A stretch of 64,000 bases of DNA from Jiangella gansuensis DSM 44835 (GTDB taxonomy: Bacteria > Actinomycetota > Actinomycetes > Jiangellales > Jiangellaceae), in contig NZ_KI911782.1 in assembly GCF_000515395.1 (NCBI RefSeq), positions 3,098,606 to 3,162,605 of the forward strand, given 5' to 3'. Positions 1 through 64,000 of this stretch are shown here, piece after piece. Both the position numbers and the translations under genes were made by a program. Under the pieces are notes generated by a model. It searched no databases and was not told the origin of the DNA. It worked only from the letters and a program-made list of their open reading frames with translations. Position 1 is the first letter of the stretch. Every line of letters starts with the position of its first letter.

Positions 1-2
1 TG

Positions 3-2597
3 CATCCCGCGGTGCTGCTGGTCACCGCCCTCATCGTCGTGACGCTGGTCACCGCGCGCGGGCTGATCGGCACCGGCCGGCTGTTCGGCGGCGCGCTGCT
101 GCCGGCCCCGGCGGCGGCCGGTGACCTCTGGCAGATCTACACCGAGTCGTGGCACGGCGGCGGCCTGGGCAGTCCGTCCGCGAGTCCGCCATACCTCGCC
201 GTGGTCGCGCTGCTCGGCTCGATCGTCCGCAACGCCTCGGTGGCCGTCGACCTGTTGCTCATCGGGTCCGTCCCGCTGGCCGGGCTCACCATGTACCTCC
301 TGGTCCGCCGGCTGGTCCGAGGCCGCGTGCTGCGGGTCTGGGTGGCCGGAACCTACGCGCTGCTCCCGGCGCTGACCGGCGCCATCGCGGCCGGGCGGCT
401 CGGTACTGCCGTAGCCACCGTGCTGACCCCGCTTCTGGCGTTGGCGGTCATGCGCACGCTCGGCACGCCCGGGCGTTCGGGGCCGGGCCGCGCGGCCTGG
501 AGCGCCGGCCTGCTGCTCGCGGTCATCGCCGCGTTCGTGCCACTGGCCTGGATCATCGCGCTGGTGCTGGCCGGCGTCGGCCTGGCCACGATCTTCCGTG
601 ACCGCCGGTCGCTGCTGCGCATGGTCGTGATGCTGGCGGTCACCCCGGTCGTGCTCATCCCCTGGACCGGCAGCGTGCTCACCCGGCCGATGTTGCTGGC
701 GACCGAGGCCGGCGTGCCCGGCCCGGACCTCTCCGACCCGGAGCTCGTCCCCTGGTCGGTGCTGCTGCAGAACCCCGGTGGCCCGGGAAGCGCTCCGATG
801 TGGCTGGGTATCGGCGTCCTGCTGGCCGGTTGGGTGGCGCTGTTCCGGCCGGCCCGGCGCCTGGCCGTCGGCACTGCCTGGGCCGTGGCTGGGGTGGCGC
901 TGGTGTCCGGAATCGTGCTGTCGCGGCTGGCGGTCAGCGGACCGACGCTGGAGACGCCGGTCGCCGGGTGGCCCGGTTATGCGACGGTGCTGGTGGCCGG
1001 CGGGCTGCTGGCCGCGGCGGCCATCGGCGGTGAAGGCGCGCGTGAGCGCCTGTCCCGGGCCAGCTTCGGCTGGCGGCAGCCGGTCGCGGTCATCGTCGTC
1101 GCCGCAGCGGTGCTGGCCCCGCTGGCCGGCGCCGGCTGGTGGCTGGTCCGCGGCGCCGGCGACCCGCTGGAACGGCGCGAGCCGGCGATCCTGCCCGCGT
1201 ACGTGTCCGACGAGGCGGCCCGGCCGGAGCGAGTACGCACGCTGGTCCTGAGCCGCGCGGACGACGGGCGCATCACCTACGCGCTGCTGCGCCAGTCCGG
1301 GCCCCGGCTCGGTGACGCCGAGACCAGCCCGCCGCCGGAGGAGTACGGGCCGCTCGACGAGGTCGTCGCCGACGTCGTGTCCGGACGCGGCGGCGCCGAC
1401 GGAGCGGGCCTGGCCGAGTTCGCCGTCCGCTACCTGTACCTGCCGCGCCCGTTCGACCCCGAGCTGGCCGACACCCTCGACACCGTGCCCGGCCTGGTCC
1501 GCAGCAGCGCGCCGGAAGGCGCCGCGATGTGGCAGGTCGATCAGCCGGTGGCCAGGGTGTGGATCGCCGAGCCGCTCGCCGAGGGCGAGGTCGCGCCGCA
1601 GGCCGACGAGAACGCCGAGATCGTCACCATTCCCAGCGGCGAGGTCGACGCCGCGGGTCCGGTCCCGGAGGGCGCCGAGGGCCGCCTGGTCGTGCTGTCG
1701 GAGCTGGCCGACGACGGGTGGGAGGCCACCCTGGACGGCCAGGAGCTGGAGCCCACCACCTACGCCGGCTGGGCGCAGGCCTTCGAACTGGGGGCCGGGG
1801 CCGGCGAGCTGACGGTCACCTACGAGGGCAACCGCCGGGCGGTGTGGCTGTGGTTCCAGCTGGGTGCCGTCGTCGTGGCCGTCGTCCTGGCGCTGCCGGG
1901 GATGCGCCGCGACCGGGGCGCCGTCGACGACGCCGCCGACATCGACCCGGACGACTCCTCGCCGCGGCTGCCGCTGGCGCCCGTGCCAGCCGAACCGGTC
2001 GGCGCCCGGGCGGGACGGCGAGCCGGCTCCCGCACCGAGCCGGCACCCGAGCCCGTCGCGCCCGAGCCGGCGCGCGAACCCGTCGGGCCGTCGTGGCTCG
2101 CCGAACCCGCGCCCCTGGGCGAACCCGCCGCCCCGGTGGGCGAGCGCGATCCGCTGCTGGAGCCTGATCCGCTGGCCGACGAGCCCGCCCGGCAGCCTCA
2201 GCCGCAGTTGCGCGCCGAGCCGCCGCTGCGGGTGCGGGCCGAACCGGCGGCGGGGGAGCGCGAGCGGCACGCCGTCGGCGAATGGGACCCGTTCGCCCGT
2301 GCGGGAGCTGAGCGGGACGCACCGCGAGGGTCCATCAGCGACGCCTACCGCGGCCGCCGGGCGGCGGCTCAGCCGGCCGATGAGGGCGCCGGCACCGAGC
2401 CCGCCGAGGGCGGCTACCGAGGGCGCCGCGCGGCCGGCAAACGGACCAGCAGCAAACGGACCGCCAGCAAGCGGGCCGAGACGACCGGCACGCGTGGCCA
2501 GACCGCCAAGCAGGCCGACAGCGGCAAGCAGGCCGACAGCAGCAAGCGCACCGCCGGCCGCCGGTCCAAGGGCGGTCGCCGAGGGGACAAGGAATGA
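3..2597 (+). CDS. Large multi-pass membrane glycosyltransferase-type protein, 3' part (5' end outside window)
   Basis: The reading frame is open to the left window edge, so the first visible GTG at 12 is probably not the true start. The visible roughly 860 residues begin with many hydrophobic membrane segments (to about residue 380). An extracytoplasmic region follows, then one more membrane helix near residue 620. The C-terminal tail of about 230 residues is Pro/Ala/Glu-rich and ends in a Lys/Arg/Ser-rich tract; YRGRRAA occurs twice in it. In actinobacteria the gene just before a DUF5719 gene is typically a long protein with an N-terminal GT2 glycosyltransferase domain and this kind of membrane body. 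I infer that identity from context, because the catalytic half is not in the window. The stop overlaps the next start by 4 bp (ATGA), so the two are translationally coupled. A role in cell-envelope polysaccharide export or synthesis is likely. Confidence 0.7.
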   Translation, partial: HPAVLLVTALIVVTLVTARGLIGTGRLFGGALLPAPAAAGDLWQIYTESWHGGGLGSPSASPPYLAVVALLGSIVRNASVAVDLLLIGSVPLAGLTMYLLVRRLVRGRVLRVWVAGTYALLPALTGAIAAGRLGTAVATVLTPLLALAVMRTLGTPGRSGPGRAAWSAGLLLAVIAAFVPLAWIIALVLAGVGLATIFRDRRSLLRMVVMLAVTPVVLIPWTGSVLTRPMLLATEAGVPGPDLSDPELVPWSVLLQNPGGPGSAPMWLGIGVLLAGWVALFRPARRLAVGTAWAVAGVALVSGIVLSRLAVSGPTLETPVAGWPGYATVLVAGGLLAAAAIGGEGARERLSRASFGWRQPVAVIVVAAAVLAPLAGAGWWLVRGAGDPLERREPAILPAYVSDEAARPERVRTLVLSRADDGRITYALLRQSGPRLGDAETSPPPEEYGPLDEVVADVVSGRGGADGAGLAEFAVRYLYLPRPFDPELADTLDTVPGLVRSSAPEGAAMWQVDQPVARVWIAEPLAEGEVAPQADENAEIVTIPSGEVDAAGPVPEGAEGRLVVLSELADDGWEATLDGQELEPTTYAGWAQAFELGAGAGELTVTYEGNRRAVWLWFQLGAVVVAVVLALPGMRRDRGAVDDAADIDPDDSSPRLPLAPVPAEPVGARAGRRAGSRTEPAPEPVAPEPAREPVGPSWLAEPAPLGEPAAPVGERDPLLEPDPLADEPARQPQPQLRAEPPLRVRAEPAAGERERHAVGEWDPFARAGAERDAPRGSISDAYRGRRAAAQPADEGAGTEPAEGGYRGRRAAGKRTSSKRTASKRAETTGTRGQTAKQADSGKQADSSKRTAGRRSKGGRRGDKE

Positions 2598-4114
2598 TCA
2601 GCGCACGTTGGGCCGGGCTCGCGGTGGGCGCCGGGGTGGCCGTGGCCATCGGCGGGGCCACCCTCGTCGGGCCGCCGGAATCCGTGGTCACCGACTACCC
2701 GGAGGTCAGCGAGCCGGTGGTCCGGTCGTCCCTTGTCTGCCCGTTCGTCGGCGGCGAGGACGAGGGGGCGGCGGAACTCGCCGTGCTGGCGCTGCCCGAC
2801 GTCGCGGTCCCGGAGACCTCCGGTGACACGCAGCCCCCCATCACGGTCCAGGGCCTGGCATTGCCGCCGGATCCGGAGGCCGAGGAAGAGCCGGCGGCGC
2901 CCGCAGAGCCGCTGCTCACCCTGCCCGACCGCGGTGTCCCGTCCATCACGCCGATCGAGACCCCGGCCGGCACCTCGTTCGCCGTGACCGGCCAGGGTGC
3001 GCTCGCGCCCGGTCTGGCGGCGGAGCAGTCGCTGGTCATGCAGTCGGTCGACCTCCGGGGCATCAGCACCGCGGCCTGCACGGCACCGCGGCGCGAGCAC
3101 TGGTTCGTGGGCGCGTCCGGCGAGGTCGGCCGCCGCGGCCGGCTGGTGCTGGCCAACCCGACCGACGTTCCCGCCGTCGTCGACGTCGAGCTCTGGGACG
3201 AAGCCGGCCCGATCGACGCGCCCGGCACCCAGGACGTCGGCGTCCCGGCGCGCGGCCAGCGGATCTTCCTGCTCGACGCGCTGGCACCGGGCTCGGTGGC
3301 CACCGGTGTGCACGTCGCCACCAGCCAGGGCCGGGTGTCCGCGGCGCTGGAGGTCCGGGAGATGTCCGAGATCACCCCGCAGGGCATGACCTATGTGCCG
3401 GCGTCCGTCGCGCCGGGCGACGAGCTGGTGATCCCCGGCGTCCCGGGCCAGGGCGAGCGGTCGCTGCGCATCGTCGCGCCGGGCGACACCGATGCCATCG
3501 TGTCCATGCAGTTCCTGGGCCCGGAGGGTGCGTTCAGCCCGGTCGACCAGGACGTGCTCACCGTCACCGCCGGGTCGGTCGCCGACATCCCCATCGATCC
3601 CGGCGTCGAACCCGCCGCCATCCGGTTGCGCAGCGACGAGCCGATCACCGCGTCGGTGCGGGTGGTCCAGCCGGCCGAGGACGGCCTGCCCGATCTCGCC
3701 TACACCGCGGCGTCCGAGCCCCTGACCGGCCCGAGCCCGGTGCTGCTCAGCCGGGCCGCCGGCGGATTCACCAGCACGCTGTTGCTCACGTCGGCGTCCG
3801 ACGCGACGTCCCGGGTGACCGTGCGGACGCTGGCCGCCGACGGCTCCGTCGCCACCGAGGAGCCGCTGGAGATCCCGGCCGGCGCGACCATCCCGGTGGA
3901 GCTGGCGCCGCAGGGCGACGCCGTCAACGCCACCGCCGTGGTGGTGCCGGAGACGCCGGACACGGTGGTGGCGGCCCGGCAGATCGCCGCGACCGACGAC
4001 GACGGCGCGCTGCTCGACCTGATGCCGCTGGTGTCGCCGACCATCGAGGTGAACGTGCCGGAGGTCGTGGGCGAGCTGCCGTCGGTGCCCGAACAGTCCG
4101 TCACACCTGACTGA
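2594..4114 (+). CDS. DUF5719 family secreted or membrane-anchored protein
   Basis: This 506-residue protein starts with a short N-terminal hydrophobic helix (about residues 6-25, Ala/Gly/Val-rich) that would anchor it or serve as a signal. The rest is an extracytoplasmic, beta-rich Ala/Val/Pro/Asp region with no catalytic motif I recognise. Size, position after the large membrane glycosyltransferase, and position before the DUF3499/phosphomannomutase genes match the actinobacterial DUF5719 family, whose function is unknown. The ATG at 2594 overlaps the upstream stop (ATGA), so the two genes are co-translated. I infer an accessory role in the same cell-envelope process. The gene is followed by a 72-bp palindrome at the junction with a convergent gene. 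Confidence 0.75.
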   Translation: MISARWAGLAVGAGVAVAIGGATLVGPPESVVTDYPEVSEPVVRSSLVCPFVGGEDEGAAELAVLALPDVAVPETSGDTQPPITVQGLALPPDPEAEEEPAAPAEPLLTLPDRGVPSITPIETPAGTSFAVTGQGALAPGLAAEQSLVMQSVDLRGISTAACTAPRREHWFVGASGEVGRRGRLVLANPTDVPAVVDVELWDEAGPIDAPGTQDVGVPARGQRIFLLDALAPGSVATGVHVATSQGRVSAALEVREMSEITPQGMTYVPASVAPGDELVIPGVPGQGERSLRIVAPGDTDAIVSMQFLGPEGAFSPVDQDVLTVTAGSVADIPIDPGVEPAAIRLRSDEPITASVRVVQPAEDGLPDLAYTAASEPLTGPSPVLLSRAAGGFTSTLLLTSASDATSRVTVRTLAADGSVATEEPLEIPAGATIPVELAPQGDAVNATAVVVPETPDTVVAARQIAATDDDGALLDLMPLVSPTIEVNVPEVVGELPSVPEQSVTPD

Positions 4115-4139
4115 CGCGTCAATCTCCTCCCGCCGGTCC

Positions 4140-4211
4140 GTTGATCTTGGAGTAACTGCGGAATCGCTGGGCGAAATGCCCGATTGATTCCGCAGTTACT
4201 CCAAGATCAAC
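4140..4211. repeat. Type A 72-bp palindromic intergenic element, copy 1 (perfect 26-bp arms)
   Basis: The arms are 4140-4165 and 4186-4211 and are exact reverse complements over 26 bp, beginning GTTGATCTTGGAGTAA. The 20-nt centre (4166-4185) contains a nested GGGC-GAAAT-GCCC hairpin. It lies between the convergent ends of the DUF5719 gene and the DUF559-type gene. There is no T-tract on either strand. It could act as a bidirectional transcription end, but its length and conservation among copies suggest a REP-like repeat. Confidence 0.9.
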
Positions 4212-4257
4212 CGAGGGGAGCGGTTGCGGTCGGCGGGTGGGCCGGCTGCCCTGGCGC

Positions 4258-5184
4258 TCAAGCCACCGCGAGCCGTTGGCGCTGCCTGTCCATTGCCCGC
4301 CGTACGCGAGCGCACAGGCGACTCGGGTGGCGCAGGTCTTCGGCCGTCACGCGGATGACCTCCCAGCCATGGTCGCGCAGCACCTCGTCGCGGGTGATGT
4401 CGGCCTGCCATCGCCTGCGATTCGTGCGATGTACGTCGCCCTCGTACTGGATGGAGATCTTGAGGTCGGGGTAGCTCAGGTCCGGCCGACCGATCCAACC
4501 ACCGTGCTCATCGCACACATCCACATTCGGCGCTGGACACGGTAGTCCGCCGGCGACGAGGGCCAGGCGTAGGCGAGTCTCCTGCGGGGAGTCGACCCGT
4601 GCTCGGACCTGCCGCGCCAGTGCCCGAGCCCGTACTATCCCGCGCCGCCGCCGGGTGCGCTCGGTCGTTTCGACGAGTTGTTCAGGGCTCGTAAGTCGCC
4701 GACGGGCCATCGCATCGCCGACGACCACGAGCTCGATGTCGTCGAGCGTGAGGGACAGGTCGAGCCAGGTGCGTTCAGGCGTCGTGACCCGCAGTCCGCG
4801 CCAGATCCTCGTCTCATCAGGCCCCAGCCCTTCATGGGGTTCGAGTCCTGGCCGGCGGCGGGGCACCGTGCCGGGCGGCACGATGATCTGGAAGTTCCGA
4901 GGCCTTGACGCCGGGAGCTCGTACCACCATGCCGCTGTGGCGCCGTAAAGCGCGGCGTCGTCCGGTAGGGCGAGCATCCACGCGCGGGCCTCCTGCTCGC
5001 CGTCCAGTGTCAGCGCACGGTCGGCATAGACCCGCCGATGGACGTGCACGTAAGCGATGCGGCGTAGCTGATCCGCGCCGACGCCTGCTGCATGCGCGTC
5101 GGTGCGGGTGAACGCATTTCCGCGCAACCCGTCGGCAGCGGGGCAGGGTTGGCGCCCGGGCTTGCGGCGGCGCGGCAGGTGCAT
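4258..5184 (-). CDS. AbiEi-antitoxin-like plus DUF559 (endonuclease-fold) protein
   Basis: The protein has 308 residues. The N-terminal half (about 20-190) has the winged-helix/AbiEi-antitoxin-like layout common in actinobacteria, with the segments LYGATAAWWYELP and RGLRVTTPERTWLDLS. The C-terminal part (about 215-295) looks like DUF559, a PD-(D/E)XK-type fold: GRPDLSYPDLKISIQYEGD, then a helix with RD, then GWEVIRVTAEDL. Candidate catalytic acids are the D of RPDL and the E of YEGD. Proteins of this type are abundant in actinomycete genomes, often as single genes, and their role is unproven. No partner toxin gene is adjacent. The gene converges on the DUF5719 gene across a type A palindrome. 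The ATG at 5184 has no strong ribosome site, so the start is uncertain. Confidence 0.7.
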   Translation of the reverse strand: MHLPRRRKPGRQPCPAADGLRGNAFTRTDAHAAGVGADQLRRIAYVHVHRRVYADRALTLDGEQEARAWMLALPDDAALYGATAAWWYELPASRPRNFQIIVPPGTVPRRRPGLEPHEGLGPDETRIWRGLRVTTPERTWLDLSLTLDDIELVVVGDAMARRRLTSPEQLVETTERTRRRRGIVRARALARQVRARVDSPQETRLRLALVAGGLPCPAPNVDVCDEHGGWIGRPDLSYPDLKISIQYEGDVHRTNRRRWQADITRDEVLRDHGWEVIRVTAEDLRHPSRLCARVRRAMDRQRQRLAVA

Positions 5185-5294
5185 CCGTTCACCATTGGGC
5201 GACGGCCCGGTGGCCTCAAGGTGGGTTCGCCGGAATGTGGATGACTGCGGGCCTCGGCGAGCCCTGTGGATGGCGCTCTATTCCCTGCACGCTC

Positions 5295-5366
5295 GTTGAT
5301 TTTGGAGTAACCGCGGAATTGCTGGGTGAAATGCCCGATTGATTCCGCAGTTGCTCCAAGATCAAC
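5295..5366. repeat. Type A 72-bp palindromic element, copy 2
   Basis: Same length and layout as the copy at 4140: GTTGATTTTGGAGTAAC at the left and the matching right arm ending GATCAAC. A few substitutions between arms leave mismatches or G:T pairs. The centre again contains gctgggtgaaatgcccgatt. It lies downstream of the zincin-like gene (minus strand) and upstream of the DUF559-type gene, so it sits at a gene 3' end but not between convergent genes. Confidence 0.85.
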
Positions 5367-5373
5367 GCGGGTA

Positions 5374-5442
5374 GGGGCTCGAGGAGGGACGGGGGCGGGG
5401 CACGAGCAGGGACGGGGGCGGGGCTCGAGGAGGGACCGGGCG
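5374..5442. repeat. Three tandem 23-bp GC-rich repeats
   Basis: Units at 5374-5396, 5397-5419 and 5420-5442 each follow ggggctcgaggagggac with a GC-rich end. Units 1 and 2 differ at two positions and unit 3 diverges at its end. The array is non-coding, directly after the stop of the zincin-like gene and next to the type A palindrome. Such an array could vary in copy number between strains. Confidence 0.8.
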
Positions 5443-5454
5443 GGCCGGGCGTGG

Positions 5455-5916
5455 TCAGCCGAGGTCGTGGCCGCCGTAGGCGGGATCGATCTCCTCCGGC
5501 TCGACACCGAACAGCTCGGCGACCTGCTCGGTGACGACGTCGCCGACCAGGGCGCGCAGCTTGCCCGACTCGGGGGCGCGGGTCTCGATGGGCCGGCGGA
5601 ACACCACCACCCGGGCCGGTAACGCGCCGCTGCCGGCGAAGGCGCGGGCCAGAGGCACCCAGGTGCGGTCCCAGTCGTCCAGCGACGGGACGTCCTCGAC
5701 CGCGAACTCCACCTTGGCCAGCTGCTCCTGCCAGCGCTGGTCGAGCCGCTCGACGGCGGCGATGACGAGGTCGTCGAAGCGCTGTGCACGCGACACGGCC
5801 AGCGGCGACCCGCTGGGCGCCAGCGGACCGCGCATGCCGCGCCCGTGCCGGTCGCGCCACACTCGGGGGAGGTCGACCCGGGACGGCACGTCCGGGCCTG
5901 GCACACGTCGGCTCAC
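5455..5916 (-). CDS. Metallopeptidase-family (zincin-like) protein with degenerate active site
   Basis: The 153-residue protein has the RDRHGRGMRGP N-terminal segment and the FDDLVIAAVERL and VEFAVEDVP segments of the actinobacterial metallopeptidase-family proteins (minimal zincin, Pfam Zincin_1) encoded beside DUF3499. The helix that should hold HExxH reads VGDVVTEQVAELFGV, so both zinc histidines are absent. To my knowledge related actinobacterial proteins share this loss, so it is likely a non-peptidase descendant, perhaps a binding protein. It is divergent from the DUF3499 gene across 88 bp, so the two promoters are close together. The function is unknown. Confidence 0.7.
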   Translation of the reverse strand: MSRRVPGPDVPSRVDLPRVWRDRHGRGMRGPLAPSGSPLAVSRAQRFDDLVIAAVERLDQRWQEQLAKVEFAVEDVPSLDDWDRTWVPLARAFAGSGALPARVVVFRRPIETRAPESGKLRALVGDVVTEQVAELFGVEPEEIDPAYGGHDLG

Positions 5917-5992
5917 CCTCGGCAGACTAGTCCTGTCGGGCGGGTCGTGCCCGGATCTGGCGTGCCGTGCCCGGTGGTGACCGCCTAGACGC

Positions 5993-5998
5993 TAGCCT
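5993..5998 (+). promoter_or_regulatory. -10 box (TAGCCT) of leaderless DUF3499 mRNA
   Basis: TAGCCT ends 6 nt before the GTG at 6005, where transcription should start. There is no ribosome-binding site. The arrangement matches several other genes in the window. Confidence 0.6.
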
Positions 5999-6004
5999 TC
6001 CCTT

Positions 6005-6361
6005 GTGAGTCCGATGCGTCGCTGCTCCCGATCAGCATGTCCGCGGACTGCTGTGGCGACGCTGACCTACGTGTACGCCGACTCCACCGCGGTGCTGGGC
6101 CCGCTGGCCACCTACGCCGAACCGCACAGCTACGACCTGTGCTCCGAGCACTCCGAACGGCTGGTCGCGCCGCGCGGCTGGGAGGTCATCCGGCTGGCTC
6201 CCGACCCCGCCGCCCTGGGGCCGAGCAACGACGACCTGCTCGCGCTCGCCGACGCCGTCCGGGAGGCCGGCCGCCGCCCGGAACCCGCGCCGCCCCCGGC
6301 CGTCGGCGAGGGCGGCACCCGCCGGGGCCACCTGCGCGCACTGCCGGACCCCGACGCCTGA
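6005..6361 (+). CDS. DUF3499 family protein
   Basis: This 118-residue protein begins with the family's Cys-containing start (RRCSRSAC) followed by ATLTYVYADSTAVLGPL, and has a second Cys/His pair in YDLCSEHSERL. The pattern suggests a small zinc-ribbon-like fold, which is an inference from spacing. The N-terminal 65 residues resemble the DUF3499 family, which in actinobacteria is usually encoded near phosphomannomutase and the metallopeptidase-like gene, as here. The C-terminal half is a Pro/Gly-rich tail. The GTG at 6005 is chosen because a TAGCCT -10 box lies 6 nt upstream, giving a leaderless message. The function is unknown. Confidence 0.75.
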   Translation: MSPMRRCSRSACPRTAVATLTYVYADSTAVLGPLATYAEPHSYDLCSEHSERLVAPRGWEVIRLAPDPAALGPSNDDLLALADAVREAGRRPEPAPPPAVGEGGTRRGHLRALPDPDA

Positions 6362-6377
6362 CGCCGGCCGTCTCACC

Positions 6378-7031
6378 ATGGCCAGCCTCCTCATCGTCGG
6401 GCGCGACCAGCGCGTCTCCGTCCCCGTCCGGGCCTGTCTCGGCCGCCGGGGATATGTCACCCAGATCTACACCGACCCCGTGGCCGCGTACGCGCCCATC
6501 ACCGTCGGGCTGTTCGACGTGGTCCTCGTCGACATCGGCGGACCCGGCGACGATGCGTGGCGTCTGCTGGGCCAGCTGCGCTCGGCCGGGTACTCGGTGC
6601 CGGTGATCGCGCTGGCCGGGCCATGGGACCGTACCGGCGAACTGTGCCGGCGGCACGGGGCCGACGACGTGCTGGGCAAGCCGTTGCGGTTCGACCAGCT
6701 GCCGGACCGGGTCGTCCAGCGGCTGCGCCGGCCGGCCACGGCGACGGCGGACGTGGCCGGGATCCGGCTCGATGTCAAGGCCCGTCGCGCCTGGGTTGCG
6801 GGCCGCCAGGTCCAGCTGACCGACCGGGAGCTCGCTCTACTGCAGACGATGGGGCGCGAACCGGGCCGGGTGTTCGGCCGTGCGCAACTGCTGTCGCAGG
6901 TGTGGGACCGGGTGGACGAATCGGCGACCAACCTGGTGGCGGTGTACGTGAACGCGCTGCGCCGCAAGCTCGGCCCCGGCGTGATCGAGACGGTCCGCGG
7001 CGCCGGCTACCGGCTCACCGCGCAGGGCTGA
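6378..7031 (+). CDS. OmpR-type response regulator with atypical receiver
   Basis: The 217-residue protein has a receiver-like domain (about 1-115) and a winged-helix DNA-binding domain (about 125-215) with LTDRELALLQ, SQVWDRVDESATNLVAVYVNALRRKLG and VRGAGYRL, as in OmpR/PhoB regulators. The receiver keeps a candidate phospho-acceptor D52 (VLVDIGG) and the switch lysine (GKPLRFDQL). The first-strand acidic pair is reduced to GRD, and the conserved Thr/Ser strand reads IALAG. Metal-dependent phosphorylation may therefore be weak or lost. No histidine kinase gene is adjacent, so it is an orphan regulator. It begins 16 nt after the DUF3499 stop, so the two are probably co-transcribed. Targets are unknown; the next genes are sugar-phosphate genes. 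Confidence 0.8.
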   Translation: MASLLIVGRDQRVSVPVRACLGRRGYVTQIYTDPVAAYAPITVGLFDVVLVDIGGPGDDAWRLLGQLRSAGYSVPVIALAGPWDRTGELCRRHGADDVLGKPLRFDQLPDRVVQRLRRPATATADVAGIRLDVKARRAWVAGRQVQLTDRELALLQTMGREPGRVFGRAQLLSQVWDRVDESATNLVAVYVNALRRKLGPGVIETVRGAGYRLTAQG

Positions 7032-7099
7032 GCGTGGTGCGGGCCGGGGACGCTCCGGTCGTGGCCCCGGCCGTGTCCGGCGCGAGGTAGTGTCGGCCC

Positions 7100-8488
7100 G
7101 TGCGCGACCTCGCCCCCGTCCTCAAGGCCTACGACATCCGTGGCCTGGTCCCCGACCAGTTCGACGAGGACACCGCGAGGGCCATCGGCTGGGCGGCCGC
7201 CCAGGTACTGGCCGGCGGCTCCGGCTCTCTGGTGGTCGGGTACGACATGCGGCCCACCTCGCCGGGCCTGGCCGCCGCGTTCGCCGACGGCGCCACCGCG
7301 GCCGGGGTGGACGTCGTCGACGCCGGCCTCACCAGCACCGATCAGCTCTACTACGCCAGCGGGGCGCTCGACCTCCCGGGCGCGATGTTCACCGCCAGCC
7401 ACAATCCGGCCGCGTACAACGGCATCAAGCTGTGCCGCGCCGGTGCCGCTCCGGTCGGCCGCGACACCGGGCTGCTGGAGATCAAGGCGCTGATCGACGA
7501 CGGCGTCCCCCCGGCCCCAGTGGCGGGCCGGGGCGCCGTTGAGCGGCGCGACACCCTCGGCGGCTATGCGGCCTACCTGCACGGCCTGGTCGACCTCAGC
7601 GGGAGCCGGCCGCTCACCGTCGTCGTCGACGCCGGCAACGGCATGGCCGGGCACACCGTTCCGGCGGTCCTGGCCGTCGACGGTCTCACGGTCGTGCCGC
7701 TCTACTTCGAGCTCGACGGCACCTTCCCCAACCACGAGGCCAACCCGATCGACCCGGCCAACCTGGTCGACCTGCAGGCTGCGGTCCGCGAACGCCGCGC
7801 CGACCTCGGGCTGGCCTTCGACGGCGACGCCGACCGCTGCTTCGTCGTCGACGAGCGCGGCGAGCTGGTGTCACCGTCGGCGCTCACGGCGCTGATCGCG
7901 GTGCGCGAGCTGTCCCGCGACCCCGGCGCCCCGGTGGTGCACAACCTCATCACCTCGAAGGCGGTGCCTGAGATCATCGCCGAGCACGGCGGGCTCCCGG
8001 TGCGCACCCGCGTCGGCCATTCGCTGATCAAACAGACCATGGCCGAGACGGGTGCGGTGTTCGGCGGCGAGCACTCCGGGCACTTCTACTTCCGCGACTT
8101 CTGGCGGGCCGACTCCGGCATGCTGGCAGCCCTGCACACGCTGGCCGCGCTGGGCACCGACCCGGCGGGACGGCCGCTCTCACAGCTGCTGGCGCCGTAC
8201 GAGCGGTACGCCGCCTCCGGCGAGATCAACAGCACCGTTCGCGACGCCGACGCCGCGACGGCCCGGGTCGAGAAGACGTTCGGCACGGCGCCGGACATCA
8301 CCATCGACCGGCTGGACGGCCTCACCGTCGAGCACACAGGCACGCCGATGTGGTGGTTCAACCTGCGCCCGTCCAACACCGAGCCGCTGCTGCGGCTCAA
8401 CGTCGAGGGCGCCGACCACGCCGTCATGGAACGGGTGCGCGACGACGTCCTGCGGGTGGTCAGGGAGCCCGGAGAAGGAGACACATGA
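7100..8488 (+). CDS. manB: Phosphomannomutase/phosphoglucomutase
   Basis: The 462-residue protein interconverts mannose-6-phosphate and mannose-1-phosphate (alpha-D-phosphohexomutase family), the step before GDP-mannose. Its diagnostic motifs are the active-site phosphoserine in TASHNP (Ser100), the Mg-binding loop DGDADR (241-246), the sugar-specificity loop GGEHSGH, and the C-terminal phosphate-binding loop RPSNTEP. Length is normal for the family. The GTG at 7100 lies 6 nt after a TAGTGT -10 box (7088-7093), which suggests a leaderless transcript. The stop overlaps the next ATG (ATGA at 8485). Downstream genes encode a PMI-like SIS protein and ManA, so this is a mannose-phosphate operon. 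Confidence 0.92.
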   Translation: MRDLAPVLKAYDIRGLVPDQFDEDTARAIGWAAAQVLAGGSGSLVVGYDMRPTSPGLAAAFADGATAAGVDVVDAGLTSTDQLYYASGALDLPGAMFTASHNPAAYNGIKLCRAGAAPVGRDTGLLEIKALIDDGVPPAPVAGRGAVERRDTLGGYAAYLHGLVDLSGSRPLTVVVDAGNGMAGHTVPAVLAVDGLTVVPLYFELDGTFPNHEANPIDPANLVDLQAAVRERRADLGLAFDGDADRCFVVDERGELVSPSALTALIAVRELSRDPGAPVVHNLITSKAVPEIIAEHGGLPVRTRVGHSLIKQTMAETGAVFGGEHSGHFYFRDFWRADSGMLAALHTLAALGTDPAGRPLSQLLAPYERYAASGEINSTVRDADAATARVEKTFGTAPDITIDRLDGLTVEHTGTPMWWFNLRPSNTEPLLRLNVEGADHAVMERVRDDVLRVVREPGEGDT

Positions 8489-8652
8489 AACTCGACGCGA
8501 CACTGCTGCAGATCATCGCCTGCCCCGCGTGTCACAGCCGGCTGGAGCCCGACGACGCCACCTCCGAGCTGGCCTGCACCGGCTGCGCGCTGGCCTACCC
8601 GGTGCGCGACGACGTCCCGGTACTGCTGATCGACCAGGCACGCACTCGCTGA
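8485..8652 (+). CDS. Trm112-like zinc-ribbon peptide
   Basis: This 55-residue peptide has the Trm112 signature: IIACPACHSRLE, then ELACTGCALAYPVRDDVPVLL. The four cysteines (two CxxC pairs) should bind one zinc. Family members serve as small activators of methyltransferases in other systems. In actinobacteria the gene is regularly placed between phosphomannomutase and the SIS gene, with no proven partner. The ATG overlaps the manB stop (ATGA), so it is translationally coupled. Confidence 0.88.
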   Translation: MKLDATLLQIIACPACHSRLEPDDATSELACTGCALAYPVRDDVPVLLIDQARTR

Positions 8653-8692
8653 GCCGGAGACACACCCTACTGATGAGAGGGAGCCACCACAC

Positions 8693-9712
8693 GTGTTCTT
8701 CGACGGATCGCTTGACGACCCCAAGGCGCTGAGTGTCATCGACCCGGTGCTGCGGGCCATCGCCGGCTGGGGTGCGCAGGTGCGGCTGGCGGAGACGGCC
8801 GCGGCCGACGTGCTGAGCGGGCTGGACAGCGGCAGGGACCGGCCGCGCGCCGTCGTCGCCGGCGGGCCCGACGGCCGGTTGTTCCGTGCGGTTCTCGAGC
8901 CGATCTGCCCGGTCCCGTTCGTGGCGTGGCCGCATCACGGGCTACCTGGCTGGGCCGGCCCGCTCGACCTGGTCATCGTGGTGTGCCCCAACGGTGCGGG
9001 CGAGGACGAGATCTCCGCTGTCGCGGAAGCCCGCCGCCGCGGCTGCGCCCTGCTGGTGGCCGCGCCGGAGGGGTCGCCGATGCACCAGGCGGCCGCGAGC
9101 CGGGGCACCGTCTTCATCCCGGCCGGGTCGGCCGACGCCACCGCGCTGGCCGTTCCGGTGCTGCACGCGCTGCACACCCTGGGTCTCGGTCCCCAGGTGG
9201 AGGCCGAGCCGGTGGCGGCGGCCCTGGACGACGTCGCCGAGCGGTGCGGTCCCGGCACCCCCGCCGACGTCAACCCGGCCAAGGAGCTGGCGCTGGCCTT
9301 GGCCGACGACATCCCGGTCGTGTGGGGTGGGTCCGTGCTGGCGGCGCGGGCGGCCCGGCGGGTCGCCGAGGCGCTGCGCTCGGCCAGCGGCCGGCCCGCG
9401 GTAGCCGGCGACGCCGACCAATTGGTGCCGCTGCTGGCTGGTGCCCCTGAGCCGGACCTGTTCGCCGACCCGTTCGAGGACGGCCCGGCCACCACCACCC
9501 GTCCGGCGCTGGTCATCCTCGACGACGGCGCCGACAACGCGTCCGTCGTCGCCGAGCGGGCCCGCCTCGACGAGGCCGCCGCCAGCGGTTCGGTGCGGGT
9601 GCAGGAGGTACGAGCCATCGAAGGCCCCGACATCGGCCGGTTCGCGGCGCTGCTGGCCACCGGCCGGTACGCCGCCGCCTACCTCGCGCTCGGGCTCGGC
9701 CGCCCGGCCTGA
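8693..9712 (+). CDS. SIS-domain protein, phosphoglucose/phosphomannose isomerase-like
   Basis: The 339-residue protein resembles the bifunctional phosphoglucose/phosphomannose isomerase-type proteins of actinobacterial manB-manA loci: an N-terminal SIS-like alpha/beta domain (VVAGGPDGRLF, LVIVVCPNG) and a C-terminal isomerase-like half (IPVVWGGSVLAARAARRVAEAL). I do not see clear active-site His/Glu residues, so catalysis is unproven. A regulatory or structural role is possible. The start is GTG 8693, preceded by GAGGGAG at about 9 nt. It lies 40 nt after the Trm112-like gene and is followed by manA, all on the same strand. The likely pathway is mannose/fructose phosphate metabolism for envelope glycans. 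Confidence 0.75.
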   Translation: MFFDGSLDDPKALSVIDPVLRAIAGWGAQVRLAETAAADVLSGLDSGRDRPRAVVAGGPDGRLFRAVLEPICPVPFVAWPHHGLPGWAGPLDLVIVVCPNGAGEDEISAVAEARRRGCALLVAAPEGSPMHQAAASRGTVFIPAGSADATALAVPVLHALHTLGLGPQVEAEPVAAALDDVAERCGPGTPADVNPAKELALALADDIPVVWGGSVLAARAARRVAEALRSASGRPAVAGDADQLVPLLAGAPEPDLFADPFEDGPATTTRPALVILDDGADNASVVAERARLDEAAASGSVRVQEVRAIEGPDIGRFAALLATGRYAAAYLALGLGRPA

Positions 9713-9758
9713 CAGCGGCCTCGCGCCGACGTCACGACCCTGGCGACAACGGGGCGGC

Positions 9759-9764
9759 TAGGCT
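9759..9764 (+). promoter_or_regulatory. -10 box (TAGGCT) of leaderless manA
   Basis: TAGGCT ends 8 nt before GTG 9773. It argues for that GTG rather than the in-frame TTG at 9764, which overlaps the box itself. Confidence 0.55.
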
Positions 9765-9772
9765 TGGCGCTC

Positions 9773-10960
9773 GTGGCCCTGCTCCTGGACAACCCGGTGC
9801 GTTCGTACGCCTGGGGTTCCCCCACCGTCATTCCCGACCTGCTCGGGCGGCAGCCGACCGGGCGGCCCGAGGCCGAGCTGTGGGTCGGTGCTCACGCCGG
9901 CTCGCCCTCGACCGTGGTCGGCGACGGGCGCAGCCTGGACCGCTACGTGGCCGACGACCCCACCGCCGCGCTCGGCTCCGCCGTCGTCGAGCGGTTCGGC
10001 CCGAAGCTGCCGTTCCTGCTGAAGATCCTCGCCGTCGAGCAGCCGCTGTCGATCCAGGTGCACCCCACCATCGAGCAGGCCGTTGAGGGCTACGCCGCCG
10101 AGGACGCCGCCGGCATCGCGCTGGACGACCCACGCCGCTCCTACCGCGACCGCAACCACAAGCCGGAGATGGTCGTCGCCCTCACCGAGTTCGAGGCGCT
10201 CCTCGGCTTCGACGACCCGCTCGCCGTGGCCGAGGCGCTGGAGACCTGTGACCACCCCGATCTCGCCGGGGCCGGGGCCGTGCTGCGCACCCCGGGCGGC
10301 CTGGAGCAGGTGGTTCGCCGCTGGCTGACGCTCGGCGACGACCAGGCGGCCGAGATCGTCTCCGCGCTCGTCTCAGCAGCATCCGCCCACCGCGACGACC
10401 CCCGATTCGGCCTGGTGACACGACTGGCCCAGGCGTACCCGCACGACCGTGGCCTCCTGTTGGCGCTGCTCATGCGGCTGGTGCGGCTGGCGCCCGGTGA
10501 GGCGGCCTTCGTCCCGGCCGGGGTGCCGCACGCCTACCTGTCCGGTGTCGCCGTCGAACCGCAGGCCAGCTCCGACAACACGTTGCGTGCCGGCCTGACG
10601 CCCAAGCACGTCGACGTCGTCGAGGTGCAGCGCCTGCTGCGCTACGAGCCCGGCGGCGCCGTCATGGTGACGCCGAAGCCGGCCGGTGCCGAGGACGTCT
10701 ACCCGGTCCCCGGCGTCGACGAACTCCTGCTGTCGCGGGCTGCGTTGACGGCGGGGACGGCGGTGCCGGTGCCGGGGCCGCGCCTGGTGCTCGTGGTAGA
10801 CGGGAACGCCGTCGTGAGCAGCGGGGACGCCGTCGTGAGCGGCGAGGTGACCCTGCGACGCGGCCAGGCGGCGTTCGTGCCGGCCACCGAGGCCGGTGCG
10901 ACACTGCACGGCGACGGCGTGGCGTTCACGCTCACCACCGCGCTCGACACGGCACGATAG
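9773..10960 (+). CDS. manA: Mannose-6-phosphate isomerase, class I
   Basis: The enzyme interconverts fructose-6-phosphate and mannose-6-phosphate, using zinc, and feeds phosphomannomutase. It is about 395 residues long. Visible motifs are the N-terminal NPVRSYAWGS, the zinc-site strand QPLSIQVHP, the HKPEM motif, and the second metal/substrate motif FVPAGVPHAYLSG, with QASSDNTLRAGLTPKHVDV typical of class I enzymes. I chose GTG 9773 because TAGGCT at 9759-9764 would be its -10 box, giving a leaderless message; an in-frame TTG at 9764 would lie inside the promoter. It closes the mannose-phosphate block that starts with manB. Confidence 0.9.
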   Translation: MALLLDNPVRSYAWGSPTVIPDLLGRQPTGRPEAELWVGAHAGSPSTVVGDGRSLDRYVADDPTAALGSAVVERFGPKLPFLLKILAVEQPLSIQVHPTIEQAVEGYAAEDAAGIALDDPRRSYRDRNHKPEMVVALTEFEALLGFDDPLAVAEALETCDHPDLAGAGAVLRTPGGLEQVVRRWLTLGDDQAAEIVSALVSAASAHRDDPRFGLVTRLAQAYPHDRGLLLALLMRLVRLAPGEAAFVPAGVPHAYLSGVAVEPQASSDNTLRAGLTPKHVDVVEVQRLLRYEPGGAVMVTPKPAGAEDVYPVPGVDELLLSRAALTAGTAVPVPGPRLVLVVDGNAVVSSGDAVVSGEVTLRRGQAAFVPATEAGATLHGDGVAFTLTTALDTAR

Positions 10961-10999
10961 ACCTCCCCGCCTCCGGCAACAACGAAGGAACTCGCACCC

Positions 11000-11956
11000 A
11001 TGGCCACTGAAGGTGGTACCAAGGCAGTCCTCGCCGCGCTCCTGGCCAACACCGGCATCGCGATCACCAAGTTCATCGCGTTCGCACTGACGGGGGCGTC
11101 CTCGATGCTCGCCGAGGCGGTGCACTCCGTCGCCGACGCCGGCAACCAGGTGCTGCTGCTGGTCGGCGGCCGCCGGGCGCAGCGCAAGGCGACGCCGGAG
11201 CACCCGTTCGGCTACGGCCGGGTGCGGTACGTGTTCGCGTTCATCGTGTCCATCGTGTTGTTCAGCATCGGTGGCCTGTTCGCGCTGTACGAGGCGTACC
11301 ACAAGTACGAAGAGGTGCACGCCGGTCACCCGAACGAGCTGCTGGAGAGCCGGTGGTGGTGGGTGCCCATCGCGGTGCTGGTCGCCGCCATCATCATGGA
11401 GACGTTCTCGCTGCGTACCGCGGTCATCGAGTCGAACCGGGTCCGTCAGGGCGCCTCGTGGGTGCGGTTCGTACGCCGGGCGAAGTCGCCGGAGCTGCCG
11501 GTGATCCTGCTCGAGGACATCGGTGCGCTGCTGGGCCTGGTGTTCGCTCTGATCGGCGTGGGCATGGCCCTGATCACGGACAACGCGTACTGGGACGTCG
11601 CCGGTACCGCGGCCATCGGGGTGCTGCTGGTGATCATCGCCGTCATCCTGGCCATCGAGATGTCCAGCCTGCTGATCGGCGAGGGCGCGGCGGCGGAGAA
11701 CGTCAAGGCCATCCACGCCGCGGCGATCGCCGGCGACGACATCGGGCGCGTCATCCACCTGCGCACGCTCTACACCGGCCCGGAGGAGTTGCTGGTGGCG
11801 GCGAAGCTGGCGGTGCGTCGCGACCAGACGGGCGAACAGATCGCCGCGGCCATCGACGGCGCCGAGGCGCGCATCCGGGCGGCGGTGCCGGAGGCCACCC
11901 ACATCTACCTCGAACCCGACCTCGACCGGGCCGCACGCTCCGCGCCTTCCCCATGA
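11000..11956 (+). CDS. Cation diffusion facilitator (CDF) family metal transporter
   Basis: The 318-residue membrane protein has the CDF layout: about six transmembrane helices up to residue 230, then a cytoplasmic tail of about 85 residues. Helix 2 has [12 protein letters not shown] and helix 5 has EDIGALLGL, placing the metal-coordinating His/Asp and Asp residues of the transport site. A loop with [10 protein letters not shown] follows helix 2, as in ZT_dimer-type CDFs. It should export Zn, Mn, Co or Fe by proton antiport; the metal cannot be told. The ATG at 11000 is preceded by a GAAGGAAC ribosome site. The stop codon lies inside a 56-bp palindrome, so transcription may end there before ahcY. 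Confidence 0.85.
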
Positions 11957-12006
11957 TCATCAAGAGTTGACCCGGCCATCACCGGGCCAACTCTTGATGA
12001 TCATGG
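11951..12006. repeat. Type C 56-bp palindrome overlapping the CDF stop codon
   Basis: The arms 11951-11975 and 11982-12006 begin CCATGATCATCAAGAGTTG. They pair over 25 bp with one G:T-type mismatch around a 6-nt loop. The TGA of the CDF gene (11954-11956) is inside the left arm. It would form a very stable hairpin between the CDF gene and ahcY and probably ends transcription, although there is no T-tract. Confidence 0.85.
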
Positions 12007-12018
12007 GAGGCGGGGGAG

Positions 12019-12024
12019 TAAACT
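12019..12024 (+). promoter_or_regulatory. Candidate -10 box (TAAACT) for ahcY
   Basis: TAAACT fits the NANNNT -10 pattern and lies just after the type C palindrome. It would give a leader of about 120 nt before the ATG at 12153. Confidence 0.45.
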
Positions 12025-12060
12025 CGGCGGCGACCACACCGGCGCAGGTGATGCCGCGGA

Positions 12061-12145
12061 CTCAGATGGGTCGCGCCGGGTCGGACCGTTCGGCGCTGTC
12101 CTGCCGTGCCCGCCGTCCGACCCATCAGTCATCCGCTGAGAGGAA
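12061..12145 (+). promoter_or_regulatory. Structured ahcY leader with two mutually exclusive stems
   Basis: GATGGGTCG (12065-12073) pairs with CGACCCATC (12118-12126), and GGGTCGGA (12078-12085) pairs with TCCGACCC (12116-12123). The two right halves overlap, so only one stem can form. An outer stem CTCAG (12061-12065) with CTGAG (12136-12140) would cover the first bases of the GAGAGGAA ribosome site (12138-12145). This is the geometry of a regulatory leader. It does not match the SAH or SAM aptamers as I know them, and the ligand is unknown. Confidence 0.4.
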
Positions 12146-12152
12146 CTGTCCC

Positions 12153-13601
12153 ATGTCCGTCGACTTCAAGGTCGCTGACCTGTCGCTGGCCGAGTTCGGC
12201 CGTCGTGAGATCCGCCTGGCCGAACACGAGATGCCCGGTCTGATGGCCATGCGCGCCGAGTACGGGGAGAGCAAGCCGCTGACCGGTGCCCGCATCACCG
12301 GATCGCTGCACATGACCGTGCAGACCGCGGTGTTGATCGAGACGCTCGTGGCGCTCGGCGCCGAGGTCCGGTGGGCGTCGTGCAACATCTTCTCCACCCA
12401 GGACCACGCGGCCGCGGCGATCGCGGTCGGCCCGGACGGCACGGTGGACGCGCCGGCGGGGGTGCCGGTGTTCGCCTGGAAGGGCGAGACGCTGGAGGAG
12501 TACTGGTGGTGCACCGAGCAGGCTCTACGGTGGCCCGACACTGGTTCTGGCTCTGGCGGCCCGAACATGATTCTCGACGACGGCGGCGACGCCACGCTGC
12601 TGGTCCACAAGGGCGTCGAGTTCGAGAAGGCCGGTGCTGTCCCGGCGCCGGCGGAGGGCGACCCCGACGAGTGGCGGGTCGTGCTGGGGGTGCTGCAGCG
12701 GTCGCTGGCCGAGGCCCCCGGCCGCTGGACGGCGATGGCTCAGGAGATCAAGGGCGTGACCGAGGAGACCACGACCGGGGTGCACCGTCTCTACGAGATG
12801 ATGCGCGACGGGGCGTTGTTGTTCTCGGGGATCAACGTGAACGACTCGGTCACGAAGAGCAAGTTCGACAACAAGTACGGGTGCCGGCACTCGCTGATCG
12901 ACGGCATCAACCGGGCCACCGATGTGCTCATCGGCGGCAAGGTCGCGGTGGTGTGCGGCTACGGCGACGTCGGCAAGGGGTGCGCGGAGTCGCTGCGCGG
13001 TCAGGGCGCCCGCGTCGTGGTGACCGAGATCGACCCGATCTGCGCGCTGCAGGCGGCCATGGACGGCTACGAGGTCACCACACTCGACGACGTCATCGAG
13101 CGGGCCGACATCGTCATCACCGCGACCGGGAACCGCGACGTCATCACGGCGGAGCACCTGTCGCGGGCCAAGCACCAGGCCATCATCGGCAACATCGGTC
13201 ACTTCGACAACGAGATCGACATGGCCGGTCTGGCCGCGGTGCCGGGTGTGACACGCACGGAGATCAAGCCCCAGGTGCACGAGTGGCGGTTCCCCGACGG
13301 GCACACCGTGATCGTGCTGTCGGAAGGCCGGCTGCTGAACCTCGGCAACGCGACCGGGCACCCGTCGTTCGTGATGTCGAACTCCTTCACCAACCAGGTC
13401 CTGGCCCAGATCGAGCTGTTCACGAAGAGCCAGGACTACCCGCTGGGCGTGTACACGCTGCCCAAGCATCTGGACGAGAAGGTGGCCCGGCTGCACCTGG
13501 ACGCGCTCGGGGTGAAACTCACCGAGCTGACCCCGGCTCAGGCGGGCTACCTCGGCATCCCGGTCGACGGGCCGTACAAGAGCGAGCACTACCGCTACTG
13601 A
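12153..13601 (+). CDS. ahcY: Adenosylhomocysteinase (S-adenosyl-L-homocysteine hydrolase)
   Basis: The cytosolic enzyme reversibly splits SAH into homocysteine and adenosine, removing the inhibitor made by SAM-dependent methylation. It uses tightly bound NAD. The 482-residue protein has the substrate-domain signatures [16 protein letters not shown] and [14 protein letters not shown], and the Rossmann motif GYGDVGKG followed by [14 protein letters not shown]. The C-terminus KSEHYRY contains the Lys and Tyr that complete the NAD site in the family. The frame is open further upstream, but ATG 12153 has a GAGAGGAAC ribosome site and starts the conserved [10 protein letters not shown]. It converges on the RDD gene with an 8-bp gap. 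Confidence 0.95.
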
Positions 13602-13609
13602 GGCGACGG

Positions 13610-14476
13610 TCAGGACGGCGGAGCGAAGCCCTGGTCGTGCCGGGGCCGCTCCGCCTGTTCGTCTCCATGCGGGGACGCGGGCCGCGGTTCGGGGGCGGCC
13701 GCGGCGACGTGCCCGTCCCCGGCGCCTTCGCGCGGGGCGAACCTGAGACTGTCCCGGCGGCGACGCTCGGCCAGCACCGCGGCCAGGTAGGCCCACGGCG
13801 GCGTGCCTGGCGGCGGCGGAGGGCTGACCACGGATGCGACCTCGGACGCCAGTTGCGTGGTGAGCCGGTCGCGTGCCTCCGGAGCGAGCTGCGGCGCCCG
13901 CGCGAGCAGGGTGCGGGCAGCCATCGCCAGCTGGTCCGGCAGCCGCGACAGCTCCAGCGTCGGCGCCCAGGCGGCCAGGCGCGGATCGACGGCCGGTGGG
14001 GGCGCCGTCGTCGCCGGGATGCGTTCCCGGACGACGACGGTCCCGGCCAGCAGGTCGCCGATCCGCTTGTCCCGGGAATTCAGCAGCGAGCACACGACGG
14101 CGCCGACGCCGAGCGTCACGAGGAAGTCGGCGAAGACGCCGGCCAAGGCGCGGACCAGTGCATGCCGGAACCGGATCGGCCCGCCGTCGTCGCGCACCAC
14201 CCGCAGCCCGAACGCGGCCTTACCCACTGACTTGCCCCTGGTCAGGGTCTCGATGGTGGTCGGGATCACGACGAGCACGAACACCGCGCCGGCGATCAGC
14301 ATCGCGCTGGCCAGGGCGACGTCGACGTCCGGGACGACCTGGGTGAACAGCAGGAGCAGCCCGAGCCCGACGGCGGCGAGCAGGATGCCGTCCAGCACGA
14401 GGGCGAGCGCTCGGGACGGCAGCTTGGCCAGCCGCAGCTCCAAGGGGACGGCCTCGCCGGTGACCAGGTCGCTCAT
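13610..14476 (-). CDS. RDD family membrane protein
   Basis: The RDD domain fills about residues 10-160: PLELRLAKLPSRALALVLDG, two to three transmembrane helices (about 25-45, 55-80, 115-140), and GKSVGKAAFGLRVVRDDGG between them. The C-terminal 130 residues form a soluble Pro/Glu/Arg-rich tail. The role is unknown; RDD proteins sit next to SpoIIM-like and DUF58/MoxR genes in actinobacteria, as here, and may belong to one membrane module. The frame is open to 14527, but ATG 14476 begins the conserved region and has a CAGACT -10 box (14484-14489) 7 nt upstream on the minus strand, so it is probably leaderless. It is divergent from the SpoIIM-like gene. Confidence 0.85.
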   Translation of the reverse strand: MSDLVTGEAVPLELRLAKLPSRALALVLDGILLAAVGLGLLLLFTQVVPDVDVALASAMLIAGAVFVLVVIPTTIETLTRGKSVGKAAFGLRVVRDDGGPIRFRHALVRALAGVFADFLVTLGVGAVVCSLLNSRDKRIGDLLAGTVVVRERIPATTAPPPAVDPRLAAWAPTLELSRLPDQLAMAARTLLARAPQLAPEARDRLTTQLASEVASVVSPPPPPGTPPWAYLAAVLAERRRRDSLRFAPREGAGDGHVAAAAPEPRPASPHGDEQAERPRHDQGFAPPS

Positions 14477-14496
14477 CCTGGCTAGTCTGCCGCACT

Positions 14497-14556
14497 CCCC
14501 ATGACCATCGGCGATCGACCACGCCATGACGGGGCCGATCGCCGATGATCAAGGGG
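14497..14556. repeat. Type D palindrome spanning the divergent RDD/SpoIIM promoters
   Basis: The arms 14497-14517 and 14536-14556 pair at 19 of 21 positions. The right arm, read on the minus strand, is CCCCTTGATCATCGGCGATC. With the -10 boxes at 14484-14489 (minus) and 14565-14570 (plus), each arm covers the expected -35 position of one promoter. It could serve as a shared operator. Confidence 0.7.
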
Positions 14557-14564
14557 AGGGTCGA

Positions 14565-14570
14565 TAGGCT
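14565..14570 (+). promoter_or_regulatory. -10 box (TAGGCT) of leaderless SpoIIM-like gene
   Basis: TAGGCT ends 8 nt before GTG 14579. There is no ribosome-binding site. Confidence 0.6.
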
Positions 14571-14578
14571 CGGCTGCC

Positions 14579-15580
14579 GTGGACCTCGACGCGTTCGTCG
14601 CCGCGCACCGCGCCGAATGGGACCGGCTGGAACAGCTGGCCCGAAGGCGCGGCCGGCTGAGCGGTCCGGAGGCCGACGAGCTGGTCGCGCTGTACCGAGC
14701 CGCGTCCACGCACCTGTCCACGCTGCGTTCCGCGGCACCCGACCCGGCCGTCGTCGGGAGACTGTCGGCGCTGGTGGCGCGGGCCCGGACGGCCATCTCC
14801 GGCGCGCACGACCCGGGCTGGCGCGACGTCACCCGCTTCCTCACCGTCAGCTTCCCGGCGGCGGTGTACCTGAGCCGCCGATGGTGGGTCGCGGTGGCGG
14901 TGGCGTTCGTCGCGGTGTCGGTGGCCATCTCGTGGTGGGTGGCCGCCAACCCGAGCGTGCAGGCGTCCATCGGCGCGCCGGAGCAGATCCGCCAGCTGGT
15001 CGAGCACGATTTCGAGGACTACTACTCCGAGAATCCGGCGGGGTCGTTCGCGGCCCGGGTCTGGGTCAACAACTCCTGGGTGGCGGCGGCCTGCCTGGCG
15101 CTGGGGGTGTTCCTCGGCATCCCGGTCGTGTACGTGCTGTGGATGAACGTCGTCAACCTGGCGGCGTCGGCCGGGCTGATGGCCGCGGCCGGCCGCCTCG
15201 ACATCTTCTTCGGGCTCATCACCCCGCACGGGCTGCTGGAGCTGACGGCGGTGTTCGTCGCGGCCGGCGCCGGGCTCCGGCTGGGCTGGACCGTCATCGA
15301 CCCCGGGCCGCGCAGCCGGGCCACGGCGCTTGCGGAGGTCGGCCGGGCCACCATCGGCATGGCGGTCGGACTGGCCGGGGTGCTGCTGGTGTCCGGCGTC
15401 ATCGAAGCGTTCGTGACCCCGTCCGGGCTGCCGACCTGGGGCCGCATCGCCATCGGGGTCGTCGCCGAGGTGCTGTTCCTCGCCTACGTCTGGGTGTACG
15501 GACGGCGGGCGGTGCTGGCCGGTGAGGTCGGCGACGTCGACCGCGGCGAGCGCGCCGACACGCTCCCCGTCGCCGGCTGA
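14579..15580 (+). CDS. Stage II sporulation protein M (DUF95) family membrane protein
   Basis: The 333-residue protein has a soluble N-terminal region of about 95 residues (VDLDAFVAAHRAEWDRLEQLARR and a tyrosine- and Arg-rich helix). About five to six transmembrane helices follow, with the family segment NNSWVAAACLALGVFLGIPVVYVLWMN split by polar turns and FFGLITPHGLLELTAVFVAAGAGLRLGW. SpoIIM in Bacillus helps peptidoglycan remodelling at the engulfing septum. Actinobacterial homologues, encoded beside RDD and DUF58/MoxR genes, are of unknown role. GTG 14579 is supported by a TAGGCT -10 box 8 nt upstream. The gene converges on the DUF58 gene across a type A palindrome. Confidence 0.87.
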   Translation: MDLDAFVAAHRAEWDRLEQLARRRGRLSGPEADELVALYRAASTHLSTLRSAAPDPAVVGRLSALVARARTAISGAHDPGWRDVTRFLTVSFPAAVYLSRRWWVAVAVAFVAVSVAISWWVAANPSVQASIGAPEQIRQLVEHDFEDYYSENPAGSFAARVWVNNSWVAAACLALGVFLGIPVVYVLWMNVVNLAASAGLMAAAGRLDIFFGLITPHGLLELTAVFVAAGAGLRLGWTVIDPGPRSRATALAEVGRATIGMAVGLAGVLLVSGVIEAFVTPSGLPTWGRIAIGVVAEVLFLAYVWVYGRRAVLAGEVGDVDRGERADTLPVAG

Positions 15581-15614
15581 TCCGCCTCCGGCCGTTCCCG
15601 CGCGGTCCTCCCCG

Positions 15615-15686
15615 GTTGATCTTGGAGTAACCGCGGAATCGCGACCCGAAATGTCCGACAGATTCCGCGGTTAGTCCAAGATCAAC
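15615..15686. repeat. Type A 72-bp palindromic element, copy 3 (divergent centre)
   Basis: The outer arms begin GTTGATCTTGGAGTAACC and end GATCAAC, as in the other copies. The centre is gcgacccgaaatgtccgaca rather than the hairpin-forming core of copies 1 and 2. It lies between the convergent SpoIIM-like and DUF58 genes. Confidence 0.88.
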
Positions 15687-15703
15687 GGGAAGGGCGGGCC
15701 GAT

Positions 15704-17005
15704 TCAGAGGCGGCCGGTGGCCTTGAGCTCGAGGTAGCGGTCGGCGACGGCGGGCGGCAGGTCCGCGGGGGCGGCGTCGACGACGTGAGCGCCTCGGCGG
15801 GACAGCAGTTCGGCCACCCGGGCCCGGGCCAGCCGGTCGTGCTCGGCGGCGGCCGCGGTGTAGACGGCGTCCGCGTCGCCCCGTCCGCGAGCCAGCGCGG
15901 CCAACCGGGGGTCGGCCACCGACGCCACCAGCACCGTGTGTCGGCGGGTGAGCTGCCCGATCACCGGCAGCAGCCCGAGCTCGACGGCGCTGGAGTCCAG
16001 GCCGGTGACGATCACGACGAAGGCGTGCCGGCCGGCCCGGGCCATGACCTGCGCGGCCAGCGCCCGGTAGTCGGTCTCCAACAGTTCCGGCTCCAGCGTG
16101 GCGACGGCGTCGACCATGCGGCGCAGCACGTCGCCCGGAGCTGGGCGCGCCACCTCGGCGCGCACCCTGCGGTCGTGGGCGAGCAGGTCGACGCGGTCCC
16201 CGGCGCGGGCGGCCAGCGCGCCGAGCAGCAGCGCGGTGTCGATGGCGGCGTCCAGGCGTGGCTCGTCGCCCACCCGGCCGGCCGAGGTCCGCCCGGTGTC
16301 GAGGACGATCAGCACGTGCCGGTCGCGCTCCGGCCGCCAGGTCCGGACGACGACGTCGCCGCGCCGGGCCGTCGCCCGCCAGTCGATGGAGCGGGTGTCG
16401 TCGCCGATGACGTACTCGCGCAGGGAGTCGAACTCCGTCCCCTGGCCGCGGACCCGCAGCGCCGAACGGCCGTCGATCTCGCGCAGCCGGCTCAGCCGCG
16501 ACGGTAGATGTCGCCGGGCCCGGAACGGTGGCAGCACCCGCAGCGTCCACGGCGAGCTGTGCGAGCCCTGCCGCCCGGCCAGTCCCAGCGGGCCGAAGCT
16601 GCGCACCGTCACCCGGTCGGACCGGCGGTCGCCGCGCCGGGTGGGACGCAGCACGGTCTGCACGGTCTGCCGGCCGCCGGGCCCGATGTCGACGGCGGAG
16701 CGGTCGGACCCCGCGACCACACCGGCCGACGGCGGCCAGGCGTCGCGCAGGACACCCCGCACCGGGCGCCGCCCGGTGTTCACGACGGCGAGGGCGACGG
16801 TGGCCGCCTCGTCCAGCCGGACGGTCTCGTCGCCGCGTCGCTCGAGCCGCAGCTGCCGGGGTGAGCCGGCGAGCGCGGCGTCGAGGAGTGCCAGCGCCAC
16901 CACGACGGCGGAGACGACCACGACGCCGCCGGCGGACGGCGCGGCCACCGCCACGACGACCACACCCAGCGCCGCGAGCAGCGCCACCCGGCCCGAGACC
17001 ACCAT
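15704..17005 (-). CDS. DUF58 domain-containing membrane protein
   Basis: The 433-residue protein has two adjacent hydrophobic helices (about 6-45), then an extracytoplasmic beta region. The DUF58 core (about 180-260) includes [35 protein letters not shown], followed by a von Willebrand A-like stretch ([11 protein letters not shown]) whose metal-site residues are only partly kept. DUF58 proteins accompany MoxR ATPases, which are thought to act as chaperones for their VWA-like partners. ATG 17005 is preceded by a perfect AGGAGG at about 9 nt, although the frame is open further upstream. The start lies 13 nt after the MoxR stop, so it is the last gene of the five-gene operon. Confidence 0.88.
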
Positions 17006-17018
17006 CGCCCGACGCCTC

Positions 17019-17996
17019 CTAGCGCGGCACGGCGACGGTGGACAGGACGGTGTCGAGGACGGAGTCGGCCGCCACACCCTCCATCTCCGCCTCCGGGCGC
17101 AGCGTCAGCCGGTGCCGCAGGGTCGGGCGGGCCAGCGCCTTGACGTCGTCGGGAGTGACGAAGTCGCGCCCGGACAGCCAGGCCCACGCCCGCGCGGTCT
17201 TGAGCAGCGCCGTCGCGCCACGCGGGGAGACACCCAGCTGCACCGACGGCGACGTGCGGGTGGCCCGGCAGATGTCGACGATGTACGCGAGGACGTCCGG
17301 CTCGACCCGCACGGCCGCGACCGCATCGCGCGCCGCCACCAGGTCGGCCGGGCCGGCGACGGTGCGCACACCGGCGGCGTCCAGGTCGCGCGGGTCGAAA
17401 CCCTCGGCGTGCCGGCGCAGCACCGCGACCTCGTCGTCCCGCTCCGGGACGGAGACGGTGAGCTTCAGCAGGAACCGGTCGAGCTGGGCCTCCGGCAGCG
17501 GATACGTGCCCTCGTACTCGATCGGGTTCTGGGTGGCCGCCACGAGGAACGGATCCGGCAGCGGACGGGGTTCACCGTCGACGGACACCTGGCGCTCCTC
17601 CATCGCCTCCAGCAGCGCCGCCTGGGTCTTCGGCGGAGTGCGGTTGATCTCGTCGGCGAGCAGCAGGTTGGTGAACACCGGGCCGGCTGAGAACGAGAAC
17701 TCCGCGGTCCGCGCGTCGTAGACGAGCGAGCCGGTGATGTCGCCGGGCATCAGATCCGGGGTGAACTGGACCCGCTTCGTCTCGACCTCGAGGGCGGCCG
17801 CGAGGGCACGGACGAGGAGGGTCTTGGCGACCCCGGGCACCCCTTCGAGCAGGACGTGGCCGCGGCAGAGCAACGCGATGACCAGGCCGGTGACGGCGGG
17901 GTCCTGCCCGACGACCGCCTTCGCGACCTCCTGCCGGACGCTGGTCAGGGCTTCGCGGGCCGGTTCGGCCGGTGCGGTGATGGACGCGTCGGTCAC
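17019..17996 (-). CDS. MoxR-family AAA+ ATPase
   Basis: The 325-residue protein has Walker A GVPGVAKT (about 52-59), Walker [25 protein letters not shown], sensor 1 [22 protein letters not shown] and the sensor 2 [18 protein letters not shown], all typical of MoxR ATPases. These cytosolic enzymes are chaperones for VWA/DUF58 partners, here the next gene. The frame is open far upstream, but the real start is GTG 17996: it overlaps the upstream DUF4350 stop (GTGA) and starts a normal-length protein. The order DUF4129, DUF4350, MoxR, DUF58 with 4-bp overlaps shows co-translation. The biological role in actinobacteria is unclear, probably envelope maintenance. Confidence 0.92.
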
Positions 17997-19279
17997 GGTG
18001 AACGGGGATCCCTTCTCGTGGACGTCGCGGGGCCGGCGAAACCGGCCCGCTCGAGGGCGTCGAGGTCGTCGGCCAGGCGGACCAGGCCGGCGTCGTCGGC
18101 CGGAGCCGGTCCGGCCAGCAGGGCGGTGATGTCGTCCGCGGACCGGCCGGTGCGTTCGGCGAGTACCGCGGCCAGCGCGGCGACGTCGCCGGAAGCCGTG
18201 CCGCCGGGGGCCGTGCCGCTGGGGGCCGTGCCGCCGGAGCCGGAGCTGGTACCGGTGCCGCCTGCGGTGGCGCGCAGCCGCCGGATCGCCGCCGCCCGGA
18301 GCAGCGCCGCGGCGTGTTCCCGCGACCGCCCGCGCCGGTAGAGCCGGGCCCGTCCCTCGGTGGTCTCGCTGGCCCGGACGACGACGGGCAGCGGCTCCGG
18401 CACCAGCCGGCCCAGCCGCCGGGCCCGCCACAGCGCGGCCAGCGCCACGGCGACCGCGAGCTGCCAGGCGGCGGCCGTGACCCACCCGGGCAACTGGTCG
18501 GTGAACGGCGCACTGGACTCGTCGGAGGTCTCGGGCACCGGCCGGTACCAGACCAGGTGGTCGTCCGCGCCGAGCAGGCCCATCGCGAGCGCCGCGTTGC
18601 CGTCCTGGTCGAGGTGCTCGTTGGTGAGTGGGTCGGCGGAGCCGAGCAGGACCGCCTCGCTGCCACCGGCGGTGGCCGTCACCACGAGCGTCGGGTCGCC
18701 GTCGACGGGGTAGCAGCGTGCGCCGCCGGTGCGGCTGACGTCGCCGGTGTACCCGGTGTCGCCGAGCCGGGCCGATCCGGCCCGGTCCGCGGCCGGCAGG
18801 TCGCAGCCGGGGTCCGTCTCCGCGGCCCCGGCCACGGTGGTTGGCGAGAGCCCCGGCGCGAAGTCGGTGAGGCTGGACCGGGCGGCCACCAGCACCAGCC
18901 GGGCGCCGGTGTCGACCACGCGGTCCACCTGCTCCGGTGTCAGGAGGTCGGGGACGGTGACGAGCAGGGTGTCGTCCGGTCCGGCGAGGCCGACGGCGTC
19001 GGTAGCGGTGCGGACCGGGCTGATGCGGACGCCCTGGTCCTCGAGCAGCTGGGCCAGCGCCCGGGCGCCGCTGGCGTCGACGCCGTCCGGGTCGAGGAAA
19101 CCGCGGCTGGCGCGGCTCTGCACGATGCCGAGCACGATGGCCGTGCTCAGCAGCAGCGCGATGACGGCGAGCGGGCGCCGCCACCGGCGCCAGTGTTCCG
19201 AGCGGGTCGGGTCGAGCGGCCGCGACTCGGCCGGCTGCGTTGCGGCGTCCGGGCGGGGCGCCGTCGTCGTCGCCGTCAC
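17993..19279 (-). CDS. DUF4350 domain-containing membrane protein
   Basis: This 428-residue protein has a transmembrane helix at about 35-55 (RRPLAVIALLLSTAIVLGIV). It continues with a DUF4350-like extracytoplasmic domain (SGARALAQLLEDQGVRISPVRTATDAV and LLVTVPDLLTPEQVDRVVDTGARLVLV), a second membrane helix near 265-285 (GWVTAAAWQLAVAVALAALW), and a cytoplasmic Arg-rich tail. The tail contains a short Gly/Thr/Ala repeat with GTAP-type units near residue 355. The domain is related to GATase-like folds, and the residues needed for catalysis are not evident. It overlaps the DUF4129 and MoxR genes by GTGA at both ends. Its role is unknown, presumably a membrane partner of the MoxR-DUF58 pair. Confidence 0.85.
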   Translation of the reverse strand: MTATTTAPRPDAATQPAESRPLDPTRSEHWRRWRRPLAVIALLLSTAIVLGIVQSRASRGFLDPDGVDASGARALAQLLEDQGVRISPVRTATDAVGLAGPDDTLLVTVPDLLTPEQVDRVVDTGARLVLVAARSSLTDFAPGLSPTTVAGAAETDPGCDLPAADRAGSARLGDTGYTGDVSRTGGARCYPVDGDPTLVVTATAGGSEAVLLGSADPLTNEHLDQDGNAALAMGLLGADDHLVWYRPVPETSDESSAPFTDQLPGWVTAAAWQLAVAVALAALWRARRLGRLVPEPLPVVVRASETTEGRARLYRRGRSREHAAALLRAAAIRRLRATAGGTGTSSGSGGTAPSGTAPGGTASGDVAALAAVLAERTGRSADDITALLAGPAPADDAGLVRLADDLDALERAGFAGPATSTRRDPRSP

Positions 19280-19929
19280 GACGGCACCGCCAGGGTCGGC
19301 CCGGTGGGCGCCCCGGTCGTCGGCCGGGCGGCGGCCACGGCGTCGTCCAGCGACCGCAGCGCGGCGTCGTCGGCGGCCACCGCGTCGGCGCCGCCGTAGC
19401 GGACCGCGTCGAACAGTGAGGCGCCGCGGCGCATCGGCTCGGCGACTCCGGCCAGTGCCGCGCCGGTCTCGCGGGCGGCTTCGTCGGCGGTGCGGCCGGA
19501 ACGGGTGTCGAGGACGCCGCGTTCCTCCAGCGCGGAGACGACGGCGCGATACCGCTCGACGACCGCGGTGTTCCAGTCGGAACGGGCCGCGGCAGCATCG
19601 GCGGAGGCGCGATGCTCGGCGGCCGTGCGGCGGCGATCGGGCAGGACCGGGCCCAGCCGGCGAGCCGACCGCCGTGCCAGCGGACCGGTGCGCAGCACGA
19701 TGACCACCGCCAGCATCACCACGACCGCCACGATGGCGGCGACCGCCAGCCGGCTGGAGAACGCTCCCGTGGCGGCCTCGAGAAGCCGTTCGATCTGCTC
19801 CACGAACCAGCGCAGTACCCGGGAGAGCAGCGGCTCGTCGCGGTCGTACGAGGGCTTGGACAGTTCGTCGCGGGCGAGGTCACGGGCCTCGTCGCGACCC
19901 AGGTCGACCGGAACCGACGCCTTGATCAC
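19276..19929 (-). CDS. DUF4129 domain-containing membrane protein
   Basis: The protein has 217 residues. After a short charged N-terminus (ARDLARDELSKPSY) come LSRVLRWFVEQIERLL and one transmembrane helix (about 63-84), then the C-terminal DUF4129 part with DWNTAVVERYRAVVSALEERGVLDTRSGRTADE. In other proteins this domain is found at the C-terminus of transglutaminase-like membrane proteins; here it stands alone, as is common in actinobacteria. Start GTG 19929 overlaps the upstream stop (GTGA), and the end overlaps the DUF4350 start. It is part of the MoxR operon. Confidence 0.85.
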   Translation of the reverse strand: MIKASVPVDLGRDEARDLARDELSKPSYDRDEPLLSRVLRWFVEQIERLLEAATGAFSSRLAVAAIVAVVVMLAVVIVLRTGPLARRSARRLGPVLPDRRRTAAEHRASADAAAARSDWNTAVVERYRAVVSALEERGVLDTRSGRTADEAARETGAALAGVAEPMRRGASLFDAVRYGGADAVAADDAALRSLDDAVAAARPTTGAPTGPTLAVPS

Positions 19930-21299
19930 GGCGATGGCGGCGCCGTCGGTCCGCCACCACGGCCGGGCAGCTCGACGCCGGCCGCCTGGGCCAGCTCGAT
20001 GTCGAGGCCCTCACGACGGATGCGCCGGTCGATGTACAGCAGCGCGGTGGCCGCCGCCGAGAACGGCGCGGTGATGGTGGCCGCGATCATGCCGGCGAGG
20101 GTGTTGAGCACGAACCAGCTGGTGGTGTCGTCGGGACCGTCGCCGAGCACGCCCGGGAGGCCGAACGGCACCGCCACCACCTGGTTGATCAGCCAGACCA
20201 CGATGGTGATCAGCAGCAGGATGCCGAACACCCGCCACCACGACGTGCGCACCAGCGCGGCGGACCGGCGCAGCGACTCACGCACCCCGATGGGCCGCGG
20301 CCCACCGTTGCCGGCCGCCGACGTCTCGAGCATCAACGCCGGCATGGACAGCGCGAACCGCACGTACAACCACACCGTCAGCGGGATGGCCGCGAGCCCG
20401 GCCAGCACGGCGAGGATGGCCGCCGGCGCGCCACCGACCGCGGCCAGCGCGATCGCGAGCACGATGACCAGGATGGTGGGGCTGAGCCAGATCAACGTGT
20501 AGAGCAGTGTCAGGCCCAGCAGCCGCAGCAGGCGGCCCTTCGACGCGTTCCAGGCCTGCCCGATGCTCAACTGCTGCCCCAGCACCGCCCGCCCCACCAC
20601 GACCGTCAGCACACCGGTCAGGAAGACCGTCGCGACCAGCGTGACGAGCAGACTCGCCACGGTGAGCGGGATACCGCGAGCCAGGGTGTCCAGAGCCTCG
20701 GACTCGTCGGTGATGCCGAGGTCGGGTTCGGTGATCTGGTCGCCGAACGCCCAGGCCAGGGTGGCCGCGGAGAGGATCTGGGTGGCCGCCGCGACCAGCG
20801 CGGACAGGCCCAGCATGGCGCCGAGGTTGCGGCGGATGGTGGTGACGGCGCCGTCGAGGATCTCGCCGACACCGAGCGGGCGCAGCGGGATGACGCCCGG
20901 CTTGGCATCGGGGATCCGCCAGCTGGGCGTGCCGCCTGCGGGCTGCTGCCACCCGCCGGGCGACTGCCAGCCGCCGGGACCACCCGTACCGCCTGGTGCG
21001 CCCGTACCGCCTGGTGCATTCGGGCCCGCACCGCCTGGTGCGCCGGCGGGACTCTGGCCGCCCGGGTCCTGCCCGTCCGGCTGCTGCGGGCCGCCGGCTT
21101 GCCAACCGCCGGCCTGCCAACCGCCCGCCTGCCAGCCGCCGGACTGCCAGCCGTCAGCCGGTGAACCGCCCGGCTGCTGCGGTGACCAGCCCGGGTAGGG
21201 CGGGGCCGGCGGCGGTCCGGCCGCGGTGTGGTCGTCCGGCTGGTCGTCGCCGGCAGGGCGCTCGTCCGGCGGGGGCGGCGACCCTGCGTTCCCGGACAT
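19926..21299 (-). CDS. Membrane protein with GPDPase-type membrane domain and repetitive N-terminus
   Basis: The 457-residue protein has a disordered N-terminal region of about 130 residues, rich in Gly, Pro and Gln, with tandem GGWQAGG units and APGGTG-type units. The RPLGVGEILDGAVTTIRRNL segment introduces about six transmembrane helices. The membrane half resembles the glycerophosphoryl diester phosphodiesterase membrane domain family (no catalytic part is present). The gene is commonly found next to mtrA in actinomycetes. ATG 21299 has a GGAGAGGAC ribosome site; the frame is open upstream but without conserved sequence. It is the first gene of the MoxR operon and divergent from mtrA. Function unknown. 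Confidence 0.8.
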   Translation of the reverse strand: MSGNAGSPPPPDERPAGDDQPDDHTAAGPPPAPPYPGWSPQQPGGSPADGWQSGGWQAGGWQAGGWQAGGPQQPDGQDPGGQSPAGAPGGAGPNAPGGTGAPGGTGGPGGWQSPGGWQQPAGGTPSWRIPDAKPGVIPLRPLGVGEILDGAVTTIRRNLGAMLGLSALVAAATQILSAATLAWAFGDQITEPDLGITDESEALDTLARGIPLTVASLLVTLVATVFLTGVLTVVVGRAVLGQQLSIGQAWNASKGRLLRLLGLTLLYTLIWLSPTILVIVLAIALAAVGGAPAAILAVLAGLAAIPLTVWLYVRFALSMPALMLETSAAGNGGPRPIGVRESLRRSAALVRTSWWRVFGILLLITIVVWLINQVVAVPFGLPGVLGDGPDDTTSWFVLNTLAGMIAATITAPFSAAATALLYIDRRIRREGLDIELAQAAGVELPGRGGGPTAPPSP

Positions 21300-21660
21300 C
21301 GGTCCTCTCCTTCGCGTGCACGTCGGGCGGCTGCTTCGGCCGTCGGCGCGGTCCCGTGCTGACTCGTCGCACGAGCGTCGGCGACGCCGGTGCACCGGTC
21401 GATCGGTGGTCACGACGCCTGCGCTGTTCGCACAGGCACGAACATCCTGTCACGTCCCCCCGACGGTGTTCGGACCAGGCGACCGGCGCGTCCGTTGATC
21501 ATCGGCGATCCGGTACGCCCGAGGACTACTCCCGCTCCACCATGCCCACATCCCTGGTGGAGCGGGAACAGCCATGGTGGACGTGATCATTTGGGGGCAC
21601 GACAGGCGGGTCACAGGCGGTTTTTCGACGTTCGGGCCACATCGGTGTCACGATATGGAC
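21300..21660. other. Divergent intergenic region upstream of mtrA with partial palindromes
   Basis: The 361-bp gap holds no gene. TTGATCATCGGCGATC at 21496-21511 matches one arm of the type D palindrome. A hairpin CCCGCTCCAC/GTGGAGCGGG (21540-21549 and 21557-21566) joins a right half of a type B element (to about 21593, ending GTGATCATTT). A CACGAT -10 candidate at 21649-21654 lies 6 nt before ATG 21661. Confidence 0.55.
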
Positions 21661-22338
21661 ATGAAAGGACGTGTGCTCATCGTCGACGACGACACCGCGT
21701 TGGCCGAGATGCTCGGAATCGTCCTGCGCGGGGAGGGCTACGAGCACGCGATCATCACTCGTGGTGACGACGTGCTGCCAGCGTTCCGGGAGTTCAAGCC
21801 CGACCTCGTGTTGCTCGATCTGATGCTCCCCGGCCGCGACGGCATCGACGTGTGCAAGGAGATCCGCGCCGAGTCAGGCGTGCCCATTGTCATGCTCACC
21901 GCCAAGAGTGACACCGTCGACATCGTCGTCGGTCTGGAATCCGGCGCCGACGACTACGTCGTCAAGCCGTTCAAGCCCAAGGAACTGGTCGCCCGGGTGC
22001 GGGCCAGGCTGCGCCGCACCGACGACCCGAAGCCCGAGACCCTGCAGGTCGGCGACGTCCTCATCGACGTGGCCGGGCACTCGGTCAAGCGTGACGGCAC
22101 CCCCATCTCGCTGACGCCTCTGGAGTTCGATCTGCTGGCGTGCCTGGCGCGCAGGCCGTGGCAGGTGTTCACCCGTGAGGAGTTGCTCGAGAAGGTGTGG
22201 GGCTACCGCCACGCCACCGACACCCGGCTGGTGAACGTGCACGTGCAGCGCCTGCGCTCCAAGATCGAGCACGACCCGGAGCGTCCCGAGATCGTCGTGA
22301 CCGTTCGTGGTGTGGGGTACAAGGCCGGCCCTGGGTGA
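21661..22338 (+). CDS. mtrA: DNA-binding response regulator MtrA
   Basis: The 225-residue OmpR/PhoB-type regulator links the cell-envelope state to division and DNA replication in actinobacteria. The receiver has the acidic trio DDD (9-11), phospho-acceptor Asp53 in LLDLMLPG, the MLTAKSDTVD strand and KPFKPKEL with the switch Lys. The winged helix has LTPLEFDLLACLARRPWQVFTREELLEKVWGY split around its turn and TRLVNVHVQRLRSK. These segments closely match MtrA as I know it. ATG 21655 is an in-frame alternative, but 21661 gives the standard MKGRVL start and a CACGAT -10 box 6 nt upstream. mtrB and lpqB follow on the same strand. Confidence 0.95.
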   Translation: MKGRVLIVDDDTALAEMLGIVLRGEGYEHAIITRGDDVLPAFREFKPDLVLLDLMLPGRDGIDVCKEIRAESGVPIVMLTAKSDTVDIVVGLESGADDYVVKPFKPKELVARVRARLRRTDDPKPETLQVGDVLIDVAGHSVKRDGTPISLTPLEFDLLACLARRPWQVFTREELLEKVWGYRHATDTRLVNVHVQRLRSKIEHDPERPEIVVTVRGVGYKAGPG

Positions 22339-22342
22339 TCCG

Positions 22343-24151
22343 GTGACCCGCCCGGTGCGTGACGGCGCCGCGGCACCCGCCGGTGCCGACGTCCTCACCC
22401 GGCTGCTGCCGCGCCTGGCGCAGTGGTCGATGCGGCCGTGGCAACTGGTGCGCGGAGCGTGGCGGCGCTCCATCCAGCTACGCGTCATCACCGCGACACT
22501 GACGTTGTCGGTGGTCGTGGTGTCCCTGCTGGGCATCACCCTGTCCAGGCAGATCACCGACGGCCTGCTGCGGGCCCAGGCCGAGGCGGCCGTGGCCGAC
22601 GCCTCGGCGGGCATCGACAGCGCCCAGCGCAGCCTGGACGCCGCCGCCGACCAGACCCCGGCGGAGTTGCGGCAGACCCTCGTGCAGATCGCCGAGACGC
22701 TGGCCGCCGGCGGCAGCACGTCCGCGGCCACCGAACCGTTGTACGAGATCGTCCTGCTCGGCTCGGAAGGCGCACCCACCTACCGTTCCCGGGCCGCCCG
22801 AGACAGCGTCCCGGCGGCGCTGCGCGAGCGCGTCAGCGACGAGCCGCGGGTCTTCCGCACCTACACGGCCATCGACTACGTCGACGGGCGCAGCGTGCCC
22901 GGCCTCGCGGTGGGCGGCCAGATCACCGACCCGACCGGTGAGGATTACGAGCTCTACTACCTGTTCCCCCTCACCGAGCAGCAGCAGACCATCGACCTGG
23001 TTCTCACCGCGCTCGCGACGGCCGGCGTGCTGTTGGTGCTGCTGCTGGGTGCGCTCGCCTGGCTGGTGGCGCGGCAAGTGGTGACGCCGGTACGGCTGGC
23101 CGCCCGGATCGCCGAACGGTTCTCCGCCGGGCGGCTGTCGGAACGGATGGCGGTACGCGGCCGCGACGACCTCGCCCGGCTGGCCATGAGCTTCAACCAG
23201 ATGGCCGCCAGCCTGCAGCACCAGATCGGCCAGCTGGAGGAGTTGTCGCGGATGCAGCAGCAGTTCGTCTCCGACGTCTCGCACGAACTGCGTACCCCGC
23301 TGACCACGGTACGGATGGCCGCCGATGTGCTGTACGAGTCCCGCGACGAGTTCGACCCCGTCGTCGAACGCTCCGTCGAGCTCTTGCAGGCTCAGCTGGA
23401 CCGGTTCGAGGCGCTGCTCACCGACCTGCTGGAGATCAGCCGCTTCGACGCCGGCGCCGCGGCGCTCAACGCCGAGCGTGGCGACCTGCGCGACATCGTG
23501 CACAAGGTCGTCGACGCCGCGACCCCGCTGGCCGTACAGAAGGGCAGTGACCTCGTGGTCGACGTGCCGACCGAGCCGGTCATGGCCGAAGCCGACTCCC
23601 GGCGCATCGAACGCATCGTGCGCAACCTGGTGGTCAACGCCGTCGAACACGGCGAAGGCCGGGAAGTGCGCATCCGGGTCGCCGCCGACGACCACGCCGT
23701 CGCCGTGGCCGTCCGCGACCACGGCGTCGGACTGAAGCCGGGGGAGTCGTCCCTGGTGTTCCACCGGTTCTGGCGTGCCGACCCGGCCCGCGCCCGCACC
23801 ACCGGCGGCACCGGCCTCGGCCTGTCCATCGCGCTCGAGGACGCACGGCTGCACGGAGGCTGGCTCCAGGCGTGGGGTGAGCCGGGCGAGGGCTCGCAGT
23901 TCCGCCTGACGCTGCCGCGGGTGGCCGGCGACGACCTCCGCTCGTCGCCGCTGGCGCTGGTGCCCGACGACGTCGGCGACGACGCCGTCGACGCGCCCGG
24001 TGTCGGCGGGCCGTACCGGCGGCTCGGCGGCCGCGTGACTCCCTCCGACCCGGGCGAACCCCCGGTGCCGGGCCCGGCACGCGGTGAGCCGGCGCCGTCG
24101 TCAGCAGGCCAGGACACGGAACCCTCGGAGGAGGTGCCGCGGCATGCGTAG
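22343..24151 (+). CDS. mtrB: Sensor histidine kinase MtrB
   Basis: The 602-residue membrane kinase is the partner of MtrA. It has two transmembrane helices (about 48-72 and 225-250) enclosing an extracytoplasmic sensor region, a HAMP domain (about 250-305), the phospho-acceptor box FVSDVSHELRTPLTT, and a catalytic domain with N box (RIVRNLVVNAVEHGEG), DHGVG and GGTGLGLSIALED. A Pro-rich tail follows. GTG 22343 lies 4 nt after the mtrA stop; the frame is open a little upstream, inside mtrA. The 3' end overlaps lpqB by 8 bp, so the three genes are one operon. The kinase likely senses division or the peptidoglycan state, as known for MtrB. Confidence 0.94.
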   Translation: MTRPVRDGAAAPAGADVLTRLLPRLAQWSMRPWQLVRGAWRRSIQLRVITATLTLSVVVVSLLGITLSRQITDGLLRAQAEAAVADASAGIDSAQRSLDAAADQTPAELRQTLVQIAETLAAGGSTSAATEPLYEIVLLGSEGAPTYRSRAARDSVPAALRERVSDEPRVFRTYTAIDYVDGRSVPGLAVGGQITDPTGEDYELYYLFPLTEQQQTIDLVLTALATAGVLLVLLLGALAWLVARQVVTPVRLAARIAERFSAGRLSERMAVRGRDDLARLAMSFNQMAASLQHQIGQLEELSRMQQQFVSDVSHELRTPLTTVRMAADVLYESRDEFDPVVERSVELLQAQLDRFEALLTDLLEISRFDAGAAALNAERGDLRDIVHKVVDAATPLAVQKGSDLVVDVPTEPVMAEADSRRIERIVRNLVVNAVEHGEGREVRIRVAADDHAVAVAVRDHGVGLKPGESSLVFHRFWRADPARARTTGGTGLGLSIALEDARLHGGWLQAWGEPGEGSQFRLTLPRVAGDDLRSSPLALVPDDVGDDAVDAPGVGGPYRRLGGRVTPSDPGEPPVPGPARGEPAPSSAGQDTEPSEEVPRHA

Positions 24152-25862
24152 CGGTATCGGCCTGGCCACGGTGCTGCTCGCCGCCGCCGTCGTAGCCGGG
24201 TGCAGCGAGATCCCGACCTCCGGGCCCGTCATCGGCGGCGAGTCGGTCGAGCCGCCGTCGGAGGAGCAACGGTTCATCCAGGTCGAGGCGCCGCCGCCAG
24301 CACCAGGCGCCAACCCGCTCGGCATCGTGAACGGCTTCATCGAGGCGATGGCGTCGTACGAGCCCGGTTACGAGACGGCCCGGGAGTTCCTGACCGACGA
24401 GGCCGCCGCGGCCTGGAACCCGGCCGAGGGCGTCACCGTGTACATGGGCGCCACCCCCACGTTCGAGACCATCGCCGAGGACCGCGTCGACGTGCAGATG
24501 TCGGTCGCCGCGACAGTAGGAGCGGACGGCACGTACCGCGCTGCGGAGCCGGGCACGGTGCGCCGGCTGAACCTGCAGCTGGTGCAGGAAGGCGGCGAGT
24601 GGCGGATCGCCAACCCCGAGCCCGGCATCGTCATCGCCGTGTTCAGCTTCGAACGCGAGTACGAGGCGCGCAACGTGTATTTCTTCGACCCCAGCTTCGA
24701 GGTGCTCGTGCCCGACCCGGTGTACATCCCGCGAACGGCCAGCGCGGCGACACTCCTGGCGCGCAAGGTGCTGTCCGGGCCCACGGACTGGCTGGCCCCG
24801 GCGGTACGCACCGCGTTCCCGGACGGCACGGAGCTGGAGGTGAACGCCGTCCCGGTCGAGGGTGGCGTGGCCACGGTCGAGCTCGGTCCGGCCGCCGCGG
24901 TGGCCGACCCGGAGATGCGCGAGTTGATGGCCGCCCAGCTGACGTGGACGCTGGGAATGCTGCCCGACGTCGAGCGGGTGGCCGTGACCTCCGGGCGGGC
25001 TCCGCTGTTCCAGGGCGAGGCGCTGTCGCCACGCGACCCCAGCATGAGCCAGTACGACCCCGCAGTCCTCGGGCCGGACACCCCCGCCTACGCGGTCGGG
25101 GAGGCCGGCGTGGTCTCGCTGGGCGGTGAGGAACCGACGCCGGTGCCAGGGCCTCTGGGCTCCATGACGAACGTGCGTGAGGTCGCCGTGAACATCGGGG
25201 GCAACCGCGGCGCCGTCATCACCGGCGACGGACACCTGCTGCAGGTGGCCACCTTCGGCGACGGCGAGGTCCTGCAGACAGTGCTGGAGGGAGTCGATCT
25301 CACGTCACCGGCCTGGGACCGCACCGGCCTGCTCTGGGCGGTCGACCACGGCGTCGAAGGTCCCGGGCTGGTCGCGGCGCGCGCCGACGGGAACCCGGTG
25401 CAGATCGCGGTACCGGCACTGGCCGGCCGCGACGTGGAACGGCTCGCGGTGTCGCCCGACGGTGTCCGCATCGCGATGATCGTGGACGGCCGCGCCTACG
25501 TCGGCGACATCATCCGTGACGCCGACAGCCGCGGCGCCGTCAAGATCGAGGGGCTGCTCGCCATCGGCCCGGCCGGCGAGGCCGTCGACGTCGCCTGGAC
25601 CACGTCGAGCGGGGCATGGAGCACGTCGGACAGCGTCATCGTGCTGTCCGGTACGGAGCAGGGCGTCCTCCCGCGCACTGTCGGGCTGTCCGGCCAGGTG
25701 ACTACACCGCGCGGTGTCCCCGTCGACGACGCGGTCCGGGTCACCGCCGCGCCCGGGCTGCCGGCCGTGCTCGAGACCGCCGACGGCGTCCTGTTCGTCC
25801 AGCGCGCCGGGAACAGCTGGAGCGAGATCGGCGCCGGCCGCGCCCCGGCCTACCCCGGCTGA
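24144..25862 (+). CDS. lpqB: Lipoprotein LpqB
   Basis: The 572-residue lipoprotein binds MtrB's extracytoplasmic domain in mycobacteria and modulates the system. A signal peptide ends in a lipobox VVAGC with Cys20. The GerMN-type sporulation/spore-germination domain covers about 200-300 (ASAATLLARKVLSGPTDWL, VATVELGPAAAV). The C-terminal 250 residues form a beta-propeller-like LpqB domain (AVNIGGNRGAVITGDGHLLQ, RLAVSPDGVRIAMIV). ATG 24144 is preceded by GGAGGAGG at 24126 onwards and overlaps the mtrB end by 8 bp. The reading frame extends upstream only as an overlap with mtrB. Confidence 0.93.
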   Translation: MRSGIGLATVLLAAAVVAGCSEIPTSGPVIGGESVEPPSEEQRFIQVEAPPPAPGANPLGIVNGFIEAMASYEPGYETAREFLTDEAAAAWNPAEGVTVYMGATPTFETIAEDRVDVQMSVAATVGADGTYRAAEPGTVRRLNLQLVQEGGEWRIANPEPGIVIAVFSFEREYEARNVYFFDPSFEVLVPDPVYIPRTASAATLLARKVLSGPTDWLAPAVRTAFPDGTELEVNAVPVEGGVATVELGPAAAVADPEMRELMAAQLTWTLGMLPDVERVAVTSGRAPLFQGEALSPRDPSMSQYDPAVLGPDTPAYAVGEAGVVSLGGEEPTPVPGPLGSMTNVREVAVNIGGNRGAVITGDGHLLQVATFGDGEVLQTVLEGVDLTSPAWDRTGLLWAVDHGVEGPGLVAARADGNPVQIAVPALAGRDVERLAVSPDGVRIAMIVDGRAYVGDIIRDADSRGAVKIEGLLAIGPAGEAVDVAWTTSSGAWSTSDSVIVLSGTEQGVLPRTVGLSGQVTTPRGVPVDDAVRVTAAPGLPAVLETADGVLFVQRAGNSWSEIGAGRAPAYPG

Positions 25863-25868
25863 CCCGTC

Positions 25869-25920
25869 CGGAAATGATCACGTTCGGCATGGGTGTGCCC
25901 GCTCCACCAGGCATGCTTGC
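25869..25920. repeat. Left half of a type B palindromic element
   Basis: GGAAATGATCACGTTCGGC, then ATGGGTGTGCCCGCTCCACC and AGGCATGC, matches the left half of the type B elements at 40015 and 51536. No right half follows. It lies after lpqB. Confidence 0.7.
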
Positions 25921-25975
25921 CGCGCCCGGCGAGTAGACGCCTGGAGGCGGCCCGGCGCTGTCGGCGGCCCGGCGC

Positions 25976-26848
25976 ATGATGACCCGCATGAGCGGAACGG
26001 GTGAGGCAGCCGCCGGGCATCGCCGGGGACGCCGGACGGGCCCCGTCGATCGGCCCGCGCCAGGGGCGACGCAGCGCGCGGCGCTGTGCCAGGCGGTGGC
26101 GCGCCTGGGCCACGCCGCGGCCGAGCTGGGGCACGCGGCGGCCGACCTCGCCCTCGGCAGCGCGTGCGCCGGATGCGCTGAGCATCCCGGGCTCCTCTGT
26201 CCCGCCTGCCGCGATGCCCTCCTGGGCCCCGCGACGGTGCGTGCGCTGCCCGGCAGTGGGCCGGGGTTCTGGGACGAGCCCGACCCGGGCGGTCCGGGGC
26301 AGCGGGGGCCGGAGTTGCCGCTCGCCGGTGCGGCGGCGTATGCCGACCCCGTCCGGTCGATGATCATCGCGCACAAGGAACACGGCCGGCTGCCGCTGGC
26401 CCGGCCACTCGGTGACGCACTCGCCGTGGCGGTCACGGAACTCCTGGCCGCGGGCCCCGGTTGCGATCACAGCGGCCGGCCGGTCGTTCTGGTGCCGGTG
26501 CCGTCGAGCCGCACCGCGGTCCGGCGGCGCGGGCACGACCCCGTCCTGCGCACAACGCGCCGCGCCGCGGCCACGTTGCGCCGCTCCGGCCAGGTGAGCA
26601 CGGTGGTGGGCGCGCTGCGGCACCGGCGGAAGGTCGCCGATCAGGCGGGCCTGGGCCGCCGGGAGCGCGAGGCCAACCTCCGCGGCTCGCTCATCGTCCG
26701 GCGCGGTGCCGCCGGTCTGCTGTCCGGCCGGTGCGTCGTGCTGGCCGACGACATCGTGACCACCGGCGCCACCCTGCGCGAGGCGACTCGTGCCCTGGTC
26801 GGCGCGGGAATCCAGCCGTGTGGAGCGGTGGTGGTGGCGGTGGCCTGA
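25976..26848 (+). CDS. ComF family phosphoribosyltransferase-like protein
   Basis: The protein is about 290 residues long. A zinc-finger-like N-terminal part carries CAGCAEHPGLLCPACRDALL. A phosphoribosyltransferase fold follows, with the PRPP loop VLADDIVTTGATLREATRAL, the HRRKVADQAGLGRREREANLRG segment and LVPVPSSRTAVRRRGHDPVL that are typical of ComF. ComF in Firmicutes aids DNA uptake; the actinobacterial role is unknown. Start is ATG 25976 or, a few codons later, 25988; no strong ribosome site is visible. The N-terminal 45 residues are low-complexity and may be an artefact of a long start. Confidence 0.83.
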   Translation: MMTRMSGTGEAAAGHRRGRRTGPVDRPAPGATQRAALCQAVARLGHAAAELGHAAADLALGSACAGCAEHPGLLCPACRDALLGPATVRALPGSGPGFWDEPDPGGPGQRGPELPLAGAAAYADPVRSMIIAHKEHGRLPLARPLGDALAVAVTELLAAGPGCDHSGRPVVLVPVPSSRTAVRRRGHDPVLRTTRRAAATLRRSGQVSTVVGALRHRRKVADQAGLGRREREANLRGSLIVRRGAAGLLSGRCVVLADDIVTTGATLREATRALVGAGIQPCGAVVVAVA

Positions 26849-26894
26849 CGACGAAAATGCGGCAGATTCAGGTGTACAGCAGGCAACGAGCGGC

Positions 26895-26900
26895 TAACGT
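26895..26900 (+). promoter_or_regulatory. Candidate -10 box (TAACGT) for hpf
   Basis: TAACGT is followed 6 nt later by a probable start site near 26907, giving a leader of about 115 nt. The leader holds a small hairpin GCCGGGTgcacaACCCGG before the start. Confidence 0.4.
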
Positions 26901-27021
26901 TTGTGCATGGCACCCCATGTCAGTCTCCGAGCAAGAACGGAGGAAGGCCGGGTGCACAACCCGGTCTCGCGAGCGCGCGGGTGTCCCTCGACCGTTTGAC
27001 CCCACGACCGGGAGGTTTCGA

Positions 27022-27666
27022 GTGGATATCGTCATCAAGGGCCGTCACACGTCGGTGCCGGAGCGATTCCGGAATCACGTCACCGAGAAGCTCGCGAAGC
27101 TCGACAAGGTCGCGCACAAGGTGATCCGGGTGGACGTCGAGGTCACAGCCGAATCCAATTCGCGCCGGACCGATCAGGCGGAGCGGGTCGAGCTCACCCT
27201 CCACTCCAAGGGCCCGGTGATCCGCGCCGAGGCTGCCGCCGCCGACCGCTACTCCGCCCTTGACCTGGCCACCGACCGGCTCTACGCCCGGCTGCGGAAG
27301 GCCGCCGACCGCCGCCGGGTGCACCACGGCAACCGCACCCCCATCTCCGTGGCCGCCGCCACCGCGCCGCTCGCCACCGCGCCGCCCATCCCCGCGCAGG
27401 CGTCGCCGGCCATGGTCGCGCAGGCCGCCGGCGCCGGCACCCAGGTCGACGACCGGCCGGAGGACTACCCGACCGAGGAGTCCGGTCCCATGGTGGTGCG
27501 GGAGAAGACGCACCGCGCCGAGCCGATGACGCTCGACCAGGCGCTGTACGAGATGGAGCTCGTCGGGCACGACTTCTATCTCTTCGTCGACGCCGAGAAC
27601 AAGATGCCCAGCGTGGTCTATCGCCGGCGCGGCTACGACTACGGAGTCATCCACCTGGACGTGTGA
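27022..27666 (+). CDS. hpf: Long-form ribosome hibernation promoting factor
   Basis: The 214-residue protein has the N-terminal S30AE/HPF domain (VDIVIKGRHTSVPERFRNHVTEKLAKLDK, here split at its turns; RVELTLHSKGPVIRAEAAAADRYSALDLATDRL) and the C-terminal domain of about 60 residues ending HDFYLFVDAENKMPSVVYRRRGYDYGVIHL. The latter causes ribosome dimerisation into 100S particles in stationary phase. The linker (about 110-150) is Ala/Pro-rich. GTG 27022 is chosen because GGGAGG lies 6 nt upstream and the S30AE domain begins at once; the longer open frame upstream is not conserved. Expression presumably rises in stationary phase or stress. Confidence 0.93.
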   Translation: MDIVIKGRHTSVPERFRNHVTEKLAKLDKVAHKVIRVDVEVTAESNSRRTDQAERVELTLHSKGPVIRAEAAAADRYSALDLATDRLYARLRKAADRRRVHHGNRTPISVAAATAPLATAPPIPAQASPAMVAQAAGAGTQVDDRPEDYPTEESGPMVVREKTHRAEPMTLDQALYEMELVGHDFYLFVDAENKMPSVVYRRRGYDYGVIHLDV

Positions 27667-27807
27667 CACGGGCGACGACTCCGGGCGGCGGCTGGCCTGC
27701 GGGCCGGCCGCCGCCTCTCGTCGGTGTCGACCAGCCCGGTCGTGACGGCCACCGGCTCGGCGCGTCGCGCCGGTACTCCATCAGCCGTTCCTGTCGGTGC
27801 CCGCTGA

Positions 27808-27813
27808 TAACTT
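27808..27813 (+). promoter_or_regulatory. -10 box (TAACTT) of leaderless YcaQ-like gene
   Basis: TAACTT ends 7 nt before ATG 27821. There is no ribosome-binding site, so the message is probably leaderless. Confidence 0.55.
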
Positions 27814-27820
27814 CGCGGCC

Positions 27821-29035
27821 ATGCCACGTCGAGACAAGCTGTCCGCCGCCGCGGCCCGCCGGGTGGCGCTCGCGGCGCAGGGCCTCGCCGATCCGCGGCC
27901 GCCGGTGCCGGACCGGCGGGCCATCCGCCGGGTGACCGACCGGGTCGGCGTGGTCCAGATCGACTCGGTGAACGTGCTGTCCCGCTCGCACTACCTGCCG
28001 TTCTTCAGCCGCCTCGGCCCCTACCCGCGCGAGCAGCTCGACCGTGCGCTCAACAAGGCACCGCGCATGCTGTTCGAGTACTGGGCACACGAGGCGTCGG
28101 TGCTGCCGGTGCGCTTCCAGCCGTACCTGCGCGGCCGCATGGCCAGGGCCGAGGAAGCCGCGTGGGGCGGCATGCGGCGCATCGTGCGCGACAAGCCGGA
28201 GTTCGTGGAGTGGGTGTTCGACGAGGTCAAGCGGCTCGGCCCGGTCACGGCGGGCGAGATCGAGCACGACGCGCCGCGGGCCAAGGACAACTGGGGCTGG
28301 AACTGGTCGGAGGTCAAGACCGCGCTGGAGTTCCTGTTCTGGGCCGGCCGGGTCACGTCGGCGGGCCGCAACGGGGCGTTCGCCCGGCTCTACGACGTCC
28401 CGGAGCGGGTGCTGCCCCGCGATGTCCTCGACGCGCCCACCCCGTCGCCGGCCGAGGCCCATCGCGAGCTCATCCGCATCGCGGCGCGAGCCCACGGCGT
28501 CGGCTCCGAGCAGTGCCTGCGCGACTACTTCCGGCTGCGGCCGGAGCCCAGCAAGGCCGCCATCGCCGAGCTGGTCGAGGACGGCGAGCTGGTGCCGATC
28601 ACCGTCGACGGCTGGAAGCGACAGGCATACCTGCACCGCGATGCGCGGGTGCCGCGCCGCGTCGAGGCCCGTGCGCTGCTCAGTCCGTTCGATTCGCTGA
28701 TCTGGGAGCGGGCGCGCACCGAAGCGCTGTTCGGGTTCCGCTACCGGCTGGAGATCTACGTGCCGCCGGCCAAGCGCGTCCATGGGTACTACGTGCTGCC
28801 GTTCCTCCTCGGCGAGGAGTTGGTCGCTCGGGTGGACCTCAAGGCCGACCGGAAGGCCGGCACGCTGCTGGTCCAGTCGGCGTGGGGCGAGCCTGGGTCA
28901 CCGGCGGACACCCCCGACGAGCTGGCCGTCGAGTTGGTGGCGCTCGCCGGCTGGCTGGGGCTGTCCGGCGTGGTGGTCACCGGCCGGGGCGACATCGCCG
29001 CCCCGCTGGAGGATGCCCTGCGGCGGGCGGGCTGA
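27821..29035 (+). CDS. Winged-helix DNA-binding protein, YcaQ/HTH_42 family (crosslink DNA glycosylase-like)
   Basis: The 404-residue protein shows the family signature [23 protein letters not shown], with the QxD motif proposed as catalytic in E. coli YcaQ, then three tandem winged-helix-like segments and the C-terminal [37 protein letters not shown]. YcaQ and Streptomyces AlkZ excise interstrand crosslinks and bulky nitrogen-mustard adducts. The same chemistry is plausible here but not proven. Start ATG 27821 has TAACTT 7 nt upstream; an in-frame ATG at 27797 lies in the promoter region. It ends just before a convergent GNAT gene. Confidence 0.85.
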
Positions 29036-29084
29036 CCACGTGGCGCCGGCCGCACCGTTCGCCGTCGCCGCTCCCGGCTCCCGT

Positions 29085-30230
29085 TCAGGGCTGCTGGTCG
29101 TCGACCAGCAGGTCGTACCAGTGCAGGTCGACGACGATGCCGCCACGGATCCGGTCGCCGGCCCGCTCCACGCCGTACGGGCGGAAGCCGGCTCGCTCGA
29201 TCACCGTGCGGGAGGCGTCGTTGCCGGTCACGTGCGCGACGACGAGCCGACGCAGCCCGAGGCCGCCGTCCGAGGCCGGCGCGAACGCGTGCCGCGTCAT
29301 CAGCCGCACCGCCTCGGTGGCCACTCCACGGCCGCGCGCGGACGGGTGCACCCAGTAGCCGATCTCGGCACCGCCGTCGTGCGACGGCAGTCCCATCAGC
29401 GAGAACGATCCCACGGCCGGCCCGCCGTCCGGCAGCGCCGCGGCCCAATGCACGCCGCGGCCGGCCGCCGCCTCCTCCTCGCGGTCGTGGATGTACGAAC
29501 GGGCGATCTCGTGGGTGTACGGCGACGGCAGCCCACCGAGCCAGTGCTGGGTGACGGGGTCGTTGCAGGCCTCGACGACGGCGTCGGCGTCGGCGTCCTC
29601 GAACCGGCGCAACACCACGCGTGAGCCGCGCACCGTCGGGACGTCCAGCCACGGCGTGGCCGGCCGCATGCGGTCACCGGCGGCCAGCGTGGCCACCCAG
29701 GTGTCGTCACGGACACCCTGGCGGGCGATGCCGCCGCGCACCCTGCCCTCGACCCGGAACCCGCACGCCCACGCGACCCGGCGCGACGCCCAGTTGCCGA
29801 CGGAGGCCCGCCAGTGCAGGTGCGTCAGCCCGGGCCCGACGTCGGCGAAGGCGTACTCGGCCACCAATCGGACCGCGCGGGACATCAGGTGCCGGCCGCG
29901 GGCCTCCGGCGCGAGCCAGTACCCGACCTCGGCGGCGCCCTCGCCTCGAGACCGCAGACCGATCATGCCCAGGACGCGGCGGTCCTCCGGATCGCGCACC
30001 GCCCAGACGAGGCCGTGACCGGACTCCCAGCCGGCCGAGACCGTGTCCTCGACGAAGGTCTTGGCGTGCTCGTGCAGGTAGGGCGTGGGCAACGTCGTCC
30101 AGCGGCGGATCTCCGGGTCCTGGCAGATCTCGGTGATCCGGTCGACGTCGCCGGCCGTCGGGGTGGCCAGCAGGACGCCGTCGCCGCGGAGCTCGAACGG
30201 TTGCACGCCCAGCATCTTGCCGGGCGCCAC
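29085..30230 (-). CDS. Tandem GNAT acetyltransferase
   Basis: This 381-residue protein has two GNAT domains in a row: domain 1 at about 15-175 (EVGYWLAPEARGRHLMSRAVRLV, GNWASRRVAWACGF) and domain 2 at about 195-370 (EIGYWVHPSARGRGVATEAVRLM, GNDASRTVIERAGF). Both carry the acetyl-CoA pyrophosphate loop (RGRxL and RGRGVA) and resemble the RimJ/RimL-type. In two-domain GNATs often only one is active; the first lacks the final Gly of the usual RGxGhG loop. Substrate unknown. Start is GTG 30230, or ATG 30215, without a clear ribosome site. The gene is divergent from secA. Confidence 0.85.
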   Translation of the reverse strand: MAPGKMLGVQPFELRGDGVLLATPTAGDVDRITEICQDPEIRRWTTLPTPYLHEHAKTFVEDTVSAGWESGHGLVWAVRDPEDRRVLGMIGLRSRGEGAAEVGYWLAPEARGRHLMSRAVRLVAEYAFADVGPGLTHLHWRASVGNWASRRVAWACGFRVEGRVRGGIARQGVRDDTWVATLAAGDRMRPATPWLDVPTVRGSRVVLRRFEDADADAVVEACNDPVTQHWLGGLPSPYTHEIARSYIHDREEEAAAGRGVHWAAALPDGGPAVGSFSLMGLPSHDGGAEIGYWVHPSARGRGVATEAVRLMTRHAFAPASDGGLGLRRLVVAHVTGNDASRTVIERAGFRPYGVERAGDRIRGGIVVDLHWYDLLVDDQQP

Positions 30231-30357
30231 GACCTAAGGTCGAGTCGTTATCTTTTCCGTGACCCGACGTACCATGGGTCGTCGAAGCCCTGTACTACAC
30301 GGGGTGCACCGGGCGCGTCCCCTGCCGCCCAAGCCCGATACGTAGGAGTTGACCCGC

Positions 30358-33204
<2,847 letters not shown>

Positions 33205-33263
33205 CGACGGGTGCTGTTCTCCTGATCGTGGCCTGTCTGACGGTTCCGTCCGCTATCGTCCTG

Positions 33264-33292
33264 CTTGACGCCCGGTGATCCCGGGTGTCAAG
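33264..33292. terminator. Hairpin after secA
   Basis: CTTGACGCCCGG pairs with CCGGGTGTCAAG (one G:T) around a TGATC loop. It lies 60 bp after the secA stop. There is no T-tract, as is usual for terminators in this window. Confidence 0.55.
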
Positions 33293-33413
33293 CCTTGGAT
33301 CGGATCGGCCCCGGACGGCGGATGGGAGGAGCGGCCGCTCACCCGGCCGCGCAGCGCTCATGACACACCGACCAGACAGTCACGACACCGACACAGGATC
33401 GTCCCGCTCCGGA

Positions 33414-34337
33414 ATGAGGAAGGCCGTCGCATGGTGTGCGGCGGCCTTCGTCGTGGTCGGGCTCGCCCCGGCAGCGACGGCGGCGGAACCAACGACGGCG
33501 ACGACGGCCGACGTGCCGAGCGCCGTCATCGCGCTGGGCGACTCGTACTCGTCGGGCTTGGGTTCCGGGGGGTACCAGGACGACTGCGACCGCACACCGC
33601 AAGCGTGGGTGCACCTGCTGTTCGGCGGCGAGGTGAGCGACCGGACGCTCCTGGCGTGTTCCGGTGCCACCATCCCCGACGTCGCGGGCCAGGTGGGGCA
33701 GCTGGCGCAACTGCCCGGGGCGGGTGACCGGCTCATCACTGTGACCGTCGGCGGCAACGACGCCGGATTCGCCGACGAGCTGGTCAACTGTCTGGTGTCC
33801 ATCGTCTCCTGCACCAGCCGTGAGACCGCGCTGACGGCCCGTATCGAGGCGCTGCACCAGCCGCTGGTGGAGCTGTACGACTCGATCCAGGCAGCGGCAC
33901 CTGGTGACGAGGTCATCGTCGGCGGCTACCCGCTGCTGGTACCCGACCCCGCCGTCCGCAGCAACTGCCCGGCGCTGACCGGCCTGCTGTCCACATCCGA
34001 GCGGCAGATGATCCGGCGGCTGGGCGTCCTGCTCAACGACGTCGTGGACGAGGCAGCTGCCGCGGCCGGTGTCCGCTCGGCGTCAGCGCAGGTGGAGAGC
34101 ACGTTCGTCGGGCACGAAGCCTGCGCGAACGGTCTGGACGACTGGCTGTACGGGTTGAAGATCTCGTGGCGAGACAGCGCCTCCGCCGAGACGCCGGCTC
34201 CGAGCGCGACCCCGAGCCCGTCGTACCACGCCCAGTGGGCCATCGCGTCGTCGTTCGTGCGCGACTCCTTCCACCCGACCGTCGCCGGGCAGGCCGGCTA
34301 CGCCTCGGCGTTCGAGGCGGCGTGGGCCGGTAGCTGA
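33414..34337 (+). CDS. Secreted SGNH/GDSL-family hydrolase
   Basis: The protein is about 307 residues with a Sec signal peptide (MRKAVAWCAAAFVVVGLAPAATA). The SGNH blocks are visible: block I ALGDSYSSGLG with nucleophile Ser44, block III VGGNDAGF with the oxyanion Asn, and block V DSFHPTVAGQAGYA with the catalytic Asp/His pair. Cysteines in DDCDRTP, LLACSGA, VNCLVSIVSCTSR and ACANG suggest disulphides, as in Streptomyces secreted lipases of this family. It probably hydrolyses lipid or acetyl esters outside the cell. ATG 33360 is an in-frame alternative that adds 18 residues before the signal. The 3' end overlaps a convergent gene by 40 bp. Confidence 0.83.
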   Translation: MRKAVAWCAAAFVVVGLAPAATAAEPTTATTADVPSAVIALGDSYSSGLGSGGYQDDCDRTPQAWVHLLFGGEVSDRTLLACSGATIPDVAGQVGQLAQLPGAGDRLITVTVGGNDAGFADELVNCLVSIVSCTSRETALTARIEALHQPLVELYDSIQAAAPGDEVIVGGYPLLVPDPAVRSNCPALTGLLSTSERQMIRRLGVLLNDVVDEAAAAAGVRSASAQVESTFVGHEACANGLDDWLYGLKISWRDSASAETPAPSATPSPSYHAQWAIASSFVRDSFHPTVAGQAGYASAFEAAWAGS

Positions 34338-34990
34338 GACCGCCGTCCTGACGGTCGCGCGGGTGGCCGCTCGACCACGTCGAACGCGGTGCACAGCCAG
34401 CGGTCGTCGACGGCCTCCAGCCGGACGGCGACCGCTCGCACCCGCGTGCCCAACTGCACCACCACGCAGACCTCCGCGACGGTGTCGGTGACCTGGCAAC
34501 TGCGAATGGTCCGCACCCGCGGCCGGACGGCGGGCGTGGCCACCTGCTCAGCGGCTCGGCGCGCGATCGCCTTGTAGACCGCCTCGTCGGTCCACCGCAC
34601 CAGCTGTTGGATCGACCGGCGGCCGTGCATGCCCTCCAGAGCGGCCTGGGCCAGCGTGGCGGTCCAGCGCCGCGGGTCGGGGAGGGCTGGGCGCGGGTGC
34701 GCGCCGTCCGCCGGGTCCGGGGGTGGCGGCTCCACGAGATCGGCCGAGGCCACCACGGCGAGTGCCAGCGTGCCCTGGACCTGCCCACGGCGTCGGGTGC
34801 GCCGCCGCACGGCACCGGCCGGCGGTGCGACGCCGATTTCGTCGTCGAACGGGGGCTGGCTGACCGGCACCGGAAGGCGGCGCAGGGTGCCGCCGGCCTT
34901 GGGCGGACCGGTGTCGCGGGCCGGGGTGTGACCGGCGTCGTCCGCGGCTGGACGGCCGGGACGTGCGCCGGCGCTGCTCGTGGTGGCCAT
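34298..34990 (-). CDS. Rv3235-like family protein
   Basis: This 230-residue protein has a disordered Ala/Pro/Arg-rich N-terminal half, then a compact C-terminal region (about 120-210). It includes GMHGRRSIQQLVRWTDEAVYKAI, RPRVRTIRSCQVTDTVAEVCVVVQLG and AVRLEAVDDRWLCTAFDVV. This resembles the small actinobacterial family named after mycobacterial Rv3235, which is also encoded near secA. No function is known and no catalytic motif is visible. ATG 34990 has an AGGAGACC ribosome site. The last 40 bp overlap the convergent SGNH gene, so the last 12 residues are coded on the other strand of its 3' end. Confidence 0.7.
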   Translation of the reverse strand: MATTSSAGARPGRPAADDAGHTPARDTGPPKAGGTLRRLPVPVSQPPFDDEIGVAPPAGAVRRRTRRRGQVQGTLALAVVASADLVEPPPPDPADGAHPRPALPDPRRWTATLAQAALEGMHGRRSIQQLVRWTDEAVYKAIARRAAEQVATPAVRPRVRTIRSCQVTDTVAEVCVVVQLGTRVRAVAVRLEAVDDRWLCTAFDVVERPPARPSGRRSQLPAHAASNAEA

Positions 34991-35220
34991 CGGGGTCTCC
35001 TGTCCGGGGGCCGTCGGGGTCAGCAGGATCGAACCCGCCGGCGCGGGGCGGGGTCAACGGCTTCCGGGACGCGGGCCAGTTGCCCGCCCGGGCGGGCTAA
35101 CGGGCAAACACGCTCCTTGCCGCTGGGCCGCCCCGACGCCGTTAGCCCCGACGACCGGGCAATCCACGGCCGGTCACACGGTGCGTGGCACGAACGCCTT
35201 TGTTACATCATCATTAGGAG
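34991..35220. promoter_or_regulatory. Divergent regulatory region before patatin-like gene
   Basis: A perfect inverted repeat, GGGCTAACGG (35094-35103) and CCGTTAGCCC (35139-35148), and an overlapping 16-bp palindrome GCCCGCCCGGGCGGGC (35082-35097) lie between the Rv3235-like and patatin-like genes. CATCAT/TTACAT around 35203-35212 is the likely -10 area. These could be operator sites. No gene is present. Confidence 0.4.
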
Positions 35221-36216
35221 ATGGAGGCCATTCGTCACACGGGTCGTCGTCGCGGTCCACGGCGAGGCCTGGTGCTCGGCGGAGGCGGGGTCCTCGGCGC
35301 GGCGTGGATGGTCGGTGCGCTCAGCGCGATCGAGGAGTCCACCGGCGTCGACCTTCGTTCGTTCGACCACATCGTCGGCACGTCGGCGGGCGCGGTCATG
35401 GCCGCGCTGCTCGGCGCCGGGCTCGATGCCGGTCAGCTGCGCGATCACCAGCTCGGCGAACTCGCCGACGGCCCGCTTGCCGACCACGACTGGGACTACG
35501 ACACCGCCACCGGGGGCTCGCGGCCGCTGCTGCCCCGGCTGGGGGTGGGGTCTCCCGCCCTCGTCAGACGCAATGTGCGGCGCCTGCGCCGGATGCCGCC
35601 GACGGCGGTGCTGTCGGCGCTGATGCCGGTCGGCCGTGGTTCGCTGGACGGCGTCGGTGAACTCGTCGGCGCGGTCACGGGGCCGGAAGCCGGCTGGTCG
35701 CCGCACCCGGGCGTCTGGATCGTGGCGATGGACTACGAGACCGGCCGGCGCATCCCGTTCGGCCGCCCGGGGGAGCCGCGGCCGTCGTTGCCGCAGGCCG
35801 TCATGGCCTCGTGCGCCATCCCGGGCTGGTTCGCCCCGGTCGTCGTCGACGGTCACCGCTACGTCGACGGCGGCACCTGTTCCGCGACGTCGGTGGACCT
35901 GCTGGGCGGCCTCGGCCTCGACGAGGTCTACGTCGTGGCGCCGATGGTCTCGTTCGAGACGGACCACCCGCGGCCACTGCTGTCCCGGCTGGAACGGCAG
36001 TGGCGACGCCGCTGCACCCGCCGGTGCCTGCACGAGGCGCAGAAGTTGCGTGGCGAGGGTACCGACGTCACCATCCTCGGTCCCGGACCGGAGGACCTGG
36101 CCGCCATCGGCGCCAACGTCATGGACACCGGCCGGCGGTTGCGGGTCCTGGAGACGTCGCTGCGGACGTCGGCAACGGCGTTGGCGCGCGGCCGGTTCTG
36201 GGCCGACGCTGGTTGA
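35221..36216 (+). CDS. Patatin-like phospholipase
   Basis: The 331-residue protein has the patatin fold motifs: anion-binding GLVLGGGGVLGAAWMVG, nucleophile elbow GTSAG with Ser55, and the catalytic Asp of DGG in YVDGGTCSATSVDLL. There is no signal peptide, so it is cytoplasmic or peripheral and may act on membrane lipids. AGGAG lies directly at the ATG, too close to help, so translation may be leaderless from a start near 35221. Upstream inverted repeats suggest regulation. It could hydrolyse phospholipids or lipid esters; the substrate cannot be told. Confidence 0.85.
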   Translation: MEAIRHTGRRRGPRRGLVLGGGGVLGAAWMVGALSAIEESTGVDLRSFDHIVGTSAGAVMAALLGAGLDAGQLRDHQLGELADGPLADHDWDYDTATGGSRPLLPRLGVGSPALVRRNVRRLRRMPPTAVLSALMPVGRGSLDGVGELVGAVTGPEAGWSPHPGVWIVAMDYETGRRIPFGRPGEPRPSLPQAVMASCAIPGWFAPVVVDGHRYVDGGTCSATSVDLLGGLGLDEVYVVAPMVSFETDHPRPLLSRLERQWRRRCTRRCLHEAQKLRGEGTDVTILGPGPEDLAAIGANVMDTGRRLRVLETSLRTSATALARGRFWADAG

Positions 36217-36308
36217 CGGGGACCCGTCGGCGATACTGGCAGTGAGCGGGATGACCTCAGCGGGACCGCCCCACGACATCGACCATGACGATCGGAGCTC
36301 TGAGTACC

Positions 36309-37949
36309 ATGCCTGGCGCCCTTGATGCCGTGACCAACGTGCCCGCCGCGAAGAACGAGCCGGTGCTGACGTACGCGCCGGGCTCGCCGGAACGGGCCGA
36401 CCTGGAGAGCGCACTGACCGGCGTCGCTTCCCGCCACCACGAGCTGACCTGCACCATCGGCGGCGACCAGAAGCTCGGCAGCGGCGCGGAAGCCGACGTC
36501 GTCCAGCCGCACGCGCACGGGAAGGTGCTGGGAACCTTCCGGCACGCCGGGACCGACGACGCGCAGGCGGCCATCGATGCCGCGCGCGAGGCCGCACCCG
36601 GGTGGCGGGCGCTCTCCTACGACGACCGCGCCGCCGTGTTCCTCAAGGCCGCCGAGCTGCTGTCCGGCCCATGGCGGCAGACGCTCAACGCCGCGACCAT
36701 GCTGGGCCAGTCGAAGACGGCCGCGCAGGCCGAGATCGACGCCGCCTGCGAGCTCATCGACTTCTGGCGGTTCAATGTCGAGTTCGGCCGGAAGCTCCTC
36801 ACCGAGCAGCCCGTCGCCAACACGCAGGGCATCTGGAACCGGGTCGAGTACCGCCCGCTCGAGGGCTTCGTCTACGCCGTCACGCCGTTCAACTTCACCG
36901 CCATCGCCGGCAACCTGCCGACGGCGCCGGCGCTCATGGGCAACACCGTCATCTGGAAGCCCAGCCCCACCCAGCAGCTGGCCGCGCACTACACGATGCG
37001 GCTGCTCGAGGCGGCCGGACTGCCGCCGGGGGTCATCAACCTGCTGCCCGGCGACGGCCTGGCGGTCTCCGAGGTCGCGTTGGCGCATCCCGACCTGGCC
37101 GGCATCCACTTCACCGGCTCCACGGCCACCTTCCAGAAGCTGTGGCGCACGGTCGGCGAGAACATCGCGTCGTACCGCACCTACCCGCGCCTGGTCGGCG
37201 AGACCGGCGGCAAGGACTTCGTACTGGCACACCCCACTGCCGACACCGACGTGCTGCGCACCGCACTGGTGCGCGGTGCCTTCGAGTACCAGGGCCAGAA
37301 GTGCTCCGCGGCCTCCCGCGCCTACGTCCCGCGCAGCCTGTGGACCCGGATGCGCGACGACTTCCTGTCGCTCACCGAGTCGCTGAGCATGGGGCCGGTC
37401 ACCGACCTGTCCAACTTCATGGGCGCGGTCATCGACGAGCGCGCGTTCGCCAAGCACACCGCGGCCGTCGAACGTGCGAAGGCGGACCCGTCGGTCGACG
37501 TCGTCGCCGGCGGAGTCCTCGACGACAGCGAGGGCTGGTTCGTCCGGCCCACGGTGATGGAAACCACGGATCCGGAGAACGACGTCCTCACCACCGAGTA
37601 CTTCGGCCCGCTGCTCGGCGTGTACGTCTACGACGACGCCGAGTTCGACACCGTCGTCAGCCGGATCGAGAACACGTCGACGTACGCGTTGACCGGTGCC
37701 ATCATCGCGCAGGACCGGACGGCTATCGCCACTACCACAGAAGCGCTACGCTTCGCAGCCGGTAACTTCTATGTCAACGACAAACCAACCGGAGCGGTTG
37801 TCGGCCAGCAGCCATTCGGTGGAAGTCGGGCCAGTGGGACGAATGACAAGGCGGGTTCGGTGCAGAATCTTCTACGGTGGACGAGCACGCGTGCCCTGAA
37901 GGAGACGTTCGTGCCGCCGACCACGCACGAATACCCGCACATGGGTTGA
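36309..37949 (+). CDS. pruA: L-glutamate gamma-semialdehyde dehydrogenase (P5C dehydrogenase)
   Basis: The 546-residue enzyme oxidises glutamate semialdehyde to glutamate with NAD, the second step of proline degradation. The catalytic Glu lies in LVGETGGKDF and the catalytic Cys in EYQGQKCSAASRAYVP. VTPFNFTAIAGNLPTAPALMGN and the cofactor loop HFTGSTATFQKLW are typical. The C-terminal INDKPTGAVVGQQPFGGSRASGTNDKAG-like segment reads VNDKPTGAVVGQQ here. The frame starts at 36285, but ATG 36309 (MPGALDAVTNVP) resembles other actinobacterial PruA starts. A proline dehydrogenase gene, often next to pruA, is not found here; the next gene is unrelated. Confidence 0.93.
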   Translation: MPGALDAVTNVPAAKNEPVLTYAPGSPERADLESALTGVASRHHELTCTIGGDQKLGSGAEADVVQPHAHGKVLGTFRHAGTDDAQAAIDAAREAAPGWRALSYDDRAAVFLKAAELLSGPWRQTLNAATMLGQSKTAAQAEIDAACELIDFWRFNVEFGRKLLTEQPVANTQGIWNRVEYRPLEGFVYAVTPFNFTAIAGNLPTAPALMGNTVIWKPSPTQQLAAHYTMRLLEAAGLPPGVINLLPGDGLAVSEVALAHPDLAGIHFTGSTATFQKLWRTVGENIASYRTYPRLVGETGGKDFVLAHPTADTDVLRTALVRGAFEYQGQKCSAASRAYVPRSLWTRMRDDFLSLTESLSMGPVTDLSNFMGAVIDERAFAKHTAAVERAKADPSVDVVAGGVLDDSEGWFVRPTVMETTDPENDVLTTEYFGPLLGVYVYDDAEFDTVVSRIENTSTYALTGAIIAQDRTAIATTTEALRFAAGNFYVNDKPTGAVVGQQPFGGSRASGTNDKAGSVQNLLRWTSTRALKETFVPPTTHEYPHMG

Positions 37950-37986
37950 GCGCACAGCGAACTATGGACATGAGGTGTCAAGCGTG

Positions 37987-38562
37987 ATGGATGACCGGCT
38001 GTCGACCAGGCCGTATGTCGCACGAGCGGTGCGGTTGCTCTCCCAGCCCCGGCGGAGCCCGGCGGACGGAGCCCTGGTCACCGCGGTGGCCCTGCGGCTG
38101 GCTTCGCTCGACAGCGACAGCGAGACGGCCGAGCGTCTCGTCGCCGCGTCCGACCGGGTCATGGCCGGGGTTGCCGGCCTCATCGGCGAGCAAGCCCCGG
38201 CATCGGACTGGAGCGACACCGCCGAGGCGCTGGCGCTCATGATCGCCGGCAGGCCGCTGCAACGCGGCCACCTCATGGCGGCCCGCGCCACGCTGGGCAC
38301 CGCCGACAAGGTCATCGACTTGTCCGACCGGCTTCGCCGCACTGCCGAGGAGCCCATCGACCGCGACGACCTCGGCCGCGCGCTGGCCATGGCCGTCACC
38401 GGCCCGGCCGAGCTGGCAGAGGCACTGCTGGAGCGGGAGAACACCGAGGGCGCTCCGGCGGCCCCGGAGGCTCCGGCTCCACGCCAGCCTGGACGCCGTG
38501 CCGGCGCCGCCGAGCGCAACGTTTCGCTGCGGGCACTCGACGGGGGCGTTCCGGGCCGCTGA
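37987..38562 (+). CDS. Small protein of unknown function after pruA
   Basis: This 191-residue protein is mostly alpha-helical: MDDRLSTRPYVARAVRLLSQP, ALVTAVALRLASLDSDSETAERLVAAS split over two helices, and a central helix LMIAGRPLQRGHLMAARATLG. A Pro/Ala/Glu linker and a basic C-terminus follow. I recognise no family. A GAGG element (37972-37975) supports ATG 37987 or GTG 37984; GTG 37975 is also in frame. It lies 34 nt after pruA on the same strand and may be co-transcribed. Codon bias is clearly coding. Confidence 0.6.
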   Translation: MDDRLSTRPYVARAVRLLSQPRRSPADGALVTAVALRLASLDSDSETAERLVAASDRVMAGVAGLIGEQAPASDWSDTAEALALMIAGRPLQRGHLMAARATLGTADKVIDLSDRLRRTAEEPIDRDDLGRALAMAVTGPAELAEALLERENTEGAPAAPEAPAPRQPGRRAGAAERNVSLRALDGGVPGR

Positions 38563-38651
38563 GCGGTCCAGCCGGCGGCCGCCGCAGCGGTCCCGCCGGC
38601 GATGCACCGGCTCAGGCGGCGACGCGGCCGCTCAGCCGGTGTGACATCGGC

Positions 38652-39146
38652 TCACCGCCGGCCGGCGAGCCAGTCGCGGCCGACCTGCTCCTCGATCTTG
38701 GCCGCCTCGGTCAGGCCCTGGTGCACGGCCTGTTCGATCTTGCCGCCGACCAGTGGCAGCGACGCCTTCACCGTCGCCTTGATGGTGACCACGGTGGCGA
38801 TTCCGTTGGCCGCCAGGCGCATCGTCCCCGTGCACGTGACCGGGGCGCCCAGCATGTCCAGGTCGATGCTGCCGTTGCGTGAACCGTCGGCCGCGGCCGC
38901 CTCCCAGATGTCGCGCTGCTTGATGTCGATGGTGTCGCCGACGAACCGGCGGACGAAGTCGGGCACGTCCGGCGGCATGATCCGCTTCAGGTCGATGGTG
39001 ACGCGGTCGCCGTCGCGGCTGACGTTGACCTCGTGCCGCAGGGCCTTCGCGGCCGTGGTCTTGCGGGCGATGTACGCCTCGTCGGTCAGCATCGCGAAGA
39101 CGGTCACCGGATCGGCGTCGAAGCGGAGCTCGCTGTACAGGTCCAT
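38652..39146 (-). CDS. DUF2505 family protein
   Basis: The 164-residue protein is typical of DUF2505: the N-terminal SELRFDADPVTVFAMLTDEAYIARKT, a central PPDVPDFVRRFVGDTIDIKQRDIW, and a C-terminal GTMRLAANGIATVVTIKATVKASLPLVGGKIEQAV. The predicted fold is START/SRPBCC-like, with a ligand cavity. Function is unknown. The start is ATG 39146 with AGGA nearby; the frame extends upstream to 39185 into the promoter of the next gene. It is divergent from the kynA-type gene, with only 32 bp between the two starts. Confidence 0.85.
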   Translation of the reverse strand: MDLYSELRFDADPVTVFAMLTDEAYIARKTTAAKALRHEVNVSRDGDRVTIDLKRIMPPDVPDFVRRFVGDTIDIKQRDIWEAAAADGSRNGSIDLDMLGAPVTCTGTMRLAANGIATVVTIKATVKASLPLVGGKIEQAVHQGLTEAAKIEEQVGRDWLAGRR

Positions 39147-39165
39147 GGGTCCCAATCCTGGCCCA

Positions 39166-39171
39166 TACGCT
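39166..39171 (+). promoter_or_regulatory. -10 box (TACGCT) of leaderless tryptophan dioxygenase gene
   Basis: TACGCT ends 7 nt before GTG 39179. The divergent DUF2505 start is 20 bp away. Confidence 0.6.
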
Positions 39172-39178
39172 GGACGGT

Positions 39179-40003
39179 GTGACACACGACCACGACTTCA
39201 GCGCGGCGGACGCGGCCGTCCAGCCGCCGTCCGCGCGCTTCGGCGAGGACGGTGCCCGGCTCACGTACGGCACCTACCTGCGTCTCTCTGAGCTGCTCGA
39301 CCAGCAGCGACTGGAGACCGATGCTCACGACGAGCTGCTGTTCATCACGATCCACCAGGTCTACGAGCTGTGGTTCAAGCAGTTGCTGCACGAGGTCGAG
39401 GCCGCCCGCGACGCGATGTTCGCCGACCGGCTGTGGTGGGCGCGGCATCTGCTGAAGCGGGTGCACGAGATCGAGCGGATCCTTGTCGAACAGGTCGGCG
39501 TACTGGAGACCATGACGCCGCAGGACTTCCTGCAGTTCCGCGCCCAGCTGGCGCCGGCGAGCGGCTTCCAGTCGGTGCAGTTCCGTGAGCTGGAGTTCAT
39601 CTCCGGGGCGAAGGACGAGGCGTTCGTGCAGCGGTTCCGCGGCCTCACCGACGACGAGCGGGCCCGGTTGCGTCGCCGGCTGGACGAGCCGACCCTGTGG
39701 GACGCGTTCCTCGCGGTCCTGCGCGCCCGCGACCTGCCCTCGGGCTCCGACGAGGAGCTGGCCGCGTCGCTGCGGCTGGCCGCCCACGACCGCGCCGAGC
39801 ACGGCGACGTGTGGGAGCTGGCCGAGGCGTTGCTGGCGCATGACGAGATGGCCGCGGGCTGGCGGGCCCGGCACGTCACCATGGTGGAGCGCATGATCGG
39901 CACCAAGACCGGCACCGGCGGGTCGTCCGGTGCCTCGTACCTGCGCAGCCGGCTCGACCTCCGCTACTACCCGCTGCTGTGGGAACTGCGGTCCTGGCTC
40001 TAG
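39179..40003 (+). CDS. kynA: Tryptophan 2,3-dioxygenase
   Basis: The 274-residue haem enzyme opens the indole ring of tryptophan to N-formylkynurenine. Typical segments are LTYGTYLRLSELLDQQ, ELLFITIHQVYELWFKQLLHE, TPQDFLQFRAQLAPASGFQSVQFRELE and MVERMIGTKTGTGGSSGASYL. The His of RHVTMVERM is the expected haem ligand and HQVYELWFK contributes to the substrate site. Length agrees with bacterial enzymes. The GTG start is leaderless (TACGCT 7 nt upstream). No kynureninase or kynurenine formamidase is adjacent, so the rest of the pathway lies elsewhere. Confidence 0.95.
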   Translation: MTHDHDFSAADAAVQPPSARFGEDGARLTYGTYLRLSELLDQQRLETDAHDELLFITIHQVYELWFKQLLHEVEAARDAMFADRLWWARHLLKRVHEIERILVEQVGVLETMTPQDFLQFRAQLAPASGFQSVQFRELEFISGAKDEAFVQRFRGLTDDERARLRRRLDEPTLWDAFLAVLRARDLPSGSDEELAASLRLAAHDRAEHGDVWELAEALLAHDEMAAGWRARHVTMVERMIGTKTGTGGSSGASYLRSRLDLRYYPLLWELRSWL

Positions 40004-40014
40004 CCGCCCCGGCC

Positions 40015-40106
40015 GGAAATGATCACGTCCACCATGGGTGTGTTCGCCTCACCAGGCATGCATCCATGGTGGAGCGTGAGCACCCATGCCGGACGTGATC
40101 ATTTCC
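40015..40106. repeat. Type B 92-bp palindromic element
   Basis: The ends are GGAAATGATCACGTCCACC and a right arm ending GGACGTGATCATTTCC; ATGGGTG and CACCCAT continue the arms. The centre (CTCACCAGGCATGCATCC) contains CATGCATG-like symmetry. It fills the gap after kynA and before the GDH promoter. There is no T-tract. Confidence 0.85.
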
Positions 40107-40226
40107 AAGGCGAGGGGATGATCATGAAAGCGGGGGTACGGGGAGCGTAGGAAAGCGCGAACCACTAGTGTCTGAGGCGTTCCGCACAACGGCGTGTGGG
40201 GTGTAGCCCCGGGGGTTGGAAAGATC

Positions 40227-43200
40227 ATGCGTAATCGGCTCGACGAAGCCAAGTCCGAGCTTCTCGCCAAGGCCGCGCTCGTCGGCGATCGTGGGCACCG
40301 TGGGGACGACGAAGCGTTCCTCCGCCGCTATTTCCGGCATGTCGCCGCCGAGGACCTCGTCGATCGCGACGTCATCGACGTGTACGGGGCGGCCGCCTCG
40401 CACCGGCGCTCCGCCCAGCACCGTCCGCAGGGCACCGCCGTCGTCAACGTGTACACCCCCACCATCGACGAGCACGGGTGGGCGTCGGGTCACACCATCG
40501 TCGAGGTCGTCATCGACGACATGCCGTTCCTGGTCGACTCCGTCACGATGGCGCTGGCCGAGCACGACCACGCGATCCGGCTGGTCGTGCACCCGCAGCT
40601 GGTGGTGCGCCGTGACATCACCGGCCAGTTGGTCGAGATCTGCGACCTCAACGAGAACGACCCGCGCCGCGACCCAGACACCATCGTCGAGTCGTGGATG
40701 CACGTCGAGATCGACCGCACCGACGACCCCGAGGACCAAGCGGCCATCGAGCGCCTGCTGGGCGATGTGCTCCGAGACGTCCGGGAGGCCGTGGAGGACT
40801 GGCCGCGGATGCGCCAGCGCGCGACCGACATCGCCGACGAGCTGGAGAAGCCGCCCTCGTCCATTGCGCAGCCGGAGGTCGACGAGGCGCGTGAGCTGCT
40901 GCACTGGCTCGCCGACGACCACTTCACGTTTCTCGGCTACCGCGAGTACGTCCTGGACAAGGTCGAGGGCGAAGACGTGCTGCGCGCGGTCACCGGCACC
41001 GGCCTGGGCATCCTGCGCTCCGATCAGGACCTGTCCGGCTCGTTCGCGAAGCTGCCCCGCGAGGTGCGCGCCAAGGCGCGCGAGAAGCGGCTCCTGGTGC
41101 TCACCAAGGCCAACTCCAAGGCGACGGTGCACCGTCCCGCCTACCTCGACTACGTGGGGGTGAAGACGTTCGACGATGCCGGCGAGGTGGTCGGGGAGCG
41201 GCGCTTCCTGGGGCTGTTCTCGTCGGCGGCGTACACCGAGAGCGTGATGCGCATCCCGGTGCTTCGGCGCAAGGTGCAGGAGGTCATCGAGCAGGCCGGG
41301 TTCGCGCCGTCGGGGCACTCGGGCAAGGACCTCCTGCAGGTGCTGGAGACCTACCCGCGTGACGAGCTGTTCCAGATACCCACCGGCGAGCTCCTGCCGA
41401 CGGCGCTGGCCGTCGTACATCTGCAGGAACGCCGGCACCTGCGGATGTTCATCCGCCGCGACGACTACGGCCGGTATCTGTCCATCCTGGTCTACCTGCC
41501 GCGCGAGCGGTACAACACCGACGTCCGCGAGCGCATCCAGCGCATCCTGCTGGCCGCGACGGAGGGCGACTCCATCGACTTCACCGCCCGGCTCGGCGAG
41601 TCGGTGCTGGCCCGGTTGCACTTCGTCATCCGGATGCGCCGCGACCAGGAGCTGCCGGAGATCGACGTGCCAGGGCTGGAGAAGCAGCTGGTCGCGGCCA
41701 CCCGGTCGTGGACGGACGAGCTCTCCGACGCGCTGGTCGAGCAGGTGGGGGAGGAGGCCGCGGCGAAGCTGCTGCGCCGCTACCGTGGCGGCTTCCCGGA
41801 GGGCTACAAGGAGGACTTCCCGGCCCGCACCGCCGTCGCCGACGTGCGCCGCCTGGAGGAACTGCCCGACGACGACGGCCTCGGCATGAACCTCTACCAG
41901 CCGGTGGGCGGGCTGGCCACCGAGCGGCGGTTCAAGATCTACCGCACCGGCACGCCGATCTCGCTGACCCAGGTGCTGCCCATCATGTCGCGGATGGGGG
42001 TCGAGGTCGTCGACGAGCGGCCGTACGAGATCGTGCGCCGCGGCGGGGACGGCGAGTCCTCCGCGTGGATCTACGACTTCGGGCTGCGCTACCAGGGCCT
42101 GCGGGCGGCCGACGCCGACCGGCTCAAGCTGCTGTTCCAGGAAGCGTTCCAGGCGGTGTGGCGTGGCGACGCCGAGAGCGACGGGTTCAACGCGCTGGTG
42201 CCGCAGGCGGGGCTGTCATGGCGGCAGGCCTCGATCCTGCGGGCGTACGCCAAGTACCTGCGCCAGGCGGGGTCGACGTTCAGCCAGAACTACCTGGAGG
42301 AGGCGCTGTCCGGGCATGTCGAGGTGGCCCGGATGCTCGTGGAGCTGTTCGAGGTCCGGTTCGACCCGGACCGTTACGCCGCCGACGACGACGGGCGCGC
42401 CGCCCGTCAGGCCGCGGTCGAGCAGGTGACCGAGCGAGTCGAGGAAGCGCTGGACCAGGTGGCCAGCCTCGATCAGGACCGCATCCTGCGCTCGTTCCTG
42501 CGTCTCGTCAACGCGACGCTGCGCACCAGCTACTACCGGCCGAGCGTGGGCGGCCCGCAGACCGTCACCAGCTTCAAGCTCGATTCCCGGTCACTGCCTG
42601 ACCTGCCGGAGCCGCGGCCGAAGTACGAGATCTGGGTGTACTCGCCTCGGGTCGAGGGCGTGCACCTGCGCTTCGGCGACGTCGCCCGCGGCGGTCTGCG
42701 CTGGTCCGACCGGCGCGAGGACTTCCGCACGGAGATCCTCGGACTGGTGAAGGCGCAGGCGGTGAAGAATTCCGTCATCGTGCCGGTCGGTGCCAAGGGC
42801 GGCTTCGTCGGGAAGCGGCTGCCCGACCCCGGCGTCAACCGGGAGGCCTGGCTGGCCGAGGGTGTCGAGTGCTACAAGACGTTCATCCGGGCAATGCTCG
42901 ACATCACCGACAACCGGGCGGCCGACCGCAGCATCGTCCCGCCGCCGCAGGTGGTCCGCCACGACGGCGACGACCCGTACCTGGTGGTCGCGGCCGACAA
43001 GGGCACAGCGTCGTTCTCCGACATCGCCAACGACGTGTCCAGAGAGTACGGGTTCTGGCTCGGCGACGCGTTCGCGTCGGGCGGCTCGGCCGGCTACGAC
43101 CACAAGGCGATGGGCATCACGGCCCGCGGCGCCTGGGAGTCGGTCAAGCGGCACTTCCGGCAGTTGGGCCGGGACATCCAGAGCGAGGACTTCACCGTCG

Positions 43201-45113
43201 TCGGGGTCGGCGACATGTCCGGCGACGTGTTCGGCAACGGCATGCTGCTCTCGGAGCACATCCGGCTGGTGGCGGCGTTCGACCACCGGCACATCTTCCT
43301 CGACCCCGACCCGGATGCGGCGACGTCGTACGCCGAGCGCCGGCGCCTGTTCGAGGTGCCGCGGTCGAGCTGGAGCGACTACAAGACCGAGCTCATCAGC
43401 CCTGGTGGCGGGGTGTTCCCGCGCACCGCCAAGACCATCGAGCTGAGCCCCGAGGTCAAGCGAGCACTGGGCATCGACGAGCAGGTGGCGGCCATGACGC
43501 CCCAAGAGCTCATGCACGCCATCCTCACCGCGCCGGTCGACCTGCTGTGGAACGGCGGCATCGGCACGTACGTCAAGGCGTCGACGGAGACGCACGGTGA
43601 CGTCGGCGACAAGGCCAATGACGCCATCCGGGCCGACGCCGCCGAGCTGCGCTGCAAGGTGGTGGGCGAGGGCGGCAACCTGGGGTTCACCCAGCGTGGC
43701 CGCATCGAGTTCGCTCTGCGGAGTCCAGAGGGTGGTCGAGTAAATACGGATGCCATCGACAACTCCGCCGGGGTCGACACCTCCGACCACGAGGTCAACA
43801 TCAAGATCCTGCTCGACAGCGTGGCCCGGGCCGGTGACCTGACCGACAAGCAGCGCAACCAGCTGCTGGCGCAGATGACCGACGAGATCGCCGACCTGGT
43901 GCTGGCCAACAACTACGGCCAGAACGTCGCGCTGGCGGAGGAACTGGCCCAGGCCGCCAACCTCGCGCACGTGCACCGTTCGTACCTGTCCAAGCTGGAG
44001 GGCAAGGGTCTGCTCGACCGCGCGCTCGAGGCGCTGCCCACGGACCGGCAGATGGCCGAGCGGGTCACCTCCGGCAAGGGCCTGACCAGCCCGGAGCTGT
44101 CGGTCGTCCTCGCGTACACGAAGAACCTCATGTACGAGGACCTCCTGGCCAGCGACATGCCCGACGACCCGTACCTGGGTGCCGCGCTGCACGCCTACTT
44201 CCCGACGGCGTTGCGCGAGCAGTACCCCGGCCCGATCGACGAGCACCCGCTGCGCCGCGAGATCATCACCAACGTCGTCGTCAACGAGTTGGTGAACACC
44301 GCAGGGACGACGTTCGCGTATCGGCTGGGCATGGAGACCGGCGGCACCGCCGACGACCTCGCCCGGGCGCACACCGTCGCCGGTGTGGTCTTCCGGATCC
44401 CGGAGCTGATGGCCGCGGTGCAGGAGCTGGACAACGCCGTCGCCGACGACGTCCAGATCCGGATGCGGCTGGAGGGCCGCACCATCGCCGAACGGGCCAC
44501 TCGATGGCTCACGGTCAACCGGCGCCCGCCCATCGACATCGCCTGGCAGATCGGGTTCTTCGAAGAACCCATCGCGCGGCTGCTGGTGGCGTTGCCGGAG
44601 GTCCTGGTCGGCCGCGAGCTCGACCTGTTCCAGGAGCGGCAGGCATCGCTGCGGGAGGCCGGCGTCCCGGCGCCGCTGGCCACCCGGGTCGCGGTGCTGC
44701 CGCCGGCCTACTCCGGCCTCGGCATGGTGGAGAACTCGCTCGCCACCGGCACCGACCTGCTCGAGGTGGCGCGGGTGCACTTCACCCTCGGTGCGTTCCT
44801 CGAACTCGGCCGCCTGCTGGAGCGCATCATCTCGCTGCCGCGCCACGACCGGTGGCACACCATGGCCCGGGCGGCGCTGCGCGACGAGCTGCATGCGCTG
44901 CAGGCATCCCTGACGGCGCAGGTCATCCAGCACACCGACGAGGACGCCGAACCGCAAGCCCGGGTGGAGACGTGGGCGGGTCAGGACGAGGTGGTCGTCG
45001 CGCGCACGCAGGAGATCCTGCGCGAAATCGTCGACAGCGACAGCTTCGACCTCGCCCGGCTCTCCGTGGGGTTGCGCGCCGTGCGTGGCCTCCTGCGCCC
45101 GGACGGGTCGTAG
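40227..45113 (+). CDS. gdhB: NAD-specific glutamate dehydrogenase, 180-kDa type
   Basis: The 1628-residue enzyme deaminates glutamate to 2-oxoglutarate with NAD. It is of the large class first described in Streptomyces (L_180). N-terminal ACT-like regulatory segments (IVEVVIDDMPFLVDSVTMAL, RHLRMFIRRDDYGRYLSILVYLPRERYNT) precede the catalytic core. In the core the motifs YSPRVEGVHLRFGDVARGGLRWSDRREDFRTEILGL (here split in two) and AVKNSVIVPVGAKGGFVGKRLP stand for substrate and Lys residues. The C-terminal helical region is long. ATG 40227 has GGAAAG upstream. It is a catabolic, allosterically regulated enzyme in relatives. A second, small GDH lies at 54073. Confidence 0.95.
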   Translation: MRNRLDEAKSELLAKAALVGDRGHRGDDEAFLRRYFRHVAAEDLVDRDVIDVYGAAASHRRSAQHRPQGTAVVNVYTPTIDEHGWASGHTIVEVVIDDMPFLVDSVTMALAEHDHAIRLVVHPQLVVRRDITGQLVEICDLNENDPRRDPDTIVESWMHVEIDRTDDPEDQAAIERLLGDVLRDVREAVEDWPRMRQRATDIADELEKPPSSIAQPEVDEARELLHWLADDHFTFLGYREYVLDKVEGEDVLRAVTGTGLGILRSDQDLSGSFAKLPREVRAKAREKRLLVLTKANSKATVHRPAYLDYVGVKTFDDAGEVVGERRFLGLFSSAAYTESVMRIPVLRRKVQEVIEQAGFAPSGHSGKDLLQVLETYPRDELFQIPTGELLPTALAVVHLQERRHLRMFIRRDDYGRYLSILVYLPRERYNTDVRERIQRILLAATEGDSIDFTARLGESVLARLHFVIRMRRDQELPEIDVPGLEKQLVAATRSWTDELSDALVEQVGEEAAAKLLRRYRGGFPEGYKEDFPARTAVADVRRLEELPDDDGLGMNLYQPVGGLATERRFKIYRTGTPISLTQVLPIMSRMGVEVVDERPYEIVRRGGDGESSAWIYDFGLRYQGLRAADADRLKLLFQEAFQAVWRGDAESDGFNALVPQAGLSWRQASILRAYAKYLRQAGSTFSQNYLEEALSGHVEVARMLVELFEVRFDPDRYAADDDGRAARQAAVEQVTERVEEALDQVASLDQDRILRSFLRLVNATLRTSYYRPSVGGPQTVTSFKLDSRSLPDLPEPRPKYEIWVYSPRVEGVHLRFGDVARGGLRWSDRREDFRTEILGLVKAQAVKNSVIVPVGAKGGFVGKRLPDPGVNREAWLAEGVECYKTFIRAMLDITDNRAADRSIVPPPQVVRHDGDDPYLVVAADKGTASFSDIANDVSREYGFWLGDAFASGGSAGYDHKAMGITARGAWESVKRHFRQLGRDIQSEDFTVVGVGDMSGDVFGNGMLLSEHIRLVAAFDHRHIFLDPDPDAATSYAERRRLFEVPRSSWSDYKTELISPGGGVFPRTAKTIELSPEVKRALGIDEQVAAMTPQELMHAILTAPVDLLWNGGIGTYVKASTETHGDVGDKANDAIRADAAELRCKVVGEGGNLGFTQRGRIEFALRSPEGGRVNTDAIDNSAGVDTSDHEVNIKILLDSVARAGDLTDKQRNQLLAQMTDEIADLVLANNYGQNVALAEELAQAANLAHVHRSYLSKLEGKGLLDRALEALPTDRQMAERVTSGKGLTSPELSVVLAYTKNLMYEDLLASDMPDDPYLGAALHAYFPTALREQYPGPIDEHPLRREIITNVVVNELVNTAGTTFAYRLGMETGGTADDLARAHTVAGVVFRIPELMAAVQELDNAVADDVQIRMRLEGRTIAERATRWLTVNRRPPIDIAWQIGFFEEPIARLLVALPEVLVGRELDLFQERQASLREAGVPAPLATRVAVLPPAYSGLGMVENSLATGTDLLEVARVHFTLGAFLELGRLLERIISLPRHDRWHTMARAALRDELHALQASLTAQVIQHTDEDAEPQARVETWAGQDEVVVARTQEILREIVDSDSFDLARLSVGLRAVRGLLRPDGS

Positions 45114-45195
45114 AACCGCCCCCGCCCGGCCCCGGGCCTTGCCGCCACCCGACCGCCTCCGGTCGCCACGGCCCCGCCCGGCCGACCCCGACCCC

Positions 45196-45267
45196 GTTGA
45201 TCTTGGAGTTTGCGCGGAATCAATCGGGCATTTCGCCCCGCGATTGCGCGGAAACTCCAAGATCAAC
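45196..45267. repeat. Type A 72-bp palindromic element, copy 4 (inverted centre)
   Basis: The outer arms are GTTGATCTTGGAGTTTGCGC and its mirror. The inner part reads AATCAATCGGGCATTTCG, the reverse complement of the centre of copies 1 and 2. It lies between the convergent GDH and MMPL genes. Confidence 0.88.
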
Positions 45268-45297
45268 CAGGTGCGATCGGGTGGAGCCAGGGTGGGC

Positions 45298-47562
45298 TCA
45301 GCGGGTGGTGGCGAGCTCCAGGTCCGCGCCCGGCTCGCCCGGCCCGGCCGGAGCGTTCGCCGCCGGCAGGTACACCTCGGGGCGGCCCTCGACGTGCAGC
45401 TGCGGCAGCCGGCGCTCCAGCCAGCCCGGCAGCCACCAGTTCGCCCGGCCGATCAGGTGCATCACGGCCGGCACCAGCAGCATCCGCACGACGGTGGCGT
45501 CGACGAGGATGGCCGCGGCCATGCCGACGCCGATGACCTTGAGGAAGACCTCCGGGCTCGGGATGAACGCCGCGAACACCGCGATCATGATGGCCGCCGC
45601 CGCGGTGATGACCCGCCCCGTTCCGGCCAGGCCTTCGACGATGGCGCGGGCGTTGTCGCCGGTGCGGGTCCATGCTTCGCGCATCCGGCTGATCAGGAAC
45701 ACCTCGTAGTCCATGGACAGCCCGAACAGCACCGCGAACACCAGCACGGGGATGAACGCCGGCATGGGAGTCTCGGTGTCGATGCCGATGAGCTGGCCGG
45801 CCCAGCCGCCCTCCAGCACCAGCGCGACCACGCCGTACGCGGCCGCGACGGACAGCAGGTTCATGGCCGCCGCCGTGATCGGTATGACGATGCTGCGGAA
45901 CGACACCAGGAGCAGCAGCATCGACAGCGTCACCACGCCGCCGATCAGCAGCGGGAGCCGTTCGGCCGTGTTCTCGGTCGAGTCGATGGAGGTGGCTGTC
46001 ACGCCGCCGACGTGCACGTCCAGCCCGGTCGCCGGCAGGACGTCGTCGCGCAGGGTGTGGATGAGGTCCTCGGTGGCGGCGTCCTGTGGACCGCTGTCGG
46101 GGAGGACGGTGAGCATGGCCGCGTCGCCGGCGGGGTTGACGGCAGCGGGCAGGACGGCGGCGACCCCGTCGGTCGCGGCGACCGCCTCGCCCAGCGCCGG
46201 CAGCGCGTCCGTGTCCGACGGCGACTGCAGGTCCGTGACCAGCAGCAGCGGGCCGTTCGCACCCGGACCGAAGCCCTCGGAGAGCAGGTCGTATGCCTGC
46301 CGCGACGAGCGGTCGGCTTCGTTGTTTCCGGCGTCGGGGAACCCGAACCGGACGCCCAGGAACGGCGCGGCCAGCGCGAGCAGTAGCCCGACGCCGACGA
46401 CGGTGGCGATGATGCTGTGCCGGTCGATCAGCCGGCCCCACCGCAGCCAGGCTCGGGACGGTTCGACGTGGCCGCCGGCGGCGAGGGTGGCCGGACGCCG
46501 TCGTCCCCATGGCAGCCGGAGCCGGTCGACCCACGAGCCGAAGAACCCCAGCAGCGCGGGGAACAGCGTCGCGGCGGCGGCCATGACCACCAGGACGGCC
46601 GCGATGGTGACCAGCGCCGCGCCCTGCATGAACGTCAGACCCATGGCGAACAGGCCGAGCATGCTGACCATGACGGTGCTGCCGGCGACCATGACGGCAC
46701 GCCCGGCGGTGTCGAGGGTGGCCACCGTCGCTCGCTCCGTCTCCAGCCCGGCGGCGCGCCATTCGCGGAAACGGGTGACCATGAGCAACACGTAGTCGAT
46801 GCCCAGCGCGATGCCCATCATCGTGGCCAGCGCCGTCGACCAGTCCGGCACGTCGACGACGGCTGCGATCAGCCCGGTGAGCATGCCGCTGAGTGCCAGT
46901 CCGGCGACGGCCACCAGCAGCGGGAGCCCAGCGGCCACCACCGATCCGAAGGTGATGAGCAGGATGACGGCGGCGGCCGCCATGCCGATGGCCTCCGAGC
47001 CGATCTCACCCTGCTCGGCCAGTGCGATGCTCTGGCCGCCGAGAGCGACCTCCAGTCCGTCGCGTTCGGCGGCGTCGGCGGCAGCGATGAGCCGCTCGGT
47101 GTCCTCGACCGGCATCGCGTCGGGGTTGGGGACGTCGAGGTTGGCGCGGGCGACGAGGATGTCGCCGTCCGCGGAGATGCCGCCGGGAACGGCGTACGGG
47201 TCCTCGACGGCGGCCACGTGCGGCAGCCCGCGCAGCTCGTCCAGGAGCGCCGTCACGTCGGCCTGGATCTCTGGGTCGGTCACCGGGCCGTCGGCGTGGA
47301 CGACCACGTCGACGGTGTCGCCGGACTGCGTCGGGAATCGAGCTTCCAGCAGGTCCTGGGCCTGCCGGGAGTCCGAGCCAGGGGCGGAGTAGTCCGCCGC
47401 GAAGTCGCCTGCGTAGGCCGTCGACAGCCCGACGGCGGCGGCGATGGCCACCAGCCAGGCGGCGACGACGCGCCAGCGGTTCCGGAAGGAGACCCTGGCC
47501 AGCCTGCCCAGGAGACCCGGCCCGGGCGGTGGGCCGTCGGATGTGGTCGTGAAGTGGTTCAT
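45298..47562 (-). CDS. MMPL family RND-type transporter
   Basis: The 754-residue protein has 11-12 transmembrane helices in two halves, each with a large extracytoplasmic loop after its first helix. The MMPL signatures are visible: IALGIDYVLLMVTRFREWRAAG, LPLLIGGVVTLSMLLLLVSFRS, and GLSMDYEVFLISRMREAWTRTGDNARAI split around its turn. The paired Asp-Tyr motifs (GIDYV and SMDYE) in the middle of each half are the expected proton-relay residues. MMPL transporters export lipids or drugs. The divergent TetR regulator is its likely repressor. The start is ATG 47562 with GAGGGA upstream. Confidence 0.92.
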   Translation of the reverse strand: MNHFTTTSDGPPPGPGLLGRLARVSFRNRWRVVAAWLVAIAAAVGLSTAYAGDFAADYSAPGSDSRQAQDLLEARFPTQSGDTVDVVVHADGPVTDPEIQADVTALLDELRGLPHVAAVEDPYAVPGGISADGDILVARANLDVPNPDAMPVEDTERLIAAADAAERDGLEVALGGQSIALAEQGEIGSEAIGMAAAAVILLITFGSVVAAGLPLLVAVAGLALSGMLTGLIAAVVDVPDWSTALATMMGIALGIDYVLLMVTRFREWRAAGLETERATVATLDTAGRAVMVAGSTVMVSMLGLFAMGLTFMQGAALVTIAAVLVVMAAAATLFPALLGFFGSWVDRLRLPWGRRRPATLAAGGHVEPSRAWLRWGRLIDRHSIIATVVGVGLLLALAAPFLGVRFGFPDAGNNEADRSSRQAYDLLSEGFGPGANGPLLLVTDLQSPSDTDALPALGEAVAATDGVAAVLPAAVNPAGDAAMLTVLPDSGPQDAATEDLIHTLRDDVLPATGLDVHVGGVTATSIDSTENTAERLPLLIGGVVTLSMLLLLVSFRSIVIPITAAAMNLLSVAAAYGVVALVLEGGWAGQLIGIDTETPMPAFIPVLVFAVLFGLSMDYEVFLISRMREAWTRTGDNARAIVEGLAGTGRVITAAAAIMIAVFAAFIPSPEVFLKVIGVGMAAAILVDATVVRMLLVPAVMHLIGRANWWLPGWLERRLPQLHVEGRPEVYLPAANAPAGPGEPGADLELATTR

Positions 47563-47595
47563 CGTGCAGTCCCTCGAAACGTCGCGTGACTACGG

Positions 47596-47628
47596 TGACG
47601 TGGCGTCATTGCCGTTATGAGTCGTAAC
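47596..47628. promoter_or_regulatory. Candidate TetR operator between MMPL and TetR genes
   Basis: A perfect 13-bp palindrome TGACGTGGCGTCA (47596-47608) is followed by GTTATGAGTCGTAAC (47614-47628), an imperfect one. CTTAACG also occurs twice as direct repeats near 47660-47682. They lie in the 146-bp gap between the divergent genes, where a repressor of both would bind. Confidence 0.45.
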
Positions 47629-47708
47629 AAACACGATGGCACTGAACTTGTCAAGAGCCTTAACGTCTGTGACGATGCTTAACGGAACGGTCGTGCGAGG
47701 AGGTGTAC

Positions 47709-48500
47709 ATGGTCGGCGAGGAAGCCGGCGCCAGCGGTGACCCGGAACGGGCCCCGTCGCGGCGGGAACGCGCCCGGGCGGCGACGATCGAGGAGATCAA
47801 GCAGGCAGCCCTGAGCCTGATGCGCGAGCAGGGCACCACCGATTTCCGGTTCTCCGACATCGCCCGGCTCATGGGTATGACCGCGCCCGCCCTCTACCGC
47901 TACTTCGCCGACCGCGACGAGCTGATCACCGCCATGATCGTCGACGCGTACGACGACCTCGGCCGGGCCGTCGCGGAGGCCCGTGACGAGGTCCCGACCG
48001 ACGATCCGGGCAACCGGTTCGTCGCTGTCGCTCAGGCGTACCGCCGGTGGGCCCGGGACGAGCCGGAGCGGTTCGCGCTCATTCTCGGGCTACCGGTCCC
48101 GGGCTATCACGCGCCCGAGGAAGGTCCCACCACTGAGGCCGCCCGGCGCGCGATGGCCCAGCTCAAGGCGCTGTTCTTCGAGGCCGCCCAGCAGGGTTTG
48201 CTACGGCCGCCGCTGTTGCGGGACGTCTCCGACACCGTGACGACATTCCTGGCCACCTCGCCCGGCCCCGAGGTCGAGGCGAAGGTCGCGCCGCCGGAGT
48301 TCATCGACGGCCCGCCGGTGCCGCCCGCGACGTTCCAGGCCATGATGCACTGCTGGGCGAGCATGCACGGCTTCGCCAGCCTCGAGGCGTACGGCCATAT
48401 GGAATGGCTCCCCGAAGAGGTGCGTGAGGCGATCTTCCAGGCGAGCGTCAGCACCGTCGCCGCCGTCGCCGGCCTGCCCGATCCCCGCCCGGCGGACTGA
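47709..48500 (+). CDS. TetR family transcriptional regulator
   Basis: The 263-residue protein has the TetR DNA-binding region at about 25-75 (ATIEEIKQAALSLMREQG, FRFSDIARLMGMTAPALYRYFADRDELITAMI) and a C-terminal ligand domain related to TetR_C_33-type proteins (AQAYRRWARDEPERFALILGLPVPGYHAPEEG split at its loop). ATG 47709 has an AGGAGG ribosome site 5 nt upstream; GTG 47703 overlaps it. It is divergent from the MMPL transporter and presumably represses that gene and itself. Confidence 0.9.
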   Translation: MVGEEAGASGDPERAPSRRERARAATIEEIKQAALSLMREQGTTDFRFSDIARLMGMTAPALYRYFADRDELITAMIVDAYDDLGRAVAEARDEVPTDDPGNRFVAVAQAYRRWARDEPERFALILGLPVPGYHAPEEGPTTEAARRAMAQLKALFFEAAQQGLLRPPLLRDVSDTVTTFLATSPGPEVEAKVAPPEFIDGPPVPPATFQAMMHCWASMHGFASLEAYGHMEWLPEEVREAIFQASVSTVAAVAGLPDPRPAD

Positions 48501-48547
48501 ACTGGCGAGGGTAGACCGGCCATGAGGGCGTCGGCCCCAATAGCGCG

Positions 48548-48553
48548 TACCCT
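48548..48553 (+). promoter_or_regulatory. -10 box (TACCCT) of leaderless prfB
   Basis: TACCCT ends 8 nt before GTG 48562. It favours that start over the upstream in-frame TTG 48553, which overlaps the box. Confidence 0.55.
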
Positions 48554-48561
48554 TGTGCGAC

Positions 48562-49680
48562 GTGGCAGTACGTGACTTCGACGCCGAGATCGCCGACCTC
48601 TCCCAGACCCTGTCCAGCATCGAGCAGGTTCTCGAGCTGGACAAGATGCGCGAGCGCATCACCGACCTCGAGGAGCACGCCGCCGCGCCGGACCTCTGGG
48701 ACGACGTCGAGAAGGCGCAGCAGGTCACCAGCCAGCTGTCGTACCTCCAGGCAGAGCTGCGCAAGGTCACGGAGCTGCGTCAGCGCATCGAGGACCTGCC
48801 GGTCATGCTGGAACTCGGCCGCGACGAGAGCGACGCCGACGCCATGGCCGAGGTCGAGCGTGAGATCGACGACCTGCGCAAATCCGTCTCCGACCTCGAG
48901 ATCCGCACTCTGCTGGCGGGGGAGTACGACGAGCGCGAGGCGGTCGTCACCATCCGGGCCGGTGCCGGTGGCGTCGACGCCGCTGACTTCGCCGACATGT
49001 TGCTTCGCATGTACCTGCGCTGGGCCGAGCGGCACGGCTACAAGACCGAGGTCCTCGACACGTCCTACGCCGAAGAGGCTGGCCTGAAGTCGGCGACGTT
49101 CGAGGTCAAGGCGCCGTTCGCGTACGGCACGCTGTCGGTCGAGGCCGGTACGCACCGGCTGGTGCGCATCTCGCCGTTCGACAACCAGGGCCGCCGGCAG
49201 ACGTCGTTCGCCGCGGTCGAGGTGATCCCGCTGATCGAGCAGACCGATCACATCGACATCCCGGAGTCCGACATCCGCATCGACGTGTTCCGCTCGTCCG
49301 GGCCGGGCGGGCAGAGCGTCAACACCACCGACTCCGCCGTGCGCATCACCCACCTGCCCACCGGGACCGTGGTGTCGATGCAGAACGAGAAGTCGCAGAT
49401 CCAGAACCGCGCGGCCGCCATGCGCGTGCTGCAGTCGCGGCTGCTCCTGCTGCGTCGTGAAGAGGAGCAGGCTCAGAAGAAGGAGCTGGCCGGCGACGTC
49501 AAGGCGTCCTGGGGCGACCAGATGCGCTCCTACGTCCTGCACCCGTACCAGATGGTCAAGGACCTGCGCACCGAGCACGAGGTCGGCAACCCGCAGGCCG
49601 TGTTCGACGGCCAGATCGACGACTTCCTCGAGGCCGGTATCCGCTGGCGCATGCACGAGCAGGCCGGTTCGTCGTCGTGA
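48562..49680 (+). CDS. prfB: Peptide chain release factor 2
   Basis: The 372-residue factor ends translation at UGA and UAA. It has the codon-recognition SPF at 204-206 ([15 protein letters not shown]) and the catalytic GGQ at 249-251 ([20 protein letters not shown]), with the long coiled N-terminal region and GAGGVDA that are typical of RF2. No in-frame TGA lies near codon 26, so there is no programmed frameshift. GTG 48562 is supported by TACCCT 8 nt upstream. It precedes ftsE and ftsX, a frequent order in actinobacteria. Confidence 0.95.
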
Positions 49681-49828
49681 CCGCGACCCGTCGAATGGGA
49701 ACCTTCGTGGTGACTCGCCACGTTGGTTCTCCCAGCGCCGGGACACCGGCGGACGTACACTCACAGACGAGCTTCAGGCGGTCGACGAGCATCGCGGGAG
49801 CATCAGGCATCCAGATCGGCGAGGCATC

Positions 49829-50518
<690 letters not shown>

Positions 50519-50575
50519 CGCCGACCCCCCCACAGCCAGGGCCGCTCGCGGCCGCCAGCCGAACCGGAAGAAACG

Positions 50576-51481
50576 ATGCGCTTCCAGTACGTCCTGTCCG
50601 AGATCGCCACCGGACTACGCCGCAACCTGACGATGACCATCGCCCTGGTCATCGTGGTCGCGATCTCCATCGCGATGTTCGGCACCGGCCTGCTGGTCCG
50701 GTCCCAGGCCGAGACCACCAAGGGTTACTGGTACGACCGCATCGAGATCTCGGTCTTCATGTGCAACGAGTACTCCACCGGCGCCGGCTGCGCCGACGGA
50801 ACGGTCACGGACGCACAGCGCGACACCATCCGGCAGACGCTGGAATCGCACCCCGAGGTCGACGAGGTCTTCTACGAGAACCAGGAGCAGGCCTTCGCTC
50901 GGTTCCGCGAGCAGTTCGACGACTCCGACGTCGAGAACATCATCACCCCCGACCAGCTGCCGGAGTCGTTCCGGGTCGCGCTGCAGGACCCGGAGGAGTA
51001 CGACGGCGTGGTCTCGGCGGTGGCCGGACTGCCCGGAGTCCAGGAGGTCACCGACCAGCGCCAGCTACTGGAGCCGCTGTTCCAGACCCTTGACGGCGTG
51101 CAGGTCAGCGCATTCGCCATCACCCTCATCCAGGTGGTCGCGGCGGTCCTGTTGATCGGCAACACCATCCGGCTGGCCGCGTTCAGCCGCCGCCGCGAGA
51201 CCGGCATCATGCGACTCGTCGGCGCGTCGAACTTCTACATCCAGCTGCCGTTCATCCTGGAGGCGGCCATCGCGGGTCTGCTGGGATCATTGTTCGGTGT
51301 GATCGCGCTGTTCTTCGGCGTGGAGCTCGTGGTCGGGCGGTTCATCGCGCCCAACCTGCAGTTCACGTCGTGGGTCGACAGCAGCGACGTGTGGTCCGCG
51401 GTGCCATGGCTCCTGCTGGCCGGGGTGGTCATCTCGGTGGTGGCGTCGTTCGTCACCCTGCGCCGCTACCTCCGCGTCTGA
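50576..51481 (+). CDS. ftsX: Cell division membrane protein FtsX
   Basis: The 301-residue protein has the FtsX arrangement: a first helix (about 20-45), an extracytoplasmic region of about 120 residues with two Cys (MCNEYSTGAGC) and the ANNQEQ-like NQEQAFARFREQF, then three more helices (about 175-200, 225-250, 275-298). The motif AAFSRRRETGIMRLVGASNFYIQLPFI is typical. It passes FtsE ATP hydrolysis to an extracytoplasmic hydrolase, likely the M23 protein next door. ATG 50576 has GGAAGAAAC upstream. Confidence 0.95.
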   Translation: MRFQYVLSEIATGLRRNLTMTIALVIVVAISIAMFGTGLLVRSQAETTKGYWYDRIEISVFMCNEYSTGAGCADGTVTDAQRDTIRQTLESHPEVDEVFYENQEQAFARFREQFDDSDVENIITPDQLPESFRVALQDPEEYDGVVSAVAGLPGVQEVTDQRQLLEPLFQTLDGVQVSAFAITLIQVVAAVLLIGNTIRLAAFSRRRETGIMRLVGASNFYIQLPFILEAAIAGLLGSLFGVIALFFGVELVVGRFIAPNLQFTSWVDSSDVWSAVPWLLLAGVVISVVASFVTLRRYLRV

Positions 51482-51928
51482 CCACTCCGCCCAGCGGCGT
51501 CGTTGCTGCGCGGGGCGTCCACCGTCCCAGCCGTTGGAAATGATCACGTGGACCATGGGTGTGTTCGCGTCACCAGGGATGCTTGCCTGGTGACGCGAGA
51601 AATCGCCTAGGACTGGGCTGTCAGTGGGGCCCAGCGTTCTTCCGCGATATTGACGCGAGCCGGTCCGTCGTCGTCGGCGACATTACCGGCGCGTCGCGCG
51701 TGGCCGCCCGTGCCAGGATCACCAGCGCGCCGCGCGAGGGCTGCCCGCACCAGGATCTCTCCCGCTTCACCAGGTCAGCATGCCTGGTGGCGCGAACACA
51801 CCCATGCCGCACGTGATCATTTCCGCCCCAACCACGAGGAATGACAGATGTGTAATTAGCGCGGGTGGCCTTCGCGCCAGGAGTGAATGATGTTACGGTC
51901 ATGCACGAGTGGTGCGAAGGGGGCAGCT
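51482..51928. other. 447-bp gene-free gap filled by a split type B element
   Basis: No gene is evident. The gap holds the inverted-repeat element at 51536-51824 and a promoter region for the M23 gene (TGTGTAATTAG near 51849, low GC). Confidence 0.6.
51536..51824. mobile_element. 289-bp MITE-like element with type B ends
   Basis: The left end (from 51536) GGAAATGATCACGTGGACC plus ATGGGTGTGTTCGCGTCACCAGG and the right end (to 51824) form inverted repeats of about 40 bp. Between them are 170-200 bp with no coding capacity. Both ends are type B halves, as if two elements met or an insertion split one. No transposase is present and no target duplication is obvious. Confidence 0.5.
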
Positions 51929-53383
51929 GTGAAAGCTGTGACTGATGAGATGTCTTGGGGTCGACGGTTGACCGTTCTGGTCGTCACCGTCGGCATTCTG
52001 TGTACCGGTCTCAGTCAGGCATGGGCGTCCTCAGATGCCGAAGAACGGCTCAAGGATGCCCAGAACAGCCTGTCCCGCGCGGAGGACGAGCTCGCCCACT
52101 CCGCCCAGGCGCTGGCCGCCGCCACCCGCGACTATCAGGCCGCGACGGCGCAGCTGCCGGCGGCGGAGGCGGGGCTGGCCACGGCGCAGCAGAACCTGGC
52201 GGTCGCGGAACAGGAGCTGGAGGTCGCGCGTGGCGAGGTCGTCGCGGCGAGGGCCGCCGACAAGGCCGCCGCCGACCGGCTGGCCGAGGCGGAGCAGAAG
52301 GTCGCCGACCAGCTCGCCAAGATCGACGACGTCTCTCAGCGCATCGACGACAAGCGGGCATCGATCAGCCAGGTCGCGGTGCAGGCCTACACCCGTGGCG
52401 CCGGCGGGGACCTGGCGACCATCGCGGCGATGATGCAGTCGTCGAGCCTCGACGAGATGGCGGCTCGTGCGGCCGCGTCGCGGTCGGTCATCAACGCCGA
52501 GAGCAGCATCATGGGCGACCTCAAGGACGACCGGGCGGTGCTGTCCAACGAGCGTGTCGTGCTCGAGGAACTGGAAGCCGAGGCCGAGGTGCTGCGTCAG
52601 CAGGCCGCGGAGCAACTGGCGTTGACCGAGGAGCGGGAGCGGGCGGCGGAGGCCGCGCGCTCAGCTGCTCAGGCCGCCAATGACGCCGCTGTCGCCGCCA
52701 AGGCCCAGGTCGACCAGTTGATCGCGGCGCAGGGCACCGCGCTGGCCGCCGCCGAAGCGGCCAAGGACGAGGATGCGGCACAGGCCGCGGCGTGGGAGGC
52801 CGAGCGCGACCGCATCGCCGCTGAGATCGCGGCCATCGAGCAGCGGCAGCGCGAGGAGGCCGAGCGCCAGAAGCAGGAGCAGGAGCAGGCCGAGCAGGAG
52901 CAGGAAGACTCCGGCAACGGCAACGGCGGCGGCGGCTCCGGTGGCGGAGGTGGCGGTGGTGGCGGCTCCGGCGGTGGAGGCGGAGGCGGCGGCAACTCGG
53001 CCGCGCTGCAGTTCCCCACGGCCAACCCGCACGTGACGTCGCCGTATGGCATGCGGACCCACCCGATCACCGGTGTGTACAAGCTGCACGACGGCACCGA
53101 CTTCCGGGCCTACTGCGGCACGCCGATCCGCGCCGTCGCGTCCGGCACGGTCGAGTGGGCTTACTACCGCGGTGCGTACGGCAACCAGGTCGCCGTCAGC
53201 CACAGTGGGAAGGTCAGCACGTACAGCCACCTGTCCCGGTTCGCGGTCTCCTCGGGCGAGCGGGTGTCGCAGGGTGAGGTCATCGGCTACTCCGGCACCA
53301 CTGGCAGCTCGACGGCGTGCCACCTGCACTTCATGCTCTACGTGGGCGGCGACCTCGTGAACCCGATGAACTACCTGGGCTGA
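51929..53383 (+). CDS. Secreted coiled-coil M23 peptidase (EnvC/PcsB-like FtsEX partner)
   Basis: The 484-residue protein has an N-terminal signal segment (about 10-33, ending LSQAWASS) and a coiled-coil region of about 300 residues (SDAEERLKDAQNSLSRAEDEL and many Ala/Gln/Glu heptads). A Gly/Ser-rich linker (residues about 342-366) leads to a C-terminal LytM/M23 domain. The zinc motifs HDGTD (HxxxD) and CHLHF (HxH) are intact, so it should cut peptidoglycan cross-bridges. The layout resembles EnvC and PcsB, which FtsEX regulates. GTG 51929 has GAAGGGGGC upstream and starts MKAVTDEM-like sequence. It lies just downstream of ftsX. Confidence 0.9.
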   Translation: MKAVTDEMSWGRRLTVLVVTVGILCTGLSQAWASSDAEERLKDAQNSLSRAEDELAHSAQALAAATRDYQAATAQLPAAEAGLATAQQNLAVAEQELEVARGEVVAARAADKAAADRLAEAEQKVADQLAKIDDVSQRIDDKRASISQVAVQAYTRGAGGDLATIAAMMQSSSLDEMAARAAASRSVINAESSIMGDLKDDRAVLSNERVVLEELEAEAEVLRQQAAEQLALTEERERAAEAARSAAQAANDAAVAAKAQVDQLIAAQGTALAAAEAAKDEDAAQAAAWEAERDRIAAEIAAIEQRQREEAERQKQEQEQAEQEQEDSGNGNGGGGSGGGGGGGGGSGGGGGGGGNSAALQFPTANPHVTSPYGMRTHPITGVYKLHDGTDFRAYCGTPIRAVASGTVEWAYYRGAYGNQVAVSHSGKVSTYSHLSRFAVSSGERVSQGEVIGYSGTTGSSTACHLHFMLYVGGDLVNPMNYLG

Positions 53384-53428
53384 AAACGCGTTGGTCGCGG
53401 CGCCCGCGGAAATGGGATCATTGGCGTC

Positions 53429-53902
53429 ATGGCACGAGAGCGCGGACGCACCATGGTGGCCCAGAACCGCAAGGCCCGTCACGACTACCACATCGACGAC
53501 ACCTACGAGGCCGGCATCGTGCTCACCGGAACCGAGGTGAAGGCGTTGCGGGCGGGCAAGGCGTCGCTGATCGACGGCTTCGCGGAGGTCCGTGACGGTG
53601 AGGTGTGGCTGCGCAACGTCCACATCCCCGAGTACGACCTGGGCACGTGGAACAACCACGCACCCAGGCGCTCGCGCAAGCTGCTGCTGCGCAAGGACGA
53701 GATCAGCCGGCTCATCGGCAAGACCCGTGAGACCGGCTTCACGCTCGTCCCGCTCGCGCTGTACTTCAAGGACGGCTACGCGAAGGTCGAGATCGCGCTG
53801 GCTCGAGGCAAGAAGCACTACGACAAGCGGCACACCATCGCCGAGCGTGAGGCCAAGCGGGAGGCCGAGCGCGCCATGGCGCGGGCGCGCCGGCGCGGCT
53901 GA
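53429..53902 (+). CDS. smpB: SsrA-binding protein SmpB
   Basis: The 157-residue protein binds tmRNA and brings it to stalled ribosomes. The conserved core is [52 protein letters not shown] and [18 protein letters not shown]; the KR-rich C-terminal tail enters the mRNA channel. ATG 53429 may be leaderless, with a GATCAT box 7 nt upstream. An internal ATG at 53453 is an alternative. Its RNA partner ssrA lies 4.5 kb downstream at 58430. Confidence 0.96.
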
Positions 53903-54072
53903 ACGGCGCCGCCGGCTCCCGGCTGACGTCAGACGCGAGCGCCTGTGCGACCGCTGACCATCCGTCCGGCGGTCAGCGCTCGTGACCCATGCCTCACTCC
54001 GCGGCCTTGCTTCCCGGCTAAAAAGAAGGAATATTCGTTTTTGAAGTTGCCGTTCGCCTGGAGGCCAGCACC
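53903..54072. promoter_or_regulatory. AT-rich regulatory region before small glutamate dehydrogenase gene
   Basis: An AT-rich stretch, AAAAAGAAGGAATATTCGTT and following T bases (54020-54042), stands out in this GC-rich DNA. It centres on the palindrome GAATATTC (54029-54036). Lrp/AsnC-type operators are often of this sort. Confidence 0.45.
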
Positions 54073-55341
54073 GTGAGCATGGATACCGTCGCCCCCGTCC
54101 GCACCCAGAGCCCTGACGTCGCCGTTCGCCGCTACGTCGCCGACGCCGCCCGCGCGGTGCGCCTGCCGGACGACGTCGCCGAGATCCTGGAGACCAGCTA
54201 CCGCGAGGTGAGCGTTCAGGTCCCGTTGCGTCGCGACGACGGCAGCCTGCTGGTCGCGCACGGCTACCGGGTCCAGCACAACGGCGCCCGGGGGCCGTAC
54301 AAGGGCGGGCTGCGCTACCACCCGCATGCCGATCTCGACGAGGTCCGGGCGCTGGCCGCGCTCATGACCTGGAAGACGGCGCTGCTCGACCTGCCGTTCG
54401 GCGGCGCGAAGGGCGGCATCCAGATCGACCCGACCACCCTGTCCGCACGCGAGCTGCAGTCGGTGACGCGTACGTTCGCGTTGTCGCTGAGTCACGTGCT
54501 GGGTGCGTACCGCGACATCCCAGCACCCGACGTCAACACGAACGCCCAGGTGATGGCCTGGTTCATGGACGCCTACAGCAGCCGCCACGGCTACACGCCC
54601 GCCGCGGTCACCGGTAAGCCGGTGGAGCTGGGCGGCGCGCCCGGCCGCGAGCAGGCGACCGGGCGCGGGCTGGTGTACATCGTCGAGGCGGCGGCCCGCC
54701 GGTGGGGCTGGGATCTCACGGGTAAGCGCGTCGTCATCGAGGGCTTCGGCAACGTGGGCTCCTGGGTGGCGCGGGAGCTGGATGCGCTCGGTGCCCGGGT
54801 GGTCGCCGTCAGTGACGTGCGTGGCGGGGTCTTCAACGACAACGGGCTCGACGTCGGCGGTCTGGTCGCCACTGTCGCCGCCGGCGGCACCGTCCCGGAC
54901 GCCGACGTCGCGCACACCCCGGTCACCCACGACGAACTGCTCACACTCGAGTGCGACATCCTGGTGCCGGCCGCGCTGGGTGGCAGCATCACGGCGGACA
55001 ACGCCGACGACATCACCGCCTCGCTCGTCGCGGAGGGCGCGAACCACCCGGTCACGCCGGAGGCCGACCGCATCCTCGCTGACCGCGGCGTGCGCGTCAT
55101 CCCCGACATCCTCGCCAACGGCGGCGGCGTGACCGGCTCCTACTTCGAGTGGACCCAGAACATCCAGCAGTTCCAGTGGAAGGAGGAACGCTTCAACACC
55201 GAGCTGCGCGAGCGGCTCGAGGACGCCTTCCACGCCGTCGCCGAGTACGCCGAGCGAGACGGCTGCACCTACCGCCTGGCCGCGTATGCCATCGCTCTCG
55301 ACCGGGTGGCGAGGGCAGCGCGCACCCGCGGGTACATCTGA
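54073..55341 (+). CDS. Glu/Leu/Phe/Val dehydrogenase, glutamate dehydrogenase-type
   Basis: The 422-residue NAD(P)-dependent enzyme has the dehydrogenase signatures NGARGPYKGGLRYHPHADLDEV, LPFGGAKGGIQID with the catalytic Lys, DIPAPDVNTNAQVMAW, the Rossmann VIEGFGNVGSWVARELDALGARVV (split at its turn), and the C-terminal NGGGVTGSYFEWTQN. The length and sequence suggest a small hexameric GDH rather than leucine dehydrogenase. It would work beside the large GDH at 40227. GTG 54073 has GGAGGCC upstream. The upstream AT-rich palindrome may be an Lrp-type operator. Confidence 0.9.
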   Translation: MSMDTVAPVRTQSPDVAVRRYVADAARAVRLPDDVAEILETSYREVSVQVPLRRDDGSLLVAHGYRVQHNGARGPYKGGLRYHPHADLDEVRALAALMTWKTALLDLPFGGAKGGIQIDPTTLSARELQSVTRTFALSLSHVLGAYRDIPAPDVNTNAQVMAWFMDAYSSRHGYTPAAVTGKPVELGGAPGREQATGRGLVYIVEAAARRWGWDLTGKRVVIEGFGNVGSWVARELDALGARVVAVSDVRGGVFNDNGLDVGGLVATVAAGGTVPDADVAHTPVTHDELLTLECDILVPAALGGSITADNADDITASLVAEGANHPVTPEADRILADRGVRVIPDILANGGGVTGSYFEWTQNIQQFQWKEERFNTELRERLEDAFHAVAEYAERDGCTYRLAAYAIALDRVARAARTRGYI

Positions 55342-55373
55342 GCCCGGCCAGGACGAGGACAGCGGAGCCGGCG

Positions 55374-55544
55374 GTGACCGTGCGCGAAGTCCGGGTGGAC
55401 GGGCGATGGTGGTGGGTCCGGTACGACCGGGGCGGCCGGGTCGCGGCGATGGCGGCCGATCTCGCCTCGGTGCAGGTTCTCGACGTCGCCGTGGTGAGAT
55501 GGCCCCGACGGCCGTCTCACACCGCGCCCCCCGTGACATCCTGA
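55374..55544 (+). CDS. Small hypothetical protein
   Basis: This 56-residue ORF begins with VTVREVRVDGRWWWVRYDRG at a GTG with a GGAG element about 6 nt upstream. The first 40 residues look beta-rich (VREVRVDGRW, VLDVAVVRW), and the end is Pro-rich. It lies between the small GDH and the phosphotransferase gene, 5 bp before the latter's start. No family recognised. It may be a real small gene or a leader ORF; codon bias is consistent with coding. Confidence 0.4.
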   Translation: MTVREVRVDGRWWWVRYDRGGRVAAMAADLASVQVLDVAVVRWPRRPSHTAPPVTS

Positions 55545-55549
55545 CGCCT

Positions 55550-56245
55550 GTGTGGGAACGCGTGACCGCCGGCGAGTCCGGCGCCGACGTGAGCCGCCGC
55601 GACGGCGTCTACCGCAAGCGGTCCGACGACCCGGCCGACGATCTGGTGGGCGAGGCGGAGCGGCTGCGATGGCTGCGCCGCCACGGGATCCCGGCCGCTG
55701 AGGTACTCGAATGCCGGCCGGGGCTGCTGGTCACGGCCGAGGTGCCGGGCCGGCCGGCCGCCCAGCCGTGGCCGCGCGACACGCTGCCCCGAGTGGTCGG
55801 CGCCCTGGCCGAGCTGGTCCGGGCGCTGCACGCGGTGCCCGTCGCGGAGTGCCCGTTCGACCGCCGGCTGACGACGACGGTCCCGGCCGCTCTGGCCGCC
55901 GAGCCCGACCTGGACGATCTCGACGACGAGCGCCGCGGCTGGACGCGCGACCAGCTGGCCACTCAACTGCTAGACACCCGGCCTGGGGACGAGGACCTCG
56001 CGGTGTGCCACGGCGACCTCGACCTGCTCAACGTCCTGGTGGAGCCGGAGACGTGCACGGTGACGGGCGTGATCGACGCGGGGCGGCTCGGCGTGGCCGA
56101 CCGCTGGCTCGATCTGGCCATCGTGACCCGCTCCCTGGAGAGCAATCACGGCGCTGACAGCGCGACACGGTTCCTTGAGTGTTACGGCATCGCGCCCGAT
56201 CCGGCCAAGCAGGCGTACTACCGCCTGCTCGACGAGTTCTTCTAG
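55550..56245 (+). CDS. APH(3')-like phosphotransferase
   Basis: The 231-residue kinase-like protein has the APH catalytic loop CHGDLDLLNVLV (His154, Asp156, Asn161) and the DxG-type metal loop VIDAGRLGVADRWLDLAI (Asp176), which closely mirrors the DCGRLGVADRYQD segment of aminoglycoside 3'-phosphotransferases. The N-terminal half keeps a kinase-like beta sheet with DGVYRKRS and a helix with EAERLRWLRRHGIPA. APH(3') enzymes are about 264 residues, so this is slightly short but intact. The true substrate is unknown; chromosomal copies often act on other small molecules. GTG 55550 is used; the frame is open upstream. Confidence 0.78.
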   Translation: MWERVTAGESGADVSRRDGVYRKRSDDPADDLVGEAERLRWLRRHGIPAAEVLECRPGLLVTAEVPGRPAAQPWPRDTLPRVVGALAELVRALHAVPVAECPFDRRLTTTVPAALAAEPDLDDLDDERRGWTRDQLATQLLDTRPGDEDLAVCHGDLDLLNVLVEPETCTVTGVIDAGRLGVADRWLDLAIVTRSLESNHGADSATRFLECYGIAPDPAKQAYYRLLDEFF

Positions 56246-56248
56246 GGC

Positions 56249-56318
56249 GTCTTGTGGATCTTGATGGACGCCGGCGGCGTCCAGGCGTCGATCCGCGGCC
56301 GTAGAAGATCCACAAGAC
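56249..56318. repeat. Type E 70-bp palindrome between convergent genes
   Basis: The arms GTCTTGTGGATCTT (56249-56262) and AAGATCCACAAGAC (56305-56318) match exactly. Inside is a second perfect hairpin GGACGCC-ggc-GGCGTCC (56266-56282). It lies between the convergent kinase and acyl-CoA dehydrogenase genes and probably ends both transcripts. Confidence 0.85.
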
Positions 56319-56336
56319 ATCCCGAGCCCACCCGGA

Positions 56337-58280
56337 TCACTCCGGACGCGTCGACGGCAGCATCCGGCGCGCGACGTTCTCGGACGGTGGCCCTGCGGGG
56401 GGCGGCGAGATCCATGGGCCGGTGCCTTCGCTGGCGTCGAGCACGTCGGCGTCGAACCAGCTGTGCTCGCCGGCGAGGACGGCGCGGGCGAGGCTTTCGT
56501 CGGCGCGGTCGGTGTTGTGCCACAGCGCGTCGAAGAGCCGCTCGCTGCGCAGCCGCGACTGACGTGCGAATGTGTCGGCCAGCTGGACGGCGGCGGGCTG
56601 GCCGTTCTCTCGCAGCATCTGCGCCCGGACACAGCTGGCGGCGACGGCGAACAGTTCGGCCCCGATGTCGACGACCCGCGCCAGGAAGCCCTGCTTCTTC
56701 TCCAGCCCGCCCTGCCAGCGCGCCATGGCGTAGAACGTCGAGCGGGCCAACCGCCGCGACGCCCGTTCGACGTAGCGCAGGTGTGTCGCGAGCAGGCCGA
56801 ACTCCTGGTACGACCTGGGTAGCTGGCCGGCGCCGGTGACCAGTTGCGGCAGCCAGCGCGCGTAGAACCCGGTGGCTTTCACCGCGGCCTTCGCCTTGCC
56901 GGACAGGGCGACGTCGGGGTCGATGATGTCGCCGGCGGCCTGCAGGTGGGCATCGACGGCCTCACGGGCGATCAGCAGGTGCATGATCTCCGTGGAGCCT
57001 TCGAAGATGCGGTTGATGCGCAGGTCGCGCAGGATCTGCTCGGCCGGGACCGCTCGCTCGCCGCGGGCCGCGAGTGACGCGGCGGTCTCGTAGCCGCGAC
57101 CGCCGCGGATCTGCACGAGCTCGTCTGCGACCTGCCAGGCGGTCTCGCTGCACCACAGCTTCGCCAGCGCCGCCTCGATACGGATGTCGCGGCGGCCCTC
57201 GTCGGCCAGGTGCGCGGACAGGTCGAGGACCGCCTCCTGCGCGAACGCCGTCGCCGCGATGAACGAGACCTTGTGCGCGACGGCGGCGTGCTCACCCACC
57301 GGGCGGCCCCACTGCACCCGCTCGGCCGACCACTCGCGTGCGATCTTCAGGCACCACTTCGACGCGCCGGTGCACAACGCCGGGATGGACAGGCGGCCGG
57401 TGTTGAGCGTCGTCAGCGCGATCTTCAGCCCGTCGCCTTCGCCGCCGAGGCGGTTCGCCGCCGGCACCCGGACCCGGTCGAACCGGGTGACGCCGTTCTC
57501 GATGCCCCTGAGACCCATGAACGCGTTGCGGCGCTCGACGGTGATGCCGGGGCTGTCGGCCTCGACGACGAACGCCGTCACGCCGCCGCGTCCGCCGTCG
57601 TGCGCAGGCACCCGAGCCATCACCACGAGTAGTTCGGCCACCACGCCGTTGGTGGTCCACAGCTTGGTGCCGCTGATCTCGTACGTCTCGCCGTCGTCGA
57701 CGGGTTCGGCGACGGCGGCCAGCCGGGCCGGGTCGGAGCCGACGTCGGGCTCGGTGAGCAGGAACGCGCTGATGGCACCCTGGGCGCAGCGAGGCAGGAA
57801 GGCGCGCTTCTGCTCCTCGCTGCCGAACTGCTTGACCGGCTCCGGGACTCCGATGGACTGGTGCGCGGACACCAGCGCCCCGATCGACGGATGGACGTCG
57901 CCGAGCAGCATGAGCCCGTGGTTGTAACCGACCTGGGTCAGCCCGAGGCCGCCGTACTCGCGCGGGACCTTCATGCCGAACACACCGATTCGGGCCAGCG
58001 CCTTGACGTACTCGTCCGGGATACGCGACTCGCGTTCGATGACGCTGCCGTCGAGCTCGCCGCAGACCGCTCGGAGCCGCTCCAGGAACGCCCTCGTCGC
58101 GGCGTCGCCGTCCGCGGCCGGGCGAGGGTGCGGATGGATGAGATCGAGCCGGAACCGGCCCAGATAGAGCTCCTTCGCGAACGACGGCTTGTTCCACCGC
58201 GTGTCCCTGGCGGCCTCAGCCACCCTGCGGGCTTCGCGTTCGTCGACGTGGACGGTGCCGGGCCGGGTGCTCGTCGTCAT
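56337..58280 (-). CDS. Acyl-CoA dehydrogenase family protein
   Basis: The 647-residue flavoenzyme has the ACAD core (FAD-binding FLLTEPDVGSDPARLAAV, GTKLWTTNGVVAELLVVMARV, GPSSYG-like RGIENGVTRFDRVRVP) and the C-terminal segment IFEGSTEIMHLLIAREAVDAHLQ with the Glu expected to serve as base. The extra C-terminal region of about 170 residues is all-helical, as in large ACADs. It should oxidise acyl-CoA to enoyl-CoA; chain specificity unknown. Start ATG 58280 has GAAGGAGGCGCC upstream; the frame extends to 58541 but without conservation and into the tmRNA promoter region. Confidence 0.9.
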   Translation of the reverse strand: MTTSTRPGTVHVDEREARRVAEAARDTRWNKPSFAKELYLGRFRLDLIHPHPRPAADGDAATRAFLERLRAVCGELDGSVIERESRIPDEYVKALARIGVFGMKVPREYGGLGLTQVGYNHGLMLLGDVHPSIGALVSAHQSIGVPEPVKQFGSEEQKRAFLPRCAQGAISAFLLTEPDVGSDPARLAAVAEPVDDGETYEISGTKLWTTNGVVAELLVVMARVPAHDGGRGGVTAFVVEADSPGITVERRNAFMGLRGIENGVTRFDRVRVPAANRLGGEGDGLKIALTTLNTGRLSIPALCTGASKWCLKIAREWSAERVQWGRPVGEHAAVAHKVSFIAATAFAQEAVLDLSAHLADEGRRDIRIEAALAKLWCSETAWQVADELVQIRGGRGYETAASLAARGERAVPAEQILRDLRINRIFEGSTEIMHLLIAREAVDAHLQAAGDIIDPDVALSGKAKAAVKATGFYARWLPQLVTGAGQLPRSYQEFGLLATHLRYVERASRRLARSTFYAMARWQGGLEKKQGFLARVVDIGAELFAVAASCVRAQMLRENGQPAAVQLADTFARQSRLRSERLFDALWHNTDRADESLARAVLAGEHSWFDADVLDASEGTGPWISPPPAGPPSENVARRMLPSTRPE

Positions 58281-58429
58281 GGCGCCTCCTTCGTTGGTGG
58301 CGACGTACCCAATGTTACCCACTGGTAGCACCCTGGGGGAGTGGCCGGGAATCTCACTCGCCTGTCCGGCGTTATACGCGGTAACCTTGTCGAGCCTTCG
58401 GGTTCGCCCGAGGTGTTGACAACTCCAGA
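58281..58429. promoter_or_regulatory. Divergent promoter region of acyl-CoA dehydrogenase and tmRNA
   Basis: TACCCA occurs twice and GGTA once near 58306-58327 (TACCCAATGTTACCCACTGG), a possible repressor site for the acyl-CoA dehydrogenase gene. The tmRNA side has GTTGACAACTC near 58415, but I cannot fix the -10. Confidence 0.4.
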
Positions 58430-58798
58430 GGGGCTGAGCGGTTTCGACTTCGCACGTCGAACCAGGGGAAGCGGGCCGAGGAGGCCGCGTTATCTCGTTA
58501 ACGCTCGCGGCAAACGTTACAAGTGCCAACGCTAAGCGCACTGACTTCGCTCTCGCCGCCTGAGGCTAGGGACTGAAGTCTGTCGACCCGGGGTTGCTTC
58601 CGACCCGGTGTTCGGCATCATTCAGGAAGCTCACCTGTCGGTACGGTCGCGGGACCGGCAGGGACACTTACGCGACTGGGCTCGTCACGGTGTACTCGCC
58701 TGTGTGATCACCGGAGCCGAGTAGAGGCATAGCAGGCTGCGCCCGGAGAAGCCCTGGAGAAGCGTCGGAGGACCCGGGTTCGATTCCCGGCAGCTCCA
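58430..58798 (+). ncRNA. ssrA: Transfer-messenger RNA
   Basis: The ends fold as the tRNA-Ala-like part: GGGGCTG (58430-58436) pairs with CAGCTCC (58791-58797), including the G3:U70 pair that alanyl-tRNA synthetase reads, and GGTTCGATTCC forms the T-arm. The tag frame GCC-AAC-GCT at 58525 onwards encodes ANAKRTDFALAA and stops at TGA 58561-58563. CCA is not encoded. A hairpin terminator follows. It works with SmpB (53429) to rescue stalled ribosomes. The boundary at the 3' end is 58798 if the discriminator A is included. Confidence 0.97.
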
Positions 58799-58806
58799 CT
58801 ACAGCC

Positions 58807-58843
58807 GAAGCGGCTGGTCAGGAAGGTTCTGACCAGCCGCTTC
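58807..58843. terminator. ssrA: Terminator hairpin of tmRNA
   Basis: GAAGCGGCTGGTCA (58807-58820) pairs perfectly with TGACCAGCCGCTTC (58830-58843) around a 9-nt loop. It is directly behind the tmRNA. A short GT-rich tail replaces the T-tract. Confidence 0.85.
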
Positions 58844-59189
58844 GTCGTGTCTTGACCCACTAACGACCCGCTTGGGTTCGCGCCAGACGCCAGGCTCCGC
58901 CTGTAGCGAGTCTTCGTCTGACGCTCGTAGGCAGCTGCCAATTTCGCGGAGCAACTCGCCTGTTGATCATCCTTCTGCACAGGTTCCGGTGTGCTTGGAG
59001 CGCACGTGAGCGACCTGGTGCCAGCCCGGTAGGTTCTTGGTCAACGATCATGAGTCGGGTGTTAGTGCCGAACCGGCCTTGAGATCGGGTGGGGTGATGT
59101 CCATGAGGAGTTCGTCGCATGGTTGGCCCAGCCAGTACCCGGCTTGGCGGAGGCGGTCACCAGGCTGCCTACGTCGGCCGGCCATCTGA
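58844..59189. other. Gene-free stretch downstream of tmRNA
   Basis: No intact gene. On the minus strand a short frame (about 59047-59184) encodes a 45-residue peptide with GYWLGQPCDELLMDITPPDL. It looks like a decayed fragment, but I do not recognise the family. No integrase or att-like copy of the tmRNA 3' end is visible. Confidence 0.4.
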
Positions 59190-59690
59190 CGCCACGACCT
59201 GGCCCGCGCCGCTCAACACGGCGCTCGCCGGGCTGGCATTGCCGCGTTGGAATCCGAGTGCCACATTGTCGAGGCACACGGGCACGCCGCTGCCAACGAC
59301 CCAAGTGCCTGCGCAGGGGCGCTCAGAGCCGCCGAACACGCCTTCGCCAGTGACGACACCCCGTCCTGGCTTGCCTACTTTGACGAGGCGTACCTGTCGG
59401 CCAAGATCGCACATTGCTTCCGTGACCTCGGGGACTACCGTCGCACTGCGCGGCATGCCGAGCCATCATTGAAAATGACTGACGGGTACACCCGGGGCCG
59501 AGTATTTACCTGTGCCTACTTGCTACGGCTCGCGCCCCGGACGGCCCCCGCGAAGCAGCCCGTGTCGGTGGCCAAGCCCTCGACATCGCGGTCGGACTGT
59601 CCTCGCAACGCAGCCGGAGCTATCGGCGAGACGTCGCCCACCGACTCCGGCCCCCTTTGAGCCACAGCCGTCCTCAGCGCGGTGGCGGAC
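59190..59690 (+). pseudogene. Remnant of XRE/TPR-type transcriptional regulator, frameshifted
   Basis: The frame from 59190 encodes TPR-like segments that resemble the C-terminal half of actinobacterial helix-turn-helix regulators: DDTPSWLAYFDEAYLSAKIA, HCFRDLGDYRRTARHAEPSL. Near 59540 the frame breaks. The continuation EAARVGGQALDIAVGLSSQR, then SRSYRRDVAHRL, is found in another frame. There is no N-terminal HTH domain. So the 5' part is deleted and the rest frameshifted. It lies just beyond tmRNA, in a region of decayed genes. Confidence 0.75.
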
Positions 59691-59769
59691 CGATTCGTTC
59701 CGATAGTGGGGCGGGGGATCGAGCCTGCGATGGGCGGATCCGGTGCGGACCGTCTCGTCGGCGCCGGGG

Positions 59770-60123
59770 TCAGGATGCCTTCGCCGCGGCGCGGGCTGCC
59801 TCGATCTGAGGCACGTGCGATTCCGCCCACTGCCGGATCGCGCGCAGCGGTCCGAGAAGCGAGCGGCCGAGCTCGGTCAGCTCGTACTCGACCCGCGGCG
59901 GGTTCTCCTCGTACTCGGTGCGGGTGATGAGCCCGTCGGTTTCGAGGGTGCGCAGCGTCTCGGTGAGGACCTTCGGGGTGATGCCCTGGATGTGCGACTG
60001 GAGCTGGCCGAAGCGCTTCGGGCCGTGCTCGAGGGCGTTGACGACGAAGACGGTCCAGCGCGCGCCGATCCGGTGCAGCACCGTGCGGGACTTGCACGTC
60101 TGCGACATCACGTTGTAGCCCAT
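59770..60123 (-). CDS. HxlR family transcriptional regulator
   Basis: The 117-residue winged-helix protein has the family segments RWTVFVVNALEHGPKRFGQL, ITPKVLTETLRTLETDGLI and VEYELTELGRSLLGPLRAI. The N-terminal Cys10 (MSQTCKS) corresponds to the redox-sensing Cys of relatives such as YodB and QorR, so it may respond to quinones, aldehydes or disulphide stress. Start ATG 60123 (MGYNV) is used; the reading frame is open to 60378 but without HxlR sequence. It is divergent from the SDR gene, its likely target, across a 116-bp gap. It is intact within the decayed region. Confidence 0.88.
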   Translation of the reverse strand: MGYNVMSQTCKSRTVLHRIGARWTVFVVNALEHGPKRFGQLQSHIQGITPKVLTETLRTLETDGLITRTEYEENPPRVEYELTELGRSLLGPLRAIRQWAESHVPQIEAARAAAKAS

Positions 60124-60239
60124 CGGCCACCGCCCTCTTCGCCATCGGCGTGCTGCCGCTTCCCTTGCAGTAAGCCGGTATCGAAAGCATAGCGTCGGTT
60201 CCGGTTCGGCGACCGCCGGCCAGGAGCGAAGGAGGAGCC

Positions 60240-60923
60240 ATGGAGCTGACAAGGCAGCGGGTGCTCGTGATCGGCGGCGGCAAGCGGATCGGCGCCGCGA
60301 TCGCACGGCGGGCCCGATCCAAAGGCGCCGAGGTGATCGTCGGCGCGCGGAACCCGGATGCGATCCACGACACCGCAAGGATGCAGGCGGTGCGCCTCGA
60401 CCTCACCGACGAGGCCAGCATCGCAGCGGCCGCCGAGGCGATCGGCCCGATCGATCACGTGGTGACCACCGGTTCGCTTCCCCACGACGCCCCGGTGCGC
60501 GAACTCGACCAGGACCTGGTGATCCGTGCCTTCCAGGCGAAGGTGATCGGCCCGCTCATGGTCGCCAAGCACCTCGACATCCGGGCCTCTCTCACACTGT
60601 TCTCCGGCGTCGTCGGGTGGAGGCCCGGACCCGGCTCGACGATCAAAGGCATCACCAACGGCGCCGTCGAGTTCGCCGCCCGCCACCTCGCCGCGAACCT
60701 CACACCGATCCGCGTCAACGCGATCTCCCCCGGCACGATCGACAGCGGCCTCTGGGACGGCAAGGGCGAGCAGAAAGCAGAGTTCCTCCGCGCCGCCGCC
60801 GCGCGGACCCTCGTCGGCCGCTCCGGCACACTCGACGACGTCGCCGACACCGCACTCTGGCTCATGACCGCCGGCTTCGTCAGCGGCGAGACGATCCACA
60901 TCGAAGGCGGGCGACGCTCGTAG
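60240..60923 (+). CDS. Atypical short-chain dehydrogenase/reductase (SDR)
   Basis: The 227-residue protein has the Rossmann start VLVIGGGKRIGAAIARRARSKG, a Ser in the catalytic strand (LTLFSGVVGW) and the C-terminal IRVNAISPGTIDSGLW of SDRs. The usual YxxxK reads S-TIK (GPGSTIKGITNGAVEF), so the catalytic Tyr is missing. Related SDRs with the same change are seen next to HxlR regulators, as far as I recall. It may bind NAD(P)H without normal catalysis. ATG 60240 has a strong GGAGGAG ribosome site. HxlR is divergent. Confidence 0.82.
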   Translation: MELTRQRVLVIGGGKRIGAAIARRARSKGAEVIVGARNPDAIHDTARMQAVRLDLTDEASIAAAAEAIGPIDHVVTTGSLPHDAPVRELDQDLVIRAFQAKVIGPLMVAKHLDIRASLTLFSGVVGWRPGPGSTIKGITNGAVEFAARHLAANLTPIRVNAISPGTIDSGLWDGKGEQKAEFLRAAAARTLVGRSGTLDDVADTALWLMTAGFVSGETIHIEGGRRS

Positions 60924-60999
60924 CACCGCGGCATCTCACGTGCCCAGCACTGTCGGCTGAGCCTGGGCGTGAAGACGCCTGCCCCATGTCACACCAATG

Positions 61000-61323
61000 A
61001 ATGGAGCGGGCACAGGGTGCGACGCGGTGGTCGAACGCCTGCTGGGCGTGGACTCGAGGGTGATTCCCGCCGCTGACCGGCTGGTGCCCGGCCTGCCCGA
61101 GCACCAGAATGTCGGCATCGTCTATCGGGTCCGTATCACCGGCGGCCGACTCCGGCCTGAGGCGAACGGCGAAGTCGCGGAGTCGGTGTGGACGCCGATC
61201 CCCGGCGTCGCCTTCCTGCGCCGGTCATCGCTTGTCGATATCGGCCTCGGCCCTGGCCCAGACCGCCCCGGTGACCGGCCACGTCGCTCCCGCTCCGGCC
61301 GGCGGCCTGATCCAGCACTGAGG
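61000..61323 (+). pseudogene. Truncated, frameshifted Nudix hydrolase
   Basis: The frame encodes a Nudix C-terminal region: DAVVERLLGVDSRVIPAADR, EHQNVGIVYRVRITGG, EVAESVWTPIPGVAFLRRSS. The Nudix box itself is absent; only the end of its last helix remains before DAVVE. Near 61240 the frame is broken and the tail (ALAQTAPVTGHVAPAPAGGLIQH, split here as read) continues in the next frame to a stop at 61319-61321. So it is a dead gene with a lost N-terminus. It lies next to other remnants. Confidence 0.75.
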
Positions 61324-61422
61324 CACGCCAACGTCGACGCGGCCCCGTCTACCGTCTGCCTGGTTGCCTGCGCTGTGGTGTGGTCTGCAGTTATAGGGCC
61401 GGAGACTGTTGACCTCGAGGAG

Positions 61423-61660
61423 CTACTGCCGACACACGTAGACCCGGCGGAACCGGGGGCGCAGCTGGGCTTCTCGCTCGATCGGTGCGTGGGCGAACAC
61501 TCGAACGGGTCTGAGCCCGTCAGGCGTTGTGAATCCGGTGTCGTCCTCGTCCCAGTCCTTGTAGACGTGCAGGTAGCGAAACCGTTCGTGGAAGCCGTTC
61601 GCCTGATACCAGGCGTTGGCGCCATCGCCGTGGCGCCCGCGACGCCACCTCGCAGGATCT
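61423..61660 (-). pseudogene. C-terminal fragment of a GNAT acetyltransferase
   Basis: Minus-strand frame from about 61660 to TAG at 61423-61425 encodes GANAWYQANGFHERFRYLHV and then YKDWDEDDTGFTTPDGL. This is the end of a GNAT domain (GANAWYQANGF-type motif) with a tail. The N-terminal half, with the acetyl-CoA loop, is missing and no start is present. Remnant only. Confidence 0.6.
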
Positions 61661-61763
61661 CCGGAACCGGGAACGAGTACTCCGCGTGCTCAACACCGGG
61701 ATGTCAACGTCACGGCTATTCGCACGCTTAGGACCAACTTATGCCAGACGTGTAAGTCACCGG

Positions 61764-62095
61764 ATGATCGTCGTCGATGCCGGCGTGTGGGTGAGGGCGC
61801 TGGTCGACGACGGCCACTCGGGCGATGCGTGTCGGCAGGTGCTGAGCGACGATCCCGAGTGCGCGGCGCCGGCACCATCGAGGCGCTGCGGACCATTCGC
61901 CGGTTCGAGTCCGCCGAGTTGATCACCACTGCCCAGGCTGACGCGTTCGCCGGAGCGGTCCGGGAGGTCGAGGTCCGGTACACGGGACCGGAGGCGTGGC
62001 TTCTCGCGATGATCTGAGACCGACGCCACAACGTCAGCCTGTACGGGGCACCCTACGTCGCGCTCGCCCAACGCTACGGCCGCCCGCCACCGAGA
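61764..62095 (+). pseudogene. PIN-domain (VapC-type) toxin, doubly frameshifted
   Basis: ATG 61764 opens MIVVDAGVWVRALVDDG, the first acidic-residue motif of PIN/VapC ribonucleases. At about 61868 the frame breaks and EALRTIRRFESAELITTAQA follows in another frame, ending at a stop near 62015. A third frame then encodes RRHNVSLYGAPYVALAQRYG, the usual last acidic block, with the D of Y-D-A now G. There is no antitoxin gene upstream, although ATG-CCA-GAC-GTG-TAA at 61741 could be a trace of one. The toxin is dead. Confidence 0.7.
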
Positions 62096-62121
62096 AGATC
62101 GGTGAGCCGTTCGCGCCGTGC

Positions 62122-62685
62122 TCAGGCCTCGAGCTCGCCCTCCAGCAGGCTCATGAGGACCATGTCGTGCCAGCGGCCCTTGCGGCGCAGGGTGTCGCGT
62201 GCGCGGCCTTCTTCGACGAAACCCACCTTCTGGTACACGCGGATGGCGGCCGTGTTCTCGTCCGCCACCCAGAGCTGAATGCGGTGCAGGCGCAGCGCGT
62301 CGAAGCCGTAACGGCAGATCAGCCGGGTGGCCTCCGTGCCGTAGCCCTGGCTCCAGCAGTCCTTCTCGCCGATGTAGATGTCGAGTTCGGCGGCTCCGGT
62401 CTCGGGCTCGGCGCCGCTGAGGGCGACCAGGCCGATCAGTCGGCCGTCGGCGGTGGTCTCGATGCCCAGGACGACGCGGTCGTAGGAGTTCTTCGGACGG
62501 CCGGCGTACTCGGCGGCGAATCGCTCACTACTGGTGGGGTAGCTGTGGGCGAACCACTGCATGACCTCGGGGTCGTGATTCCAACGGTGGTGGGCCGCCG
62601 CGTCGCTGGGTTCCATGGGTCGCAGCCGTACGAGGTCTCCGCTGAGCAAACCGTGCGCTCCGTTCGTCCGTGGGGAACCGTGCAC
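62122..62685 (-). CDS. GNAT family N-acetyltransferase
   Basis: The 187-residue RimJ/RimL-type acetyltransferase contains VRLRPMEPSDAAAHHRWNHDPEV split over its first strand and helix, AELDIYIGEKDCWSQGYGTEATRLICRYGFD with the acetyl-CoA loop (Q-GYGT), and NTAAIRVYQKVGFVEEGRARD. Substrate unknown. Start GTG 62685 is the longest; no strong ribosome site is seen, and an internal ATG (MEPSD) is possible. It is intact and next to the decayed region. Confidence 0.88.
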   Translation of the reverse strand: MHGSPRTNGAHGLLSGDLVRLRPMEPSDAAAHHRWNHDPEVMQWFAHSYPTSSERFAAEYAGRPKNSYDRVVLGIETTADGRLIGLVALSGAEPETGAAELDIYIGEKDCWSQGYGTEATRLICRYGFDALRLHRIQLWVADENTAAIRVYQKVGFVEEGRARDTLRRKGRWHDMVLMSLLEGELEA

Positions 62686-62819
62686 TCACGAAAGCAGCCG
62701 GGACACATCGCCGGCAACAGGTTTTCGATCAACCCCGGCCATCGCGTCATGGTGCGGCGGGCGGGCCGTCTGGTGGTTGACGCCACCCGACCGCCCGGAC
62801 GATCGAGGACCCACGCAGA

Positions 62820-64000
62820 ATGATGGACGACATGCCGACGCCGCCAGAGGACCCCCGGGACGACGATGTGCCGCGGCAGGTCGTCCACGGGGTCCCGCGA
62901 CTGTCGCGGGCGCACCTGAGCCGGCCCCGGTTGGTCGAGGCCCTCGACGGCGACGTCGCGCTGCGGGTCGTGCGGGCACCGGCCGGCTACGGCAAGACGT
63001 CGCTGCTGGCGGAGTGGGCGCGCCTGGTACGTGACGGTGCCACCCTGTGGGTGAGCGTCGACGACGACTGCCGGACCCGCCTCGGGTTCTGGGGCCGGGT
63101 GGTGGCGCTGCTGAACGCCACCGGGGTGGCCGGGGGCAGCGGTCTGGAAGGGCTCGCCGTCACCCGGGACGTCGCCACGAACCTGCCGGCGCTTCTCCTG
63201 CACGGTTTCGGGACGCTCCGGCAACCGCTCACCCTCGTGGTCGACGGCTTCGAGAACGTCACCGACCCCGAGGTGGAGGCCGACCTGCTCCGGCTGGTGC
63301 GGCACGCCGCCAGCCTGTACCTCGTGGTCGGCACCAGGACCGCAACCGCGCTCGCCGCGACGGAGACGATGCTCTCGCTCGACGCCGTCGTGCTGGACGC
63401 ACACCAGCTCGCCTTCACCCCGAACGAGGTCACGCAGCTGGGCATTCACGTCGGCAGCTCGCTCACGGCGGGGCAGCTCACCGCGCTGCACGACGCCAGC
63501 GCCGGCTGGCCGCTCGCGGTCCGCGCCGGCGTGCAGGCTCCCCGCGAGAACCCGTGGCCGGCGCCCGGTGAACGCGACACCGTCTCGCGGGTCCAGCGGA
63601 TGCTCATCGACGACCTCGCCGGAGTGCCCGGATTCGACGACCTGGTGACGATGTCCGTCGTCGACGGGTTCACGGTCGAGCATGCACAGCTGCTGGGCGC
63701 CGACGTGACGAGCGGGCCCATCCTGGCCGAGGTCGAGGCGCGTGGCCTGGGCGGCTGGGAGGACGGCGTCGCCGGGACGCGGTTCCGGTTGCAGCCGCTG
63801 GTCCGGCAGGCGCTGTACGCGCGGCTGGGCGAGACCGCCCGGCGGCGGGCCCACCAGGTGCTCGCCTCCTGGTACGAGCGGAGCGGCGAATACGGCCACG
63901 CGTTCGAGTCGGCGCTGATCGCGCAGGACTGGCCGCTGGCCCGCCGGCTCGTCACGACGTCGCTGCACCAGGTGTTCGCGGGCCTCGACCGCGGCTGGAT
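62820..64000 (+). CDS. LuxR/MalT-type STAND ATPase regulator, N-terminal part (runs off window)
   Basis: The first 393 residues are present and the frame is open to the window end. Walker A is APAGYGKTSLLAEWARL and Walker B is LTLVVDGFENV; VGTRTATALA and the helical region after DASAGWPLAVRAGV are typical of MalT/LuxR-type STAND proteins. These are ATP-dependent switch proteins that usually end in a TPR region and a LuxR helix-turn-helix, neither of which is in the window. ATG 62820 is followed at once by a second ATG; no clear ribosome site. The ligand and targets are unknown. Confidence 0.85.
   Translation, partial: MMDDMPTPPEDPRDDDVPRQVVHGVPRLSRAHLSRPRLVEALDGDVALRVVRAPAGYGKTSLLAEWARLVRDGATLWVSVDDDCRTRLGFWGRVVALLNATGVAGGSGLEGLAVTRDVATNLPALLLHGFGTLRQPLTLVVDGFENVTDPEVEADLLRLVRHAASLYLVVGTRTATALAATETMLSLDAVVLDAHQLAFTPNEVTQLGIHVGSSLTAGQLTALHDASAGWPLAVRAGVQAPRENPWPAPGERDTVSRVQRMLIDDLAGVPGFDDLVTMSVVDGFTVEHAQLLGADVTSGPILAEVEARGLGGWEDGVAGTRFRLQPLVRQALYARLGETARRRAHQVLASWYERSGEYGHAFESALIAQDWPLARRLVTTSLHQVFAGLDRGW

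Follow-up and report, generated by a model that had tools for sequence, protein, structure and literature searches.

The ahcY locus and its leader core

The window (the whole 64-kb stretch of DNA analyzed here, from a Jiangella genome of one contig and 5,585,780 bases) carries ahcY, encoding adenosylhomocysteinase, behind a leader whose upstream neighbor encodes a CDF-family cation transporter. SAM-dependent methylation is inhibited by its product, which AhcY removes. A long palindrome (11950-12008), which starts with ATGATCATCAA and ends with TTGATGATCAT, lies in the interval from the cation transporter gene to the ahcY promoter; a similar palindrome with a different middle is found at the same place in another genome (G005; palindrome loci L012 and L021). 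The genome has a second ahcY (G000:C1:2143784; locus L350, G000:C1:2139200-2143900, and L030), which stands behind metH (TIGR02082, 1506 bits) and a sugar/nucleoside kinase-type gene. No leader core of the kind described below precedes it: the best match in that locus (24.4 bits) is on the opposite strand and beyond the gene.

The core of the leader is a stem, P1, that encloses two small hairpins, A and P2 (Table 1); leaders near that of the window have the consensus CCGGCGC AGGTGATGCCGCG GACCC AGAT GGGTC GCGCCGG. The segment between hairpin A and P2 varies in length across leaders. Hairpin A, which is not part of our covariance models, has stems that differ (GGGU/ACCC in 49 leaders, GGG/CCC in 20, and others), while its loops are kept, with GAU, GAUG, or AGAU. 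Its stem score is ≥9 in 82% of leaders versus 20% of shuffled segments; the window's own hairpin A scores 7, under that line, being short here and longer, with other stems, in other families.

The first-pass annotation of this DNA had proposed a candidate RNA switch of unknown class in the ahcY leader, with two mutually exclusive stems between 12061 and 12152. A leader RNA that matches no Rfam family is indeed present, and it is conserved and covaries across families. Its anatomy is a different one: what is kept beyond the genus is P1 with hairpin A and P2, which the annotation did not describe. The core overlaps the proposed stems on their upstream side, and in the leader alignment the strongest conservation lies upstream of them.

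Table 1. Features of the ahcY leader, in window coordinates
Feature	Position	Strand	Basis or remark
-10-like box TAAACT	12019..12024	+	TAnnnT box; transcript start inferred near 12030
Conserved leader RNA core (R1/R2 match)	12036..12081	+	62.4 bits with R1; window is in the R1 training set
P1 5' strand CCGGCGC	12039..12045	+	alignments, covariation
Hairpin A, GGT-GAT-GCC	12047..12055	+	inside P1; 3 pairs (one T-G), loop GAT
P2 5' strand GACTC	12059..12063	+	alignments, covariation
P2 loop AGAT	12064..12067	+	xGAx in 93 of 94 leaders
P2 3' strand GGGTC	12068..12072	+	alignments, covariation
P1 3' strand GCGCCGG	12073..12079	+	alignments, covariation
P3 5' strand (second stem of the first-pass annotation)	12078..12086	+	genus-level support only
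P3 3' strand	12115..12123	+	genus-level support only
Probable ribosome site GAGAGGA	12138..12144	+	sequence
ahcY, adenosylhomocysteinase	12153..13601	+	TIGR00936, E 1.4e-190

Distribution and covariation of the core

A search at the DNA level recovered the leader from all 12 genomes of the genus that were compared (its own included) and the first part of it from 1 of 10 genomes from other genera of the family (G018); all 13 of these leaders lie upstream of ahcY. Two more distant matches (L014 and L015), away from the ahcY of their genomes, were left unused. Reading of two sets of ahcY leaders (80 and 100) brought out leaders from other families, three Nocardioides leaders (L075, L090, and L102) included, that share this architecture but have different stems. 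A pattern descriptor composed after the leaders had been viewed, and used as a lead only, fitted 30 of 192 leaders versus 6 reverse-complemented and 2 reversed ones; of the 30, 8 looked chance-like by eye and 12 came from the genus.

We searched with two covariance models, R1 (15 leaders aligned without structure) and R2 (30 sequences). Over 393 genomes of the class, R1 gave 33 matches in 32 genomes, 31 of them directly upstream of ahcY; of the other two, one is undecidable (contig end) and one is not at ahcY. Among the best 30 of the 33 matches, ahcY is next on the same strand in 29 and one lies at a contig edge; the matches in G143 and G169 also precede ahcY, and that in G278:C15 lies inside the frame of another gene. 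Because the R1 training sequences were all ahcY leaders, the fair count is that of matches outside both the training set and the genus: 12 in 11 genomes, with 10 at ahcY, 1 undecidable, and 1 elsewhere.

R2 gave 84 matches in 78 of the 119 genomes of family f32, and 77 of the 84, including three training sequences, are directly upstream of ahcY. Seven of eight genomes of family f9 matched as well, all seven being already in the R2 training set. A phylum-wide sample yielded matches in 8 of 396 genomes. Four of these matches lie at ahcY, namely those in the window, in G065, and in two genomes of another class; the other four do not. Within that other class, 3 of 66 genomes matched, two at ahcY and one with no ahcY in the 273 nt before the contig end. 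This makes at least 107 non-overlapping ahcY-linked copies (31 + 74 + 2) in families f1, f9, f26, f28, f32, f39, and f71, six of which belong to the Actinomycetes and one to another class. Model matches without ahcY were L245 and L254 to L258 (L258 being the same place as L341) and, in f32, L296, L323, L326, L333, L335, L336, and L337. The spread is patchy: at the threshold used, 361 of the 393 class genomes and 41 of the 119 f32 genomes have no core match.

The leader core is almost certainly a real RNA element. When 15 leaders were aligned by MAFFT without structure, pairing held in 92.3% of cells, with a covariation score of 0.371 versus 0.189 in shuffled alignments (reached by 0 of 500; all shuffle statistics given here ignore the relatedness of the sequences) and at most 0.099 when the structure is slid along the alignment. 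RNAalifold, not supplied with the structure, predicted 11 of the 13 pairs of P1 and P2 from these leaders. Counts of doubly changed pairs and of pair types were no better than shuffles at this depth (equaled in 101 and 110 of 500); with 30 leaders, the two measures were reached by 11 and 253 of 500 shuffles, and with 94 ahcY-linked leaders by 0 and 3 of 500. In the 94-leader alignment, which was fitted to the model and is hence biased towards the modeled structure, 89.5% of cells pair (slid versions, at most 57.3%), and the covariation score is 0.184, versus 0.114 for shuffles (none of 500 reached it) and no more than 0.053 for slid versions; double changes occur in 8 of the 13 pairs, including all five of P2. 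This alignment (A9) omits near-identical ahcY-linked rows (L277, L280, L285, L290, L317, and L338 to L340), as well as L102, L182 (a partial match), L233 (contig end), and most Jiangella copies, of which five were kept.

Position of the core and pairing downstream

All of the first 30 leaders have a TAnnnT box no more than 25 nt upstream of the core, versus 11% of shuffled stretches; in a larger set, 90 of 92 leaders have one, and it stands 4 to 10 nt before the modeled core in 86. A scan for the sigma-70 consensus that required a -35 box found no promoter in the window leader. With a -10-like box just upstream of it, the core probably starts at the first bases of the ahcY transcript. Core and start codon are separated by 24 to 146 nt (median, 35), and by no more than 45 nt in 64 of 92 leaders; this spacing and the lack of a terminator-like site in 11900-12300 would favor control of translation over control of termination. 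A reading frame that runs through the core, and in the window is open into ahcY, was also considered and was rejected: among relatives, the distance from core to start codon occurs in each of the three phases, and the loop ATGs are not conserved.

Folding of 92 leaders with the core as a soft constraint increased the openness of the ribosome site in 10, decreased it in 21, and left it unchanged in the rest, so that no consistent coupling between the core and the ribosome site emerged. Without constraint, the mean ensemble probability of the core is 0.51 over the 92 leaders and 0.17 in the window, and the window leader folds about as stably as expected from its composition (z = -1.17; 33 of 200 shuffles are equally or more stable). 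The missing coupling, and a core at the probable 5' end, would suit a constitutive stem-loop that protects the mRNA or keeps the ribosome site open and senses no signal. We consider this explanation unlikely, since loop bases are kept while stems change and since a general stabilizer need not be tied to one gene, as this element is.

Downstream of the core, both pairings proposed in the first-pass annotation are present in the sequence: GATGGGTCG (12065-73) with CGACCCATC (12118-26), and GGGTCGGA (12078-85) with TCCGACCC (12116-23), the latter extendable by one pair (12086/12115). They compete with each other because GGGTCG is present twice, 10 nt apart. Their fates on comparison differ. In 13 leaders (12 from the genus and 1 from the family), the second stem, P3, is 95.7% paired and has one double change (T-A to C-G, in 2 sequences); its covariation score was matched by 4 of 500 shuffles, and 151 of 500 had at least as many doubly changed pairs. 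The first stem is 87.9% paired and has no double change, its covariation score was equaled in 500 of 500 shuffles, pair 12067/12124 forms in 4 of 12 leaders, and the outer pairs are not kept. The covariation that had been expected among related ahcY leaders is thus found in P1 and P2 and, mildly and within the genus, in P3, and not in 12065-73/12118-26. The annotation's outer stem across the ribosome site is possible on paper (CTCAG, 12061-65, with CTGAG, 12136-40) but peculiar to the window sequence, because the remaining 12 of the 13 leaders have C in place of T12062. A ligand-sensing switch confined to Jiangella, in which 12065-73 and 12078-86 alternate for 12115-26, therefore seems quite improbable to us: both stems can form and P3 is kept in the genus, but its would-be partner is not above shuffles.

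P3 covers the last two bases of P1, so exchange between P1 and P3 is possible in Jiangella. In other lineages, a per-leader test for P3 or another downstream hairpin was no better than shuffles: downstream hairpins in f32 scored a mean of 8.65 versus 7.26 shuffled, but only 1% of the leaders ranked within the top 5% when compared with their own shuffles, and none of the 7 Nocardioides-type leaders tested yielded a P3-like hairpin. In several leaders of that type, a CUCC...GGAG hairpin that covers the ribosome site can be seen by eye.

Known RNA classes and the candidate ligand

Searched with Rfam 15 at gathering score, the 64-kb window has a single match, the tmRNA gene (RF00023; 58430-58801, + strand; 146.2 bits), and none on the ahcY leader. 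With E values up to 10 allowed, 11900-12300 gave six sub-threshold matches to microRNA families, all on the palindrome, and no SAH or SAM family. Nor was an SAH or SAM family found up to E 5 in 13 diverse leaders, or any Rfam family at gathering score in 20 whole loci (four with the present core), and no covariance model of the SAM-binding riboswitch classes in Rfam 15 was matched by the leader. The annotation, which saw no match to the SAH and SAM classes, was right in this: none reaches threshold. We found no paper on such an ahcY leader RNA in actinobacteria in a search with most subscription journals and preprints outside it; "uncatalogued" here means absent from Rfam 15 and from the literature so searched.

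The class closest in context is the SAH riboswitch, RF01057, a methyl-cycle leader RNA for which ahcY is a known target in other bacteria (PMC2864571) and which is reported from Mycobacteriaceae too (PMC3766115). The present leader shares that setting, lying directly upstream of the SAH-recycling gene ahcY. Unlike those RNAs, however, the present leaders do not match the model, and actinobacterial RF01057 precedes metH in the loci read. RF01057 is above cut-off in 7 of 197 class genomes, and 26 have a match at E up to 0.01. NCBIfam identifies the following gene as metH in six scanned loci (L342, L343, L344, L346, L347, and L348), and reading of the translation does so in L345, L349, and L351 to L354, several of these latter loci being below cut-off. 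One genome (G062) has an RF01057 match before metH and a partial, weak core-type match before ahcY (L182, 21.4 bits). That the leader is a diverged member of a known SAH or SAM class, as its sharing a downstream gene with many SAH riboswitches could suggest (PMC2864571), is very improbable given the searches above and given that RF01057 has no match in the 10 genus genomes listed, yet finds metH leaders elsewhere in the class. The SAM-Chlorobi motif (RF01724) is likewise a leader RNA that stands before ahcY and metK operons (PMC2864571); unlike the present leaders, it is reported from Chlorobi only, and it is not among their Rfam matches.

Two small hairpins with kept loop bases could also be a protein-binding site, recognized through the two GA loops by an RNA-binding regulator that controls translation of ahcY or the life of its mRNA. 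ANTAR-target RNAs, which use paired hairpin loops with kept bases, are widespread in actinobacterial leaders, and the rule given for them is a pair of hairpins whose loops of six bases carry an A at position 1 and a G at position 4 (PMC8164766). In the present leaders, by contrast, P2 closes a loop of four bases; if its closing pair is opened, the first base of the enlarged loop is C in 90 of 94 leaders and G in 4, and the loops of hairpin A are mostly GAU or GAUG. The ANTAR rule thus does not describe them, and we think a protein-bound leader rather unlikely. To our knowledge, the hairpins of ANTAR-target RNAs are not enclosed by a P1.

Riboswitches are in general expected to be RNA folds that are conserved, covary, and lie in the 5' leaders of metabolic genes, as this one does. 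The leader RNA is very probably a cis-regulator of ahcY, and we lean slightly towards its being a putative metabolite-binding RNA. Our preferred reading, to which we give a probability of about 0.5 on the strength of gene context, is that it is an uncatalogued ahcY-linked riboswitch for SAH or a neighboring metabolite. The 5' end of the ahcY mRNA would carry a cis-acting RNA in which P1 encloses hairpin A, with its GAU loop, and P2, with its xGAx loop; the junction with the two GA loops would bind a small methyl-cycle metabolite, with the AhcY substrate S-adenosylhomocysteine as the likeliest one, and binding would alter use of the nearby ribosome site. In Jiangella, P3, overlapping the end of P1, could be the switching partner. 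SAH as the ligand is a tentative suggestion from gene context. It is possible, and more doubtful, that the RNA forms a new SAH-responsive class unrelated to RF01057, defined by P1 and two GA-loop hairpins and controlling ahcY in several actinobacterial families, while other actinobacteria use different uncatalogued ahcY leaders and RF01057 serves metH.

An RNA tied to the single gene ahcY is a clean candidate, with a ligand that can be guessed and directly tested. Should it sense SAH, it would be an independent means by which RNA detects this molecule, with a compact core of ~46 nt that could also serve in methyltransferase assays.

Other ahcY leaders of the sets read are conserved in different ways. 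The leader of Streptomyces/Kitasatospora type (21 sequences: L036 to L042, L044, L047, L048, L050, L053 to L056, L060, L061, L063, L064, L119, and L212) is ~90 nt long and strongly conserved; its proposed parts are a P1, a UGAUGG hairpin, and a variable hairpin, where most of the pair changes are found. The three members searched (L037, L039, and L041) have no Rfam match at gathering score. A second conserved block, around CGAAGCCTCG, occurs in 17 leaders (L045, L058, L065, L085, L086, L088, L092, L098, L120, L124, L125, L127, L129, L133, L141, L152, and L180); RNAalifold gives it only a three-pair hairpin without covariation, so a structure is unsupported there. Both types resemble the present leader in being sequence-conserved before ahcY, with the searched members below Rfam gathering score, and differ from it in having no overlapping R2 match in the 23 loci tried; the best same-strand R2 match inside them (14 bits, E 0.97) lies away from the conserved block. 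The similar order of parts in the Streptomyces-type leader is a lead only. A further form, GGGCTGACA...TGTCAGTWGACCCCAGCCC, is common to the ahcY leaders L083 and L114 of two distant metagenome-assembled actinobacteria.
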